A stretch of 64,000 bases of DNA. Source: Synechococcus sp. UW140 (GTDB lineage: Bacteria; Cyanobacteriota; Cyanobacteriia; PCC-6307; Cyanobiaceae). The notes below the pieces were generated by a model. It saw only the letters and a program-made list of their open reading frames with translations, ran no database searches and had not been told where the DNA came from. This document shows, piece by piece, positions 1 to 64,000 of the stretch. The stretch is taken from assembly GCA_945875915.1 (NCBI GenBank), contig CAMCMT010000001.1, forward strand, positions 1-64,000, in the 5' to 3' direction. The position numbers and the translations under genes were made by a program. Positions within the stretch are counted from its first letter, which is position 1. Every line of letters starts with the position of its first letter.

Positions 1-195
1 GCCCCCTATCGGGTCACGCTCAAGCTGCCCGGCGCCGACCCCTCCGCCCCCGCGGAGGTGGTGACCCGGGCGTTGCGGGCGGCCGGGGTGCCGTTTGAGG
101 TGGAAACGATCGAGCGGATTGGTGCCGGCAGCGATGCCAGCACCAGCAGCCGTCCTGCCGCCCTGCGCGCCACCCCAGCCCCCGCTGTGCGCTGA
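1..195 (+). CDS. C-terminal fragment of an unidentified protein
   Basis: The window opens inside a reading frame that gives 64 residues before the TGA at 193-195. The fragment contains APYRVTLKLPG, then a hydrophilic stretch PSAPAEVVTRALRAAG and an Ala/Ser/Pro-rich tail with no further motif. The stop is immediately followed by a possible GTG and then ATG codons of the next gene, so the two are probably co-transcribed. I do not recognise the family; too little of the protein is present to assign one. Confidence 0.6.
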   Translation, partial: APYRVTLKLPGADPSAPAEVVTRALRAAGVPFEVETIERIGAGSDASTSSRPAALRATPAPAVR

Positions 196-201
196 GTGCC
201 G

Positions 202-882
202 ATGCCCATGCCGAAGCCAGGGCCGACCACGCCGCCCTATCCCCGGGCCCTCAGCCGCCGTCAGGCCCGCCAGATGATGGACACCGCCTACCTGGCGGCC
301 TCCATGGCCCTGCTCTGGGTGGCCCTCTATTACCTGCCGGTAGGCGGCGCCCTGTTCCAACTGGCCCTGCCCCTGCCCCTGGCCCTGCTGCAGCTGCGCC
401 AGGGGGGCCGCTCTGGCGCCGAAGGCCTGCTGGTGGCGGGCCTGCTGCTGATTGCCCTCATGGGGCCGGTCCGGGGGCCCCTGGTGCTCTTCCCCTATGG
501 CTTGCTGGCCCTTTGGTTGGGCTGGGGCTGGTCGCGACGTTGGAGCTGGTGGCTGACCGGCGCAGTGGGCCTGCTGATCGGCGCGGCGGGCTTTCTGGTG
601 CGGGTCCTGGTGCTGTCAGTACTGGTGGGCGAAAACCTCTGGGTGCTGATTACCGCCGCCGCGGCCAACCTGCTCGAGTGGATCAGCACTCTGGTGCCCC
701 TGGTCGGAGCCCCAGACCTGCAACAGGTGCAACTGCTGGCCCTGGGCCTGGTGCTGCTCCAGAACCTGCTGTATGTACTAGCCCTGCATGCGGTGGCCTA
801 CTGGATCTTTGCCCGCCTAAAGGCGCCGATTCCCGAACCACCCGAAGCCCTGCGGGCCCTGGTGGCCCTAGACCCCCTTTAG
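202..882 (+). CDS. DUF2232-type integral membrane protein
   Basis: The product is about 226 residues and almost wholly hydrophobic, with six or so predicted membrane segments (for example around LLWVALYYLPVGGALF, GLLVAGLLLIALMGPV and GAVGLLIGAAGFLVRVLVL) separated by short basic loops. This fits the DUF2232 (YybS-like) family; no catalytic motif is visible and the function is unknown. Possible starts are GTG 196, directly after the preceding stop, ATG 202 and ATG 208; I chose ATG 202. Its stop at 882 lies 5 nt before the GTG of the CobT-like gene, so translational coupling is likely. Confidence 0.75.
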   Translation: MPMPKPGPTTPPYPRALSRRQARQMMDTAYLAASMALLWVALYYLPVGGALFQLALPLPLALLQLRQGGRSGAEGLLVAGLLLIALMGPVRGPLVLFPYGLLALWLGWGWSRRWSWWLTGAVGLLIGAAGFLVRVLVLSVLVGENLWVLITAAAANLLEWISTLVPLVGAPDLQQVQLLALGLVLLQNLLYVLALHAVAYWIFARLKAPIPEPPEALRALVALDPL

Positions 883-887
883 GCGCG

Positions 888-2042
888 GTGCCGGCCGCCC
901 CTCCCCAGCACCTGAGTGGTGATGCCGCCAGCGCCGGGGCCTGGCTGGGCGCCTGCGCCGCCCACTGGCGCCAAACCACGGTGTTGCTGCTGCTGGCCGG
1001 CACCGACACCGCCGCCGTGCCGGGCATTTCTGCCGCCGGCGCCACGCCCGAATCACGCCGCTGGACCGCCGCCGCCGATGCCGAACTGCTGCTCCTTGGC
1101 CCGGCAGCCGAGCGGCGCCATGCCCTGCCGCCCCTTCCAGCGGGGGTCAGTCCGGCCCTGATTGCCCACGGGGTGGTGAGCGAGCTGGACCTCGATCCCC
1201 TGGTGGTGGACCTGGGGGCCGCCGTGGCTCCGGCCGTGCCCCATCTGCAGTTAGGCCAAGCCCCGGCCCGGTGCCTCAGCAGCGGCCAGGCCCTGGAGCC
1301 GGCCCGGGTGCGGCAGCTGCTGGCGTTAGGGCAACGCTGGGGCCGGCTCCTGGCCGCCAAGGGCCCCCAGGAGCCCCTGCTGATCGCCGAATGCGTTCCC
1401 GGCGGCACAACCACGGCCCAGGCGGTGCTCACCGGCCTGGGCCTGGAGGTGGCGGGCCTGGTGAGCGGCAGCCTGCTGGAACCCGTCCATGCCCTGAAAA
1501 CCGAACTCGTGGAGCGGGGCCTCAGCGCCGCTGGCCTCCTAGGCCCCGGGGGAATGGGTGGCCCTGACGCCGATCCATTGGCGGTGTTGGCCGCGGTGGG
1601 GGATCCGATGCAGGCCCTGGCGGCGGGCCTGGTGTTGGGGGCGGCGGGTACGGGACGACCCGTGCTCCTGGCGGGCGGCAGCCAGATGGCGGCCGTGTGG
1701 GCCCTGGCCTTGGCCCTTTGCTCCCCAGCCAGCCGCCCGGCCCTAGCCCGCCAGGTGGCCATCGGCACCACCGCCTGGGTGGCGGCAGAAGCCAGCAGCA
1801 ATCTGGCCCTGCTGCTGCAGCGCCTGGCTGCCCGCTGGCAGCTAGAGCCCCTGGCCTTCGCCGCCAACCTGCGCTTCCAGCAGTGCCGCTCGGCCCGCCT
1901 CCGCGATTACGAGGCGGGCTATGTGAAAGAGGGGGTGGGCGCCGGCGGCTTGGCCCTGCTCTGGGAACTGAGCGGCCGCAGCCCCGCTGCCCTGGCCCAG
2001 GCCTGCGACCTGGCCTGCGAACAACTTCTCAGCGGCCCCTAG
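888..2042 (+). CDS. CobT-like protein (nicotinate-nucleotide--dimethylbenzimidazole phosphoribosyltransferase family)
   Basis: A protein of 384 residues beginning at GTG 888. It shows LLLLAGTDTAAVPGISAAGA near the N-terminus, a central IAECVPGGTTTAQAVLTGLG segment, and RPVLLAGGSQMAAVWALAL, a set of glycine-rich segments I associate with the cyanobacterial CobT-like group (TIGR00303 type). Family members are linked to activating or attaching the lower ligand of cobamides. Many picocyanobacteria make pseudocobalamin with an adenine lower ligand, so the substrate of this homologue is uncertain. It follows the DUF2232 gene by 5 nt and precedes the lipoprotein gene by 9 nt, suggesting one operon. 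Confidence 0.8.
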   Translation: MPAAPPQHLSGDAASAGAWLGACAAHWRQTTVLLLLAGTDTAAVPGISAAGATPESRRWTAAADAELLLLGPAAERRHALPPLPAGVSPALIAHGVVSELDLDPLVVDLGAAVAPAVPHLQLGQAPARCLSSGQALEPARVRQLLALGQRWGRLLAAKGPQEPLLIAECVPGGTTTAQAVLTGLGLEVAGLVSGSLLEPVHALKTELVERGLSAAGLLGPGGMGGPDADPLAVLAAVGDPMQALAAGLVLGAAGTGRPVLLAGGSQMAAVWALALALCSPASRPALARQVAIGTTAWVAAEASSNLALLLQRLAARWQLEPLAFAANLRFQQCRSARLRDYEAGYVKEGVGAGGLALLWELSGRSPAALAQACDLACEQLLSGP

Positions 2043-2051
2043 GGTTTTGCC

Positions 2052-3122
2052 ATGGCCTTGCCCCTGCTCCACCGCCGTCAGCTGCTGCACCTGGGGGGCC
2101 TGGCCTGCCTGGCCCTGCTCGGCGGCTGCAGCAACGGCGCCGAGCCCCAATTGCTTTATGCCCCCGGCGAACTCCCGAGCGCCTGGCTAAAGACCCTGCC
2201 CAAGCCCTGGCGAGGGCAACCCCAGCCCTCACCGGCTGCAGTGCTGGCGGCCCTGGGCAAACCAGGCATGGGCCTGCTCCAACTCAGCGATGGCTGGGCC
2301 TTGGACGCCCGCACCGACCAGCTAGACCCCTTAGGCGCCCCAAACCTGCTCGACCAGCTGGCCCCCTTTGCCGCTGGGCCCAGCCGCCTGTTCCAGGACG
2401 AAGGGACGCCGCCTCTGGCCTTCCCCTGGGCCTTCAGTACCTGGGTGCTGGTATTCCGTAACCGAGCTGACCTGGCCCGGCGCCGTCAGGAGGGCTGGAC
2501 CCTGCTGCTCGAACCCAGCCTGAAGGGCCGGCTGGTGCTTCCCTCCAGCCCGAGGGTGGTGATGGAACTGGTGCTACGCCAGTTGGGGCTTCCCTCAGAA
2601 GGGTCCTGGCACGCGGCCGGGCTGGACGATCCCAAATTGCCAGACGCCATCCGGCGCCTGCGCAGCCAGGCCCTGGCCTGCGATGAGGCCAATGGCCTCA
2701 ACCTGCTTTTAGCCGGGGAAGCCGATGCGGCCGTGCTGCCCGCCCGCAGGGTCCTGCCACTGCTTCGTAGTGACACGCGCCTGCAGGCCCTCTTGCCGGA
2801 GAGCGGTTCCCCCTTGATCTGGTCCCTACTGGTGCGGCCGGCCGGCGCGGCGCCCTTGCCCCAGGCCTGGCTAGCTGAAGTCTTGAAGCCGCCCCTACTG
2901 AACCGCCTGCTAGCCAAGGGCTGGGTGCCGCCCCTGCCAGCCGAACGCCTAAGTGCGCCCCTTTCCGCCTGGCCCGAGCCCATAGCCCAATTGATGCTGC
3001 CGGCGCCTGAAGTGCTCGCGCGTTGCAACAGCCTGGCCCCCTTGAGCGCGCCGAAGCGAATCCAATGGCAAGCGCTCTGGGATCAGGCGGCTCCCAAGGC
3101 CCCAAACCAATCAGGCGCCTGA
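2052..3122 (+). CDS. Solute-binding lipoprotein of an ABC importer (PotD/Fe-type periplasmic binding fold)
   Basis: The 356-residue product begins with a basic N-region containing twin arginines (HRRQLLHLGG), a hydrophobic core and the lipobox LLGGC, so Cys near residue 27 should be lipidated. The body has periplasmic-binding features such as FPWAFSTWVLVFRNRADL, LLEPSLKGRLVLPSSPRVV and a late GEADAAVLPARR, resembling polyamine- or iron-type binding proteins. No permease or ATPase gene lies beside it, so the ligand cannot be inferred from context. It is the last gene of the rightward run, ending 24 nt from the convergent aldo/keto reductase gene. Confidence 0.72.
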   Translation: MALPLLHRRQLLHLGGLACLALLGGCSNGAEPQLLYAPGELPSAWLKTLPKPWRGQPQPSPAAVLAALGKPGMGLLQLSDGWALDARTDQLDPLGAPNLLDQLAPFAAGPSRLFQDEGTPPLAFPWAFSTWVLVFRNRADLARRRQEGWTLLLEPSLKGRLVLPSSPRVVMELVLRQLGLPSEGSWHAAGLDDPKLPDAIRRLRSQALACDEANGLNLLLAGEADAAVLPARRVLPLLRSDTRLQALLPESGSPLIWSLLVRPAGAAPLPQAWLAEVLKPPLLNRLLAKGWVPPLPAERLSAPLSAWPEPIAQLMLPAPEVLARCNSLAPLSAPKRIQWQALWDQAAPKAPNQSGA

Positions 3123-3146
3123 TCCCCTCACCAGGGACAGCCAGCC

Positions 3147-4322
3147 CTAACCCCACAGCCGCCGCTGCGGTGCCGCCGCCAGCCGCCGATGGGTATCGGC
3201 CAAGAGCTCGGGGATGGGCAGATTGTGGGGACAGCGCGGCAGGCAAGCGCCACAGGCCTGGCAAGCACTGGCATCGAGCTGCTCCCACCAGTGGCCGGCC
3301 CGGCCAATCAGGTTGTAGCGCTCGCTGGCAAAGGCCTCGAGACCATGGCCCACCGCCAGGTTGCGCAGCCGCAGCAGCGCTGGGATGGGCACGGCGTTGG
3401 GGCAGGGTAGGCAAGCCTGGCACTGGCCACAGAAGTCGGCGCCTAGGCGTTGCCGGCCCGCCGCCAGCAGCTGGTCGAGGCTGGCCTGCTCCTGGGGGCT
3501 GAGGGGGCCATCGGCCCCGGCCAGTTGGCGGGCCCAATCGAGGTCGGAGACACAAGCAGCTCCGAGGGTGAGGCTGGAGAGACCCTGGTCAATCAGGAAG
3601 CGGTAGGCCAACTCCAGCGGAGCAAAGGGGTGGCAGTCGGCCACCAGCTGGGGCGGCGGGGCGTAGAGCCGCCCGCCCTTATCGGCCGGCGAAATGGCCA
3701 GCACGCCCAGTCCGGCCGCCAGGGCCGCCTGGGCCAGGGGTAGGCGCTGGCGATCAAACAAATGCAGGTGCAGGCTGCAGAAGCCGAAGCGCTCACTAGC
3801 CAGGGCCGCCGCGATCAGGTCATTGCTGCCATGGCTGCTGAAGCCCACCTGGCCCACCAACCCTTCGCCCAGGGCCCAGGCGAACAACTCCGCCCCCGCA
3901 CCGCGCAGGGCCCAATCCAGGTGCTCTGGCGTATTGAGGCCATGGACGGCCAGGTTGTCGAGCTGGGCCAGGCCGAGGCGCTCCAGGCTGGCGCGCAGTT
4001 GCTCCTGGCCCTGGGCCAGGTCAGGCCCGGGCAGGATCTTGCTGGTGATCACCAGGCCGGCCCGGCGGGCGGGACTACTGCGCCCTAACTGGCCTAAAAC
4101 CTGGCCCAGAAACGTTTCGGCAGGCCCGTAGGCCGGGGCCGTTTCGATGTGGTTGATGCCGGCCGCCAGGGCCGCCGCCAGCACGGCCTCCATTTGGTCC
4201 GCGCTGCCGAGGGCCCGCATGGTGCCCAGGGTGAACAGGGACACGGCCAGTCCGCGGCCAAAGGGCCGCCGCGCCGCTGCCTGGCCAGGCCAGGGGCTGA
4301 CGGGTCCTTCAGGGGCCAGCAT
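3147..4322 (-). CDS. Aldo/keto reductase with C-terminal iron-sulfur cysteine motifs
   Basis: About 391 residues. The N-terminal two-thirds is an aldo/keto reductase barrel (ALAAGINHIETAPAYGPAE, with the Asp of the usual D-x-A-x-x-Y motif replaced by Glu-Thr, then VGFSSHG and a late SSLTLGAACVSDLDW). The C-terminal third carries two ferredoxin-like clusters: CGQCQACLPCP and, about 60 residues later, CQACGACLPRCP. The first has spacing C-x2-C-x2-C-x2-C-P, one residue shorter than the second. The reading frame stays open upstream to 4427, but ATG 4322 gives a normal N-terminus and only a 14-nt overlap with the DUF151 gene, so I prefer it. The substrate is unknown; electron transfer through the clusters is inference. 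Confidence 0.8.
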   Translation of the reverse strand: MLAPEGPVSPWPGQAAARRPFGRGLAVSLFTLGTMRALGSADQMEAVLAAALAAGINHIETAPAYGPAETFLGQVLGQLGRSSPARRAGLVITSKILPGPDLAQGQEQLRASLERLGLAQLDNLAVHGLNTPEHLDWALRGAGAELFAWALGEGLVGQVGFSSHGSNDLIAAALASERFGFCSLHLHLFDRQRLPLAQAALAAGLGVLAISPADKGGRLYAPPPQLVADCHPFAPLELAYRFLIDQGLSSLTLGAACVSDLDWARQLAGADGPLSPQEQASLDQLLAAGRQRLGADFCGQCQACLPCPNAVPIPALLRLRNLAVGHGLEAFASERYNLIGRAGHWWEQLDASACQACGACLPRCPHNLPIPELLADTHRRLAAAPQRRLWG

Positions 4323-4926
4323 CTGGGCGGGGCGGGGACTCACCAGGCTCAGGGCCGGGTTCACCGTCCCCCTGGGCAGGGCTCCCTGCTTCCGTCTCTG
4401 GTCCGGCCTCCGGCTCCAGCGGGGCATCCTGGCGGGCCCGGCCCAGGTTACGGATCAGTTCGGCCGGGCTGGTGCCATCCAGGAAGCGGCGGAAATCGGC
4501 CTGGTCTTCGGCGTCGGCCTCGGCATCGACGGCGATCGAGGCATCGGCCACCACCTCCTCCAGCATCCAGATGCCACTGCCGGTGCGCAGGGCCAGGGCG
4601 ATCGCATCACTGGGGCGGGCATCGAGCTCGCTGCTCTCGCCGGTCGCTGTGCTGAGCTTCATCACCGCCCGGAAGGTGCTTGCTTCGATCGTGTTGATCA
4701 CGACCCGGTCCAGGCTGAGGCCGCCCAGCTCCAGCAGGGACACCATCAGGTCGTGGCTGAGGGGCCGCGGTGGTTTTTGGCCGGTGAGCCCGGCCATGAT
4801 GTTTTGGGCTTGGGCTTGGTCGATCCAGATCGGCACCTGGCGCCGGCCAGAGGGATCCCGCAGCAGCACGATCGGGCTGCGGCTAGCGGCATCTAGGGCA
4901 ATTCCGGCAACGCTCATCTCGACCAT
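4309..4926 (-). CDS. Bifunctional nuclease / DUF151 family protein
   Basis: A 205-residue acidic protein starting with MVEMSVAGIALDAASRSPIV and continuing through RQVPIWIDQAQAQNIM and ARPSDAIALALRTGSGIW, the hallmark segments of DUF151. Plant and bacterial DUF151 proteins are reported to have nuclease activity. Starts at ATG 4926 or, nine nt further in, ATG 4917 are both possible. The C-terminal 50 residues (EPEAGPETEAGS onward) are a low-complexity Glu/Pro/Gly tail. It overlaps the downstream aldo/keto reductase by 14 nt and is divergent from riboflavin synthase. Confidence 0.85.
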   Translation of the reverse strand: MVEMSVAGIALDAASRSPIVLLRDPSGRRQVPIWIDQAQAQNIMAGLTGQKPPRPLSHDLMVSLLELGGLSLDRVVINTIEASTFRAVMKLSTATGESSELDARPSDAIALALRTGSGIWMLEEVVADASIAVDAEADAEDQADFRRFLDGTSPAELIRNLGRARQDAPLEPEAGPETEAGSPAQGDGEPGPEPGESPPRPDAGP

Positions 4927-4980
4927 GGACCTTGCTGGCGAGCCCTCTGCCCGATTATGGCCAGCAGTGGGGGGAAGGGC

Positions 4981-5655
4981 ATGTTTACCGGTCTGGTCCA
5001 GGCCGTGGGGCACTTAGGGCGATCGCCGGGCGGGGTGGAGGTGCGAATCGCCGCCGGCGCCGCTCTGGATCCGGCCAGCCTGGCCCTGGGCGACAGTGTC
5101 TGCGTCGATGGGGTGTGCCTGACGGTGGCCTCCCTGTTTCACCAGGGGTTCCGCGCCGACGTCAGCGGCGAGACCCTGGCGCGCACCACCCTGGCGGCCA
5201 AGGCGGCCCGTCAAGGGGCCGTGAACCTGGAGCCAGCGTTGCGTCTGGCCGATCGGCTCGGCGGCCACCTGGTTAGTGGCCACGTCGATGGCCTAGCGGA
5301 GGTCGTAGCGATCGAGCCCCGCGGCGCCTCCTGGCACCTGGCCCTGCGCTGGCAAGAGGCCAGCTACGGCCGCTACATCTGCGAAAAAGCGAGCGTGGCT
5401 GTCAATGGCATCAGCCTGACGGTGGCGGGCTGCGAGCCGAACGGCGCCCTGTTCTGGATCGCCGTGATTCCCCACAGTTGGAGCAACAGCACCCTGGCCC
5501 ACCTGCGGCTGGGGGAACTGGTCAACCTGGAGGCGGATCTGTTGGCCAAATACACCGAACAACTGCTGCGCAGCGGCGGCCCCCGCCCCGGAGCCGCAGC
5601 CACCCCAGGGCCAGCGATCACCCCGACCTGGCTAGCGGAGCAGGGTTGGGGCTAA
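4981..5655 (+). CDS. ribE: Riboflavin synthase, alpha subunit
   Basis: The 224-residue protein opens with MFTGLVQAVGHL, the signature N-terminus of riboflavin synthase, and contains two lumazine-binding repeats: DSVCVDGVCLTV in the first half and KASVAVNGISLTV in the second. It catalyses dismutation of two 6,7-dimethyl-8-ribityllumazine molecules to riboflavin. GHLVSGHVDG, which joins the two repeats, is also typical. ATG 4981 is chosen because the family N-terminus is MFTG; the frame is open further upstream. No FMN riboswitch is apparent in the short spacer to the divergent DUF151 gene. Confidence 0.93.
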   Translation: MFTGLVQAVGHLGRSPGGVEVRIAAGAALDPASLALGDSVCVDGVCLTVASLFHQGFRADVSGETLARTTLAAKAARQGAVNLEPALRLADRLGGHLVSGHVDGLAEVVAIEPRGASWHLALRWQEASYGRYICEKASVAVNGISLTVAGCEPNGALFWIAVIPHSWSNSTLAHLRLGELVNLEADLLAKYTEQLLRSGGPRPGAAATPGPAITPTWLAEQGWG

Positions 5656-5717
5656 AAGCCCCTGGCCGCCCCATTGGCTACGCCCTTGAGCTCGGGCCCG
5701 AGCGGACGGGTCAGGGA

Positions 5718-6170
5718 TCAGGCCACCTCGCCGGCAGTCTCCTGATCGGCTTCTCCAGCCAGGAGGGCGCCGGCGGTAGCGGCATCAATCGGCAGCAGCC
5801 AGATTGCACCGGTGTCCTGGTGGATTTCGATGCGGAATTCGGCGCCGGGTTCCAGACCCATGCGCCGGGTATAGGCATGGCCGATCAGCAGGTTGCCATT
5901 GCCATGGACTCGGGTGCGGAACTCGGCTTGGCGCCCCTTGATGCCCGATCCGGGCTTGCCGCCGCCACTGGCCTGGGAGGGCAGGGCATAGCCCTTCGCC
6001 ACCACTAGGGCCCGGTAAAAGCTTTTCTTAAGGAGACGTCCGCTTGGACCCACATAGCCACAGGCTCGCGCAATCTGATCTTCGGGCCGATTGCTAAGCG
6101 AGCGGGCCTTTTCGAGCAAGGCCTTGCCTTCGAGCATCGTGCTTCCAGGAACATGCTGGGGTTCAGCCAT
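5718..6170 (-). CDS. cyAbrB-type transcriptional regulator
   Basis: About 150 residues. The N-terminal part (LEGKALLEKARSLSNRPEDQIARACGYVG) is typical of cyanobacterial AbrB-like proteins, and the C-terminal part (FRTRVHGNGNLLIGHAYTRRMG) is the swapped-hairpin AbrB DNA-binding region, which in this cyanobacterial clade sits at the C-terminus. Family members regulate carbon and nitrogen responses and other global programmes. ATG 6137 is an alternative start giving a protein 11 residues shorter. It is downstream of the ctaCDE operon in the same orientation, separated by about 100 nt, but appears to have its own spacer. Confidence 0.88.
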   Translation of the reverse strand: MAEPQHVPGSTMLEGKALLEKARSLSNRPEDQIARACGYVGPSGRLLKKSFYRALVVAKGYALPSQASGGGKPGSGIKGRQAEFRTRVHGNGNLLIGHAYTRRMGLEPGAEFRIEIHQDTGAIWLLPIDAATAGALLAGEADQETAGEVA

Positions 6171-6269
6171 CAGCCGAGGATCGCGTCAAGTCTTTGGGCG
6201 ATTCTGCGGCGGCTGCGCTGAAGCGGCAAGTGCATCGAGGCCGCTGAAAGGAAATCGGGATGAATCGCC

Positions 6270-6956
6270 TCAGAGCAGATAGAGAATTCCGTAGAGCAAC
6301 ACCCAGATCCCATCAACGAAATGCCAGTAGAGCTCTGTGGCCTCCAGCGGAAACAGGTTGGCCCTGGTGACGCGGCCGCCTTCGCGGCTCTGCCACCAGA
6401 TGATCAGGATCATCAGACCCCCCAGGGTCACGTGCAGGCCATGGAAACCGGTGATCGCGTAAAAGGTGCTGGCGAACAGGTTGTCGGTGAGGCCAAAGGG
6501 CAAGCTGAAGTACTCGACCATTTGGCCGCCCAGGAAGGTGAAACCCAGGGCGGCCGTCACCAATAGCCAGTTGCGACAGGCCTGGGTCCGGTCCTGGTGG
6601 ATCGCCTTAGCGGCCCGATGGAAGGTGAGGCTGCTGAGCAGCAGCAGGATCGTATTGACGGTGGGCAGAACCAGCTCCAGCTCGTAATTGCCCCCTTCAG
6701 CCAGGGGATTGACGGCCCGGAAGGTGAGATAGGCGGCGAAAAAACCGGCGAAGGTCATGCCATCGGCCACCAGGAAGGTGGCCAGGCCAAACAGGCGGAA
6801 GTCGCCATGGCCTTCCTCGGCCCCATGGCCGGCCTCGGCGTGGTGGCTGACTTCCGCCCCCTGGCTAGCCCCGGCATCAGCAACGGATAGGCCAGCCGCC
6901 AGGGCCGGAGACGCAGCACTGGTACTGATGGGGCTTGGGGCGGAGGAGCTGGTCAT
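6270..6956 (-). CDS. ctaE: Cytochrome c oxidase subunit III
   Basis: A 228-residue protein with a long Ala/His-rich N-terminus, then FGLATFLVADGMTFAGFFAAYLTFR and the C-terminal YAITGFHGLHVTLGGLM and ELYWHFVDGIWVLLYG, which are diagnostic for CoxC/CtaE. It has five or so membrane helices. It is the last gene of the leftward ctaC-ctaD-ctaE operon, 54 nt after ctaD. Heme-copper oxidases of this type carry out terminal respiration in the thylakoid or cytoplasmic membrane of cyanobacteria. Confidence 0.95.
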   Translation of the reverse strand: MTSSSAPSPISTSAASPALAAGLSVADAGASQGAEVSHHAEAGHGAEEGHGDFRLFGLATFLVADGMTFAGFFAAYLTFRAVNPLAEGGNYELELVLPTVNTILLLLSSLTFHRAAKAIHQDRTQACRNWLLVTAALGFTFLGGQMVEYFSLPFGLTDNLFASTFYAITGFHGLHVTLGGLMILIIWWQSREGGRVTRANLFPLEATELYWHFVDGIWVLLYGILYLL

Positions 6957-7010
6957 GGCAGGGGCCTGGAACGGATGGTCAACGAAGCGGGGCTTGGCTT
7001 GGGCCCGGGT

Positions 7011-8659
<1,649 letters not shown>

Positions 8660-8663
<4 letters not shown>

Positions 8664-9556
8664 GACTGGAGCGGCACCGGATTGACAGGGGAAGCGCTGA
8701 CGGGCAAAGGAGCAGGGCTGTTCTTCGTCACCCAGGCTGAATAGGACTCGGGGTCTTCCACCACCACGGTGGAACGCATGCCGCCGTGGTAGGGCCCGCA
8801 GAGCTCGGCGCAGATGATTGGGTAACGGCCTTCCTTGGTAGCCGTGAAACTAAGCAAGGTGGGCTGACCTGGAATCACATCCTGCTTGAGCCGGAACTGG
8901 GGCACCCAGAAGGCATGGATCACGTCCTTGGCCTCCATGTTGAGGGCCACGGCTTGACCCACTGGCACATGCAGTTCGCCACTAATAATGCCACTCTCGG
9001 GATAACGGAAAATGAAGGCAAATTGCATGGCGGTTACGTCTACTTTTACAGCGTCAGCGCCGGAGCCAGTCGGGCTGATGCCGGCCCAGACCCGGGCCGG
9101 GCCAGCCCCCGCCTCCATGGCCATCCCCGGGGCCATGGAGGCTGCCATGGCTTGGTCGGCTGAGTTGTGCATCGCATGAACGCTGTGGTCATTGAGGGGG
9201 GCCATGCCACCCATGCGCTCATAGATGTCGTAGCTGTAAATACCAATAAACAAAACCACAATGGCCGGCACGGCGGTCCAAAAGATCTCCAAGGGCAAAT
9301 TGCCTTCAATCGCCAGGCCGTCACCGGTGTCGCCTGCCAGCCGCCGATAGCGAACCAAGCTATAGATCAGCAGGCCCACAATGCCGAGCAGCAGGCTGGT
9401 GCCAATGCTGAAAAGCACCTGGAACAGTTCGTCGTATACCGGCGCATTGGCACTGGCATCGATGGGTAGAAGGTTCACGTTCTGGCCAACCCAAAGGCCA
9501 ATGAAAACGAGCACCACGCTCAATCCGAAGGTGAGGATGGCAGCTGGAATGGGCAC
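8660..9556 (-). CDS. ctaC: Cytochrome c oxidase subunit II
   Basis: A 298-residue protein with two N-terminal membrane helices followed by a cupredoxin domain. The CuA site is visible as CAELCGPYHGGM, preceded by DVIHAFWVPQF. Between the helices and the cupredoxin domain is a Met/Ala-rich insert (around MAASMAPGMAMEAGAGPARV), longer than in the minimal family and possibly copper-related or simply disordered. The start at 9556 is GTG. It is the first gene of ctaCDE and diverges from ctaA across a 217-nt spacer dense in inverted repeats. Confidence 0.95.
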
Positions 9557-9572
9557 GGAGCTGACACGAAGG

Positions 9573-9718
9573 CATCCATCTTATGAAGGATGGCGCTTTC
9601 GGGCGAAAGTGGAGGCGCGAACCCTACTAAGTGCCCAATCCGCCCCTGGGGGGTGAGGGAACCCTCACCTCTTAACGCCTGAACGCTTCGTTGCGTCGGG
9701 ATCTCCGCAACGAAGCGT
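9573..9718. repeat. Cluster of inverted repeats in the ctaC-ctaA divergent spacer
   Basis: Four inverted repeats follow one another between the two oxidase-related transcription units. catcc/ggatg lies at 9573-9592. ctttcg-gg-cgaaag lies at 9596-9609. The near-perfect palindrome ggtgaggg-aa-ccctcacc lies at 9652-9669. The strongest is a 13-bp perfect arm pair, acgcttcgttgcg at 9683-9695 and its complement at 9706-9718, with a 10-nt loop. None is followed by a T-run in either direction. They could be operators or leader hairpins for ctaC or ctaA; no known motif is recognised. Confidence 0.8.
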
Positions 9719-9724
9719 GGCTGA

Positions 9725-9738
9725 GCGATCGCGATCGC
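9725..9738. repeat. Two overlapping HIP1 octamers
   Basis: GCGATCGC occurs twice, sharing two bases (gcgatcgcgatcgc), 36 nt upstream of the ctaA start. HIP1 is the highly iterated palindrome of many cyanobacterial genomes. A doubled copy in a promoter spacer is unusual enough to note but may be chance. Confidence 0.85.
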
Positions 9739-9773
9739 TACCTTGTCATCAGGTTGCTTCGGACGACAGCTCG

Positions 9774-10802
9774 ATGGCTTCCAGGCTGCATCACCAACTT
9801 CAACGGCTGACCGCCCACCTCGTCGTCGCCCTTGTCGCCTTGGTGGTAATCGGCGGCGCCACCCGGGTGATGCAGGCCGGCCTGGCCTGTCCCGATTGGC
9901 CCCTCTGTTACGGCAGCTTCCTGCCCGGTCGCCAGATGAACCTGCAGGTTTTTCTGGAATGGTTTCACCGGCTTGATGCCTTTGTCGTGGGCATGGGCGT
10001 GCTGGTGCTGGCAACCACGGCGGTGGCCAAACGGCAGCAACTGCCCCAGTGGCTGCCCTGGCTCAGCGGGGCCTGCCTTGTTTTGGTGGCCTTCCAGGGA
10101 GCCCTCGGTGCCCTGACCGTGACCTTGCTGCTGCCCGCCGGCATCGTCACCGCCCACCTGGCCACCGCCTTGCTGCTGGTCATCCTGGTCAGCGTCTGCC
10201 ACCAGTTGCTGGAAGCTGGGATCTCCTCCCCAGCAACTGAGCTCTTTGGCGGCTCCTTGGCGGCCCCAGGCCTTCCCGCTACGCGGGTGGTCCCTGGCCC
10301 AAGTGCCGTGGCCCTGCCAACGGCACCCCGTTGGTGGTCCTGGCTGGCTGGCTTGGCCACCCTGCTGGTGGCGGCCCAGAGCCTGCTGGGCGGCCTGATG
10401 GCGACCCAATGGGCCGCCAGCCTGTGCTTGAGCGCCGGCACTAGCTGCGCCTGGCTCGGCGCCCATCGTTTGGTCGCCACCCCGGCCGCCCTCTTGGTCC
10501 TACTGCTGGCCGTTATCACTGGTGTAGTGCCGGGTTGGTGCCGCCAGCAACGACCGCTAACGACCACCGCAGCCCTATTGGTGATCAGCCAGATCGGCCT
10601 GGGGGTTGCCAGCCTGCGCCTTCAACTCTCGGTTCCTGGCGTGACCATCGCCCACCAACTGGGGGCGGCCCTGCTGCTGGCGATCCTGGCCGCCCTCACC
10701 TGCCGCGGCTGGCTTGCCAGCGGTCCCCAGCCCATTTCAGCTCCTGCTCCTGCGCCCCGCGCTGTCCTGTCCCCTTCCCCAGCCGAGGTTGTTCATGGTT
10801 AG
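9774..10802 (+). CDS. ctaA: Heme A synthase (COX15/CtaA)
   Basis: 342 residues with eight predicted membrane helices. Diagnostic segments are [20 protein letters not shown] and [16 protein letters not shown] (a heme-ligand His helix) in the first half, plus a second four-helix repeat with [17 protein letters not shown]. It oxidises heme O to heme A for the oxidase. Residues in the middle loop ([19 protein letters not shown]) form an Ala/Pro-rich insert encoded by DNA with the short palindrome cccgc-tac-gcggg. ATG 9774 is preferred over upstream in-frame starts because translation there begins at the family N-terminus. It overlaps ctaB by 8 nt. Confidence 0.93.
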
Positions 10803-11808
10803 CGCTACCCCGACCATTGCCCCTGCCAGCGCGCCTTTGACGCGTGAGGAGGTTGTGCCCTCCCGCAAAAAGGTGACCCTGCCCGCCTGGCTGGAAATCG
10901 CCAAGCCCCGGCTGATTCCCCTGTTGCTGGCCACCACCTTGGGCGGCATGGCCCTGTCGGAAGGCTGGCCCCTTCCGCTGCCGCGCCTGGTCTGCACCCT
11001 GGGCGGGGGCGCCCTGGCCGCCGCCGCCGCCGGCGTCCTCAATTGCCTCTGGGAACAGGAGCTCGATGGCCGCATGCTGCGCACCAGCGGTCGGGCCCTG
11101 CCCTCGGGCCGGCTCTCAGCCACCACCGCCTTCTTGGTGGCAGTGGCCCTCACCACCACCGCAGCCACCTTGCTAGTTGGGGGCGTGAATTGCCTCGCGG
11201 CCGGGCTATCGCTGTTGGGCCTGTGCAGTTACGTGCTGCTCTACACGGTGGTGCTTAAACCCCGCACCACCCAAAACATTGTGATCGGCGGGGTCGCTGG
11301 CGCGATCCCCCCCCTGGTGGGGGCCGCCGCCGCCACGGGCCATGTGGGGCTCAGTGGCTGGTGGCTGTTTGCCCTGGTGATGGTCTGGACCCCGGCTCAC
11401 TTCTGGGCCCTGGCCCTGCTGCTCAAGGACGACTACCGCTCGGTTGGGATCCCGATGCTGCCGGTGGTGAAGGGAACTCTGGTGACGGCCCGGGCGATCC
11501 AGTCCTACGCAGTTGTGACGGTGTTGGTGAGCAGCCTCGGCCTGCTGGCCCTGCCCTCGGGCGGCCTGCTCTATTCCTTACTGCTGGTTCCCTTTAACGC
11601 CCGGCTCCTGCAGATGGCCTGGGCCCTGCGCCAGCAACCCGACGATGTGATCGCAGCCAAAGGCCTATTCCGCTGGTCGATCCTCTATCTGTTTGGCCTC
11701 TGCCTGCTGCTGCTGCTGGCTCGGCTGCCCCTGGCCGCCAGCTTCGGTGCCCAGAGCGCCGAGCTCCTCCAGCAATGGACAGGCCCCCTAGCCCTGGTGA
11801 CTTTCTAG
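10795..11808 (+). CDS. ctaB: Protoheme IX farnesyltransferase (heme O synthase)
   Basis: 337 residues, UbiA-type prenyltransferase fold with about nine helices. [17 protein letters not shown] is the first Asp-rich prenyl-diphosphate motif, [20 protein letters not shown] follows, and [18 protein letters not shown] is the second motif region. It adds a farnesyl group to heme B. The start ATG 10795 lies inside the end of ctaA (8-nt overlap), the usual ctaA-ctaB coupling. An in-frame extension upstream (from 10714) overlaps ctaA and is not expected to be used. Confidence 0.94.
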
Positions 11809-11845
11809 ATTGGGGTGGCGATTGGCCAAGTGGAGTTCCAAGGCG

Positions 11846-12877
11846 GTGCCAGAAGCGGTGATCGAGCTGAACCAAGTCAGCAAGAGCTACGGCAGCGGTG
11901 CCATGGCCGTTAAGGCCCTTTCTGGTCTCAACCTCAGCGTGCCCAGGGGCTGCCTCTATGGGTTGCTGGGCCCTAACGGCGCCGGCAAAACCACCAGCCT
12001 GCGCATCCTCTCGACCCTGCTGGAGCCCGACAGCGGCACGGTGCGGGTCGGCGGTCTCGACGCCCTTGTGCAACCCCGCCAGGTGCGTGAACTGCTGGGC
12101 TATGTGGCCCAGGACGTGGCGATCGACAAGATCCTCAGCGGCCGCGAACTGCTGCAGCTCCAGGGCGACCTGTATCACCTAGATCGGACCTACCGGGACC
12201 GTCGCATCACCGAGCTGGCCGCGGTCTTGGGCATGGTCGACTGGCTCGATCGGCGCTGCGGCACCTATTCCGGCGGCATGCGCCGCCGTCTCGACCTGGC
12301 CGCCGGCCTGTTGCACCGCCCGGCGGTCCTGGTGCTCGATGAACCCACCGTGGGGCTGGATATTGAAAGCAGGGCCGCCATCTGGCGGGTGCTGGCCCAG
12401 CTACGCGACCAGGGCACCACGGTGCTGCTCAGTAGCCACTATTTAGAAGAAGTGGATGCCCTCGCTGACGAGCTGGCGATCATTGATGGCGGCAAGGTGA
12501 TCGCCGCCGGCAGCCCTCAGGTGCTCAAGGCTGCCCTGGGGGGTGATCGGGTCACCCTGCGGGTGCGGGAATTCAGCGATGAACCGGAGGCCCTGCGGGT
12601 GCAACTCCTGCTCCAGGCCTGTGCTGGGGTGCGTCAGGTGGTGGTAAATCGCTCCCAGGGTTTCTCGCTCAACCTGGTGGTGGAGCATGACGGGGTGGTG
12701 GAACAGCTCAGGCAGCAGCTCAAGCAGGCCGATCTGCCCGTGTTCGCCCTGGCCCAGAGCAAGCCCAGCCTCGATGATGTCTACCTTCAGGCCACCGGGC
12801 GCACCTTGATGGATGCCGAGCTGGCCATCGCCGGCCAACGGGACCCCAAGGCGGAGCGTAAACAGGCCATGCGGTGA
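11846..12877 (+). CDS. ABC transporter ATP-binding protein (DrrA/CcmA type exporter)
   Basis: About 343 residues. Walker A is GPNGAGKTTS, the signature is YSGGMRRRLDLAAGL, and Walker B is VLVLDEPTVGLD, in the order and spacing of ABC-2 exporter ATPases. The C-terminal 100 residues form the DrrA-type extension (from VTLRVREFSDEPEAL). A GTG at 11846 is preceded by AAGG, a plausible ribosome-binding site; TTG 11810, directly after the ctaB stop, is an alternative. With the permease gene that follows it forms a two-gene exporter of unknown substrate located in the ctaAB run. Confidence 0.87.
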   Translation: MPEAVIELNQVSKSYGSGAMAVKALSGLNLSVPRGCLYGLLGPNGAGKTTSLRILSTLLEPDSGTVRVGGLDALVQPRQVRELLGYVAQDVAIDKILSGRELLQLQGDLYHLDRTYRDRRITELAAVLGMVDWLDRRCGTYSGGMRRRLDLAAGLLHRPAVLVLDEPTVGLDIESRAAIWRVLAQLRDQGTTVLLSSHYLEEVDALADELAIIDGGKVIAAGSPQVLKAALGGDRVTLRVREFSDEPEALRVQLLLQACAGVRQVVVNRSQGFSLNLVVEHDGVVEQLRQQLKQADLPVFALAQSKPSLDDVYLQATGRTLMDAELAIAGQRDPKAERKQAMR

Positions 12878-12970
12878 CAGCGGAGCCCCAGACTCCAGGC
12901 CCCTTCCCGATCACGATCGCCCTGGCCCATTCCAAGCCCCATCCCCTGTACTGCCGTTTCCGTTCCGGCG

Positions 12971-13858
12971 ATGACCATCTCCTCGGCTACTGACCCCGCC
13001 ACCCCCACCCTGGCCCCGGCCCCAGCCACCCCGGCTTCAACCCCCCGCTCGGCCTTTTCGGACCTGAGCCAGGAGACCCTGGCCCTGACCCGGCGCCTGT
13101 TTCTGCAGCTGGCCCGGCGCCCCTCCACCCTGGTGGCGGGCGTGCTGCAACCGTTGATCTGGCTGGTGTTGTTCGGAGCCCTGTTTGCCAATGCTCCGGC
13201 AGGGCTGCTGCCCGAGGGCATGAGCTATGGCCGCTTCCTCGGCGCCGGGGTGATCGTGTTCACCGCCTTCAGTGGCGCCCTCAATGCCGGCCTGCCGGTG
13301 ATGTTTGATCGCGAATTTGGCTTCCTCAACCGGTTGCTGGTGGCGCCCCTGCGCTCCCGCAGTTCGATTGTGATGGCTTCGGTGCTGTACATCACCAGCC
13401 TCAGCCTGGTGCAGAGCCTGGCGATCATCGCCACGGCGGCCCTACTGGGCTACGGCTGGCCTGGTGGGGCGGGTCTGCTGCTGGTGCTGGTGATTTTGCT
13501 GCTGCTGGTGTTTGCCGTGACGGCCATGAGCCTGGGGCTGGCCTTTGCCCTGCCCGGCCATATCGAGCTGATCGCAGTGATCTTTGTGGCCAACCTGCCC
13601 CTGTTGTTTGCCAGCACCGCCCTGGCGCCAATTTCGTTCATGCCCACCTGGTTGGGCTGGCTAGCGGCCCTAAATCCCCTTACCTTCGCCATAGAACCGA
13701 TCCGCGCCGTGTACGCCGGCCACTTTTCCCTTGGCGAAGTGGTGCTGGTGGCCCCCTACGGCTCCCTCACCGGAGCCGCCTGCCTCGGGGTGTTAGCGGT
13801 TCTGGCCCTGGGCCTGTTTCTTTTGATCCGTCCGCTATTGGATCGCAAGCTCACCTGA
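12971..13858 (+). CDS. ABC-2 type transporter permease
   Basis: 295 residues with a Pro/Ala-rich N-terminus of about 35 residues and then six membrane helices (VLQPLIWLVLFGALFA, FLGAGVIVFTAFSGALNAG, ILLLLVFAVTAMSLGLAFA and others). The motif-like PISFMPTWLGWLAALNPLTF before the last helices is characteristic of ABC-2 permeases. It is 93 nt downstream of the matching ATPase gene and probably forms its membrane partner. The substrate is unknown. Confidence 0.88.
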   Translation: MTISSATDPATPTLAPAPATPASTPRSAFSDLSQETLALTRRLFLQLARRPSTLVAGVLQPLIWLVLFGALFANAPAGLLPEGMSYGRFLGAGVIVFTAFSGALNAGLPVMFDREFGFLNRLLVAPLRSRSSIVMASVLYITSLSLVQSLAIIATAALLGYGWPGGAGLLLVLVILLLLVFAVTAMSLGLAFALPGHIELIAVIFVANLPLLFASTALAPISFMPTWLGWLAALNPLTFAIEPIRAVYAGHFSLGEVVLVAPYGSLTGAACLGVLAVLALGLFLLIRPLLDRKLT

Positions 13859-13871
13859 AGGAGTCCATCCC

Positions 13872-14411
13872 GTGCGTGCCAAGCCCCCTTCTGTCCCCTC
13901 AGCCCTGGCCCGCCGCGAAGCGGCCAGAAACCTGCTGGCCGGGGCCGTGAACTGCCGCGATCCCAAGGCCGTGCTCTCCTTCACAGGCCACTGGGTCCAT
14001 CGCCAGGGGATGGCCTCCTTACCGGCCTTGATGGCCGAGCTGGCCCATGGGGAGACCTTGCTGTGGTGGCAGCGACTGCTGCAACACCCCAGCGAACCCG
14101 TGGGCTTGACCCCAGGGGAGGTCACCCCCACCGCGCCCAAACCGGTCGCCGAAAGCAAGGCCCCTGCGCCAGCACCCATGCCAACTCCAGCCCCCACAGA
14201 AGCCAAGGCGCTGGTGCCCATGGCCGCTTCGGTGCCCATGGCAATGGTGGTGCCCGGCGCCGCCCGCCAGCCGGCTGCCCAAGTCCGTCGTGGTGCCGGC
14301 ACCAGCCGCCCGGCCCCCGCCCCGCGTAACCCGGAGCTGGCCCGCCTGCGCGCCTGGCTTCCCGACCACGATTCCCTAGGTGGCTCCAGCAACCGGTCCC
14401 ATGCGGCCTGA
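13872..14411 (+). CDS. Conserved-type hypothetical protein with Pro/Ala-rich middle
   Basis: 179 residues from a GTG start only 13 nt after the permease stop. Residues 1-65 are compact (ARREAARNLLAGAVNCRDP, then HWVHRQGMASLPALMAELAHG), followed by a long low-complexity stretch rich in Ala, Pro and Val, and a short C-terminal piece AWLPDHDSLGGSSNRSHAA. I recognise no family. It overlaps the NanE-like gene by 11 nt, so it is probably translated from the same message. Confidence 0.6.
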   Translation: MRAKPPSVPSALARREAARNLLAGAVNCRDPKAVLSFTGHWVHRQGMASLPALMAELAHGETLLWWQRLLQHPSEPVGLTPGEVTPTAPKPVAESKAPAPAPMPTPAPTEAKALVPMAASVPMAMVVPGAARQPAAQVRRGAGTSRPAPAPRNPELARLRAWLPDHDSLGGSSNRSHAA

Positions 14412-15090
14412 GCGCGCAGCCCTCAAGGGCGGCTTGATTGTGTCGGTGCAGGCCCCCGAGGGCTCGCCCATGCGCCATCCCGACGTGATCGCGGCCATGG
14501 CCGAGGCCAGCCTGGCCCAGGGGGCCATCGGCGTGCGCCTAGAGAGCCCGGACCACATCGGCGCCGTGCGCCTTCGCTGCCCTGGGGCCCTGATCGTGGG
14601 CCTGTGGAAGCGACCCTTTCCTGACAGCCCTGTGTACATCACCCCCGGCTGGGAGGAGATTCGGGCGGTCTGGGCGGCGGGGGCCGATGTGATCGCCCTC
14701 GATGCCACGGCTCGCCCCCGGCCCAATGGCCAGGAGCTGGCAGACCTGATTCGCCGTTGCCGCGACGACCTCGGCGCCCCCCTGATGGCCGATGTGGATT
14801 CGGTGGCCAACGGCCTGCGCGCAGCCGAGCTGGGCTGCGCCTGGGTGGGCACCACCCTCTACGGCTACACCGAAGCCACCGCAGCCTTGCGCCCCCCGGG
14901 CCTCGAGCTGCTGGCCCCGCTGCGAGCCGGCTTGCCGGACACCGTGAGCCTGATCTGCGAGGGCGGGATTGCCAGTGCCCCAGGCGCCCTGGCTGCCTTA
15001 AGAGCCGGTGCCGATGCGGTGGTGGTGGGAACGGCCATCACCGGCGTGGATCTCCAGGTGGCCGCCTATGTGAAGGCCTTGGCTGGCTGA
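14401..15090 (+). CDS. N-acetylmannosamine-6-phosphate 2-epimerase (NanE family)
   Basis: 229 residues forming a TIM barrel of the NanE type: LKGGLIVSVQAPEGSPMR at the N-terminus, LIVGLWKRPFPDSPVYITP, GADVIALDATARPRP, LGCAWVGTTLYGYTE and a final phosphate-binding GADAVVVGTAITG. The family interconverts ManNAc-6-P and GlcNAc-6-P. No sialic acid pathway genes are in the window, so the physiological role here is open. The gene closes the ctaA-ctaB-ABC run and converges on groL. Confidence 0.85.
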   Translation: MRPERAALKGGLIVSVQAPEGSPMRHPDVIAAMAEASLAQGAIGVRLESPDHIGAVRLRCPGALIVGLWKRPFPDSPVYITPGWEEIRAVWAAGADVIALDATARPRPNGQELADLIRRCRDDLGAPLMADVDSVANGLRAAELGCAWVGTTLYGYTEATAALRPPGLELLAPLRAGLPDTVSLICEGGIASAPGALAALRAGADAVVVGTAITGVDLQVAAYVKALAG

Positions 15091-15153
15091 GGGGCCCGAA
15101 GCTAACGGCCGAATCCCCTAATCCTTAGGCAGCTACCAGGCAAGAGGATCGGC

Positions 15154-16866
<1,713 letters not shown>

Positions 16867-16928
16867 CTAGCGGGTGGGGAAACCCGAATCGGGCGCCAGC
16901 TCCAGGCCCGGGTCGATAGGGTGCGGCC

Positions 16929-17207
16929 ATGGAGGAAACCCTGCGCGCCACCCTGGAAGAGACCCTGACCGATCCGACCTCAGGGCCCAACGTGATGACC
17001 TTTTTGGTGATTGCGGGGGTTGGTTTGGCCATGGCCCTGATCTATGTGCCGGTGCGCCTGTTCATAACGATCACCGCCCGCAGCCGCCGCCTACGTCTTT
17101 TGCAACGGATCCGCAGGCTGCGCGAAGCCCTGGGCCAGCCCTTAGCCACCCCTACTTCAGGGCCAATCCCTGCTCCTGGCGAGGCCACCCCTTCAACGTC
17201 TTCTTGA
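16929..17207 (+). CDS. Small one-helix membrane protein
   Basis: 92 residues: an acidic N-terminus (EETLRATLEETLTDP), one long hydrophobic helix (FLVIAGVGLAMALIYVPVRLFI) and a basic segment SRRLRLLQRIRRLREALG, ending in a Pro/Ser-rich tail. The pattern suggests a single-pass protein with the basic side in the cytoplasm. I recognise no family. It is divergent from groL and convergent with fabG, with no clear partner. Confidence 0.65.
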   Translation: MEETLRATLEETLTDPTSGPNVMTFLVIAGVGLAMALIYVPVRLFITITARSRRLRLLQRIRRLREALGQPLATPTSGPIPAPGEATPSTSS

Positions 17208-17231
17208 TCAAAACAACAGCGTGAACGCCCC

Positions 17232-17984
17232 TCAGCGCATCACCATGCCGCCGTCCACTTGCAGCACCTGGCCGGTCATATAGGCCGCGGCCGGATCGGC
17301 GGCCAGGAAGCGCACCGCACCGGCCACTTCTTCTGGTTTGCCCAGACGACCCAGGGGAATCGCGGCCAGGATCGGCTCCGAGGCCAGGTCCTTGGTCATG
17401 TCGGTGTCGATGAAACCCGGCGCCACCGCATTGACCGTGACGCCGCGGCTGGCGAATTCGGCCGCATTGCTGCGGGTGAGGCCAATCAGGCCCGCTTTAG
17501 CGGCGCTGTAGTTGGCCTGGCCGGCGTTGCCCATCAGGCCCACCACCGAGGTGATGTTGATGATGCGGCCGCTGCGGGCCTTGAGCATCGCGCGGCTGAC
17601 CGCCCGGGTGCAAAGGAAGACGCCCGTGAGATTGAGGTCGATCACGCTTTGCCAGTCACAGGTCTTCATGCGCATCACTAGGCCATCGCGGGTAATGCCC
17701 GCGTTATTAACGAGCAGATCGAGGCGCCCCTGGCGCTCCAGCACCGCCTTGACCATCGCTTCCACCTCGGCCTCCTCGGCCACGTTGGCCTGGTAACTCC
17801 AGGCCTGGCCCCCGGCGGCGCCGATCTCAGCCACCACGGCCTCGGCCGCCTCCGGCGAGCTGGCGTAATTGACCACCACGGTGGCCCCCGCCGCAGCCAA
17901 CTCCAGGGCAATCGCCCGGCCGATGCCACGGCTAGCCCCTGTCACCAGGGCGGTTTGACCCGCGAGGGGAGCACTGTTTGCCAT
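17232..17984 (-). CDS. fabG: 3-oxoacyl-[acyl-carrier-protein] reductase
   Basis: 250 residues, classical short-chain dehydrogenase. The cofactor motif is TGASRGIG, the NNAG motif is intact ([17 protein letters not shown]), and the catalytic Ser-Tyr-Lys set lies in [21 protein letters not shown]. The C-terminal [11 protein letters not shown] is typical of FabG. It reduces 3-oxoacyl-ACP in fatty acid synthesis using NADPH. ATG 17984 is chosen from family length. The gene to its right (K+ channel) is 59 nt upstream and reads in the same direction. Confidence 0.95.
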
Positions 17985-18043
17985 GCAAGGACGGCCAGGA
18001 AGAGAGTCAGGGGATCGTATGCCGTGGGGCAACGGCCCCTGGC

Positions 18044-19219
18044 TCAGGACGACATGACCTCGACGCTGGCCAGGCCTGGGCCGAGGAGTTCGGCAAAGCG
18101 ATTGAGCTGCTGCTTACTGCCAAGCACCACCAGCAGCTGACCAGGGGCTAGACGTTCGCTGCCTCCGGGGTTGGCGATCAGCTCCGACTCCACTGGCTCC
18201 CCGGGGGCCCCAGCCAGGGACGGGGGGGTGCGGATCGCTAGCACCAGGGCACCGCTGCGGCGGCCCAGCTGCAGGTCCGCCAGGCTCTGGCCGCTGAGGT
18301 GGCTGAGCTGGTCCGGATCGAGGCTGAGCTGGAATTCATCCACCTCGCAATCGGAGCCGGCCAGCAGCTCCATGAAGGTCACGGCCAGGGGCCGCAGGGC
18401 GGTTGCGGCCATGGTGCGGCCGCCGGCCACGTAGGGACTCACCACCTGGTCGGCGCCGGCCAGGCGCAACTTGCGATCGGCCTCCTCGCTGTCAGCCCGG
18501 GCAATCAGGCGGCAATGGGGCGCCAGGCCGCGGGCGCTGAGGATCACATAGAGGTTGGCAGCGTTGTTAGGAAGGGCCGCCACCAGGGCACGGCACTGGT
18601 GAATGCCAGCCTCCTGCAGGGTTTCATCGAGGGTGGCATCGGCCAGCAGCACCCGCAGGCCCCGCTGCTGGGCCTCGGCCACCCGTTCGGTGTCCATCTC
18701 CACCACCAGCAGCGGCACGTCCTCGGCGCTGAGCTGTTCGGCGATTTCGCGGCCGATGCGGCCGTAGCCGCAGAGAATCACGTGGTTATGCATGCGCCGC
18801 AGTTGTCGCCGGGTGCGTCGATCGCGAAGGATCTGGAAGTAGCCGGTGTTGGTTAATTCCAGCAGTTTCTGCAGGGTCTGCTGCACCACCACCAGGCCGC
18901 CGACCAGCAGCAGGGTGGTGACAACGCGGCCGCCGCCGGAGAGCACCCTGGTGGCGGGGTCGCTGAAGCCCATGGTGCTGAGCGTGATCAGCACCATCCA
19001 GTAACAATCCCCCCAGTCCCAGCCCTCGGTGGCCCGATAGCCCACCGCGCCCGCATTCACCACTCCGGCCAGCAGCAGCAGCGGCGTGGCCCCTCCCCGC
19101 TGCAGCAGGGCTTCGGCCAGGCCGGGACCCTTGGAACGGTGCCCCGGGCGCCGCCGTTGCAGACGGCCCCTGGCGGTCTGCAACGGCGGCGGCTGGGGCC
19201 GCTTCCCAGACGGGATCAT
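18044..19219 (-). CDS. Two-TM potassium channel with RCK (TrkA-N/TrkA-C) domain
   Basis: 391 residues. The N-terminal 50 or so are Pro/Arg-rich, then a two-helix pore unit ([17 protein letters not shown], pore [28 protein letters not shown]), an RCK-N domain with [19 protein letters not shown] and a C-terminal TrkA-C-like region. In a canonical K+ filter the pore would read TVGYGD; here it reads TMGFSD, so selectivity may differ. The start ATG 19219 overlaps the glycosyltransferase stop by 4 nt (ATGA). A 16-bp perfect inverted repeat lies in the first codons; a downstream start cannot be excluded. Confidence 0.82.
19149..19191 (-). repeat. 16-bp perfect inverted repeat at the start of the K+ channel gene
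   Basis: Arms at 19149-19164 and 19176-19191 are perfectly complementary, with an 11-nt loop (ggcccctggcg). In the mRNA this would be a GC-rich hairpin starting about 30 nt inside the coding sequence. It encodes a Pro/Arg-rich low-complexity region ([17 protein letters not shown]), so the repeat is likely selected as nucleic acid rather than protein. No T-run follows. Confidence 0.85.
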
Positions 19220-20064
19220 CCAAGGCCGAGGGCCTGGAGAACCGGCTCCAAACCAAGCAGGCGCAGGTCAGGGCCGCCTAGGCCCTCGACGCCGGGACGC
19301 TGGGGCAGGCTGGTTGGCTCCCGGCCTAGGGCCACTAGGGGCGTGCCCGTAAGCAGGGCCAATTCGCTCGCAATCGGATCACTGCTTAGAACCACATCAC
19401 AGCTGGCCAGCTGGGCCGCCCGTTCCACCAGGCTTCCGCCAAAAAGGGGGGTCACCACCCGCAGGTCGGCCAGCTTCTGGCGCACCCGCTCCTGCAGCCC
19501 CTGCCATTGGCTCGCCGGCCAGTCGGAGGCATCGGGACTGGCTGTGCTGGCCGGGGCGAGCAGCAGGACCGGCCCCTGGCCAGGGGGAAGGGCGGCCCCA
19601 GCCTGATCGAGGGCGGCCTTGGGCAGGGCCAGTCGGTAGCTGTTGGCATCGAGACCGATGCCAAGGGGCCCCAGGTAGGCGGCCAGGGCCTGCTGGGGCC
19701 AGGTCGCCCCATCGAGGACCACGCGCTCGGTGGCGGAGAAACCCGCCTTCGCCACCCGGGTGGGGATGTGGCTCATCGAGAGCAGTAGATCCACCTGGCG
19801 GCCCGAGGCCAGGTTGAGACAGACCTGGAAATCAGGTTCGCGCACATTGCCCAGCAGGTTGGCCCAGTCGGCCAGGCTCGACCCCTCCCCAAAGTTGAAA
19901 GGCAGCACCTTCTCCACCGCCGGCAACAGCTTCCAGCTGGCGGCGGCCTCTGGGGCGCAGGCGACCTGAATCTGGGCCTTGAGGCTGGCGGCCACAGTGG
20001 CGACCGCAGGCAAAGCCTGCAGTTGGGACGCGATCCCGCCCGGTATCAGGATCAGCACGCGCAT
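19216..20064 (-). CDS. Glycosyltransferase family 9-like protein (heptosyltransferase-like)
   Basis: 282 residues beginning MRVLILIPGGIASQLQALPA, typical of the N-terminal Rossmann domain of GT9 (ADP-heptose:LPS heptosyltransferase) proteins. Later VLLLAPASTASPDASDWPAS and LASCDVVLSSDPIASELALL match the nucleotide-sugar domain, with an SSDP in place of the more usual ntGP/GTDSG motif. It probably modifies a cell-surface glycan; the substrate is unknown. It is translationally coupled to the K+ channel gene (4-nt overlap). Confidence 0.78.
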   Translation of the reverse strand: MRVLILIPGGIASQLQALPAVATVAASLKAQIQVACAPEAAASWKLLPAVEKVLPFNFGEGSSLADWANLLGNVREPDFQVCLNLASGRQVDLLLSMSHIPTRVAKAGFSATERVVLDGATWPQQALAAYLGPLGIGLDANSYRLALPKAALDQAGAALPPGQGPVLLLAPASTASPDASDWPASQWQGLQERVRQKLADLRVVTPLFGGSLVERAAQLASCDVVLSSDPIASELALLTGTPLVALGREPTSLPQRPGVEGLGGPDLRLLGLEPVLQALGLG

Positions 20065-20144
20065 GGCGGTTGCCGGAACGTTATCAAGACTTGCTTGGAT
20101 TGTATGGATCAGCCCTGCTAATTCCCCCTGGAGACTGAACGCTT

Positions 20145-20831
20145 GTGCATTTGCTGATTGCCGCCGCCGGCAGTGGCCGGCGCATGGGAGCCCCTGGGAA
20201 CAAGTTGTTGCTGCCCCTGGCGGGCCGGCCGGTGCTGGCCTGGACCCTGGACGCAGCCCTGGCCTGCCCAGAGATTGCCTGGATTGGTCTGGTCGGTCAG
20301 CCGGTGGATGGGGCGGCGATCCGGGCCCTCGTGGGCGCCGCCCAGCCGGACCGGCCGGTGGTTTGGATTGAGGGGGGAGATACTCGCCAGGAGTCCGTGA
20401 GCCGGGGCCTGGAGGCCCTGCCGGCCGGCGCCGAAGACGTGTTGATCCACGACGGCGCCCGCTGCCTGGTGGCTCCGGAGCTGATCGCCCGCTGTGGAGC
20501 GGCTGTGCGGGCCGGGGAGGCCGTGATTGCCGCCACCCGGGTCACCGACACGATCAAGCAGGTGGATGCCAGCGGCACGATCCGTGGCACACCAGATCGC
20601 AGTGAACTCTGGGGGGCCCAGACCCCCCAGGGGTTTGGGGTGGAGCGCCTCCGCCAGGCCCACCGCCGCGCCCGCGAGGAGGGCTGGACCGTGACGGATG
20701 ACGCCTCCCTGTTCGAGCGGCTGGGCTGGCCGGTGCGGGTGATCGAGGCCCCGCCCTCCAACCTCAAGATCACCACCCCCTTCGACCTCACCATCGCCGA
20801 GGCGGTGCTGGCGGCCCGGCACCAGGGTTAA
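20145..20831 (+). CDS. ispD: 2-C-methyl-D-erythritol 4-phosphate cytidylyltransferase
   Basis: 228 residues from GTG 20145. Shows the cytidylyltransferase signature [10 protein letters not shown] and later [20 protein letters not shown] and the C-terminal [14 protein letters not shown], all typical of IspD. It makes CDP-ME in the non-mevalonate isoprenoid pathway, which supplies chlorophyll and carotenoid side chains. It is divergent from the GT9 gene and converges with the LD-carboxypeptidase gene, separated by only 3 nt. Confidence 0.94.
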
Positions 20832-20834
20832 GCC

Positions 20835-21797
20835 CTAACGAAGGATCTGAAGCAGACCCCGCTGGCCATCCAGCCGGGCCCGCACCCCCAAGGGCAGGGC
20901 GGCGTTGCCTGGCCCATGGCCCACGGGAAGCCCCGCCACCACCGGGATGCCCAGGTCGGCGGTGCGATCGCGCAGCACCTGCTCGGCCGTGAAGCGCCGG
21001 ACCGGTTCACGGCTGGTGTCCCCAGGCTCGCCATCGGGGTCGTCGCAATCCGTGAAGCGGCCCAAGCCAATGCCAGCCAGCTGCTGCAGGGTTCCGCAGA
21101 GGCGCCAGTGGGTGAGCAGGCGATCGAGGCGGTAGGGCGCTTCGCCCACGTCTTCAAGGATCAGGATCGCCCCGTTCAAATCGGGCCAATGGCCGGTGCC
21201 AAGCAGGTGGGTCGCCACCGTGAGGTTGCCCGCCACCAGGGGCCCGCTGGCGGTTCCGCCGCTCCAGCCCACCCCCTGCAGATCGGCGAGGGGATGGCCA
21301 AAGAGGAGGTCGCGCAGCCGCTGGCGGCTCCACTCGGGCTCCGTGGCCAGACTGGTGACCAGGGGGCCATGGATGGCGCCGCCCCGGCCCCGGGCCAGCT
21401 GGGCCCAGAGCAGGGAGGTGACATCGGAGAAGCCCAGCAACCAGCCCGCCGGCAACGCCAACGGCTGCTCCAGCAGCCGGGCCGCCCCCCAACCGCCGCG
21501 CATGCAGGCAAGCAGGGCGGCCGGTTCGCCCCCAGGCTCCAGTCCAGGGGGGCCACCGAGTAAGTCACCCCGTCGCTCCCGGTCCGCTCCGGCCAGGTAG
21601 CCCCAGCGCCGCAGGGGGCCCGGATGGGCCTCCACCCTTAAACCCCAGTCCTCAAGCACGGCAATTCCCTTCTGCAGACGCTCGAGGCCATCGAGGGCAG
21701 AGCTGGCCGCCACCAGGCGCACCCGATCGCCAGGACGCATGGGGGCGGGTTGGCGCGGACCAGCAGGGCTGCTGGCCTGAAGGGAGGCCGCCGTCAT
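20835..21797 (-). CDS. LD-carboxypeptidase (peptidase family S66)
   Basis: 320 residues. MRPGDRVRLVAASSALDG is the S66 N-terminal motif; GFSDVTSLLWA carries the nucleophile Ser and NGAILILEDVGEAPYRLDR the conserved C-terminal domain segment. S66 enzymes cleave the L,D-bond in peptidoglycan tetrapeptides during cell-wall recycling. ATG 21797 is chosen because it gives an ATGA overlap with the upstream prenyltransferase gene; the frame is open further upstream to 21845. Confidence 0.88.
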   Translation of the reverse strand: MTAASLQASSPAGPRQPAPMRPGDRVRLVAASSALDGLERLQKGIAVLEDWGLRVEAHPGPLRRWGYLAGADRERRGDLLGGPPGLEPGGEPAALLACMRGGWGAARLLEQPLALPAGWLLGFSDVTSLLWAQLARGRGGAIHGPLVTSLATEPEWSRQRLRDLLFGHPLADLQGVGWSGGTASGPLVAGNLTVATHLLGTGHWPDLNGAILILEDVGEAPYRLDRLLTHWRLCGTLQQLAGIGLGRFTDCDDPDGEPGDTSREPVRRFTAEQVLRDRTADLGIPVVAGLPVGHGPGNAALPLGVRARLDGQRGLLQILR

Positions 21798-22702
21798 GGC
21801 CAGCGTCCCAGCACCAGGGCCAGCAACAGCAAAGCCCCCAGCCAAACCTGCTGGCTGAAGTGGCGGCCGTAGGCCGATCGGGACAACTGGGGCGCCCGCA
21901 ACTGCCAGGCCCCGCCCACCATGCCGGCTGACGCCAGGCCCCAGGCCGGCCAGAACCAGGGCGACACCCCCGTCATAGAGGCCGCCAGGGCCAGGGCCAG
22001 GGCGGCAAGGGCATAACAGACGCCAATCGCAGCTGGCGCGGCTGCCCCCAGCGTCAGGGCGCTGCTGCGGATGCCCAGGGCCCGGTCATCCGGCTGGTCG
22101 GCCATGGCATAGGCGGTGTCGAAGCCAAAACACCAGAGCATGGTGGCCAGCCAAGCCAGGGCCAGGGGCCAGCCGCCGGCCAGGTTGGCCTGGGCGGCGG
22201 CCCAGGGGATCAGCACGGCAAAGCCCCAACAGAGGGCGAGCACCAGCTGGGGCAGGGCGAACCAACGCTTGGCCGAGGGATAGAGAAGGACCGGAGGGAG
22301 CGCCGCAATGGCCAGAACCAGGCACAGGCCCCGGCTGGCGGCCGGCAGGGCCAGCACCACCCCAAGGGCCAACACCAGAGCGAGCAGCAGCAAGACCAAC
22401 GCCGTCGTTACGCCGATGGCGCCACTGGCCAGGGGCCGCAGGCGGGTGCGCTCCACCAGCGGATCGATACGCCGGTCCCAGAGGTCGTTGGCGACACAGC
22501 CGGCGCCGCTCACCGCCAGGCCGCCCAGCCCAATCAGGGCCACCAGCATCGGATCGGGGGGACTGGTCGGCAGCAGCCACAGGCTCCAACCGGCCGGGAT
22601 GAGCAGGATCAACCGACCACTGGGCTTGTCCCAGCGCATCAGGGCTAAGCCGCTCTTCAGGAACCGGAGCGATCCAGGTGCCGCCAATCCAGGTGCCCCC
22701 AA
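21794..22702 (-). CDS. UbiA-family 4-hydroxybenzoate polyprenyltransferase (plastoquinone pathway)
   Basis: Up to 302 residues with seven to nine membrane helices. The prenyl-diphosphate binding motif is VANDLWDRRIDPLVERTRL, and the second region is FGFDTAYAMADQPDDRALG. In cyanobacteria this family prenylates 4-hydroxybenzoate for plastoquinone, so UbiA-like is a better name than UbiA. The start is uncertain: TTG 22702 falls in a palindromic stretch, TTG 22687 and an ATG near 22639 are alternatives. The region encoding residues 1-12 contains a tandem direct repeat (ggcacctggat twice, spaced by tggc). Confidence 0.88.
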   Translation of the reverse strand: MGAPGLAAPGSLRFLKSGLALMRWDKPSGRLILLIPAGWSLWLLPTSPPDPMLVALIGLGGLAVSGAGCVANDLWDRRIDPLVERTRLRPLASGAIGVTTALVLLLLALVLALGVVLALPAASRGLCLVLAIAALPPVLLYPSAKRWFALPQLVLALCWGFAVLIPWAAAQANLAGGWPLALAWLATMLWCFGFDTAYAMADQPDDRALGIRSSALTLGAAAPAAIGVCYALAALALALAASMTGVSPWFWPAWGLASAGMVGGAWQLRAPQLSRSAYGRHFSQQVWLGALLLLALVLGRWP

Positions 22703-22744
22703 GTTTGGGGCGAACCTTAGGCCTGGGCGCCCCGTTCGGCGCCC
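22697..22744. repeat. Palindromes between the ubiA-like gene and ppx
   Basis: The divergent spacer contains ccccaa-gt-ttgggg at 22697-22710 and gggcgcc (22725-22731) pairing with ggcgccc (22738-22744) over a 6-nt loop. The first overlaps the TTG start candidate of the prenyltransferase. Neither is followed by a T-run; they may be promoter operators or leader hairpins for ppx. This region is too GC-rich to exclude chance. Confidence 0.6.
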
Positions 22745-22812
22745 CTGACGACCGGCCCGCCGGGCCCGCCCCCCGGTGGCAAAGTGGCGCCGAACCCGAC
22801 CCGGCTGGACGC

Positions 22813-24462
22813 GTGACCGTCTCCCCCTCCAGCCCTGCCCCAGGGACCTCCCTGCGCCGGGTCGCTGCCATCGACATCGGTACCAACTCGATTCACCTGC
22901 TGATTGCGGCGGTGGATCCGTTGCTGCACAGCTTCAGCGTCGTGCTGGCCGAAAAAAGCGCCACCCGTCTGGGCGAGCGCGATCCCGACACGGGCCACCT
23001 CAGCGCCGCCTCGGTGGAGCGCGCCCTCCTAACCCTGCGCCACTGCCGTGACCTGGCCCATAGCCAGGGGGTGGAGCAGATCGTCACCGCCGCCACCAGC
23101 GCCGTGCGCGAGGCCCCCAACGGCCGCGAGTTCCTGGCGACCTTGCAGGACCAGCTGGGCCTGGAGGTGGACCTGGTCAGCGGCCCGGAGGAGGCGCGCC
23201 TGATCTACCTGGGCGTGCTCTCGGGCATGAGTTTTGGCGAGGCGCCCCATTTCATCCTCGATATCGGCGGTGGCTCCACCGAACTGGTGCTCGCCGATGG
23301 TCGCGACGCCCGCGCCCTGACCAGCACCCGCATTGGCGCCGTGCGCCTGCAACGGGAGTTCATCGCCGAGGAGCCCCTGCCCCCGGGCCGGCGCCAATTC
23401 CTCGGTGCCTACATCCAGGGGGCCCTTGATCCGGCAGTCGCCCAGGTGCGCCAAGCCCTGCGCCCCGGCGAGACCCCCGTGCTGGTGGGCACCAGCGGCA
23501 CGGCCATGGCCCTGGCCGCCCTTGCGGCCGCCGAGGACGCCAAGCCGCCCCTCAAACTCCAGGGCTACCGGCTCAGCCGCGCCCGCATCGACCAGCTGGT
23601 GGATCGGCTGGTGGCCATGGCGCCGGAGCAGCGCCGTGCCCTCACGGCCATCAACGACCGCCGCGCCGAAATCATCGTGCCCGGGGCCCTGATCCTGCAG
23701 ACCGCCATGACGATGCTGCAGGCCAAAGAACTTGTGGTTTGCGATCGGGCCCTGCGCGAAGGCCTGATCGTCGACTGGATGCTGCGCAACCAGCTCCTCG
23801 ATGACCGCTTCGCCTTCCAAAGCACGATCCGGGAGCGCACGGTGCGGCACCTTGCCCGCAACTACGCCGTGGACCAACCCCAAGCCGAACGGGTCGCCGT
23901 GCATGCCCTCAGCCTCTATGACCAAACATGCGGCCTGCTGCACCACGATCCGGGGCCGGGCCGCCTGCTGCTCTGGGCCGCCGCCCAGCTGCACGGCTGC
24001 GGCAAGCACATCAATATCGCCGCCTATCACAAACACACCTGGTACCTGATCCGCCACGGCGAACTACTCGGCTATTCCGAAACCGAGCACTTAATGGTGG
24101 CCGCCATTGCCCGTTACCACCGCCGCGGCCTGCCCAAAAAACGCCATGAGTCCTGGCAGTTGATCGAGGGGCGCGAGGAACGGCGCACGGTGTCGGAGAT
24201 GGCCCTGCTGCTGCGGCTCGCGGCCGCCCTGGACCGGCGCCCCCAGGCCCTAATTGGCAGCCTCAAGGTGAAGGCGGTGGGGCCGAAGGCCGCCGCCACG
24301 GGGGTGCGCATCCTGCTGCTGCCCCACCCCGCCGAGGCGGGTCACCCGGAGCCCGATCTCAGCCTGGAGTGCTGGAGCCTGCGCTCCTGCGCCGATGTGG
24401 TGGCCGAAGCCAGCGGCCTGGCCCTAGGGGTGGAGGGGCCTGAAGGGTTAATTCCCGCCTAG
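22813..24462 (+). CDS. ppx: Exopolyphosphatase (Ppx/GppA family)
   Basis: 549 residues from GTG 22813. The ASKHA fold shows AAIDIGTNSIHLLIA near the N-terminus, the phosphate-2 loop HFILDIGGGSTELVL, and GTSGTAMALAALA. The C-terminal half is an HD-like domain (WAAAQLHGCGKHINIAAYH). It degrades polyphosphate, or possibly pppGpp. The N-terminus could begin further upstream, but the region up to 22813 encodes a Pro/Gly-rich stretch unlike the family. Confidence 0.92.
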   Translation: MTVSPSSPAPGTSLRRVAAIDIGTNSIHLLIAAVDPLLHSFSVVLAEKSATRLGERDPDTGHLSAASVERALLTLRHCRDLAHSQGVEQIVTAATSAVREAPNGREFLATLQDQLGLEVDLVSGPEEARLIYLGVLSGMSFGEAPHFILDIGGGSTELVLADGRDARALTSTRIGAVRLQREFIAEEPLPPGRRQFLGAYIQGALDPAVAQVRQALRPGETPVLVGTSGTAMALAALAAAEDAKPPLKLQGYRLSRARIDQLVDRLVAMAPEQRRALTAINDRRAEIIVPGALILQTAMTMLQAKELVVCDRALREGLIVDWMLRNQLLDDRFAFQSTIRERTVRHLARNYAVDQPQAERVAVHALSLYDQTCGLLHHDPGPGRLLLWAAAQLHGCGKHINIAAYHKHTWYLIRHGELLGYSETEHLMVAAIARYHRRGLPKKRHESWQLIEGREERRTVSEMALLLRLAAALDRRPQALIGSLKVKAVGPKAAATGVRILLLPHPAEAGHPEPDLSLECWSLRSCADVVAEASGLALGVEGPEGLIPA

Positions 24463-24563
24463 ACGCCTTCCTTCTGGATAGGGCTGCAAAAAAGCGGGGC
24501 TTTGCAACGCAAAATCAATGGCATCGAAGCCATAACGAGCCCCCAATCACCTCAAAATTGGCC

Positions 24564-24592
24564 AAAAAAATGATCGTTACTGGCGACAATCA
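24564..24592 (-). terminator. Intrinsic terminator downstream of tRNA-Val
   Basis: On the minus strand the sequence reads TGATTGT-CGCCAGTA-ACGATCA followed by seven T residues: a 7-bp stem (one G-U pair) and 8-nt loop. It lies 26 nt beyond the tRNA 3' end and has the layout of a rho-independent terminator. Stem is AT-containing and moderate in strength. Confidence 0.75.
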
Positions 24593-24617
24593 AACCAGGC
24601 TGTGGGTTCATTTAGAA

Positions 24618-24689
<72 letters not shown>

Positions 24690-24915
24690 TTAGCCACGCC
24701 ATTGGCGTATGAATAAGCATAGGCCACGGCGGGTGGCCACCACCCCGTTCCGGGTCCGCGCCAGCGTTGTAGCCCGGCCTGGCAACGGATCGCTCGGCGC
24801 TCAGGCACGATGCGTAGTTGATACGGCGCTTCTCGGCCGTCCGCAGGCCGCCCTCATCGGCGCGTGCGTCCCCCTCAGGAGCCTGGCTCCTGCCCCTGGT
24901 TCTCCTATCGCTGCC

Positions 24916-26421
24916 ATGGTTCCCCCCGCCCCTGCGGCTGAGCGCCCCAGCCCAAGTGCTGGCCCTGCCCCAGCGGCGGAAACCCAGACGGATGTGCTGA
25001 TCGTCGGCGGCGGGGTATGCGGCACGGCCCTGCTGTTTGAACTAGCCCGCTACACCAACCTGGGCCACCTCACCCTGGTGGAGCGCTACGACCAGCTGGC
25101 CCAGGTGAACTCCAAGGCCAGCAGTAACAGCCAGACGATCCATTGCGGCGACATCGAAACCAACTACACGCTTGAGAAGGCCCTCAAGGTGAAGCGCACG
25201 GCCGAAATGATCGAGCGCTACGCCGCGCTTCTCAGCGAGCCGGAACGCAACCGCTGCGTCTTCCGCACCCCCAAGATGGTGCTGGCCGTAGGCGAGCCGG
25301 AGTGCGGCGCCCTACGCCAGCGCTTTGAATTGTTTTCGCCCCATTTCCCGGCGATGGAGCTGCTCGAGAAGGAGCAGATCGCCGAGTGGGAACCGTATGT
25401 GGCGCGGCTCGATGGCGAACGGCCCGATAGCCCCCTGCGCCCGGAAGCGCTGGTGGCCATCGGCATCCGCCGCGCCGCCACCGCCGTCGACTACGAGGCC
25501 CTGGCCGAGAGCTTCGTGGCCCAGGCCCAGGCCGCCCTGGTCGAATCCCAGCGCCAGCTGGATCTCTGGCTGGGCAGCCGGGTTGAAGCGATCAGGCCCG
25601 AAACCGCCGCCGATGGCAGCACCACCTTTCTGGTGGAGTTACGTCCCCATCGCCCCGGGGGCAGCAACCAGCAGGGCGATCCCAACGCCCTAACGGTGCC
25701 CCGCCGGATCCGGGCCCGCCATGTGGTGGTGAGCGCCGGCGCACACAGCCTGCTGATGGCCCAACAACTGGGCTTTGGCCTGGAGTATTCCTGCCTGCCC
25801 GTGGCCGGCAGCTTCTACTTCACCCCCGACCTGCTGCGCGGCAAGGTGTACACCGTGCAGAACGACAAATTGCCCTTTGCGGCCATCCATGGCGACCCAG
25901 ATGTGCGTTCGCCCGGCCAAACCCGCTTTGGCCCCACCGCCCTATTGCTGCCCCTGCTAGAGCGCTATAGGCCAGCCTCCTTCTTTGAATTTCTGAAGGT
26001 GTTGCGGCTGGATTTTTCGGTGCTGCTGGTGTTCTGGCAGCTATTTCGCATTGCCGATATCCGCAACTACATCCTCAAGAATTTATTGTTTGAAGTGCCC
26101 TGGCTGCGGCGCCGTCTTTTCCTCGCCGATGCCCGCAAAATCGTGCCCGGCCTGCAGCTTGCCGACCTGCGCTTCGCCGAGGGTTTCGGAGGCGTGCGGC
26201 CCCAGTTAATTCACAAGGGCGAAAAACGGCTGATGCTGGGCGAGGCGCGCATTGCCGCCATGCCCGGCCTGGCCTTCAACGTCACCCCCTCCCCAGGGGG
26301 AACCTGCTGCCTGGGCAATGCCGTCACCGACCTCGAAGCGATCGTGGAGCGGCTGGGCTGCAGCTTTGATCGCCAGCGGCTGGACCAGGAGCTCTACGGC
26401 GCCACCAGTCCAGCCTCCTAA
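24916..26421 (+). CDS. mqo: Malate:quinone oxidoreductase
   Basis: 501 residues from ATG 24916. FAD-binding motif VLIVGGGVCGTALLFELA, then ASSNSQTIHCGDIETNYT and RTPKMVLAVGEPE, and late GFGGVRPQLIHKGEKRLMLG, all matching MQO. It oxidises malate to oxaloacetate and passes electrons to plastoquinone, replacing malate dehydrogenase in many picocyanobacteria. The reading frame extends to 24709 but that part is a low-complexity, tRNA-adjacent sequence, so I chose the internal ATG. Family assignment is by motif recognition only. Confidence 0.85.
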   Translation: MVPPAPAAERPSPSAGPAPAAETQTDVLIVGGGVCGTALLFELARYTNLGHLTLVERYDQLAQVNSKASSNSQTIHCGDIETNYTLEKALKVKRTAEMIERYAALLSEPERNRCVFRTPKMVLAVGEPECGALRQRFELFSPHFPAMELLEKEQIAEWEPYVARLDGERPDSPLRPEALVAIGIRRAATAVDYEALAESFVAQAQAALVESQRQLDLWLGSRVEAIRPETAADGSTTFLVELRPHRPGGSNQQGDPNALTVPRRIRARHVVVSAGAHSLLMAQQLGFGLEYSCLPVAGSFYFTPDLLRGKVYTVQNDKLPFAAIHGDPDVRSPGQTRFGPTALLLPLLERYRPASFFEFLKVLRLDFSVLLVFWQLFRIADIRNYILKNLLFEVPWLRRRLFLADARKIVPGLQLADLRFAEGFGGVRPQLIHKGEKRLMLGEARIAAMPGLAFNVTPSPGGTCCLGNAVTDLEAIVERLGCSFDRQRLDQELYGATSPAS

Positions 26422-26431
26422 GCGCCCCAGC

Positions 26432-27265
26432 TCACTCGGCGCCGCCGCGAAACAGGTGGTTATGGCCAGCGGAATAGAGCTTGGAGCGGGCGTTTCCGGG
26501 GGCCTTCAGGGCCGGACTGACCACATAGAGGGTGGTGCGGATCAGGTTGCGCTCCCGGCTCACCTGGGCCATCTCACTGAGGGGCACAACGGTGAGCCAT
26601 TGGTCGGGCCAGCTGACCCGGTAGCCAATCGCCACGGGGGTATCGGCGGGATAGTGGAGCAGCAGCTGGGCCTGCACCTCTTCCACATGGCGGGCGCTCA
26701 AATACAGGCACAGGGACGCCTGCAGGGCCGCTAGGCGCTCGATCGATTCCCGTTCCGGCGTGCCAGTGCGGCCGGAGGCGCGGCTTAGCACGATCGTCTG
26801 GACCAGGTCCGGGATGGTCAATTCGGCCTGCAGGGCCGCGGCCGTAGCTTGATAGGCACTCAGGCCAGGCACCACCTCGACAGGAATCTCGGCATCTGCC
26901 AAGCGGCAGAGCTGCTCGGCTAGGGCGCCATAGAGGCAGGGATCGCCGTCGTGGAGACGCACCACCCGCCGGCCAGCCCGGGCCCGCTCCACCACCACCT
27001 CCATCACCTGCTCGAGGGTGAGGGTGCTGGTGCGAATCGATTCACAGTCCTCTGGGGCCAGGGCGGCGATCTGGGGAGCGACGAGGGAATCGGTCCAGAC
27101 CAACACCTCGGCCCGCTCGATCGCCCGGGCGGCCCGCAGGGTTAGAAGATCGGGGGCCCCGGGCCCCGCACCCACGATCCAGACCTGGCCAGGGGCGGGC
27201 TCCCGGCCCGGGGCATCCGCCGTTGCGGGGCCAGCGTTTGCAACATCCATCAGGCCAGCAGGCAA
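26432..27265 (-). CDS. cobM: Precorrin-4 C(11)-methyltransferase
   Basis: 277 residues (or 272 from the ATG at 27250). VWIVGAGPGAPDLLTLRAAR and DPCLYGALAEQL are the SAM-dependent corrin methyltransferase motifs, with RASGRTGTPERESIERLA typical of CobM/CbiF. It acts in corrin ring synthesis for cobamides. It reads in the same direction as lgt-petA-petC and follows lgt by 144 nt; transcription as part of that cluster is possible. Confidence 0.92.
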   Translation of the reverse strand: MPAGLMDVANAGPATADAPGREPAPGQVWIVGAGPGAPDLLTLRAARAIERAEVLVWTDSLVAPQIAALAPEDCESIRTSTLTLEQVMEVVVERARAGRRVVRLHDGDPCLYGALAEQLCRLADAEIPVEVVPGLSAYQATAAALQAELTIPDLVQTIVLSRASGRTGTPERESIERLAALQASLCLYLSARHVEEVQAQLLLHYPADTPVAIGYRVSWPDQWLTVVPLSEMAQVSRERNLIRTTLYVVSPALKAPGNARSKLYSAGHNHLFRGGAE

Positions 27266-27409
27266 AGGGTCAACGGTGAATGGAGAAGCCCAACCAAGAC
27301 TCCTATCCCATCGGATCGAAGGGGTTCTGAACGGATCCGATCTCGGGGGGGCTGGGCTGGGGCGAGGGTCTGGCGGGGCCGAGCGGATCCAATCCCCTGG
27401 GGATGGGGC

Positions 27410-28303
27410 TCAGGGCCGGCCCTCTGACGTCGCCCTAGCAACCCCGACCGGATCGGGCAGGGCCCGATGGCGGCCGTAGAGCCACCAGAGGCCGAAGGCG
27501 CCCAAGGCCATCAGGGCCAGACTCATCAGCTGGGCCATGCGCAGGCCACCGGTACAGAAGGGTGGGGTGCCCATCAGGCAGAGGGGATCAATGCGCAACC
27601 CCTCGATCCAGAGGCGGCCACTGCTGTAGGTGAGCAGGTAAACGCAGCTCAGGGCTCCGGCCGGCAGGGCCATGCGGCCCCGAAGCCCGAGCCGAAACAG
27701 GACTAGGAGCAGGGCCAGCACCCCCAAGTTCCAAAGGGATTCGTAGAGGAAGGTGGGATGAAAATACTGGTCGTTGGGGAAGCCGGCGCCAATGGCGATC
27801 CAACCTGGGATCTTTAGCTTCCAGGGCAGGTCGGTGGGCAGGCCAAAGGCTTCGGAATTGAAGAAGTTGCCCCAGCGGCCGATCGCCTGGCCCAGGGCCA
27901 CCGAGGGGACTAACACATCGAGCAGGGTCCAGAAGGCCAGCTTGCGCCAGCGGCAATACAGAAGCACCGCCAGGGTTCCGCCGATCAGGGCGCCATGGAT
28001 GGCAATCCCCCCGCGCCAAACGGCAATCGCCTCCAACCAATTGAATTGGTATTGGCGCCACTCAAACAGCACGTAGTAAGCGCGGGCCCCCACCACCGCC
28101 GACAGCACCAGGATCGGCAGCAGGTCAGCAATTAGGGCCGGATCGATGCCGCGGCGCTTGCCCAGCTGGCTGGAGAGCACCAGCCCCAGCAACACGGCCA
28201 GGGCAATCAGCAGGCCGTACCACCGCAGGGAAAAAGGCCCCAACTGAAACAGCAGGGGCCCGGGGGAACTAAACACGGCCAAGGCCAGGGCAGGTGGCAT
28301 CAA
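27410..28303 (-). CDS. lgt: Prolipoprotein diacylglyceryl transferase
   Basis: 297 residues, seven or so membrane helices. [18 protein letters not shown] at the N-terminus, [14 protein letters not shown] with the active-site His-Gly-Ala-Leu, [17 protein letters not shown] and [15 protein letters not shown] are Lgt hallmarks. It adds diacylglycerol to lipobox cysteines. ATG 28303 overlaps the petA stop by 4 nt, so it is translationally coupled to petA. Two lipoproteins predicted here are at 2052 and 47468. Confidence 0.95.
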
Positions 28304-29232
28304 ACGCCTTCGAAGGCCTGCACTTTTTCGATCTGACGCTTCTTGAGCACCAGCATGATCTGGGCCACGGCCACGGCGGCAAAGAAAGCCAGCATGCCGT
28401 AGATGCGCACAGGGTTCTGTAGCACCACCTCGGCATCGATCTGGCCAAACCCACCCACGTTGGGGTCGTTGGTGAGGGCCACGCCAGCAGCCACGGCATC
28501 ACCAATGGCCACTTTCAGCGTGGGGCCTGCAGGAATGGTGTCAGAGACACTGCTGCCATCGGCGGTGGTGATGGCCACCACGGTGGCGCCGTTCTCACCT
28601 GGAGTGATCGAGGCCACGGTTCCGGCAACAGAAGCGTTGAAGACGCCATTGTTGCTCTTTTCACCGGTGGGGTACACCTGGCCGCGGCCGCGGTTGCCAC
28701 CCACGTGCAGCTGGTACTTGCCGAAGTGGATGGAGCTGTCGCTGGCGGGATCAGGGGAGAGGATCGGGAAAACGATCTCCTGGTGCTGGTCGCCAGAAAT
28801 CGGACCAACAAGCAGGATGTTGGGCTGGTCCTCACTCCACTGGGTGACATAGACGCCGGCGGTTTCTTCCTTCAGCTCATCACTGAGGCGGTCGGCGGGG
28901 GCGAGCTTGAAGCCATCGGGCAGCATCACCACGGCACCCACGTTCAGTCCAGCAGCGCTGCCATCGCCTGCCACCTGCTGGATCAAGGTGTCATAGGGGA
29001 TCTTGACCACCGCCTTGAAGACGGAATCGGGGAAGACCGACTGGGGCACCTCCACCTGGGTGGCTTTCTTGGCCAGGTGGCAGTTGGCGCAGACCAACTT
29101 GCCGGTGGCTTCCCGGGGGCTGTCGTAGTTCTGCTGGGCCCAGAAGGGGTAGGCCCAGCTGGCCTGGGGCGCGAAGAGCAGGGCGCTGACGGCCAGGGCG
29201 GAGCTCAGCAGCAGGGTGAATAGGCGACGCAT
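28300..29232 (-). CDS. petA: Apocytochrome f
   Basis: 310 residues. Signal peptide [23 protein letters not shown], then mature [20 protein letters not shown] with the heme motif CANCH, a soluble domain and a C-terminal helix [20 protein letters not shown] ending KVQAFEGV. It is the c-type cytochrome of the cytochrome b6f complex on the lumenal side. ATG 29232 gives the signal peptide; upstream in-frame codons would remove it. It lies 38 nt downstream of petC. Confidence 0.97.
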
Positions 29233-29270
29233 GGGGCTGGCGGCGGGGGGAGGAATGACAGGGGAAAAAC

Positions 29271-29807
29271 TCAGGCCCACCAGGGCTTGTCACCGGTGCG
29301 GAAATCGGTCTCACCCCACTGGGTGAGGAACACGTTGTCGCTGTCGACGCTCACGTGGGCTAGGGCCAGGGAGAGGGGAGCGGGACCGCGCACCACCTTG
29401 CCGGTGGCGTCGTACTGGCTGCCATGGCAGGGGCACATGAACTTGTTGGCGCCGCTGTTCCAAGGCACCACGCAGCCCAGGTGGGTGCAGATGGCGTTGA
29501 TGCCATAGCTGCCGATCGCGTCCTCGCCCTCAACGATCAGGTAGGTGGGATCGCCCTTCAGGCCCTGGACCAGGCTGCGATCGCCCTCCTTGTGGGTGCT
29601 GAGCCAACCCGTGGCCGTGACGATGTTGCCAAGTTCGTCCTTGGCGGTGGTGCCGCCGCCGCCGCCGGCTGCCCGGGGGGGGATGAAGTAGCTGACAACG
29701 GGGTAAAGGGCCCCGAGGGCCACGCCGGTGACCGACCCGAAGGTCAGCAGATTCATGAACTGCCGACGACCCATTCCGGGAACATCGCTCGCTGGGATCT
29801 GGGTCAT
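29271..29807 (-). CDS. petC: Cytochrome b6f Rieske iron-sulfur subunit
   Basis: 178 residues: an N-terminus [20 protein letters not shown] with the twin-arginine-type RRQFMN, one helix ([20 protein letters not shown]), a Gly hinge AAGGGGGT, and the two cluster-binding motifs [10 protein letters not shown] and CPCHGSQYD. It transfers electrons from plastoquinol to cytochrome f. TatC is encoded 0.6 kb away, and the Tat route is the known route for Rieske. ATG 29807 is chosen for this family length. Confidence 0.97.
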
Positions 29808-29990
29808 ATGGGGTGGCGTTCCTGGATGCCGAAGCAACGTGGCGACCATTATGAACCTTGCTACCGCCTGAACGCTTGCTGTCGCCAGGGTTCTGGCCCG
29901 ACGCTGCAACATGCTGTTGCGAGATTTCCTTGCTAGGGGGCTTGCACCAGCTGCCCTGGGACCGCCCCGCCAGGATGGAACGAGCCCTGA

Positions 29991-30023
29991 GCAGCCTTCT
30001 GGGCTGGTCGCCCAGAAGGCTGC
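29991..30023. repeat. 14-bp perfect inverted repeat between petC and the DUF3067 gene
   Basis: gcagccttctgggc at 29991-30004 pairs perfectly with 30010-30023 over a 5-nt loop (tggtc). It lies 21 nt upstream of the DUF3067 start and 184 nt upstream of petC, in a divergent spacer. There is no T-run, so a simple terminator is unlikely; a leader hairpin of the DUF3067 message or a protein-binding site are possible. Confidence 0.85.
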
Positions 30024-30044
30024 CCGCCCGTCTCTCACCAAGTC

Positions 30045-30407
30045 TTGAACGCCCCTGCCCCACCTCCAGACGGCCCGCTCCCCGGCGGCGAGCCCCTTAG
30101 CGCCGACGAGCTGCTGTCTACCCTGCGCCGCCGCTGGCGGGCGTCCTACGACCTGCAGCTGGTGCAGCGCCGCGGCCGCCTCTATCTGCAAGTGATGTGG
30201 GGCTACTTGGAGCAGCAGTCCTTTCCGCTCGATGCCGAGGCCTACGGCGCCAAGCTGGCCGACCTGGCGGCCAACCTCAATGGCCTGGGGGTGGCGGCCC
30301 AGGTGCGCGACTGGCTGAACAGCACAACGGATCGACCCCGCCTCGGCAAGGCCATGAGCCTGCCCCTGGCCTTACCCCCCGGCCGGGCCAGCGAATTTCT
30401 GCTCTGA
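30045..30407 (+). CDS. DUF3067 family protein
   Basis: 120 residues from a TTG at 30045. The core [20 protein letters not shown] and [20 protein letters not shown] followed by [12 protein letters not shown] matches DUF3067, a family I know from cyanobacteria and plastids whose role is unknown. It sits between petC and tatC, a neighbourhood of photosynthesis and Tat genes that may hint at a role in b6f or Tat biology (inference). The N-terminal 20 residues are Pro-rich. Confidence 0.75.
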
Positions 30408-30446
30408 GCGCCCAGGAATCACCCGGTCTGGAGGGGCCTCGCGGCC

Positions 30447-31313
30447 TTAGCCCTCAGCCGGACGCAGTCCCGTCACCAGGGAGGCCAGAGCCACCCCCAC
30501 CAGATAGAGGGCCGTGATCGCGCCAGTGAGCAGCAGCATCGTCACCGGATCGGTGGAAGGGGTGAGCACGGCGCCGGCCAGGGCGGCGAGCAGCACCACC
30601 CAGCGCCAGGCCGCCAGCATCGCCCTGGCCCGCACCAACCCCAGGGCCGCCAGCAGCAGCTGCAGCACGGGCAACTGGAAGGCCAGGGCCGTGGCCACCA
30701 TCAGCAACAGCACGAAATCCAGGTAACGCTCAATCGACCAAAGCGGCTCCACCACATCGGCGCCATAGGTCACAAGGAAGTTCAGGGCGGCAGGCACCAG
30801 GGCCCACCAGGCAAAGGCGAGGCCGGCCAGGAACAGCACCGCCGAGCCGGCCACGGCCGGCGCCACCAGGCGCCGTTCCCGGCGACTGAGGCCTGGCAGC
30901 ACAAACGACAGCCCCTCATACAAGACGTAGGGCAGGGCCAGGCTCAGGCCGGCATAGCCCGCCACCTTGAAGGACACAAACAGGAACTCCCCAGGAGCCA
31001 GCTGTAGGAAATGGATGCCATGGGCGGGTTGTTCCAGCAGGCGCACGAGCGGACGCACGAGCAGCAGGCAGGTGGCGGCCCCCGCCAGCACCGCCAGCAG
31101 GCTGCGCAAAACCCGGCGGCGCAATTCCTCCAGGTGATCCACCAGGCTCATCTCCACCTCGGCGGGGAACTCGTCCTTGGCCTGCAGGATCACCTGGTTA
31201 AGACCGGCGGGGCCGTCTTGGCGATCGGCCCCATCCCCAGCCCCGCCCACCCGGATCGGGGCGGGCGGGGCCATCGGCTGGCCGGCGGGGGGCTGGGGAG
31301 GGGTTTCGCTCAT
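30447..31313 (-). CDS. tatC: Sec-independent protein translocase TatC
   Basis: 288 residues, six membrane helices after a 60-residue hydrophilic Pro/Gly-rich extension. MSLVDHLEELRRRVLRSLLA is the TatC N-terminal signature, GEFLFVSFKVAGYAGLSLAL, YVLYEGLSFVLPGLSRRERR and the C-terminal LTPSTDPVTMLLL also fit. It is the receptor subunit for twin-arginine substrates such as the Rieske protein. The first codon overlaps the rqcH-like stop by 4 nt. Confidence 0.93.
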   Translation of the reverse strand: MSETPPQPPAGQPMAPPAPIRVGGAGDGADRQDGPAGLNQVILQAKDEFPAEVEMSLVDHLEELRRRVLRSLLAVLAGAATCLLLVRPLVRLLEQPAHGIHFLQLAPGEFLFVSFKVAGYAGLSLALPYVLYEGLSFVLPGLSRRERRLVAPAVAGSAVLFLAGLAFAWWALVPAALNFLVTYGADVVEPLWSIERYLDFVLLLMVATALAFQLPVLQLLLAALGLVRARAMLAAWRWVVLLAALAGAVLTPSTDPVTMLLLTGAITALYLVGVALASLVTGLRPAEG

Positions 31314-33220
31314 GGCTGCGGTGCTAAGTCGAGGCTAGGCAGCCGATCAGGGTTGGGCGGGGCGGGGGCCCCGCTGGGGCCCGGGCGATCGGCGCGATCC
31401 GCCAGGGCGACCAGCAGGCTGGCGGCCCGTTGCGGGTCCGCCCACAGGACCTCGCCACCACGGTGACGCACGGTGCCAGGACCGGCGCCGGGGATCCGCT
31501 GCAGCTGGTCGGTCGCGACCATCACCACCGGCACGCGACGGTTGCCCCGGGCCCGGCTGAAGTGGGCAGCCAGATCGGCAGCGGCCTGGAGATCGCCCTC
31601 GCCCCCAGGGGCGAGCGAGGTCTTCAGCACCACATGGCTACCGGGACATTCCTGGGCATGGAACCAGAGGTCGCCGCGGCGAGCCTGCTGCAGGCTGATC
31701 CAGGCGTTCTGGCGATGGTTGCGGCCCACCTGCACGCGCAGGCCACTGGCCAGCTCCAGTTCGAGGGGCTGGACCTGGCCGCTGGCTGGTGGGGCGCTGC
31801 CGGAACGCCGTAGACGGCGGTTTCCCAGCCGGGGCGCCAGCAGGCTTTGGCTATCGAGTTCCAGCTCCTCAAGCTCGGCCAGCAGCGGGTCCGAGCCCAG
31901 CCAAGGGGATGGGCTTGTCGCCTGGGAAGAGCCCTGGGCCGGTGCCGGGGAAACCTGCTCCGCCAGCAGCAGCTGGTCGAGGTAGGTGAGGCTGGCCTCG
32001 AGCTGCTCGATCCGCTGCTGGTGCGCCCCGATCCGGGGGGTGATCGCCGCCACCGAGCGCCGCAGTTTGCGGGCGCGGCGGTAGAGGGCCTGGGCTTCAG
32101 CCACCTGCTCCCGGCTGGGATCGGCCAAACAGAGCAGGGCATCGGCCTGGCTCTGCAGGGCGCCACTGCCCTCCACCTGGTCGAGCCGCTCCTGCTGCTG
32201 CCGGCATTGGGCCTGCTCCTTGGCCAGGGCCTGCTGCAGGCGCAGGCGCAGGGTCAAGGAGCGTTGTTGCAGGCGGCGGCCGTCCAGCTGTCGGCGGTAG
32301 TAGGCCTCCAGAAACGCATTGATCTCAGGGGTCTGCGACTCCGGGGACTGGCTGGCCTGGAGGTTGACCGCCATAGGCTGAATCCCCGCAGGCTCCTGCT
32401 GCTCCACTTGTGCAGCCGCATCAGGCACCTCCTGCCAGCAGCGGTAGGCCGTGGCCCGGCCGGGGCTGAGCGCAAACGCCTCCTTCGCCAACACCGCCAG
32501 CCAGCGCTGCCAGCGGCGATGCAACTGCTGCCACTCGAATTCACCCAGCTGGTCCACGGAACGGGCCAGCAGGTCCGCCGCCTGCGGGGGGTGGTCGCCG
32601 GCCAGTTGCAGGGCCAGGGCCGGGCTGATGCCCTGATAGGCCTCGCGCAGGGCCCGGCCCAGGGCCACCGGCACCAGGCTTAGCCGCCGCCGCCAGTCGG
32701 CATAGGACTCGGCGGCCCGGGGCGCTTGGCCCTGGGCCGGCGGCGGCGGCATATAGGCATCGCCGCTTCCGATCGGCCGCAGCCGGGATTGCTGCTCACG
32801 CACCTGGCGGGCGGCGCCGGTGACCCGCCCCTGGCGATCGAGCACAAACAGGTTGCTGTGGCGGCCCATTAGCTCCAGCACCAGGCGGCGGCTGACCGGG
32901 TCCCCGGGCCGCGGCGCGAACTGCAGCTCCACCACCCGCTCCATCCCCTCCTGCTGCAAACCCACCAGGGCCAGGCCCGAGAGACCGTGCTGCACCTGCT
33001 GGGCCAGGGTGCTGCCATCGCCGCCGCGGGCGGGCGGGGCGATCGCGAAGAGCCGGGGGGCTTCGGCCTGCCAGCTCAGTTCGAGCCAGTGGCGGCCGAC
33101 GAGGCTGCGGAAACCCAATTGCAGGGTCTGGCCATCGCTCTGCTGGGCCTTCTCAAACCGGCTCGGCAGCAGCAGGGGCCGCAGTTCCGCCAGCACCGCC
33201 CGCAGGGTGGTGAGGTCCAT
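31310..33220 (-). CDS. NFACT-domain protein, RqcH/Rqc2-like
   Basis: 636 residues. The N-terminal MDLTTLRAVLAELRPLLLPS is the NFACT-N domain, a long coiled-coil middle (from about residue 280 to 430, rich in Gln, Glu and Arg) follows, and DLWFHAQECPGSHVVLKTS is the NFACT-R motif. Bacterial RqcH binds stalled 50S subunits and adds alanine tails. ATG 33220 gives the family start. Coupled to tatC by a 4-nt overlap. Confidence 0.87.
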   Translation of the reverse strand: MDLTTLRAVLAELRPLLLPSRFEKAQQSDGQTLQLGFRSLVGRHWLELSWQAEAPRLFAIAPPARGGDGSTLAQQVQHGLSGLALVGLQQEGMERVVELQFAPRPGDPVSRRLVLELMGRHSNLFVLDRQGRVTGAARQVREQQSRLRPIGSGDAYMPPPPAQGQAPRAAESYADWRRRLSLVPVALGRALREAYQGISPALALQLAGDHPPQAADLLARSVDQLGEFEWQQLHRRWQRWLAVLAKEAFALSPGRATAYRCWQEVPDAAAQVEQQEPAGIQPMAVNLQASQSPESQTPEINAFLEAYYRRQLDGRRLQQRSLTLRLRLQQALAKEQAQCRQQQERLDQVEGSGALQSQADALLCLADPSREQVAEAQALYRRARKLRRSVAAITPRIGAHQQRIEQLEASLTYLDQLLLAEQVSPAPAQGSSQATSPSPWLGSDPLLAELEELELDSQSLLAPRLGNRRLRRSGSAPPASGQVQPLELELASGLRVQVGRNHRQNAWISLQQARRGDLWFHAQECPGSHVVLKTSLAPGGEGDLQAAADLAAHFSRARGNRRVPVVMVATDQLQRIPGAGPGTVRHRGGEVLWADPQRAASLLVALADRADRPGPSGAPAPPNPDRLPSLDLAPQP

Positions 33221-33378
33221 GGCCTGGAGCGACGCGATAACCCGCGGCCCGGTGACCGGCGACTCAGGGGGGGTCGACTCAGGGACCAGGGACAAGACAG
33301 GGATAACGGCAGGGTGCCGGCGGGAAAGGTGGCTCCTACTCTGCAGTCCGATCGTTGGACCGCCGAGTTGACCGCGCG

Positions 33379-33966
33379 ATGGTGATGGCTCCCCCCCGCG
33401 GCCGGTTGACCGTGATCACCGGCCCCAGCGGTGTCGGCAAGGGAACCCTGGTGGCGGCCCTGCGCCAGCGCCAGCCCTCGATCTGGCTCTCGATCTCCGC
33501 CACCACCCGTTCCCCCCGCAGCGGCGAACGTGATGGGGCGCATTACTTCTTTCTGGGCCGCGACGACTTCGATCAGCGGGTCGCCGCCGGCGGCTTGCTC
33601 GAATGGGCAGAATTTGCGGGCCATTGCTACGGCACCCCACGCCAGCCGGTGCAAGAGCAATTGGATGCGGGCCGGCCCGTCCTGCTGGAGATTGAACTGG
33701 AGGGGGCCCGCCAGGTGCGGCACAGCTTCCCGGAGGGCTTTCAGATCTTCATCAAGCCCCCCTCCTTTGAGGAACTGGAACGGCGAATCCGCGGCCGCGG
33801 CACCGACAGCGACGAGGCCATCCGGCGGCGACTGGAGCGGGCCCAGGTGGAGCTGGAGGCGGAGGGTGAATTTGATGCGGTCTTGGTGAATGGTGATCTA
33901 AGCGCCGGGGTTACTGATCTGGAACGACTGATGGGCCTGGCCCCGGCGCCATCACTGTTGCCATAA
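33379..33966 (+). CDS. gmk: Guanylate kinase
   Basis: 195 residues. P-loop [13 protein letters not shown]-binding [32 protein letters not shown], and the lid segment [20 protein letters not shown] are all present. It phosphorylates GMP to GDP. ATG 33379 (MVMAPP) or ATG 33385 are possible. Divergent from the rqcH-like gene; its stop lies about 40 nt from the terminator of psaFJ on the opposite strand. Confidence 0.95.
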
Positions 33967-34000
33967 ACCTTTCGATCAATCTTTCCAGCAACCCTGCCAT

Positions 34001-34024
34001 AAAAAAACGGCCCCTAGGGACCGT
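34001..34024 (-). terminator. Intrinsic terminator of psaFJ
   Basis: On the minus strand ACGGTCCCTAGGGGCCGT (8-bp stem with a T-G pair around the central CTAG) is followed by a run of seven T. It sits 32 nt beyond the psaJ stop and ends the psaF-psaJ unit. On the plus strand it lies downstream of gmk, but there the A-run precedes the stem. Confidence 0.9.
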
Positions 34025-34055
34025 TAGGTGATCAATGCAGACTCAGGATCGGGTC

Positions 34056-34172
34056 TTAAAGGGGGTGGAAGAGCAGATCGGGGAAGAATCGGTTGAATTC
34101 GATCAGAATGCCGGCGGTGACGCTGAACCAGATGGCTGCGAATACCGGAGCAGTGGTCAGGAATTTTTTCAT
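34056..34172 (-). CDS. psaJ: Photosystem I subunit IX (PsaJ)
   Basis: 38 residues, found by reading the short frame: [20 protein letters not shown] followed by [18 protein letters not shown]. It has one membrane helix; the N-terminal KFLTTAPV and the IEFNRFFPD segment are the PsaJ hallmarks. PsaJ supports PsaF at the plastocyanin/cytochrome c6 side of photosystem I. It is downstream of psaF, separated by 84 nt containing a hairpin. Confidence 0.95.
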
Positions 34173-34205
34173 GACTGGGGTGCCGAAACGGTTAAGAAAG
34201 CTGGG

Positions 34206-34230
34206 GCTGCCTAGACCAAAGCCAGGCAGC
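34206..34230 (-). repeat. Hairpin in the psaF-psaJ spacer
   Basis: gctgcct at 34206-34212 is complementary to aggcagc at 34224-34230, loop 11 nt. It lies between the psaF stop and psaJ start. A second small inverted repeat (aatctga/tcagatt, 34242-34258) covers the psaF stop. No T-run follows either, so they may influence message processing or psaJ translation rather than terminate transcription. Confidence 0.6.
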
Positions 34231-34256
34231 ACGTTGATTCAATCTGAGGGTTCAGA

Positions 34257-34736
34257 TTAGCGGGGCGAAATCGTGACCTTGCTGTCGTCCTCTGTCAGCT
34301 TGCCGCTGGTGAGCTCACCAAAGGCAGCCAGGGGCCACTTGGCCGCAGCCAGGGTGCTCTTGATGGCCAAGGGCAGATCGATCTGGATTTCTTTCATCGC
34401 AGCATCCTTATCGCCACGAACAGCCTGGAGGTAACCCCGGCCGGCCCAGCCGATCGTGCCAGCGATGTAAAGGAAGGCGATACCGGGGATGACGAAGTCA
34501 CCGGCATGGCTCCAGCGGCCATCAACAATCAGATGGGGCAGGCCATCGGCACCACAGACAGCCTGGCTGTACATGGCAAAGCGGGCCTTGGCCTGGTCGG
34601 TTTTGGCTGTTGAGGCGCGCTGCTGGAAGCGGGCGCTCTCAGAACAGGGGGTCAGGCCTGCCACATCAGCTTTGGCCACGGGGGCAAAGCCGAAGATCAG
34701 CAGGGCGGAAATCAGGACGGCGAAGAGGCGGCGCAT
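34257..34736 (-). CDS. psaF: Photosystem I subunit III (PsaF)
   Basis: 159 residues with signal peptide MRRLFAVLISALLIFGFAPV..AKA. The mature protein begins DVAGLTPCSESARFQQRAST; cysteines in LTPC and AVCGADGLPH are conserved, and PGIAFLYIAGTIGWAGRGYL is the membrane helix. It binds plastocyanin or cytochrome c6 in PSI. ATG 34736 preserves the signal peptide; longer in-frame extensions run into the divergent tsaD spacer. The three-palindrome array starts 32 bp upstream. Confidence 0.97.
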   Translation of the reverse strand: MRRLFAVLISALLIFGFAPVAKADVAGLTPCSESARFQQRASTAKTDQAKARFAMYSQAVCGADGLPHLIVDGRWSHAGDFVIPGIAFLYIAGTIGWAGRGYLQAVRGDKDAAMKEIQIDLPLAIKSTLAAAKWPLAAFGELTSGKLTEDDSKVTISPR

Positions 34737-34767
34737 CGGCTGCGGGTCTGGCGGTGCTCTAAGGGGT

Positions 34768-34832
34768 GTCCTGCCTAGGCAGGACGGTGATCCTCTGCCA
34801 AGGCAGAAGCTCGATCTCCTGCCGGGGCAGGA
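34768..34832. repeat. Array of three palindromes with exact 24-bp spacing between psaF and tsaD
   Basis: Three related palindromes: gtcctgcctaggcaggac (34768-34785, perfect 18 bp), tctgcc-aa-ggcaga (34794-34807) and tcctgcc-gg-ggcagga (34817-34832). Their centres lie at 34776.5, 34800.5 and 34824.5, so spacing is 24 bp twice. The units align as a 24-bp tandem repeat; units 2 and 3 also share a flanking gatc. The array lies 32 bp from the psaF ATG and 36 bp from the tsaD ATG. Central spacers of 0-2 nt favour protein-binding sites over RNA hairpins. I do not recognise the motif. Confidence 0.9.
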
Positions 34833-34868
34833 TGTCTTTGCGGAGATTACGGGAGTTCCCCAGTAGAG

Positions 34869-35936
34869 ATGCCCACGGTTCTGGCCCTCGAAACAAGTTG
34901 TGACGAGTCGGCGGCTGCCGTGGTGAGGGATCAATGGCCCCTGGCCAGCGCCGTGGCCACCCAAATGGAGGAGCACGCCCGCTTTGGCGGCGTGGTGCCG
35001 GAAATTGCCTCCCGGCGCCATGTGGAGGCCCTGCCCCAGCTGATCGAGCAGGTGATGGCGGACAGCGGCCTGGGCTTCGCCGACCTCGATGCCATTGCCG
35101 CCACCGTGACCCCGGGCCTGGTGGGGGCCCTGCTGGTGGGCTCGGTCACCGCCCGCACCCTGGCCCGGCTCCACGGGCTTCCCTTCCTTGGCGTGCACCA
35201 CCTGGAGGGCCACCTCTGCTCGGTGCATCTGGGCGAGCCCCTACCCCCGGGACCCTTCCTGGTCTTGCTGGTGAGTGGCGGCCACAGCGAACTGATCCGG
35301 GTCGATGGCCCCGGCAGCTACATCCGCCTGGCCCGCAGCCGCGATGACGCCGCCGGCGAGGCCTTTGACAAGGTGGCCCGCCTGCTGCAACTGGGCTATC
35401 CCGGCGGTCCGGCGATCCAGGCCGCCGCTGCAGGAGGCCAGGCCGATCGTTTCCCCTTGCCGAAGGGTCGGGTGTCCCTGCCCGGCGGGGGCTTCCATCC
35501 CTACGACTTCAGCTTCAGTGGCCTCAAGACGGCCATGGTGCGCCTGGTGGCCGAGCAGCAACGCCAGGCCGATGGGGCCGGCACGGCCCTGCCGGTGGCC
35601 GACCTGGCCGCCAGCTTTGAGCAGGTGGTGGCCGATGTCCTGGTGGAGCGCACCTGCCGCTGCGCCAAGGACCAGGGGCTCGAAACGCTGGTGCTGGTGG
35701 GCGGGGTGGCGGCCAACCGGCGCCTGCGCAACCTGCTGGAAGCCCGTTGCCAGGCCCTGGGCCTGGCCTGGCGGGCCGCACCCCTGGCCTACTGCACCGA
35801 CAACGCCGCCATGATTGGCGTCGCCGCCGAGCAAAGGCTCCTCGCTGGCGGCCAAAGCGCCATCGAGCTGGCCGTGGCGCCGCGCTGGCCCCTAGGGGAC
35901 GCCCTTGCCCTCTACGACCGGCGGAACCCCTTCTAA
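34869..35936 (+). CDS. tsaD: tRNA N6-adenosine threonylcarbamoyltransferase
   Basis: 355 residues. [36 protein letters not shown], and [14 protein letters not shown] (metal-binding His residues) then [11 protein letters not shown] and [13 protein letters not shown] mark it as TsaD (Gcp, ASKHA fold). It transfers threonylcarbamoyl to A37 of tRNAs reading ANN codons. Family length is normal. Divergent from psaF with the palindrome array between them. Confidence 0.96.
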
Positions 35937-35972
35937 GACCTATAGGCTGGATCGAAATCCGCGGTCGCTGCC

Positions 35973-36212
35973 ATGGCCCCAGCACCCAACCCCCAGGCCC
36001 AAATCGAGTCCGGACTTGCGTCCGGCCTGGAATCGACCCTGCAGGGCGGCATCGAAATCATTGAGGTGGGCCGCGAAGAAATGAACGCCTGGAAACGCGG
36101 GTTCACCCCCCAGGCCGAGATCTGGAATGGACGCCTGGCCATGCTTGGCCTCTCCATTGGCCTAGGAGTGCTGCTGCTTAGTCGCCTGGTGGCCTCACTG
36201 ACGGCCGCGTAG
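35973..36212 (+). CDS. High light inducible protein (Hlip), chlorophyll-binding
   Basis: 79 residues: a hydrophilic N-terminus, then the single chlorophyll a/b-binding-like helix with the conserved AEIWNGRLAMLGLSIGLG. The Glu and Asn-Gly-Arg are the residues that bind chlorophyll and pair helices in this family. Hlips protect photosystem assembly under stress. It lies 36 nt downstream of tsaD and overlaps the opposite-strand pilT-like gene by 18 nt at their 3' ends. Confidence 0.9.
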   Translation: MAPAPNPQAQIESGLASGLESTLQGGIEIIEVGREEMNAWKRGFTPQAEIWNGRLAMLGLSIGLGVLLLSRLVASLTAA

Positions 36213-37346
36213 GGCCTGCTTGAGCTCCGCCGGTTTCAGGCTCTGGGCCAGGGCATCAGCCGGGTCAATCCTGCCCTCTTGGGCCAGTTTCAAAAGAGCT
36301 TGGTTGCTTGTTTGCATACCCTCGAAACCGCTGCGCTCCATAATCTGCTCGATGGCATCTAGCTGCCCTTTTTGGATGTAATCCCTGCAAGCATCATTGT
36401 TGATCAAGATGTCATGAAAAGCTGTTCTTTTCCCATCCGTTGTCTTAACTAGCCCCTGGGCAACAATCCCTAGCAAGGAATCGGATAGGCCCCGGCGTAT
36501 CGCCTCCTGTTCCGATGGCGGAAACATGCCAAGCACCCTTTCAACGGTCCGCACGGCCGAGTTGGTGTGCATGCTGCCAAAAACAAGATGGCCGGTTTGA
36601 TTGGCTTGGATGGCAGTCGCAAGGGTTTCCTGATCACGGATCTCACCGATCAGAATCACGTCAGGGTCTTCCCTGAGGGCGGATCGCAAGGCTGCATTGA
36701 AGGATCGGCTGTTCAAGCCAACCTCGCGATGGCGGATCAGGGATTGCTGGCTCTGATGCACAAACTCCAGCGGATCCTCAATCGTGAGGATATGGCGGCT
36801 CATGTGGCGATTGATCCAGTCGACCATGGCCGCCAAGGTGGTGGTTTTGCCAGAGCCCGTTGGCCCGGTGACCAAGACCAGGCCCTTGGGCCGGGTGCAG
36901 AGCTGGCGCAGCACCGGCGGCAGGCAGAGCTCGTCGAGGCTGGCGATCCTGCTGGGGATTAGCCGCAACACCATCGCCAGGCCCCGCAGGGAATCCATCA
37001 GGTTGATGCGGACCCGCACAAAGGGGAAGGCATGGGAACCATCGAACTCTTTTTTACGCCGGAAGCCTTCAAGCAGGCTCACCGAGAGCATTTCCTCGGT
37101 CCAGCGGCCAAAGGTGTCCACATCCGTGACTGGCCAACCGGTGCGAATGATGTCGCCGCGGAAGCGAAAGCGAGGTTCCTCACCAACCCCGAGATGGACA
37201 TCGGAATAGTTGTGCACAGCCGCAATCCGCACAATCCCCTCCAGATCCGCCGGCATGGGGCCGCTGAACAAGCTGCAGGCCGGCGGCGGCAGACCCGCCT
37301 GGGCAGGCCAATCTTGATTAAGTGCTGCAATATCGATAGGATTCAT
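36195..37346 (-). CDS. PilT-type twitching/secretion ATPase
   Basis: 383 residues. The N-terminal PAS-like part (YSDVHLGVGEEPRFRFRGDI), Walker A TGPTGSGKTTTLAAM, HILTIEDPLEFVHQ, VILIGEIRDQETLATAIQ and GHLVFGSMHTNSAVRTVERV identify a PilT/PilU retraction ATPase. The family drives pilus disassembly. No other pilus gene is nearby. Codon composition looks more AT-rich than neighbours, especially the 3' half. Convergent with the Hlip gene and 108 nt from wecB. Confidence 0.87.
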   Translation of the reverse strand: MNPIDIAALNQDWPAQAGLPPPACSLFSGPMPADLEGIVRIAAVHNYSDVHLGVGEEPRFRFRGDIIRTGWPVTDVDTFGRWTEEMLSVSLLEGFRRKKEFDGSHAFPFVRVRINLMDSLRGLAMVLRLIPSRIASLDELCLPPVLRQLCTRPKGLVLVTGPTGSGKTTTLAAMVDWINRHMSRHILTIEDPLEFVHQSQQSLIRHREVGLNSRSFNAALRSALREDPDVILIGEIRDQETLATAIQANQTGHLVFGSMHTNSAVRTVERVLGMFPPSEQEAIRRGLSDSLLGIVAQGLVKTTDGKRTAFHDILINNDACRDYIQKGQLDAIEQIMERSGFEGMQTSNQALLKLAQEGRIDPADALAQSLKPAELKQALRGRQ

Positions 37347-37454
37347 GATGACTAGCCTTTGCAGCCTGCGACTAATTTATATTTTAACAGCATCTCGCCT
37401 CTTTAGGGGTATCGCCGGAGGCCTCCTTAGGATCTACCAGGATGCATAGCTGCC
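37347..37454. promoter_or_regulatory. AT-rich divergent spacer between pilT-like and wecB-like genes
   Basis: This 108-nt stretch contains a clearly AT-rich block (aatttatattttaac around 37374-37388) in an otherwise GC-rich region. It is the natural location for promoters of both flanking genes. I can see no confident -35/-10 pair or hairpin. Confidence 0.4.
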
Positions 37455-38585
37455 TTGAAAGCCCCCCATCAGGTCTGCATCGTTTTGGGCACCCGGCCGG
37501 AGGCGATCAAGCTGGCTCCGGTGATCCAGGCCTTCCAGGCGGCCGAGGGCTTCCACACCCGCCTGGTGCTGACGGGCCAGCACCGGGAGATGGTCCATCA
37601 AGTGATGGAGCTGTTTGGCCTCAAGGCCGACCGGGACTTGGCCCTGATGGCCCCTAAGCAAACCCTCACCCACGTGACCTGCGCCGCCCTGCAGGGGCTG
37701 GGACAGGAGTTCGAGGATTTCCCCCCAGACCTCGTGATCGTGCAGGGGGACACCACCACGGCCTTTGCCGCGGCCCTGGCGGCCTTCTACGCCCAGATCC
37801 CGGTGGGCCATGTGGAGGCAGGGCTGCGCACCGACAACCTCTTTGATCCCTTCCCGGAGGAGGCCAACCGGCGGCTGATCTCCCAGGTGGCCCTGCTCCA
37901 TTTCGCCCCCACCCCCGTGGCCGCTGCCAACCTGCAGGCCTCCGGCGTGGTGGGCGAGGTGCTGGTAACCGGCAACACGGTGATCGATGCTTTGTTGCAT
38001 ACCGCCGCCTCGGCGCCGGCCTACACCTTGCCCGGCCTGGACTGGGATGGTCACCGGGTAATTCTGGCCACGGTGCACCGTCGCGAAAACTGGGGCGAAC
38101 GGCTTGAGGAGATCGGTCGCGGCTTCCTGGAGGTGCTGGAGCGCTTCCCCGATACGGCCCTGCTGCTGCCCTTGCACCGCAACCCCACCGTGCGCGAGCC
38201 CCTGCAGGCCCTGCTCGGCAGCCATCCCCGCGCCTTCCTCACCGAGCCCCTCGATTACGACCAGCTGGTGGCCGCGATGCGGGGCTGCACCCTGCTGCTG
38301 TCCGATTCCGGCGGCTTGCAGGAGGAGGCGCCCGCCCTGGGCAAACCGGTGCTGGTGCTGCGCCGCACCACCGAACGACCGGAAGCCGTGGATGCGGGCA
38401 CCGCCCGGCTCATCGGCACGGCCAGTACCGACATCGTGCGCGAAACGGCCCGGCTTCTGGAGGATCCGGCCGCCTATGGGGCCATGGCCCGGGCCCATAA
38501 CCCCTTTGGCGATGGCCAGGCCAGCGGCCGGGTTGTGGAGGCTAGCCGCCGCTTTCTCGACCAGCGCCGCATCGAGGCCCCCTAG
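37455..38585 (+). CDS. wecB: UDP-N-acetylglucosamine 2-epimerase (non-hydrolysing)
   Basis: 376 residues from TTG 37455. [71 protein letters not shown] and the C-terminal [20 protein letters not shown] are the WecB signatures. It makes UDP-ManNAc for surface polysaccharide. TTG is the only plausible start near the family N-terminus. Its stop shares bases (CTAG) with the stop of the convergent HlyD-type gene. Confidence 0.93.
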
Positions 38586-39781
38586 CCCTTGTCGCGCCCT
38601 TTTTTGGCCCAGGGGGGGAGGTCGATGAACACCGGCACCCCGGGCTTGAGGCCGGAAAGGATCTGGGTGTCCCGGCCGCTGCTCGAGCCCAGGCTGACGG
38701 GCTGGAAGGTGGGCTGGTTGCCCTTGCCCACCAGCAATACTCCCGGTTTGCCCGCCTCGGTTACCACCGCCACGGTGGGCACCAGGGTGCGGGCTGCCAG
38801 CACGCCGGTGTTGAAGTCGATGTCGGCGGTCATGCCGATGCGCAGCTGGGGCGGCCGCTGCAGCAGGGCCAACTTCACTTGGAACGAGGTGACGTTGTTG
38901 AGCTTCTCGGCCCGGGGGGCGATCTGCCGCACCCGGGCGGCAAAGCGACGGTCCGGAAAGGCATCGAGCCGCACCGAGGCGTCCTGGCCGACCCGCAGGC
39001 GGCCGATGTCGCTTTCGGGCACTTTGGCAACAGCCTCAAGCCCCTCGGCCAACTCCACCACCGATGAACTGGTCGCACCTGCCGTAGCCGAAGCGGTAGT
39101 GGTGGGGGTAACGAAGGCGCCGGGATCGGCGTAACGGGCCGTGATCACGCCGGAGAAGGGCGCACGCACGATCAGTTCGCCCTGCTCGATCTGCCGTTGC
39201 TCGAGGCGGCTTTGCGCCGCCCGCACGGTTTCGCGATCGATCCGGTAAGTGTTGCGAATCCGCTCGTAGTCATTGAGGCTGATTGCCTTCTGGCGGTAGA
39301 GCAACTGGTTGCGATCCAGCTCATTGCGGCTGCGGTTCATCTGCTGTTGGGCGCTACGCACCAGGGCCTGAAGCTCCTCGATGCGATCACGCAGGTCGCC
39401 GCTATCCATCTGGGCGATCGGCTGCCCCGCCACCACGGAGTCGCCCTCCTCCACAAACAGCTTCACCAGCAGGCCCTGGCGCTTGGGGCTGACGTTGACG
39501 CGGCGGAAGGCCTCGAGTTGGCCGCTGGCCGTTACAACGCCGGGGAGGGTTCCCAGCCGCGCCGGCACCGTGTAGGTGGCCAGGGCCTTGACCTGGGTGG
39601 AGCGTTGGCGGGCCGTAGACCACAGGAGCGCGCCGCCAACCACCAGCACGGTGGCCCCCAAACCCAGCCAAAGCCTGCGGCGGGCCAGCCAGCGGGGACC
39701 GCGCCCGCGACGGAGCGAGCCAGCAGGGGTGCCTGGCCCCACCGGCAGGGCCTCCCTGGAGGGCGCGGCGGCTTGGGGCAT
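38582..39781 (-). CDS. HlyD/RND-type periplasmic adaptor (membrane fusion protein)
   Basis: 399 residues: an Arg-rich N-terminus, one helix ([18 protein letters not shown]), a barrel-sandwich region ([19 protein letters not shown] and [20 protein letters not shown]), a coiled-coil of about 80 residues rich in Gln/Arg, and a beta-barrel region ending [13 protein letters not shown]. These are features of efflux adaptors. No transporter partner is adjacent. ATG 39781 is chosen; the same frame stays open for a further 0.7 kb across ychF and is not coding there. Confidence 0.85.
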
Positions 39782-39869
39782 GGCGACAGGAATGGCCGAA
39801 TGGGCAATGCAGTCCAGTCTTCCTGGTCGGCGGCCAAACTGCGTGCGCCTGCGCCGATAGATTTCCGCC

Positions 39870-40961
39870 ATGCTTAAAGCCGGAATCGTGGGGCTGCCCA
39901 ATGTGGGCAAATCCACCCTCTTCAACGCCCTGGTGGCCAACGCCCAGGCCCAGGCCGCCAATTTTCCCTTCTGCACGATCGAGCCCAACGTGGGCGTGGT
40001 GGCCGTGCCGGACCCCCGTTTGGCCAAGCTTTCGGCCATTTCCGGCTCGAAGGAGCTGATCCCCACCAGGGTTGAATTCGTTGATATTGCTGGCTTAGTC
40101 AAGGGTGCCAGCCAGGGGGAGGGCCTGGGCAACAAGTTTCTGGCCAACATCCGCGAGGTGGACGCGATCGTCCATGTGGTGCGCTGCTTCGAGGATGACG
40201 ACGTCATCCATGTGTCCGGCAGCGTTGACCCGGCCCGCGATGCCGAAGTGATCAACCTGGAGCTGGGCCTGGCGGACCTGGCCCAGATCGAAAAGCGCCG
40301 CGATCGCCTCAAGAAGCAGCTGCGCACCAGCAAGGAAGCCCAGCTCGAGGACACCGCCCTGGGTCGGATCCAGGCCGAGCTGGAGGCCGGTGGGGCCGCC
40401 CGCAATATCGCCCTCAATGAAGAGGAGGAACCCCTGGTGCGGCTCCTGGGTCTGATGACCGCCAAACCGATCATCTACGCCACCAATGTCAGCGAAGACG
40501 ACCTGGCCGGCGGCAATGGCTGGGTGGAGCAGGTGGCTGAGCTGGCCGCCAAGGAAGGGGCCGAAACCGTGCGGATTTCAGCCCAGGTGGAAGCTGAGCT
40601 GGTGGAACTGGGCGACGAGGAGCGGGACGCCTACCTGGAGGGCCTGGGCGTGAGCGAGGGCGGGTTGCAGAGCCTGATCGCCGCCACCTACCGGCTTTTG
40701 GGCCTGCGCACCTACTTCACCACCGGCGAAAAGGAAACCCGCGCCTGGACGATCCATGCCGGCATGACCGCCCCCCAGGCCGCCGGCGTGATCCACACCG
40801 ATTTCGAGCGCGGCTTCATCCGCGCCCAAACCGTGAGCTATGCCCAGCTGCTTGAGGCGGGCTCGCTTGCCGAAGCCCGCAACCGCGGCTGGCTGCGCAG
40901 CGAGGGCAAGGAGTATGTGGTGGCAGAAGGGGATGTGATGGAGTTTTTGTTTAATGTTTGA
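39870..40961 (+). CDS. ychF: Redox-regulated ATPase/GTPase YchF (Ola1)
   Basis: 363 residues. [61 protein letters not shown] and the C-terminal TGS domain ([33 protein letters not shown]) are all typical. YchF binds ATP preferentially and is a translation-associated regulator in bacteria. Complete length. Divergent from the HlyD-type gene across 88 nt. Confidence 0.96.
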
Positions 40962-41128
40962 GGCCAATCGCTGGCTCCCTAACGTTGGAGTGATTGCCGA
41001 TGGTATCTCACACTTGAATGGTTAGGGATTAGCGAAAAATAATTTCCGTCTTGTCCCAACCTGGAGGTCTGACCTGGCAGCCCTTCAGGGATTGGCTAGC
41101 ATCAGATTGTTATCCATAACCGAATTTC
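40962..41128. other. Spacer between ychF and an SDR gene, AT-rich
   Basis: 167 nt with no reading frame that I trust. It has AT-rich pieces (gcgaaaaataatttccg near 41032) and a change to lower GC that continues into the following gene. I see no hairpin of note. Confidence 0.4.
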
Positions 41129-41803
41129 ATGGGCTCGCCAGTTTGCTTCATCATTGGCTACGGGCCTGGCGTCAGCCATGGGATTGCCCAAGCCTTCGCG
41201 GCTGAAGGGTTTCAGCTAGCCCTGCTCTCGCGCCATCCAGACACCCATCGTGAGCTTGTTGATGGGCTGGTCGCTGGAGGGGTTCGGGCCCGGGCCTTTG
41301 CGGCTGATGCCAGCCAAAGCACATCGATCGAGACGGCAATTGCGTTGGCCTCATCAACCATGGGCGTGCCCGAGGTATTGATCTATAACGCCTCTGCCCT
41401 GCGGCAAGGGGCTTTAGGGAGTGTTACTAGCGCGGAGCTTCTGGCTGACTTTGGCGTGATCGTAGGCGGGGCCTTGACGGCGGCCAATGCGGTGCTGCCT
41501 GGGATGAAGGAAAGGGGCCATGGCGCGGTCATGTTTACCGGTAGCTACTGGGGAGAAGTGCCTACCCCCGCCTTTGCTGCCACCTCCATCGCCAAGGCGG
41601 CCTTGCACCAACTGGCCCGCATCCTTGCCTTGGATTTACAAGACAGCGGCGTGCGCTCCTTCCTTCTCATCATCAAGGGCCTGGTCAATCGCGAGACCAC
41701 TGACAATCCCAAGCAGATTGGGGACGCCTTTCTGAACGCCTATCAACGGCCCATCGCCTCCGGGCCCAATGAGATTATCTTTGAAACCCAACCCCAGCCC
41801 TGA
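41129..41803 (+). CDS. Short-chain dehydrogenase-like protein with atypical active site
   Basis: 224 residues, SDR Rossmann fold. The cofactor loop reads IIGYGPGVSHGIAQAFA, the strand 4 motif LIYNASALRQ has Asn-Ala-Ser in place of Asn-Asn-Ala-Gly, and the catalytic stretch GSYWGEVPTPAFAATSIAKA has Thr where the catalytic Tyr of YxxxK would lie, four residues before Lys. Either the enzyme is catalytically altered or inactive. Its base composition is lower in GC than flanking genes. Function unknown. Confidence 0.7.
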   Translation: MGSPVCFIIGYGPGVSHGIAQAFAAEGFQLALLSRHPDTHRELVDGLVAGGVRARAFAADASQSTSIETAIALASSTMGVPEVLIYNASALRQGALGSVTSAELLADFGVIVGGALTAANAVLPGMKERGHGAVMFTGSYWGEVPTPAFAATSIAKAALHQLARILALDLQDSGVRSFLLIIKGLVNRETTDNPKQIGDAFLNAYQRPIASGPNEIIFETQPQP

Positions 41804-42295
41804 AGCTAAAATCGGATTGGCTGGCTTGGTCTTGCCCAATCAATTGCCATTCAAAGGCATGATCTCAGGACCAATTCAGTCAAGCCATTTCTGAATTTTG
41901 AGCCGGCCCTCGTGAAAAGATGACCTGCCCGCAGCCAGAATTTCGCCGTTCTGGTTGGGGCAAAACTAAATCGAAGCGCCACCAAGGCATGCCCACTCCT
42001 TAGGCACTGAGGTCGCCACGACAAACCCCAATGGCAGCCAATCCCTGCATATCCATGTCAACTCATGCCCATGCCAATAACCGGAGATGACGAGACTAAT
42101 CGTCACCCCAATCAACGGCCCGCCTTGGCCGGCTCACTCTTGTACAGTAACTAAATAGACCTCAATAACTATCTCCATTCATCCCGATCCAGGGTTGGCC
42201 CCTCATAACAGATCGCACCCAAGCCTTAATCAGGCATTGGGCTGGAGAGCCGGAGGACATTTTAGCTAAGATCTTGAATGGATAGGACTTAAACC
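41804..42295. other. 492-bp stretch without a recognisable gene, low GC
   Basis: Between the SDR-like gene and the sulfotransferase-like gene I find no convincing coding frame. Composition is clearly more AT-rich than the rest, with runs such as gtacagtaactaaatagac (around 42142) that contrast with GC-rich flanks. It may be degenerate or remnant accessory sequence, or hold an unrecognised RNA; I cannot decide. Confidence 0.5.
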
Positions 42296-43045
42296 TCAGG
42301 GCCTTAATCTCGTAGCGCCCAAGGCGAACCAACCCAAGCCAGCCAGTCCCAACGCCGCAGTACCGATCAGCCCGTAGGCCGCCAAGTTAATTAAATTAAT
42401 TGTGGCCTTAATCTCGGCCCGGTCGTTGACGTGGGGAAAGGGCAATTGGGGCGCCGGCAGGTCCAAAAAAGCGCAGAGGGGGCCCCAGCCCTGGTCGACG
42501 CTATAAACCAGCAGGCGCTCTGGCGGCACAGCGGCTTTCACCTCTTCAATGTGCTGGAGATAGTGGGCGATGGCGGCCTGGCGGTTGGCCATGGTGCCGC
42601 GGTGGGCCCGTTGCCAGACCAGGTGGTGGGTCATGTCACCCAGGGCCCGGGCAAAGGGACTGACGGCGGCGAGCAGCTGGAACTGCCACATCCGTTCGCT
42701 GAAGTAGATGGTTTCCACGGTGCTTTCGTACCAGGCCTCGGCGCCGCGGGGATGGAGGGTGAGGATCACCTTGGCGCCGGGGTTGGCCTCAAGCAGCTCC
42801 CGCCAGACGCAGCTGGCCGGGTTATCCACCGCCGCCACGTAATCGCCTAAGACCTCATCCCAGGGAAAGGGCTCGCCAGGCTGGCCATGGCCGACCCGGC
42901 GCCAGAAGGCCAGATGGTGGCGATTAGCCCGGTTTTGCAGCACCTCGACCATGTGGTAACAGGGCAGGCCCAGGCTGTTCAGGGCCATGTAAAGGGACAG
43001 GGTCCCCGTGCGGCCAAAGCCAGCGCCGATCAACTGCAAGGCCAT
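42296..43045 (-). CDS. Sulfotransferase-like P-loop protein with C-terminal membrane helix
   Basis: 249 residues. MALQLIGAGFGRTGTLSLYM carries the 5'-phosphosulfate-binding loop (GFGRTGT). The pattern with VILTLHPRGAEAWYESTVETI and RLLVYSVDQGWGPLCAFLDL matches the Sulfotransfer_4 (NodH-type relative) group. The C-terminal AAYGLIGTAALGLAGLGWFA is a membrane helix, so it may be anchored. The substrate is unknown. It borders the AT-rich spacer. Confidence 0.8.
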   Translation of the reverse strand: MALQLIGAGFGRTGTLSLYMALNSLGLPCYHMVEVLQNRANRHHLAFWRRVGHGQPGEPFPWDEVLGDYVAAVDNPASCVWRELLEANPGAKVILTLHPRGAEAWYESTVETIYFSERMWQFQLLAAVSPFARALGDMTHHLVWQRAHRGTMANRQAAIAHYLQHIEEVKAAVPPERLLVYSVDQGWGPLCAFLDLPAPQLPFPHVNDRAEIKATINLINLAAYGLIGTAALGLAGLGWFALGATRLRP

Positions 43046-43196
43046 CGCTCGCCTCCCCCCCTACGGCCCACGGCCCCAAGTCCAGCAATGCTGCCGCAGC
43101 CCGCAAGCCAACGGAGGCAGCCCGGCACCGGGGGCTGCGTGGCCAGGGCCGGGCCGATCGGTCAGACTGTCCTTAAGCGTTATGAGATTGCCCGTG

Positions 43197-43445
43197 ATGA
43201 GCCAGGAGCAGGATGTCTTCCAGTCCCCTGGGGGGAGCAGCGGTGATGGGGCCCAGGAGCCAGATCCCCATCCCCATGATTTCGACGTGCAGAAGCAAAT
43301 CCACCAACAAATCCGTAACGATCCCGACTACGACGACTGGGAATACGGCACCGAACCCCTACCCCATGAGGCCTGGGTAGGCAACTCCAAGCAGGCCATC
43401 GCCGGGGCTGGGGCCGACGAGACCAACGCCAGCACCCAGGCTTAA
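43197..43445 (+). CDS. Small acidic hypothetical protein
   Basis: 82 residues starting MSQEQDVFQSPGGSSGDG (ATG 43197; ATG 43182 would add five residues). The middle contains PHDFDVQKQIHQQIRNDPDY and WEYGTEPLPHEAWVGNSKQA, with no recognised domain, and it is rich in Asp, Gln and Pro. Plausible as a conserved picocyanobacterial small protein; convergent with the MFS gene. Confidence 0.55.
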   Translation: MSQEQDVFQSPGGSSGDGAQEPDPHPHDFDVQKQIHQQIRNDPDYDDWEYGTEPLPHEAWVGNSKQAIAGAGADETNASTQA

Positions 43446-43463
43446 CGGCCGTCCCTGCAGGCC

Positions 43464-44735
43464 CTAGCCCCCGTTCCCGGACGTCCCCAGCCCGGCTAGG
43501 CGACGCTGCTGGTCGTAGCGACCGATCTGCACCACCAGCGGCAACCCCAGTAGGCAGGCCAGGGCCATGCCCAGCCAGAGCCAGAGCCCATGGTGGTGAT
43601 GGTCGAGGGACCAGCCCGCCAGCAGGGGAGCGGCGAAGGAACTAACGGCAAAACACTGGGAAAACAGGGCCATCGCCAGGCCCTGGTGATCGATCGGGGT
43701 CAGGTCCACCACCGCTTCGGTGGCGATCGGCAGAAAGGCCGCCTCCCCTAGGGCCACGGGCAACAGGGCCAGGGCCACCAGGCCCGCCCCGCCTGAACTC
43801 AAGGCCGAGAGGGCCAACAGGACGCCGCCCAGGGAGAAGCTCAGCAGACTGATGGTGAGGCCCAGCCTCAGCGGGCGCTTGGCCAGGAACTGGCCCACCG
43901 GCCACTGGATCAACAGCAGCAAGCCCAGTTGGCCGCCGATCAACAGGGCGCCGGTGCCCTCGGGCAGGGCCGGCCGTTGCAGGCCCCCCCGCACCAGATC
44001 CAGGGGCAAGGCACTCTGCATCAGGGCGGGAATTGCCGTAACCACCACCGTCAAGGTCAACATCGGCAGCAGGGGTGGTAACCAGAGGTGCCAATCGCTC
44101 CGGCGGCCTTCTGGCGCCAAAGGCGCCCGCGCCGCCAGGGGGCGCCTTAGCAGCAGGGCCACCACCAGCACCAGGCAGCTGATGTCCACCAGGTAGATGC
44201 CGCGCAGATGGCCCGCAGCAGCCAACCCCGCTCCGATCAAGGCGCCCAGGGCGATTCCGAGGGCATCGGCGGTGCGGGCCAGGGCATAGCCCCGGGCCGA
44301 GGGCAAGGGCTCGCAGCTCAGCGAGACGGCGAGTTCCATGGCTGGCCAGTAGAGCCCCACCGCTGCCCCGAACAGCAGTTGGCCCAGCAGGTAGCCACCG
44401 AACTGGTGGGCTCCGAAAAGCAGGGCATCCGCCCCCATCGCCAGCAGGGCCGCAAGCAGCACCGGCATTGAACAGCGCAGCCCCCGATCGAGCAGGGCGC
44501 CACTGGCAAAGCGCCCCATGGTGCCCACCGCGGCCCCCAGGGCCAGGCCAATACCCACCTGAGATGCCGTGAAGGCGTCGTTATGGAACACCATGGGGGT
44601 GAGATAGAGGACCCCCCCTGCGCCAAGACTGGCCACCATGCGCGCGGTCGCCACATCCCGCAGGGCTAGGGGAAACTGGTCCCACCAGCCCTGCGGCGGC
44701 GCCTTTGCCTGCGGCCCTTTCCCCGTTCGCCCCAC
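43464..44735 (-). CDS. Major facilitator superfamily transporter
   Basis: About 423 residues with twelve helices. GRFASGALLDRGLRCSMPVL (between helices 2 and 3) is the MFS A-motif region, followed by LGALIGAGLAAAGHLRGIYL and later GQFLAKRPLRLGLTISLL. Start is unclear: GTG 44735 gives a full N-terminus but overlaps the divergent DUF1400 gene (start 44705) by 31 nt, and ATG 44639 leaves a 65-nt gap but shortens the protein by 32 residues. Substrate unknown. Confidence 0.78.
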   Translation of the reverse strand: MGRTGKGPQAKAPPQGWWDQFPLALRDVATARMVASLGAGGVLYLTPMVFHNDAFTASQVGIGLALGAAVGTMGRFASGALLDRGLRCSMPVLLAALLAMGADALLFGAHQFGGYLLGQLLFGAAVGLYWPAMELAVSLSCEPLPSARGYALARTADALGIALGALIGAGLAAAGHLRGIYLVDISCLVLVVALLLRRPLAARAPLAPEGRRSDWHLWLPPLLPMLTLTVVVTAIPALMQSALPLDLVRGGLQRPALPEGTGALLIGGQLGLLLLIQWPVGQFLAKRPLRLGLTISLLSFSLGGVLLALSALSSGGAGLVALALLPVALGEAAFLPIATEAVVDLTPIDHQGLAMALFSQCFAVSSFAAPLLAGWSLDHHHHGLWLWLGMALACLLGLPLVVQIGRYDQQRRLAGLGTSGNGG

Positions 44736-46462
44736 GTCTTGCCCCACGCCTCGGCCCGATCCTGGCCAGTTTGCTACTGGGGGTGGTCGGCCTGGTCCCA
44801 CCGGCCCAGGCTGCCCAGGAGCTGTTGGTGCAGCTCGATGGGCTCAACCTGCCCCTGGATATTGACCAACTGGCCACCTGGGCCCGCAATCCAGCCCATC
44901 CCCAAGGAGATCTGGGCGTGTGGTTCGACCTCTTGGAACCCGGCAGTCGCCAGGATTTATTGCGCCTGCTGCGGGCGCCCCTGGTACAGGACCGCTCCCT
45001 AGGGCGGCAGCTGATCGAAAGCTGGACCGGCGAGCAGGTGCTGGGCGCCATGGGAGAAGTGATCAGCGGCGCTGGCGTGCCAGCGGTCTGGCAACACCGG
45101 GCCGCCGCAGGAGCCACCAGGCCGCCAGGGCCGCTGCCGCCCCTTCCCGCTGCGGCTGCCGAGCGGGGCCAGGCCCCCGAGCTGCAGGCTGGCGGCCCCC
45201 TTCTGGTGAAGACCCTGCGCCAGCTGCTCGAGCAGCAGCCGACGGTGACCACCATCGACCTACTGCTGGCCTTGCCCGCGCGCCGGATCAACCTCAACCT
45301 CGATGCCCTGGTGGCCATGGCCTCCCAGTGGCGCCAGCAACTGGAGGCCCAGCGCCAGGCCCTAGCCGTGCTGCGGCGCCTGCCCCTGCCGGAGCGGGGC
45401 CCCCTGCTGGCGATCACCGATGGCTTGGCGATCGCCAACGGCCGATCGGGCCTCGCCGGCCAGGCTCCAGCCCAGGGGTCCAACCTGGCCCCCTCCCGCA
45501 GCCAGGTCCTCAGCCTGCCGGTGGCCCATCGCAGCAGCCCGCTGCAGCTGGTGCTCTGGCCTGCCCAGGGATCGAACCGACCCTCGGGCTGGGTGTTGTT
45601 AATGCCGGGCTTGGGGGGCAGCGCCGCCCAGCTCGGCTGGCTAGGAGCGGCCCTGGCGGAACGGGGCTGGCCCGTGCTGGTGCTGGAGCACCCAGGCAGC
45701 GATGAGCAGGCCGTGCGGGCCCTGCTCGATGGCCTCCAACCGCCCCCCGGAGCCGAGACCCTACTGATCCGGCTCCAGGACGTGCAGGCGGTGGTGGCGG
45801 CCGAACAGGCCGGCCGCCTACCGCCCCTAGGCCGTTCCGTGGTGCTGATGGGCCATTCATTCGGCGGGCTTACCGCCCTGCTGGCGGCCGGCCTGCGGCC
45901 CGAAGCCGACCTGGCGGGCCGTTGCCGCCGTGCCCTGCGCCAGCCACCGCTCACCAATCTCTCGCACCTGCTGCAATGCCAGCTAGCCCGGGTGACCCTG
46001 CCGGCGCCCCAACCCCTGGCCGAGCCCGTGGCGGGCCTAGTGCTCTTCAACGGCTTCGGCAGCCTGCTCTGGCCAAACCGGGGCCTCGCCGGCCTGGACG
46101 CCCCGGTGTTGCTCTTGGGCGGCAGCCTCGATCTGGTGACCCCGCCGCTGGGCGAGCAGCTGGAGCTCTTCCTGCCGGAGGCCAATCCGCGCAATCGCCT
46201 GGCCCTGGTGGATGGCGCCAGCCATTTTTCACCGGTGCGGATCCGTCCCGGCTCCCAGGCCCTCTTCCAGCTGGGGGAAAACCTCGTGGGGCTGGCCCCC
46301 GAACGGGTGCAGGGGATGGAACTGAGCCTCACCAGTGAGTTCCTACTGGGCCTGAAGTCACCGATGGCCTTGCCACCCCAACGGCGCCAGCTCTCGGGAG
46401 TGAAGGCCTATGTGCTCGATCGGGCTGCCGCGGCCCGCTGGCGGGCTGCCCTCAAAACTTGA
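44705..46462 (+). CDS. DUF1400-type alpha/beta hydrolase
   Basis: 585 residues from a TTG at 44705 with signal-type N-terminus (LASLLLGVVGLVPPAQA). The N-terminal DUF1400 region contains QELLVQLDGLNLPLDIDQLA. The hydrolase domain shows VLLMPGLGGSAAQLGWLGAA, nucleophile VVLMGHSFGGLTALLAAG (GHSFGG) and late ALVDGASHFSP with the catalytic His. Cyanobacterial proteins of this type are exported hydrolases of unknown substrate. Confidence 0.83.
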   Translation: MPAALSPFAPRLAPRLGPILASLLLGVVGLVPPAQAAQELLVQLDGLNLPLDIDQLATWARNPAHPQGDLGVWFDLLEPGSRQDLLRLLRAPLVQDRSLGRQLIESWTGEQVLGAMGEVISGAGVPAVWQHRAAAGATRPPGPLPPLPAAAAERGQAPELQAGGPLLVKTLRQLLEQQPTVTTIDLLLALPARRINLNLDALVAMASQWRQQLEAQRQALAVLRRLPLPERGPLLAITDGLAIANGRSGLAGQAPAQGSNLAPSRSQVLSLPVAHRSSPLQLVLWPAQGSNRPSGWVLLMPGLGGSAAQLGWLGAALAERGWPVLVLEHPGSDEQAVRALLDGLQPPPGAETLLIRLQDVQAVVAAEQAGRLPPLGRSVVLMGHSFGGLTALLAAGLRPEADLAGRCRRALRQPPLTNLSHLLQCQLARVTLPAPQPLAEPVAGLVLFNGFGSLLWPNRGLAGLDAPVLLLGGSLDLVTPPLGEQLELFLPEANPRNRLALVDGASHFSPVRIRPGSQALFQLGENLVGLAPERVQGMELSLTSEFLLGLKSPMALPPQRRQLSGVKAYVLDRAAAARWRAALKT

Positions 46463-47471
46463 GGCGGGGATCGAGCAGGGCCACCAGCAGGTCAACCGCC
46501 ACGCCCACGGCCACCACCAGGCCCGCCACCACCACGACGATCCCCTGCACCACCGGGTAGTCCCGCTGGCCGATCGCCTCCTGGAGCCGAAAGGCAATGC
46601 CGGGCCAGGAAAAGGTGACCTCGATCAGCAGGGCGCCACCGATCAGGGAGGCCACGGTGATGCCGGTGATCGTGAGCAGCGGCAGCAGGGCATTGGGCAG
46701 GGCGTGGCGCAACACCACCCTGGTTTCACTGAGGCCGCGGCTGCGGGCCGCCTCGACGTAGTCGGAGTCCAGGGCCCGCCGCAGGTTGAGCCGCAGGGCG
46801 TTGTCGAAGATGCCGCTGAGCAGCACCCCCAAGGTGGCGGCGGGAAGCACCAGGTGGCGCAGGCTGGCGCTGAACTGGCTCCAGCTGCCGGAGCGCAGGC
46901 TGTCGAGCAGGTAGAAGCCCGTGCCGCTGGGGGGCACCAGGGTGGCCGGAAAGCGGCCGCCCACCGGCAACCAGCCCAACCACACCGCAAACACCAGCTG
47001 CACCACCATGGCGGCCCAGAAGGGGGGCAAGGCGTAGGTACCGATTCCATAAAGGCGCCCGGCCAAATCAAGGCGTCCCTCCGGCCGGGCGATGCCGCTG
47101 AAGCCCACCGCCAGGCCCAGCACGGCGGCGATCAGCAGGGCCAGCACCCCCAGCTCCAGGCTGGCGGGCAAGCTGCGGCCGATCACGCTGAGCACCGACT
47201 CCTGGTTGGTGAGAGAGGTGCCGAGCTGGCCATGGAGCAGGTCCCAGAGGAAATGGCCGTATTGGCTGGCCAGGGATTGGTCCAGGCCCAGCTGCTGACG
47301 AAGGGCCGTGCGGGCCGCCTCCGGGGCCCGGGTGCCGAGCAGGGCATCGATCGGATCGCCCGGTGCCACCCGCAGCAGCAGAAACACCAGGCTGGCAATC
47401 AGCCAGAGCATCACGGGCAACAGCAAAAGCCGGCTGGCCAGGTAGGCGAGCAGTTGGCGGCGCCGGCTCAT
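46452..47471 (-). CDS. DppB-type ABC transporter permease
   Basis: 339 residues, six helices. FLLLRVAPGDPIDALLGTRA and LGLDQSLASQYGHFLWDLLH are the DppB/OppB N-terminal motifs, DYVEAARSRGLSETRVVLRH the EAA-type loop that contacts the ATPase. It overlaps the end of the DUF1400 gene by 11 nt (convergent) and its start overlaps the binding protein stop by 4 nt. Neither a DppC nor an ATPase gene is adjacent, so a complete transporter would need partners elsewhere. Confidence 0.85.
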   Translation of the reverse strand: MSRRRQLLAYLASRLLLLPVMLWLIASLVFLLLRVAPGDPIDALLGTRAPEAARTALRQQLGLDQSLASQYGHFLWDLLHGQLGTSLTNQESVLSVIGRSLPASLELGVLALLIAAVLGLAVGFSGIARPEGRLDLAGRLYGIGTYALPPFWAAMVVQLVFAVWLGWLPVGGRFPATLVPPSGTGFYLLDSLRSGSWSQFSASLRHLVLPAATLGVLLSGIFDNALRLNLRRALDSDYVEAARSRGLSETRVVLRHALPNALLPLLTITGITVASLIGGALLIEVTFSWPGIAFRLQEAIGQRDYPVVQGIVVVVAGLVVAVGVAVDLLVALLDPRLKF

Positions 47472-49093
47472 CGGGTGTCTCCGGGGCGGCCAGGGGCGGC
47501 TGGGGCCCCACCAACCTGGGGCCGCCGGTGCAGGGCCTGCAGCACCAGACGACCGGAACCGTCGAACTGGGGGGTGGCGAGCCAGGGCTGGGCCCAGGCC
47601 CTGGGCGGCACCCGCCACACCGGCAGGTAGGGGCTGGCGGCGGCGACGCGCGCCTGGATTCGGCTCACCAGCTGCTGGCGGGCCTGGCCCCGTTCGCTCT
47701 CCAAAGCGGCTAGCTCCGCCTCGAGGCCAGGAGCCGTCCAGAAACTGCCGCTGGCGGCACTGTCGCCGGCCAGGCAGCGATTGCCCTGGGCGCGCCGGCA
47801 GCCCAACAGGGGCTGGAGATAGGCATTGGCATCGGGATAGTCGCCGCTCCAGTCGAGCAGGATCAGGGGGAAGGCACCATCCCCCAATTGGCGGTAGGCG
47901 GTGGTCGATTCGATGCCGTTGATCTCGAGGCTGATGCAGTCGCCCAGGTCGCGCTGGAGCTGGGCTTGCCAGGTGAGGGCAAAGAGCCGATCCGCCGGCA
48001 CGTTGGAGCGAAAACTCAAGGGCAGGCTCAGGCGCCGGCCCTGGCCAGGCCCCCGCACCTGGCAGTAGCCGGCCTTGCGGAACAGGGCCCGGGCCCGGGC
48101 CGGGTCGTAGGCGGGCCAGCTGGGGGGCTGGCTGCCTGGCAGCGGACCGGGCACCAGGTTGCGCAGGGGATCGCGCATGCCGTAGCTGACCCGTTCGCTG
48201 ATCAGGCGGCGATCAAGCCCATGGGCCAGGGCCAGCCGCAGGTCGGGGTTGGCCAGGGGCGGCTGGTCGCTGCGCAGGGTGAGGTAGCCAATCTCCACCG
48301 CCGGACCAATCCCCTCCACCAGGGTGCCGCGGCCGGCGCGCCGGTGCAGGTCCCGTTGCTGGTCGCTGTCGAGGCCGCTGGAGAGCAACACATCGACTTC
48401 GCCGCTGAGCAGGGCGCCAAACAGGGCGGTGGAATTGCTGAGGGTGACCAGGCTCAGGCCCCGGTTGGCGGGGGGGGCTCCCCAGTAGCCCGCAAAGGGC
48501 AACAGGCGCTGCTGCTGGGGGGTGAAGGCCGCCAGCCGGTAGGGCCCGGTGCCCACAAAGCGGTCCCGCAGGGAGCTACGGGCGTGGGCCCGGTAGGCCT
48601 GGGGCGAAACAGGCGTGAGGTTGATCGAACTGAGCACGGCCGCCAGGGAGGCGCAGGGGCGTTTCAGCCGCAGTTCCAGTTCGAACGGCCCGCTCGCCGC
48701 CACGGCCGCCACCCGCCCATCGAGCAAATAACTGACCTTGGCTCGGGCCAGGAAGCGCTGGAGGCTGAACACCATGGCGGCGGCATCGAAGCGGCTGCCG
48801 TCCTGAAAGCGCACGTCCTGGCGCAGGGGGATGCGGGCGACCAGGCCGCCTTTGCTGAACCGCGGCAGGGCGGAGGCCAGCCGCGGTTGAATGCGGCCCG
48901 AGGCATCGCTGGCATAGAGGGGATCGCCGAGGGCGCTGAGCAGCTGGGTGCCGGCGAAGCTCGTGACATCCACCGGATCAACCGATTCAAGGCTGCTGCG
49001 GCTGGCCACCACCAGCTGGCCGGGGGGCTGGGCTGGCTGGCAGCCCCCCAGCAGGGGCACGGCCAAGGCCACGCCGGTTAGCCAGGCCAGCAA
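47468..49093 (-). CDS. Peptide/nickel-type ABC substrate-binding lipoprotein (family 5)
   Basis: 541 residues from a TTG start at 49093. The lipobox is PLLGGC in a short signal peptide. LVVASRSSLESVDPVDVTSF, PRFSKGGLVARIPLRQDVRF, VSYLLDGRVAAVAASGPFEL and ALAHGLDRRLISERVSYGMR match DppA/OppA-type proteins. Binds peptides or metal complexes for DppB. A proline/arginine-rich C-terminal tail may be disordered. Co-transcribed with the permease by ATGA overlap. Confidence 0.83.
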   Translation of the reverse strand: MLAWLTGVALAVPLLGGCQPAQPPGQLVVASRSSLESVDPVDVTSFAGTQLLSALGDPLYASDASGRIQPRLASALPRFSKGGLVARIPLRQDVRFQDGSRFDAAAMVFSLQRFLARAKVSYLLDGRVAAVAASGPFELELRLKRPCASLAAVLSSINLTPVSPQAYRAHARSSLRDRFVGTGPYRLAAFTPQQQRLLPFAGYWGAPPANRGLSLVTLSNSTALFGALLSGEVDVLLSSGLDSDQQRDLHRRAGRGTLVEGIGPAVEIGYLTLRSDQPPLANPDLRLALAHGLDRRLISERVSYGMRDPLRNLVPGPLPGSQPPSWPAYDPARARALFRKAGYCQVRGPGQGRRLSLPLSFRSNVPADRLFALTWQAQLQRDLGDCISLEINGIESTTAYRQLGDGAFPLILLDWSGDYPDANAYLQPLLGCRRAQGNRCLAGDSAASGSFWTAPGLEAELAALESERGQARQQLVSRIQARVAAASPYLPVWRVPPRAWAQPWLATPQFDGSGRLVLQALHRRPQVGGAPAAPGRPGDTR

Positions 49094-49192
49094 TGGAACG
49101 GGGGAAAGGTCAGTGCGGTCCAGCGCGGGGCCTGGTCAGTGGGTCCTATTCAAGACCCCGCCTGACTGATGCGGGGCAGGGGCTGGGTCGAG

Positions 49193-49393
49193 CTAGCTGG
49201 GGCTGGGATGGCCGGCATTTGGCTGGTCCTGGCCATCCACCAGGTGGAGGGAGATTTCAAACACTGGCGATCCATGGCGGGCCATGGGCCAGCGGCGCAC
49301 CCAGCAACGGTTCAGATGGTCGTCAACACCGATCACCTGATAGAGGTGCTCATCACTGGTGAGGTGAACACAGTCACCCTGATGGAGGGTCAT
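49193..49393 (-). CDS. Small conserved-type protein
   Basis: 66 residues from ATG 49393: LHQGDCVHLTSDEHLYQVIG, HLNRCWVRRWPMARHGSPVF, EISLHLVDGQ. The beta-strand pattern suggests a small barrel-like fold; I recognise no named family. Upstream in-frame codons exist but give an unrelated low-complexity extension. It lies 99 nt upstream of the lipoprotein gene on the same strand. Confidence 0.6.
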   Translation of the reverse strand: MTLHQGDCVHLTSDEHLYQVIGVDDHLNRCWVRRWPMARHGSPVFEISLHLVDGQDQPNAGHPSPS

Positions 49394-49641
49394 CGCTTGG
49401 GGGAATGACGGGTCGTGACGCAAGAGCGATTGGGGAAGCAGGGAACTGAAACCACACCCAGGATTACTCGTCTGGGCCGCTCGACTGTTCGCTGTGATAC
49501 AAAACTGGCCCCTGATGGGGGGACCCAGACCATTGGGGAGTCGGGAGCGCCCAGCAGCAAGCCTCAATCGGCCTGGCCCCAGGCCCTTTGGCTGGCGGCA
49601 GCAAACGGCCTCGGCCCATTAGGGCTCAACCCGGCCACCGC
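49394..49641. other. Spacer between a small protein gene and hom, no feature seen
   Basis: 248 nt with no trustworthy coding frame. It contains the promoter side of the small gene at 49393. I looked for 4.5S, 6S and tmRNA-type signatures and found none. Confidence 0.4.
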
Positions 49642-50964
49642 CTACAGCGTGCGCAGGCAGGCCGCCACCGACTCCACCGCATCAAGGGCCGTGATTGCCG
49701 CCAGGGCACCGCGGAAGCGGGCTTCCTGCACCTGGTGGGTGATCACCACGATCTCGGCGCCGGCGGCCATCTCAGCGCCGGGGCCATCGGTTTCGTATTG
49801 CACGATCGATTGGATCGATACGCCGGCGGCGCCGAAGCAGCTGCCGATCTGGCCAATCACGCCGGCCTCATCGCGGGTGAGCAGGCGCAGGTAGTTGCGG
49901 TGCTGGCTATCCAGGCCATCGACGAGGCGGCAGCGGTTCCAGCTGCTGGCCGCCAGCAGGGGATCGAGGCCGGCCGAGGCCCCCCCCACCTGGCGGATGC
50001 CGGCGATGTTGAGGATGTCGGCGACCACAGCCGAGGCCGTGGGCCCCGCCCCGGCGCCGGGGCCGTAGAACATCACCTGGCCCACCGGGTCGCCCTCCAC
50101 CAGGATCGCGTTGTTCACCCCATGGACACCGGCCAGGGGGTGGTGCTTGGGCAGCAGGGTGGGATGGACGCGCACATCGAGCTGCTGCACGCCGTCGTCG
50201 GCCTGGCCGACATGCTCCGCCACGGCCAGCAGTTTCACCACAAAGCCCAGGCGGGCGGCGTAGTCCACATCACGGGCATCGAGCCGGTCGATGCCTTCGG
50301 TGGCAATGGCGGAGCGATCCACCGGACCCCCAAAGGCCAGGCTCGCCAGGATCGCAATCTTGTCGGCCGCATCGCCGCCCTGCACGTCCGCCGCCGGGTC
50401 AGCTTCGGCATAACCCAGCTGCTGGGCGTCGGCCAGCACAGCGCCGTAGGCCGCGCCCTCATCGGCCATGCGGCTGAGGATGTAGTTGGTGGTGCCGTTG
50501 ATGATGCCGCTCACCCGCTGAATGCGGTTGCCGCCCAGGGATTGTTTCAGCGGTTCGATGATCGGAATGCCGCCGCCCACGGCCGCCTCGATCAACACAT
50601 ACACCCCCTTTGCCTGGGCGGCGGCGGCGATCTCATCGCCATAGCGGGCAATCACGGCCTTATTGGCGGTGACCACCGGTTTACCAGCAGCGATCGCCCT
50701 AAGGATCAAGGAGCGGGCCGGCTCCAGGCCACCCATCACTTCCACCACAATCTCCACGGCCGGGTCATCAACCACGGCTTCGGGATCAGTGCAGAGCAAC
50801 TCGTTGGCGATCGCCACGGGCCGGGGGCGAGCCAGATCGCGCACGGCCACCCGTTTGAGTTCCAGGTCGGCCACCAGGGGATGGCGCCCCTGGGGGGTGG
50901 CCAGGATGGCGGCAACGCCGGCCCCCACCGTGCCCAGACCCAACAAGCCGATGCCGATGGTCAT
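49642..50964 (-). CDS. hom: Homoserine dehydrogenase
   Basis: 440 residues. IGIGLLGLGTVGAGVAAILA binds NAD(P), VEVMGGLEPARSLILRAIAA and GKPVVTANKAVIARYGDEI follow, GTTNYILSRM sits in the catalytic domain, and a C-terminal ACT domain begins near LLTRDEAGVIGQIGSCFGAA. It reduces aspartate semialdehyde in the Thr/Met pathway, with the ACT domain likely for threonine feedback. The start MTIGIGLLG is normal. Confidence 0.95.
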   Translation of the reverse strand: MTIGIGLLGLGTVGAGVAAILATPQGRHPLVADLELKRVAVRDLARPRPVAIANELLCTDPEAVVDDPAVEIVVEVMGGLEPARSLILRAIAAGKPVVTANKAVIARYGDEIAAAAQAKGVYVLIEAAVGGGIPIIEPLKQSLGGNRIQRVSGIINGTTNYILSRMADEGAAYGAVLADAQQLGYAEADPAADVQGGDAADKIAILASLAFGGPVDRSAIATEGIDRLDARDVDYAARLGFVVKLLAVAEHVGQADDGVQQLDVRVHPTLLPKHHPLAGVHGVNNAILVEGDPVGQVMFYGPGAGAGPTASAVVADILNIAGIRQVGGASAGLDPLLAASSWNRCRLVDGLDSQHRNYLRLLTRDEAGVIGQIGSCFGAAGVSIQSIVQYETDGPGAEMAAGAEIVVITHQVQEARFRGALAAITALDAVESVAACLRTL

Positions 50965-51010
50965 GGCCGCGTTGCCGTCAAAGACGGGATCCTAGAAATC
51001 CCTGGGCCAT

Positions 51011-51460
51011 TCACGGTTCAACGGGAGTTTGGGGCCCAGCTGCGCCAGCCTGCAAGGCCCGGGCCTGGGCCTTCATCATCGCCAGGATGTTGAGAAAGCC
51101 ATTGGCCCGCGATGGCGTGAGGCTGGCCTGGAGGCCCGTTTCGGCCACGAAGGCCGGATCGAGGCTGGCCGCCTGGGCCGGTTCAAGCCCTTCGAGCCCT
51201 TCGATCAGAAGGGCCAGCAGTCCCTTGGTGATCGCCGCATCGGAATCGCCCTGCCAATGGAGCCGGCCATTTTGGAGCTCGCCCACCACATAGACCTGGG
51301 AGACGCATCCCTTCACCTTGAAGGCCTCCTGGCGGAATTCCTCCGGCAAGGGCTCCAGCTTCTTGGCGAGCCAGAGCACGTATTCATAGCGACGCTTGGG
51401 ATCGGAGCTGGCCTTCAGCCGCTCGACCATGCGATCCAAGGCCGGACTGCCCGTGGCCAT
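51011..51460 (-). CDS. sufE: SufE-type sulfur acceptor protein
   Basis: 149 residues from ATG 51460. DPKRRYEYVLWLAKKLEPLP, then FKVKGCVSQVYVVGELQNGR with the sulfur-accepting Cys in GCVSQV. SufE takes persulfide from SufS cysteine desulfurase. The ATG shares one base with the stop of the upstream gene (TGATG), so translation is coupled. The frame also remains open upstream for 0.7 kb, but that part is the neighbour in another frame. Confidence 0.93.
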   Translation of the reverse strand: MATGSPALDRMVERLKASSDPKRRYEYVLWLAKKLEPLPEEFRQEAFKVKGCVSQVYVVGELQNGRLHWQGDSDAAITKGLLALLIEGLEGLEPAQAASLDPAFVAETGLQASLTPSRANGFLNILAMMKAQARALQAGAAGPQTPVEP

Positions 51461-52026
51461 CAACCGCGCCGGCGGCGACGATCCATACCAATCAGTACGC
51501 CCGCCACCCCGCAAAGCCCGCCCAGGGCCAGCACGCCGGGATGGCGCAGGGTGGCTAGGAAATCGCCCAGGCCCGGCAGCTGCCGCCCACTGAGGCGGTC
51601 GAGCTGGGCCTGACCGGCCTGCACCGGCATGGTGAGGTAATCGCGGTGGCCAGGGCCCCCATCCACCTGCACGTCCCAATCGCCACTGGCGCCCTTGGGC
51701 AGGGCAAAGCTGAGCTGGCCATGGGCGTCGGTGCGACCGAGGGCAACGGCTTTGCCACCCGGTCCAATCAGGCTCACCTGGGCATCCACCGTTGGTTGAC
51801 CACTGGAGAAGTGGCTGCTCAGCAGCAGGCCGTTGTTGAGGCTGGCCAGCTGGGTGATGCTGCTTTCGATGGCATGGGCCTCCACCCGGGACGCACTTGC
51901 CAGGAGGGCTGCGCCGCTGACCAGGGCAGCTAACAGAGCGGCCCCGCCCTGCACCCTGGAGACACCAGCGGGGCGGCAAACGCCAGGGAACGGGCCAGCA
52001 GCAGGCCGGGCTGCAGAGCGGGTCAT
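51460..52026 (-). CDS. Exported carboxypeptidase-like-fold protein, hypothetical
   Basis: 188 residues from ATG 52026. A signal-type N-terminus (GGAALLAALVSGAALLASAS, then EAHAIES) is followed by a beta-sandwich-like domain (SSHFSSGQPTVDAQVSLIGP, GKAVALGRTDAHGQLSFALP, DWDVQVDGGPGHRDYLTMPV) and a C-terminal helix LALGGLCGVAGVLIGMDRRR. The domain resembles DUF4198/CbiL-like periplasmic proteins found beside nickel or cobalt transporters, but no such genes are here, so the role is open. Coupled to sufE. Confidence 0.65.
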   Translation of the reverse strand: MTRSAARPAAGPFPGVCRPAGVSRVQGGAALLAALVSGAALLASASRVEAHAIESSITQLASLNNGLLLSSHFSSGQPTVDAQVSLIGPGGKAVALGRTDAHGQLSFALPKGASGDWDVQVDGGPGHRDYLTMPVQAGQAQLDRLSGRQLPGLGDFLATLRHPGVLALGGLCGVAGVLIGMDRRRRRG

Positions 52027-52089
52027 GGCGAAGGCGCAAAAGGCCATAGAACGCTACCGGCCGCTCCGCCGGATGGGGCGGGATCGCAT

Positions 52090-52137
52090 CCGGGTCCAAC
52101 TCTGCTGAGGAGATCCCCCAAGCAAACTCGGACCCGG
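52090..52137. repeat. Possible long-loop stem upstream of the exported protein gene
   Basis: ccgggtcc at 52090-52097 and ggacccgg at 52130-52137 are perfectly complementary with a 32-nt loop. It lies 64 nt upstream of the gene at 52026. The GC-rich composition makes an 8-bp pairing possible by chance; I list it as a weak candidate leader structure. Confidence 0.4.
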
Positions 52138-52232
52138 GAAAGGGGATCAGCAGGCCAGCCATGGGGTCTGCAGAACGATTGCCAAGGCCCCTGGACTTGG
52201 GGAGCCACGCTCCGCCCAGGAGCGGGATCCTT

Positions 52233-52436
52233 TCAGGATGCGGACCAGCGGCTATCGCTGCCCTTGCCGGCCTGCACCATGTGCACCATCGAGCTCACCA
52301 TCATCGACAGGGCATCGTTGTCCTGGTTGCGGCCCTTGAGTTCGGAGTGGAGAACCCGCTCGGCCGCGCTGGCGGAACCACCGCTGGATCGGCGGCTGGC
52401 GGGGGAACGCAGCTGGTGGGGGGCCAGAGAATCCAA
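52233..52436 (-). CDS. Small hypothetical protein
   Basis: 67 residues: MDSLAPHQLRSPASRRSSGG then ELKGRNQDNDALSMMVSSMV and HMVQAGKGSDSRWSAS. The middle looks like an amphipathic helix with a Met-rich face. I do not recognise it; no protein motif supports it beyond length and composition, so treat as tentative. It stands alone in the spacer between the exported protein and the folate gene. Confidence 0.4.
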   Translation of the reverse strand: MDSLAPHQLRSPASRRSSGGSASAAERVLHSELKGRNQDNDALSMMVSSMVHMVQAGKGSDSRWSAS

Positions 52437-52517
52437 AGCAGCTCTACGGGCAACCGATGAATCTTGGCAAAGGACGTCTTGAAGCGCTGGCCCCGAGGGG
52501 GAATCGTTAAGAAGGCG

Positions 52518-53195
52518 TCAGGTGCTCTTGCCAGCAACCCAGGGAAAGCTCCCTGCAGCAGGCAGCTGATGAACCCCCGCCTCATCAAGCCAGCCATCAA
52601 AAGGCACATCCCAGGGGTCCCGGGGCAGCTGCTCCACCAGGCAGGCCGACGGCAGCACCGCCAGGGCAGGCACGGCCCGCCACAGCGGATCGGCGCGCAG
52701 GCGGTCGTACCACCCCCCACCGGAGCCCAGGCGGATGCCCTGGCGGTCGAAACCGAGGGCAGGAACCAGCAGCAGTCCGAGCTGCCCTGGGGCCAGGGCG
52801 GGCCCGCCGGGCGCCGGGATGCGGCAGAGGTCGGGCGCTAGGGGCTCGCCCAGCTGCCAGGCCCGATACTCGAGCCGCCCCTCGCCGGGGACTCCGGCCA
52901 CCGCCGGCAAGGCCAGCCGAGGGGCCAGGGCGGTGTCAGGCCCCTCGCCCGCCAGCGCCACCAGGCTGCGCAGGTCGATTTCCGCGGCCAGGGGCCAATA
53001 GAGGCCCAGCCTTTTGCCTGGTGGCAGCAGCCCCCGTAACTCGCGCCGGGCCCCGGCAAGGATCGCGGCTTGGCAATGGCTGGAGCGATCCAGCCGCAGG
53101 GGGCGCAGCCGCTGGCGGCACAGGGCCTTGGCGCTGGCGGAATCCTTGGCCCCGTCGATGGCCCGGTCTTTTCCCCAGTCGATGGCCCGCTCCAT
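52518..53195 (-). CDS. 5-formyltetrahydrofolate cyclo-ligase
   Basis: 225 residues. KALCRQRLRPLRLDRSSHCQ at the N-terminus, GLYWPLAAEIDLRSLVALA, LLLVPALGFDRQGIRLGSGG (with the GSGGGWYDRLRA phosphate-binding motif) fit the MTHFS family. It converts 5-formyl-THF to methenyl-THF. Starts 2 nt after the ruvC stop on the same strand, so co-transcribed. Confidence 0.93.
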   Translation of the reverse strand: MERAIDWGKDRAIDGAKDSASAKALCRQRLRPLRLDRSSHCQAAILAGARRELRGLLPPGKRLGLYWPLAAEIDLRSLVALAGEGPDTALAPRLALPAVAGVPGEGRLEYRAWQLGEPLAPDLCRIPAPGGPALAPGQLGLLLVPALGFDRQGIRLGSGGGWYDRLRADPLWRAVPALAVLPSACLVEQLPRDPWDVPFDGWLDEAGVHQLPAAGSFPWVAGKST

Positions 53196-53197
53196 GG

Positions 53198-53662
53198 TCA
53201 GCGCTGGAACCAGCCGGTGAGGGCCACGGCCAGGGCATCGGCGGCGTCATCGGGGCGGGGCGGATCGCTGAGATTGAGCTCCCGCATCACCGCCGCCAGC
53301 ACATCGCCCTTATCGGCGTGGCCATGGCCGGCTAGGGCCAACTTGATCTGCATCGGCGGAAACTCCACCACCGGCACCTTGAAGCGGGCCAGGGTCATGA
53401 TCAGCACCCCCCGGGCCTGAACCACCGAAATGGTGGTGCTGGAGCGATAAAAGAAAAACTTTTCCACCGCCGCCAGATCGGGCTGCCAGCGGCGCAGCAA
53501 CTGGCGCAGGTCGGAGGCGATTTCCACCATCCGATCCCCTTCGCAGCGGCCCGGATCGGTGCTGATCATGCCGCAATCGAGCATGCGCTGCTGGCCATCC
53601 TCAAAATCAATCACGCCGTAGCCCACCCGGGCCAGGCCGGGATCAATACCGAGGATCCTCAT
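53198..53662 (-). CDS. ruvC: Holliday junction endonuclease RuvC
   Basis: 154 residues. [20 protein letters not shown] (Asp of the catalytic set), [20 protein letters not shown] (Glu), and [13 protein letters not shown] (two Asp) match RuvC. It resolves Holliday junctions with RuvAB. Leads the ruvC-folate cyclo-ligase pair. Confidence 0.95.
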
Positions 53663-53709
53663 GGCCAGACAACAGACAAGCCGAGGCCAGCCTGAAAGGG
53701 AAAGGACAA

Positions 53710-53748
53710 GCCTCTCACCCCATGGCTACAAAACAGGGGGTGAGAGGC
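53710..53748. repeat. 12-bp perfect inverted repeat between the giant gene and ruvC
   Basis: gcctctcacccc at 53710-53721 pairs with 53737-53748 (15-nt loop). It lies about 107 nt beyond the giant gene's stop on the minus strand and 48 nt upstream of the ruvC start. A terminator role for the giant gene is plausible in position, but only a mixed TTGTCCTTT follows. A second small palindrome, tggcct-cc-aggcca, is at 53763-53776. Confidence 0.75.
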
Positions 53749-53854
53749 AGCAGCGTGGTGTCCTGGCCTCCAGGCCACAGGTGCAGTAGGTCAGGACGCC
53801 ATCAGGGGTTGCACGCAGCCTCAGCGATCAGAGCAGACGATCGGCAACCGCTGT

Positions 53855-56800
53855 TTAAATCACAGTAGTAACCGCCCTAAAGGCAAAGCCAACCACCTGG
53901 TCATCGAAGTCACGGTCACCACCACCGAACATGTCTTCAAGGCCAAAAGTATTGTTGGCAAGAGTGACAAAGTGGGCGATGCCATCGGCATTACCGCTGG
54001 CAAAGGCAACGAAGGTGTTGCCATTCACCTGGGCAATCGGCGCAAGATAGCTGATTTCTTGCAGGGTAATCGACTCACGGGTACTCGTCTGACGATTACC
54101 CACCTGTAGGCCAGTGAGGGAATCAACCCTATTCTTGAGCGCAGCGACTCCATAGGCGGCGGCGGTGGTGCCCGCCTGACCAGGAGTGATGGTGCCTTTG
54201 CTGAGATCCGAGGGATCGATCCACACCGTGCCATTGATGTCTAGGGCACGGTAGAAACCGGTAACGGCATCAAAGGACGCCTCCCGGGCCAATGAAAGGG
54301 AGCAACCGATCTGCTGCTCAGCAGTGAAGCCGGTGAAATCGAGGATTGGCGCCAGGCCCTGTTCCTGGCCAATCAGGGCATTGAGGCCTTGATCGCGATC
54401 GGTCACTAAGGCCAGCGAAAGGCTCACGCCACTGAGGGAGGAGAACGCAACCGGGCCATTCGCTTGGCCCACTGAAGAGAAAATCTGGAGACGGGAATCA
54501 CTAGCACTACTAAGCAGGTCCAAACTGCTATCAACTACTTCAAAAAAGCGGAGCGATTGGCCATTGATCAGCAGAATTTCTCGATTTAGCGACGTGCCAG
54601 TAGCGAGGGTGACATCAGACGACTCCAAGGTAGAGAAGAGGGTCTGCGCCCGGGAGCGCAACTCCGTGAGATCAGCAAAAATGGCATCAAAGGTCCAAGT
54701 GTCAGAGGCATCAAGCACCACATAACCGATCTGGTTGGAGGTGGCGGCTCGCCCGTTGAGGCTGGCATTCAACACCAGGCTAGCGGGGGCAATGTTGGAC
54801 GTATCAGCAGCTAGGAGCGTTTTACCAGTAGCGATTAGCTTCACATTGGTAAGATTCACGACTCCAGCAGTGGAGGGGTCATGAATCTGTCCATCGCCAC
54901 CTGGCCCAGTATCACCAAGACCACCATCGACGAAGGTGAGGCTAACAAAATCTGCAATACCATCACCATCGGTATCGTAGAAACGGGCACCGGCTCGATG
55001 CCTGGCGTTATAGGTAAGCGACGAGAGAGTGCCGTCATCAGGATCGATGCCGTAATAAACTAACTGGGTATTAGCCTTGCGTTTGCGCCCCCCTTGATTA
55101 TCGTCCACACTAATCACCAGATCATCACCGACCTGGGTGAGATCCAAAAAGAGCTTAGCTTGCCCATTGCCATCGGCAGAAACGGTAAAGTCCACGGCCG
55201 TCTTGTTGAGCACAGCCATCACTCCCGTGGGAAGATTTATTATTGGCAAAGCGTCGAGAGACGTCGTCGTCAGGTCAATGCCCACCGTAATGGACTTTCT
55301 GGCCGGATCTAATTTGCTTAAGACCAAGGACTGCTTCAGCGGATTAGCAGCCTGTAACTGAATCGAGCCTTTGGTGGCGTCGAGACTAAACTGCAACTCA
55401 ACTTGGTCATTATCTAAACCATCCTGGTCGAATTTAGTGAGGGCACCTTCGCTAATGACAAGATTTTGAACTCGGGTCTTCGGATCACTCGTAGAGCTAT
55501 CGGCCGATTGCCGGCGCAGCACCTTGAGACTCAAAGTGCTAGCCAAAGCGTTAGGACTCGCCGCCTTATTGATATCAGCCCGGAAGCCAATCGAAGGAGC
55601 CAAGCCCGAGTCATCAAGCTGCAGATTCAGGCCTGAAAGCACCGGACGCAAGCCGGCACTGCTCGGGTCAACATCGAGCAACAGGTGGATCTGCTTTTGG
55701 CCCAGGTCGTCGAGTTCAGCCACCTCGAGGCTGAGGGTGCCATTGCGCAGGGCCGCCATGGCCGCCCCATCGACGGGAACAGTGATGTCGGCCGTGGACT
55801 GACCAGCCTCTAAGCGCGACAGTCCGGCCACTGGCGTGTAGTGGCGACCGGGCTCGGCCGAACTATTAACGGACGACGAGACATAACTGATCAGCTGACT
55901 GCGACTGAGGTCGCCGCTGCGGCTGATTTGGAAACGGGCCAAGCCGGAGCCTGGGGTGGTGCGGTAAGCGGTGATGGTCAGGCCATCACCAAAGCTGGTA
56001 CTACCGGCCACCATCGACGGATTGGCCGCAGCAGGAGCTGCCCCAGATGATGATGGCGACTGGAGGGATGACGCAGCTAATGCTGCCGTTGACAGTGGTG
56101 CCGAAGCATCCTGGGCAGAGGAGAAGGCAACACTGCTCTGCAGGGAAGCCGAAGATGGGCCACCAGAACTGACCTGGGTGCTGAGCCAGGAGGAGGCAGT
56201 CTCACCATCGGGCACCCGCACATAGGCCAGGGTTGGGTTAGTCGTGCCAGCGGGGCCAGCGGAATAGGCATACCAAAGGCTGCCGCCATAGCTGGTGTCG
56301 AAGGAATCGTTAGGATCAAACTCAGCGCTGAGGTTGATGAAATCGGCCGCATCAGGGATAAGGAAAAGGATGCGATCTGGGTTGATGGCATTGATCGCCG
56401 CAGCATCAAAGCTGAGGGTGTTACTGCCGTAGTCAACGGAGCTAATTAGCTCAATATCCTTGAGCTTGGTACCGGCGAAATACTGCGGCTCAGCCACATT
56501 AAGCGTAAAGTCATAGGATTGGCCAGCTTGGCCCCGCAGCAGCAGTTGGTCGAAACCTGAGCCGGCATCGATACGCACAAAAGCGTTATCGGCAATAGAA
56601 ATCTGATCATCACCAGAGCCGGTGTAAATCACATCCAGTCCGCCCTTCGATTGCACCACGTCGGCACCGCTAAGGGTATAGATCACATCGGCCTGAGGCG
56701 TACCGATCAACGTGTCGTTACCAGGGGAACCCACTTGGGACGCGATATTGAGATAATCGCCGCCAAAGAGCACATATTGATTGTCAAGCCCCATGGCAGG

Positions 56801-59800
56801 GTCAGAAGGATCGGAAAGAAGAATGTCGGTGAAGCCATCCCCATTCACATCAATATTGCCATCTAGCGAGTAACCAGCAAGGGATTGCTGATTTGGGGCA
56901 CCAACAGTGAGGGTGAGCTCGGACGCCTGAAGATAGTTGGAATTGTCAGCCCAGGCCAGCATGGGCATGCCCTGCTGCATAAAGATGGCGGGATTACCCC
57001 AGCCGTTAAGGGAGCCTGGACCTGCATAGCCAGTACCTAGGGAGTAAGAACCCGGCGTTGCTGCAACTGGGGAAAGAGCATAGACTTGACTTTTTAGATA
57101 ACCAGATGCAGGAGTCACATACAGCAAAGATTGATCCGTAGTCAACCCAATTGAGCCATTGCCATATTGATAATTGGTGCTTTGAGCGCTAGACCAATAG
57201 AGCCAGTCATCACTGGGCCCAGGACTTGCCGATGGGGCAGTAGCGAGGCGAATCACAAACTCATTATTGCCGGCACCGCCTCCATTGCCTGTAAAGGCAA
57301 GCACAGTTTTACCTTGATAGGTGGTGGCAGAAATCCCCGAAGAGATGGCATATGTATCTGTGGTAGCGAAATTGAGGGTCGTGCTCTCACCAACATAAGG
57401 CGCTGGGGAAGAGTTTGTTGCGTTGGCCGATGAGCTACTGGCCTGAGCAATGCCCCAGCTGGGAGTTGTGGCATCAGGGTTGTTACTGTAGAGATAGCGC
57501 AGATCCTGAGTCACTCCATCATCATTAGAACTACCCGTAGAACCATTATTAGAAGCAAAATAAAGAGCCAGACGACCTTCCTCCACCGCCAAGGCAGGAG
57601 AGTAGCGACTGGATTCATCGACTTGCTGATTACTTGCATTCGTTGTAATCACCTGATAGGCAGTCCAATCAGCAGTTGAATAATCCACTGGCTGACCATT
57701 GGTGGCGGCCTTAGTAAAGGCTATATACAGGTAACCAGAGCTGTCAACATAAGCCAAGTAAAGACTACCTTCGTAAAAAACAGCGCTCGGCGATTTTAAA
57801 TAATCAATTCCATTCATATTACTTGTACTGGTTGTGTTGCTGCCAGTCAGCTTAAATTGAGTCCAACTGCCAGTAGAATTACTTAGGGTTGCCATCCAAA
57901 TTCCAGATCCACTGGTAACACCAGGAAAGATCAGGCTTGCATTTCCCAATTCGTCAACCACGGCCGCTGGGGGCGTTTTAGTTTGCGCCCCACCAACGCC
58001 TGCAGCTGTGCCTACGCTCGCTCCAGAAAGAGTGCCTGGCTCAAATAAGTGAATGGGGTCAAACCAATTTTGCAACAGCGGTAGATACTGGCTGTTTGAA
58101 GTGCTATTGACGTCATAGATCTCGCCTTTGTTATACGGGTCAAGGGGGGAACGAAGATTACTTAAGCTAAAGGTGTTGGTCGTCGGATCAACCTTAAAGA
58201 GACTGCCATCCACTAAAACTGATTCAATCGCACTTGGGGTACCGTCTTGATTGGGGACATAGGCGGGGCCTTGGGGGACGAGGCTTAATAACACATCATC
58301 TACGCCATTGCCATTGACATCGCCAGCGGCACGAATACTCCACAATGAGAAGAAATTGGTGCCGCCACCCGCTGTTGCGATCTGATGGAGACCATCGGCG
58401 GCTAGGTAATCAATGGAACCATCCCCATTGAGATCTCCATATCCTCCTAGCGTTTGCAAGGCAAGTGATCCACTCAAATTCGTCGATTTACCGGTCAATG
58501 ACGTAGAAGAATCAACTTTGGCGTTAGCGAACAACTGCTGCAGACTTGCCACATCACTAGAAGTTGCGGTAATTACTGCGCTACTCAAAGGCGTGGGAGC
58601 GGTACTAGAGATCTGGTTCAGATAACGACCGGTTACTGAATTGAGGCTAAGTTGGCCCGCACCATTAAGCATTGCCGCTGGCGTGGAGCCAAGAATTTGG
58701 GGAGAATTGTTACTGGGTGCGGCAATTTGAACGGTCTGCTCAGAAGCTGAAGCTGAATTATTTGCAATTAGGGACTGAGCTGAGCCAGAGCCAAGCACAA
58801 AACGTACGCCCGTAACAAGTTGTGCCTCAGTTGAATCAAACTCACCGTTCGGAGCAAATGCCACATTATTAGCAGTAACCAGTAAATCATCCATGCCATC
58901 GCCATTGATATCGCCCAAAGCACTAAGGCTGGAACCTGTCAGCTCGGCATTTAGCACGACAGGGATCTGATTCTGCTGAACATTAATATCACTATTAGTA
59001 GCAACTCCCACAATCAACAAAGGAATTGTAGCGCTATTGGTTATCAAGGGAGTGTAGCCAACATTTGAGGCAAGTACTTCAGAATTCTGTTGAGAAACCC
59101 AAGAATTTACATCCGCATTGCTCATCTGAATTGAGGCCAGGGTAGCAGCACTCGTATCTGTATAGGTAAGAATAAGGCCTTGATCATTGGATGTAAGACC
59201 AATACCATTATGATTTGGATTAATACCAGCTGGGGTGGATAGCTCAGTCCAGTTGGATGAGGTTGTGGAGTTAGATACGGTATCGGTAGCTGTAAAGAGA
59301 TAGATATCATTGCTAGGGGAAGATTGCGTACCACCTTGATAGGCGAGATAAGTCTGCCCATTAAAGCGAGTCAATGCAAGCTGGCTGCTGGCTGTTTGGG
59401 AGAGATCATCGCCGTAGTTGACATTGGTGGTGGTCCAACCACTATTGGAGCTTGGTGACCTGGTGAAGATTTTTTGAATATCGTAATCACCGTTTGTATA
59501 ATAGATTGCTAAATTATCGCCCTCGCCGATCATTGAGACAGAGGTTGCTTTATCTACAATAGTGGTTGCGTTGGACCACGATGAACCACCGTTGGAGGAG
59601 TAAACCATATCTAGATTGCCAGACCCATAAGCGATATAACAAATATAGAGTACGCCATTAAATAGGGCTATGGAAGGCTGTTGGTTGGATTCAATACTTG
59701 AGTCAAGTGACTTCCAACCAGCCCAGTCCGTGCCATTATCACTACTCGAGTTATAATAAAGCAAATACTGGGTAGTCGTAGTCTCGTTACGGCCGCTTCC

Positions 59801-62800
59801 AGTCGTAAAAGTATTAGGATCGCCCGTGACTGCCACATAAACAGTATCATTACCATAGGCAACCGAAGCCTGAGCAGGGGTTCCTCCACCAATATTTGAT
59901 GAGCTCCAGTTGCCCGCAACGAATGCCCCTACAGTATTTTGAGTACCAGCACGCTGACCAAGATTACTACCTAACTGAACCGTAGTATTGAGCCAGGTGG
60001 TGCTGGCCTGATCACCCAAGCTTGGAACGGCATTCAGCCAAATCTGGTCATTGGCACTGCGCACATTGGCGAGCAGTAGGGCGCCATCCACACTCAAGGG
60101 AACGGTGGCCAGGTTGCTGCTTAGGCCCCCATTGGCTTGATTCAGGACCGTGGACGACCAGGGCTGGGGATCGGCAAGCACATCACCCTGGCTATTGAGG
60201 AGATTAAGCCGATTGAGAGTAATTGCCCCATCGCTTGTGCCGTAGGTGAGGGCCAAGCCGGTATCAGTGGTTGCCAGCACCGGAGCTGTGCTGATCGGGG
60301 ACGACCCCGAAGCCGCCGTGAAGGAGGAGGCGAGCTGCCAGCTGAGGCTGCTCGGAATCGCCCCATAGACATTCACCGTGCCACTGTTATTAACAGCGAC
60401 AACCGCGTCCTGCCCTAGCCAGGTGAGCGAGGGAGCAGCCGTAGCCACGATGGGCTGATAGACAGTCGTGCCATTGACAGCAACTCGCTCCAGCAGTTGG
60501 CGAGGGGTATTCCAGCTCGTGTCGGAATTAACCGGGTAAAGCAGGCTGGTTTGCACGCCGTAGCTAGAGGTAGAGCCAGATGTATTGATGCCCGCCAACA
60601 CAAGCCCCGGACCACTATCGCCATCGAGGCTGAGGATCGAGACATCGCTACTGAGGCTGGTCGGCAACGACTCGGCATAACTATCCGTAGTGACCCATTG
60701 GCCCGCCTGCTGGGAAAGCTGCTTGAGCTGGAGGGTATTTGGCGAGCCAGCTTTGGCATAGCTCAAAATCAAACCATTCGCAGCATTGGTGAGGCCTAAA
60801 CCAGAGCCACTGGCAGCCGTGAAGGTCGATTGAACGGGGAAATAGGTTCCATCTGACCCAGCCGATGACCCCGCGCTAGTTGTCACGTAGATCGTATTAC
60901 TCGGACTGGTAGTCGTTCCACCAAGATAGGCGATATAGGTTTGATCCTCGTAGGTAGTGACTGCTAGGGGGCCTGATGCAGTTTGATTCCCGTAGGTAGT
61001 GACCGATTCGGTGCCTGTTCCTGTAATAGTATTATACTGAATTTGAATATCAGTGGTCCAGCCTGTAGCAGTAGACCCCCCAGGAGTTGTTGAATACGCC
61101 TTGAGAATGCGGTCAGTCGAATCATTAGACACGTAATAGACCGCTAATTGCTGCTGGTCCGTTCCCACGGTCTCCGCCACCAGGCTTGCATAGGTAGCGG
61201 ATTGACCAGGAATCACATATTGAGTGCTCCAGCTATTCAAGCCGGCATCAACCAAGCTGGTAATATTGATTTCCTTATTGCCATCAAGGTAACTCAAGTA
61301 CAAGGTACCGTTGACAACGGCCAATGACGGCGGATAGGCCGAGGTCATGCCTGCTGGCAGGTTGTTCCAAACAGGACCCCAGGTCTCCCCACCATCACTA
61401 CTTGAATTCCAATAGATAGTGTTGCCTCCATTACCCTGCACAGCCATATAAACCGTGTTGCCAATCCTGGCCAGGGCAGGCGTAGCTGGAGAGGATCCCC
61501 CATCCAAAGGAGACCAGGAGATGGGAGCAGCCAGGCCCCCGAGGGCGGTCGCCTGATCTGGTGTGATCGAATAGGAGGCCGACAAGGTGCCGGTAGTGGC
61601 ATCGACCCAAACAACCCCCAAGGCATCACCCCGATCGATCAGTTGCGGGCTATATTTGCTACTAAAAGAGGTTAAATCGCTCCCATCGCTGAGGGCTGTG
61701 GGCGTTGTCCAGGCAACTGGCGTATTACTGCTTGGATCCCAGCTGCTGATACTGAGGGCTGGAGTCTCGTCCGTGTTAAGGAAGGCTAGATAGAGCTTGT
61801 TATTAAAATAGGCTAGGGAAGGTGCGAAATTGGAAGCAAGGCCAGATTGGCTTGCCGTCAGATCAGTCCAGCCGGTCCAGGTCTGGCCGGCATCGCTGCT
61901 TTGGGCGAACCACAAACTGCTCGCTTCATCCCCTTTGACAACCGAATAGAGAAGGTTGCCAACACTGATGATCGCCGGTTGCGCATCGCTGAGCCCACCC
62001 GATACAGCTACGCCAGGTAGCGCAGTCAGGGGCTGGCTGGATGAATTAACGGGGGAGAGATAGCCAAAACCGGAACCAACTGGAAGCTCCTGGGTCAAGC
62101 GCCCGTAGAGAACACCGACAGTGCTACCGGCCCCCTGGCTGGTGGAGCTCAGATCCTGGTTAAGCAACAGGGCGATGTCCGCAAAACCATCGCCATTGAT
62201 GTCACCGGCTGCAGAGATCTGGGTGTCGTTGCTAACCGTAAAAGAGTAGAAATTGTAGGGGTAATCCGCTAGCACTTCCTGGGTATTGGCCCCAAGCTCT
62301 AGACGTACCGTGGTAAGAACAGGGCCAGCCTGGATCGAGATGAAGTCTCCATACCCATCACCATTGAAATCACCGATCGAGCGAAGGGATCCCTGGTTGG
62401 TTTTCGCCAGACCATCAAGCATGTAACCGGTGTTGCTGGCAAGCTTGTCGAGCTGCAGATTGGTGATTGCCTCTAGATAGGGATGGCCCCAGGTTAGGTA
62501 GGCACTGCCATTAGGACCTGACCCCAGGGGGATATCGGCCAAGCCATCCCCATTGATATCTCCTGCCCCAAACGTTCCCTGACCAGTATTGGATGACAAC
62601 CCGTCGCCCAATTCAGTTAAAAGGGAAGCCGTGAAGCTGGAGCCAGATGCCTGCTTGATGTGGCCGGCGGATCCTTTCGCCACATTGCCGCTACCGAGAT
62701 TATTGACATCCTTGTAATCGATTAGATTGTCACTACCAAATAATACATAGCCATTGCCAGCGCCACTACTGGCATTAAAGGCTTGAATCAAAACATCGTC

Positions 62801-64000
62801 GTAGCCATCATTATTCGTGTCTCCTAAATTGACCAAGCCATTGCCGAAATGATCCTGGGCCTGGGCGCCATAAAGGGTGAGGCCACTGGCAAGGTGTGCC
62901 AAATATTGGTTGTCGCCCAGGGTTGATTTGGGTTGGGAGCTGGTATCAATGAAATAGACAGCTCCCGAGCCACCTGTCTGATCAGCGCCCACGGCAAGGA
63001 TCGCGGCCTTGTTGGTGTTAGCTAAATCACTAAAAGCAAGGCTACTGCCAAAGCCAGAAGCTCCCAGCACATTCCAGGGGTTCGGCCCGTAATAGGTGCT
63101 GGATGCATTGGCAGGTGCGGGACTGGTACTGGAGGAATTAAAGAGATAAACGGCACCGACCGCATTCACCTGCAAAGCTTGGTTATTAAAAACAGTTGCC
63201 TTGGCAATCGTATCAACCTGCAGGGCCTTGAGATTCTGCATATAGGTTGTTTCTTCGCCCCCATTCTGCTTCTGTGCCGACTTGTCCTGGCTGACAATAT
63301 CAACAAAGGCACTGGCAGTAGTTCCATTCGCAGTCGAAACATTGGGCAAATCGCCTGTGCCTGGCAACTGGATCTTGATCAGGGCACCATCACCGTAAGT
63401 ATCACTAGGCTTCATGCTGCCATTGGTCACCTGTTGCTGCACCCCCTCGGTGCCGCTATAGACCAAGGCGGCACAAACACCTGGGGCCGATACGGCCATC
63501 GCACCGGAAGTACTATCGACCGCGATGGCACTACCAAATTGGCTGCCCCAATAGATCGTGGTGGCCGTGCCGCTGAGCTCGATGCTGGTGGCACTGCCTC
63601 CCGTGCCGAGAATGGGATCGGAAAGCGTGGAAGCCACACCGGTGCCCCAGGTCTGGGAGGAACTGATATAGCTGTAAAGGGCTCCGATGGGCTGGAGATT
63701 GGTTGCGTCGTTGGGGTTGAGTTGACTCAGATAATTGGGAGCACCAATCCAAAGGGTTTTACTGCTGCTGTTGTAGGCAAGCGCAGATCCGAAACCCGCT
63801 GCACTGCTGTTATCGGGCGAAGAAGCTGAGGATGGGGCGAGGACGGTAACATACTTGCCAATGCCATTGGGATTGGCCAAATTGAGGATCGTATTACCAT
63901 TCGCCGAAGTAAGATTAGCAGCAATCCAATTGCCATCGATGATATAAACACGGCCGCCACCGTTGGCCTGGGGAGCGGCAATGACAAGATCATCAACGCC
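53855..64000 (-). CDS. Giant surface-type protein, 5' end outside the window (FG-GAP, Asp-box, RTX, DUF4114-like)
   Basis: The frame is open from the stop at 53855 to the window end, at least 3381 residues. The part before 63880 (VDDLVIAAPQANGGGRVYII) is an FG-GAP repeat, so the TTG at 63880 is probably not the start. FG-GAP motifs recur (GDTNNDGYDDVLI, GDINGDGLADIPL, GDFNGDGYGDFI, GDINGDGFADIAL, GDINGDGMDDLLV, GDLNGDGSIDYL, GDVNGNGVDDVL, VDVNGDGFTDIL). Asp-box motifs SSDAGQTW, SSDGGETW, SSDNGTDW and SSNGGSSW lie between, then RTX-like GNDTLIGTPQADVIYTLSGA, a Calx-beta-like segment and a C-terminal DUF4114-like GNTFVAFASGNADG..LEDMFGGGDRDFDDQ. It looks secreted; RTX and the absence of a visible anchor suggest type I secretion (inference). 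Confidence 0.85.
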   Translation of the reverse strand, partial: GVDDLVIAAPQANGGGRVYIIDGNWIAANLTSANGNTILNLANPNGIGKYVTVLAPSSASSPDNSSAAGFGSALAYNSSSKTLWIGAPNYLSQLNPNDATNLQPIGALYSYISSSQTWGTGVASTLSDPILGTGGSATSIELSGTATTIYWGSQFGSAIAVDSTSGAMAVSAPGVCAALVYSGTEGVQQQVTNGSMKPSDTYGDGALIKIQLPGTGDLPNVSTANGTTASAFVDIVSQDKSAQKQNGGEETTYMQNLKALQVDTIAKATVFNNQALQVNAVGAVYLFNSSSTSPAPANASSTYYGPNPWNVLGASGFGSSLAFSDLANTNKAAILAVGADQTGGSGAVYFIDTSSQPKSTLGDNQYLAHLASGLTLYGAQAQDHFGNGLVNLGDTNNDGYDDVLIQAFNASSGAGNGYVLFGSDNLIDYKDVNNLGSGNVAKGSAGHIKQASGSSFTASLLTELGDGLSSNTGQGTFGAGDINGDGLADIPLGSGPNGSAYLTWGHPYLEAITNLQLDKLASNTGYMLDGLAKTNQGSLRSIGDFNGDGYGDFISIQAGPVLTTVRLELGANTQEVLADYPYNFYSFTVSNDTQISAAGDINGDGFADIALLLNQDLSSTSQGAGSTVGVLYGRLTQELPVGSGFGYLSPVNSSSQPLTALPGVAVSGGLSDAQPAIISVGNLLYSVVKGDEASSLWFAQSSDAGQTWTGWTDLTASQSGLASNFAPSLAYFNNKLYLAFLNTDETPALSISSWDPSSNTPVAWTTPTALSDGSDLTSFSSKYSPQLIDRGDALGVVWVDATTGTLSASYSITPDQATALGGLAAPISWSPLDGGSSPATPALARIGNTVYMAVQGNGGNTIYWNSSSDGGETWGPVWNNLPAGMTSAYPPSLAVVNGTLYLSYLDGNKEINITSLVDAGLNSWSTQYVIPGQSATYASLVAETVGTDQQQLAVYYVSNDSTDRILKAYSTTPGGSTATGWTTDIQIQYNTITGTGTESVTTYGNQTASGPLAVTTYEDQTYIAYLGGTTTSPSNTIYVTTSAGSSAGSDGTYFPVQSTFTAASGSGLGLTNAANGLILSYAKAGSPNTLQLKQLSQQAGQWVTTDSYAESLPTSLSSDVSILSLDGDSGPGLVLAGINTSGSTSSYGVQTSLLYPVNSDTSWNTPRQLLERVAVNGTTVYQPIVATAAPSLTWLGQDAVVAVNNSGTVNVYGAIPSSLSWQLASSFTAASGSSPISTAPVLATTDTGLALTYGTSDGAITLNRLNLLNSQGDVLADPQPWSSTVLNQANGGLSSNLATVPLSVDGALLLANVRSANDQIWLNAVPSLGDQASTTWLNTTVQLGSNLGQRAGTQNTVGAFVAGNWSSSNIGGGTPAQASVAYGNDTVYVAVTGDPNTFTTGSGRNETTTTQYLLYYNSSSDNGTDWAGWKSLDSSIESNQQPSIALFNGVLYICYIAYGSGNLDMVYSSNGGSSWSNATTIVDKATSVSMIGEGDNLAIYYTNGDYDIQKIFTRSPSSNSGWTTTNVNYGDDLSQTASSQLALTRFNGQTYLAYQGGTQSSPSNDIYLFTATDTVSNSTTSSNWTELSTPAGINPNHNGIGLTSNDQGLILTYTDTSAATLASIQMSNADVNSWVSQQNSEVLASNVGYTPLITNSATIPLLIVGVATNSDINVQQNQIPVVLNAELTGSSLSALGDINGDGMDDLLVTANNVAFAPNGEFDSTEAQLVTGVRFVLGSGSAQSLIANNSASASEQTVQIAAPSNNSPQILGSTPAAMLNGAGQLSLNSVTGRYLNQISSTAPTPLSSAVITATSSDVASLQQLFANAKVDSSTSLTGKSTNLSGSLALQTLGGYGDLNGDGSIDYLAADGLHQIATAGGGTNFFSLWSIRAAGDVNGNGVDDVLLSLVPQGPAYVPNQDGTPSAIESVLVDGSLFKVDPTTNTFSLSNLRSPLDPYNKGEIYDVNSTSNSQYLPLLQNWFDPIHLFEPGTLSGASVGTAAGVGGAQTKTPPAAVVDELGNASLIFPGVTSGSGIWMATLSNSTGSWTQFKLTGSNTTSTSNMNGIDYLKSPSAVFYEGSLYLAYVDSSGYLYIAFTKAATNGQPVDYSTADWTAYQVITTNASNQQVDESSRYSPALAVEEGRLALYFASNNGSTGSSNDDGVTQDLRYLYSNNPDATTPSWGIAQASSSSANATNSSPAPYVGESTTLNFATTDTYAISSGISATTYQGKTVLAFTGNGGGAGNNEFVIRLATAPSASPGPSDDWLYWSSAQSTNYQYGNGSIGLTTDQSLLYVTPASGYLKSQVYALSPVAATPGSYSLGTGYAGPGSLNGWGNPAIFMQQGMPMLAWADNSNYLQASELTLTVGAPNQQSLAGYSLDGNIDVNGDGFTDILLSDPSDPAMGLDNQYVLFGGDYLNIASQVGSPGNDTLIGTPQADVIYTLSGADVVQSKGGLDVIYTGSGDDQISIADNAFVRIDAGSGFDQLLLRGQAGQSYDFTLNVAEPQYFAGTKLKDIELISSVDYGSNTLSFDAAAINAINPDRILFLIPDAADFINLSAEFDPNDSFDTSYGGSLWYAYSAGPAGTTNPTLAYVRVPDGETASSWLSTQVSSGGPSSASLQSSVAFSSAQDASAPLSTAALAASSLQSPSSSGAAPAAANPSMVAGSTSFGDGLTITAYRTTPGSGLARFQISRSGDLSRSQLISYVSSSVNSSAEPGRHYTPVAGLSRLEAGQSTADITVPVDGAAMAALRNGTLSLEVAELDDLGQKQIHLLLDVDPSSAGLRPVLSGLNLQLDDSGLAPSIGFRADINKAASPNALASTLSLKVLRRQSADSSTSDPKTRVQNLVISEGALTKFDQDGLDNDQVELQFSLDATKGSIQLQAANPLKQSLVLSKLDPARKSITVGIDLTTTSLDALPIINLPTGVMAVLNKTAVDFTVSADGNGQAKLFLDLTQVGDDLVISVDDNQGGRKRKANTQLVYYGIDPDDGTLSSLTYNARHRAGARFYDTDGDGIADFVSLTFVDGGLGDTGPGGDGQIHDPSTAGVVNLTNVKLIATGKTLLAADTSNIAPASLVLNASLNGRAATSNQIGYVVLDASDTWTFDAIFADLTELRSRAQTLFSTLESSDVTLATGTSLNREILLINGQSLRFFEVVDSSLDLLSSASDSRLQIFSSVGQANGPVAFSSLSGVSLSLALVTDRDQGLNALIGQEQGLAPILDFTGFTAEQQIGCSLSLAREASFDAVTGFYRALDINGTVWIDPSDLSKGTITPGQAGTTAAAYGVAALKNRVDSLTGLQVGNRQTSTRESITLQEISYLAPIAQVNGNTFVAFASGNADGIAHFVTLANNTFGLEDMFGGGDRDFDDQVVGFAFRAVTTVI
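53858..54060 (-). other. C-terminal DUF4114-like domain of the giant protein
   Basis: The last 65 residues read VNGNTFVAFASGNADGIAHF, ANNTFGLEDMFGGGDRDFDD and QVVGFAFRAVTTVI. The D-x-D-F-D-D acidic loop followed by VVGF fits the DUF4114 pattern often found at the C-terminus of large bacterial surface proteins. This segment may be the secretion or surface-attachment module. Confidence 0.7.
56570..56730 (-). repeat. RTX-type calcium-binding repeats inside the giant protein
   Basis: The encoded sequence GSPGNDTLIGTPQADVIYTL, SGADVVQSKGGLDVIYTG and SGDDQISIADNAFVRIDAG has the GGxGxDxL-like and D-x-x-x-G patterns of hemolysin-type repeats, with several degenerate units. They bind calcium in secreted proteins. 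It lies in the C-terminal third of the protein. Confidence 0.75.
58950..61950 (-). repeat. Tandem sialidase-like Asp-box modules in the giant protein
   Basis: Repeated pieces align by eye: NFAPSLAYFNNKLYLAFL, SAYPPSLAVVNGTLYLSYL and NQQPSIALFNGVLYICYI, each after an Asp-box. Between them run sequences such as PLAVTTYEDQTYIAYLGGT and QLALTRFNGQTYLAYQGGT. This is a duplicated unit of roughly 350-700 residues per copy, with at least three copies and a weaker fourth around 57900-57000. The number and boundaries are approximate. Confidence 0.65.

Follow-up and report, generated by a model that had tools for sequence, protein, structure and literature searches.

In the 64-kb stretch of DNA analysed here (the window), the genes for the oxidase subunits and for heme A synthesis, ctaCDE and ctaAB, diverge from a gap that is filled with inverted repeats. 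This raises the question of whether the repeats are DNA operators, RNA hairpins or chance sequences, and whether one of them connects the two operons. The first-pass annotation, made on this sequence alone, considered both a shared regulator and a leader RNA plausible. It also stated that strand symmetry cannot tell a DNA operator from an RNA hairpin. This holds for one sequence, but a comparison across relatives separates the two, as described below.

Repeats of the ctaC-ctaA gap

The gene ctaC (8660..9556, minus strand, GTG start at 9556), which is the first gene of ctaCDE, matched the COX2 domains (PF00116 / PF02790), and ctaA (9774..10802, plus strand, ATG start at 9774), which is followed by ctaB, matched COX15-CtaA (PF02628). 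The AbrB-like domain (PF14250) was found in the product of the cyAbrB gene (5718-6170). The Pfam matches bear out the earlier calls for all three genes, and all of the repeats listed by the first-pass annotation are present in the 217 nt between the start of ctaC and that of the divergent ctaA. From the ctaC side, these are a weak stem (CATCC/GGATG or CCATC/GATGG, 9573..9593) flanking the predicted ctaC -10 box; the stem ctttcg-gg-cgaaag (9596..9609), which overlaps the presumed ctaC -35 region; the 8-bp stem ggtgaggg-aa-ccctcacc (9652-9669); a perfect 13-bp stem with a 10-nt loop (9683..9718); and two overlapping HIP1 octamers, GCGATCGC (9725..9738).

The chance estimate was based on a count of perfect stems with loops of 2-12 nt across the whole window. 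There were 468 stems of at least 6 bp, which corresponds to ~1.6 expected per 217 nt, and 42 of at least 8 bp, while stems of at least 13 bp occurred in three places. Against this background, only the 8-bp palindrome and the 13-bp stem stand out; the ctttcg/cgaaag stem is unremarkable because one or two stems of 6 bp are expected in a gap of this size. Other long perfect hairpins of the window are located at 19148-19191 (16 bp) and 29990-30023 (14 bp), and one of 12 bp lies at 9110-9142, inside the ctaC coding sequence.

Five other genomes of the genus contain the ctaC-ctaA pair, separated by a gap of nearly equal length, and the gaps were aligned. The ctttcg stem retains 4-5 of its 6 pairs in the relatives, and the weak stem retains 3 of 5 in each of the five congeners. 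The 13-bp stem has all 13 pairs in the window alone and 5-9 of 13 in the five congeners. Its left arm is 23% invariant and its right arm is 77% invariant, the latter being included in a conserved block (GTCGGGATCTCCGCAACGAAGCGTG region, 9695..9719, plus strand, 80% invariant in the congeners) that covers the presumed ctaA -35 and the sequence immediately before it. Marine relatives have a conserved block, GTTGCAGTCGTCCATANAACGTGACG, comparably placed with respect to the ctaA -10. This second block before the ctaA promoter is ~40 bp from the palindrome. Given that the two nearest relatives carry an imperfect version of the 13-bp stem, it most likely arose from an older imperfect repeat that template switching recently made perfect. 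The most striking hairpin of the gap is among the least conserved, and a hairpin reading from a single sequence can mislead.

The genome of the window has two copies of the doubled HIP1 14-mer; at the cta locus, only the window and its nearest relative (G002) carry it. The right-hand ATCGC belongs to a conserved element predicted to be the ctaA -10 (ATCGCTAnCTTG), within which ATCGCTA is conserved family-wide. Judging from the alignment, the double HIP1 is this putative -10 element plus a recent left-hand addition.

Conservation and position of the 16-bp palindrome

The 8-bp stem contains a 16-bp palindrome, GTGAGGGAACCCTCAC (9653..9668, centre 9660.5), with the 6-4-6 form GTGAGG-GAAC-CCTCAC, which is considered here as a putative protein-binding site for both promoters. 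Among the six aligned congeners, 15 of its 16 positions (94%) are invariant; for the stretches flanking it, the proportions are 38% and 17%. The sole change in the core is one base in G004, which disrupts a pair, and no compensatory changes were detected within the core in the aligned congeners. The outermost pair of the longer stem is free to vary, and 6-8 of the 8 pairs are kept in the five congeners. The strict motif has one match per genome in the genus. As far as the aligned gaps allow one to judge, the 16-bp palindrome is the only conserved repeat of the gap, the others being strain-private or unremarkable. A lack of stem conservation in relatives, which the first-pass annotation had named as grounds against its proposal, was found for all of the stems except this palindrome.

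To extend the comparison, ctaC-ctaA gaps were gathered from Cyanobiaceae, and an unsupervised search for palindromic motifs was carried out on 97 non-redundant gaps. The search returned the palindrome GTcaGgaATtcCtgAC with a log-likelihood of 307; shuffled sequences reached 31, and the next motif, which is partly similar to the palindrome, reached 223. The G+C-rich subset alone yielded the palindrome GTGaGgaATtcCtCAC (log-likelihood of 220 versus 143 for the next motif). The related palindrome in the gaps of the family, GTSNGSRATYSCNSAC, is positioned between two predicted outward-facing -10 boxes. In all eight further groups with several alignable species, the palindrome site is more conserved than the remainder of the gap. 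Marine Synechococcus and many Prochlorococcus have GTCAGG as the left half-site and a degenerate right half (GTCAGGGATGGGAGAT). The palindrome is absent from part of Prochlorococcus (genus g56) and from genus g9 despite the intact gene pair, and a class-wide sample of loci revealed no convincing motif match in the same region of other cyanobacterial families. In one locus (L077), ~20 bp tandem repeats of the GATCTGYGTTGRGRCACT type were found within ~200 nt before the ctaA match, at the expected place of the palindrome. Based on strict and relaxed pattern scans across the family, most of the inspected matches outside the cta locus fall in reading frames; since the strict motif is also unique in each genome of the genus, the palindrome looks dedicated to the cta locus.

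A plain sigma-70 consensus scan of the region found no promoter. The strongest motif obtained from the gaps without constraints is nATCGCTAccTTg before ctaA, present in 93-99% of the non-redundant sequences, and it is read as a predicted ctaA -10 element, which in the window corresponds to ATCGCTACCTTG (9734..9745, plus strand, hexamer TACCTT at 9739-9744). On the ctaC side, most relatives carry the plus-strand sequence ANNNTATG, giving a predicted -10 box with the family pattern TANNNT on the minus strand (TAAGAT at 9578..9583 in the window). In the window, the distances between the palindrome centre and the inner edges of the two predicted boxes are 77.5 and 78.5 bp. In other lineages, the nearer distances on the ctaC side cluster at 57.5-60.5, 67.5-69.5, 77.5-79.5 and 88.5-90.5 bp, and this spacing fits helical phasing (p ~0.01-0.02 for a period of 10.5-10.75 bp, calculated over distinct states; several periods were compared). 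Distances on the ctaA side are 58, 68 or 78 bp in most lineages and 22.5, 30.5 or 92.5 bp in others; over all ctaA-side distances, the phasing was not significant. The palindrome has the appearance of an ancient, conserved site for a protein, midway between two predicted promoters.

This position bears directly on the possibility that the repeats are leader-RNA hairpins of ctaA or ctaC, acting as an attenuator, a riboswitch-like element or a stability element. Such a role would agree with the unusually good folding of the window sequence, with z ~-3.7 and -3.9 for the two strands. Two congeners, in contrast, fold no better than shuffled controls (z -0.7 and -1.4). Judged by the predicted -10 boxes, neither transcript would include the repeats between 9596 and 9718, which are upstream of both starts, and the location of the palindrome there fits a DNA operator, not a leader RNA. 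Moreover, no terminator (a G+C-rich stem followed by a T run) was found within the repeats, an Rfam search gave no match in the gap, the 13-bp stem is not conserved, and the 16-bp core shows no compensatory changes. The leader-RNA explanation, put forward as one of two options in the earlier reading, was rejected since two congeners lack the unusual folding and the pairs are not conserved; we regard it as very improbable.

Two Cyanobium genomes (L070 and L074) contain an ORF inserted between ctaC and ctaA, with the gap duplicated on either side of it. In the two genomes, the duplicated stretches span 154 nt at 79% identity and 111 nt at 87% identity. The palindrome is present in both copies; the ctaC-side copy has the predicted ctaC -10 only, and the ctaA-side copy has the predicted ctaA -10 only. 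Each copy retains the palindrome beside one -10, as would be expected if both promoters depend on it, and this strongly suggests that in the undivided gap one palindrome serves both genes. The inserted ORF (1880-2773 in L074 and the corresponding stretch in L070) encodes ~300 aa, MPFTHEQIQRLRHRHRGYILTLATE..., and had no Pfam match in L074.

It could also be supposed that the repeats have no function and derive from chance or from repeat families (HIP1, G+C-rich background). This largely holds for the ctttcg and weak stems, for the left-hand part of the doubled HIP1 and for the 13-bp stem in its perfect form. For the palindrome, this explanation is already contradicted, as it accounts neither for the conservation nor for the retention in both duplicate copies, and for the gap as a whole we give it hardly any probability.

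In loci from which ctaC has moved away (L012/L061 and L016), a palindrome is still found before ctaA. Upstream of the relocated ctaC, two genomes have a site of moderate strength and the others a weak one, a mixed picture as to whether the site serves both genes. In six loci with ctaCDE apart from ctaA (L012, L016, L042, L056, L062 and L077), a cyAbrB gene is located just upstream of ctaA. This gene normally follows ctaE, and its position in the split loci suggests either a loss of ctaCDE from between cyAbrB and ctaA or an insertion of ctaCDE there.

Candidate binding proteins

The cyAbrB gene product, which had been suggested as a regulator, is encoded in the window, and no link between it and the palindrome motif was found. 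The site of NtcA, GTA-N8-TAC, was not matched, since the palindrome reads GTGA-N8-TCAC. In the literature searched, there was no PlmA motif with which the palindrome could be compared.

The leading, though unproven, candidate is the thioredoxin-coupled PedR or the response regulator Rre1, which is linked to plastoquinone, both of the LuxR/NarL type; binding by either one would tie the oxidase supply to the photosynthetic redox state. This proposal concerns the identity of the binder and is compatible with a DNA operator. It is favoured because the cta form GTNNGG-N4-CCNNAC resembles the palindrome before groES: the cta site shares its 16-bp 6-4-6 geometry with GTTCGG-TCAM-CCGCAC, found before groES in nearly all of 30 picocyanobacterial relatives. 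In PCC 7942, the motif reported for Rre1, which has sites before chaperone genes, is GTNCGGK, and groES is one of its reported targets (PMC13421787). In nearly all of the 30 Cyanobiaceae examined (L272-L301), the 16-bp groES palindrome, GTTCGGTCAMCCGCAC, lies ~150-210 nt before the gene, so that the published half-site of Rre1, GTNCGG, appears to be one arm of a complete inverted repeat. In the window, GTGGGGAAACCCGAAT (16874-16889), located upstream of groEL (start 16803, minus strand), is the second-best match to the freshwater cta matrix.

However, the cta matrix scores the groES sites low: the centre is RATY in the cta palindrome and TCAM before groES, and position 4 of the cta site is variable rather than fixed as C. 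The half-sites in the window, GTGAGGG on each strand, have A in place of C at this position and do not match GTNCGGK; GTGCGGG half-sites occur in the cta palindromes of some other genera.

PedR is a small LuxR-type regulator that controls the respiratory gene ndhD2 in Synechocystis PCC 6803, and PedR-like proteins were found in most of the Cyanobiaceae members examined. For PedR (Ssl0564) of Synechocystis, the published motif is RWWTRGGYNNYY, and the review that gives it reports no cta target (PMC13421787). By eye, this motif is loosely similar to the cta site, with a shared RGG core. No cta-type site stands out before pedR. The strong motifs before pedR probably represent upstream coding sequence.

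Three Prochlorococcus genomes with the cta motif (G006, G062 and G008) have just two GerE-domain genes each, one for a PedR-like protein of ~95 aa and one for a longer protein presumed to be Rre1, and a LuxR/NarL-type binder in these genomes must therefore be one of the two. Nevertheless, two GerE-domain genes are also present in genomes without the cta motif, and the number of such genes does not track the loss of the motif. Taking both sides together, we consider binding by PedR or Rre1 a tentative proposal with somewhat less than even odds.

Another candidate is the clock-output regulator RpaA. According to a 2026 review, ctaAB and ctaCDE are RpaA targets in Synechococcus elongatus PCC 7942, which places the same two operons under one regulator (PMC13421787). 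On the other hand, the palindrome was not found in the other cyanobacterial families sampled, and a strict motif that is unique in each genome of the genus is unlike a regulator of over 150 genes. In addition, RpaA is an OmpR-type protein, and such proteins usually bind direct repeats, whereas the cta site is a palindrome. RpaA is thus an unlikely binder, well behind PedR or Rre1 in our estimate.

A putative operator shared by ctaCDE and ctaAB

Based on the above results, we suggest, with a probability of about 0.8, that the palindrome at 9653-9668 is a DNA operator through which a dimeric regulator controls ctaCDE and ctaAB jointly. The regulator, possibly of the LuxR/NarL type, would bind the double-stranded 16-bp site midway between the two divergent promoters and govern the oxidase subunit genes jointly with those for heme A synthesis, which would keep the production of enzyme and cofactor in step. 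Its action would be mostly activation, since in most lineages the centre of the palindrome is at about -70, -80, -90 or -100 from the predicted starts, that is, at positions typical of distant activators; a simple repressor would be expected to have its site over the promoters. The remaining stems would have no part in this mechanism. At the level of sequence comparison, the operator is well supported by the palindrome itself, its conservation, its position upstream of the predicted -10 boxes and its retention after duplication. The shared regulator envisaged in the first-pass annotation has gained from these data, as one palindrome is conserved midway between predicted outward-facing -10 boxes and is kept twice after duplication of the gap.

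The arrangement resembles the shared operators of divergent bacterial promoters in that one palindrome lies between the outward-facing, here predicted, promoters of linked operons. Divergent oxidase and heme A loci are known elsewhere, e.g., ctaA and ctaB of Bacillus, which are in neighbouring divergent units; the regulators differ from the cyanobacterial case. In the literature searched, we found no description of an operator site between cyanobacterial ctaC and ctaA.

Cyanobacterial respiration and photosynthesis share electron carriers, and the literature found does not describe how the abundant picocyanobacteria set their oxidase supply. A single family-wide operator joining the oxidase and heme A operons would be a direct handle for purifying its binding protein, and the duplicated gaps of the two Cyanobium genomes offer a natural display of the parts that each promoter may need. 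In picocyanobacteria, including much of Prochlorococcus and marine Synechococcus, it is conceivable, although we consider it rather doubtful, that a dedicated LuxR/NarL redox regulator (PedR or a relative), with one operator per genome, sets the supply of terminal oxidase and heme A according to photosynthetic electron flow.
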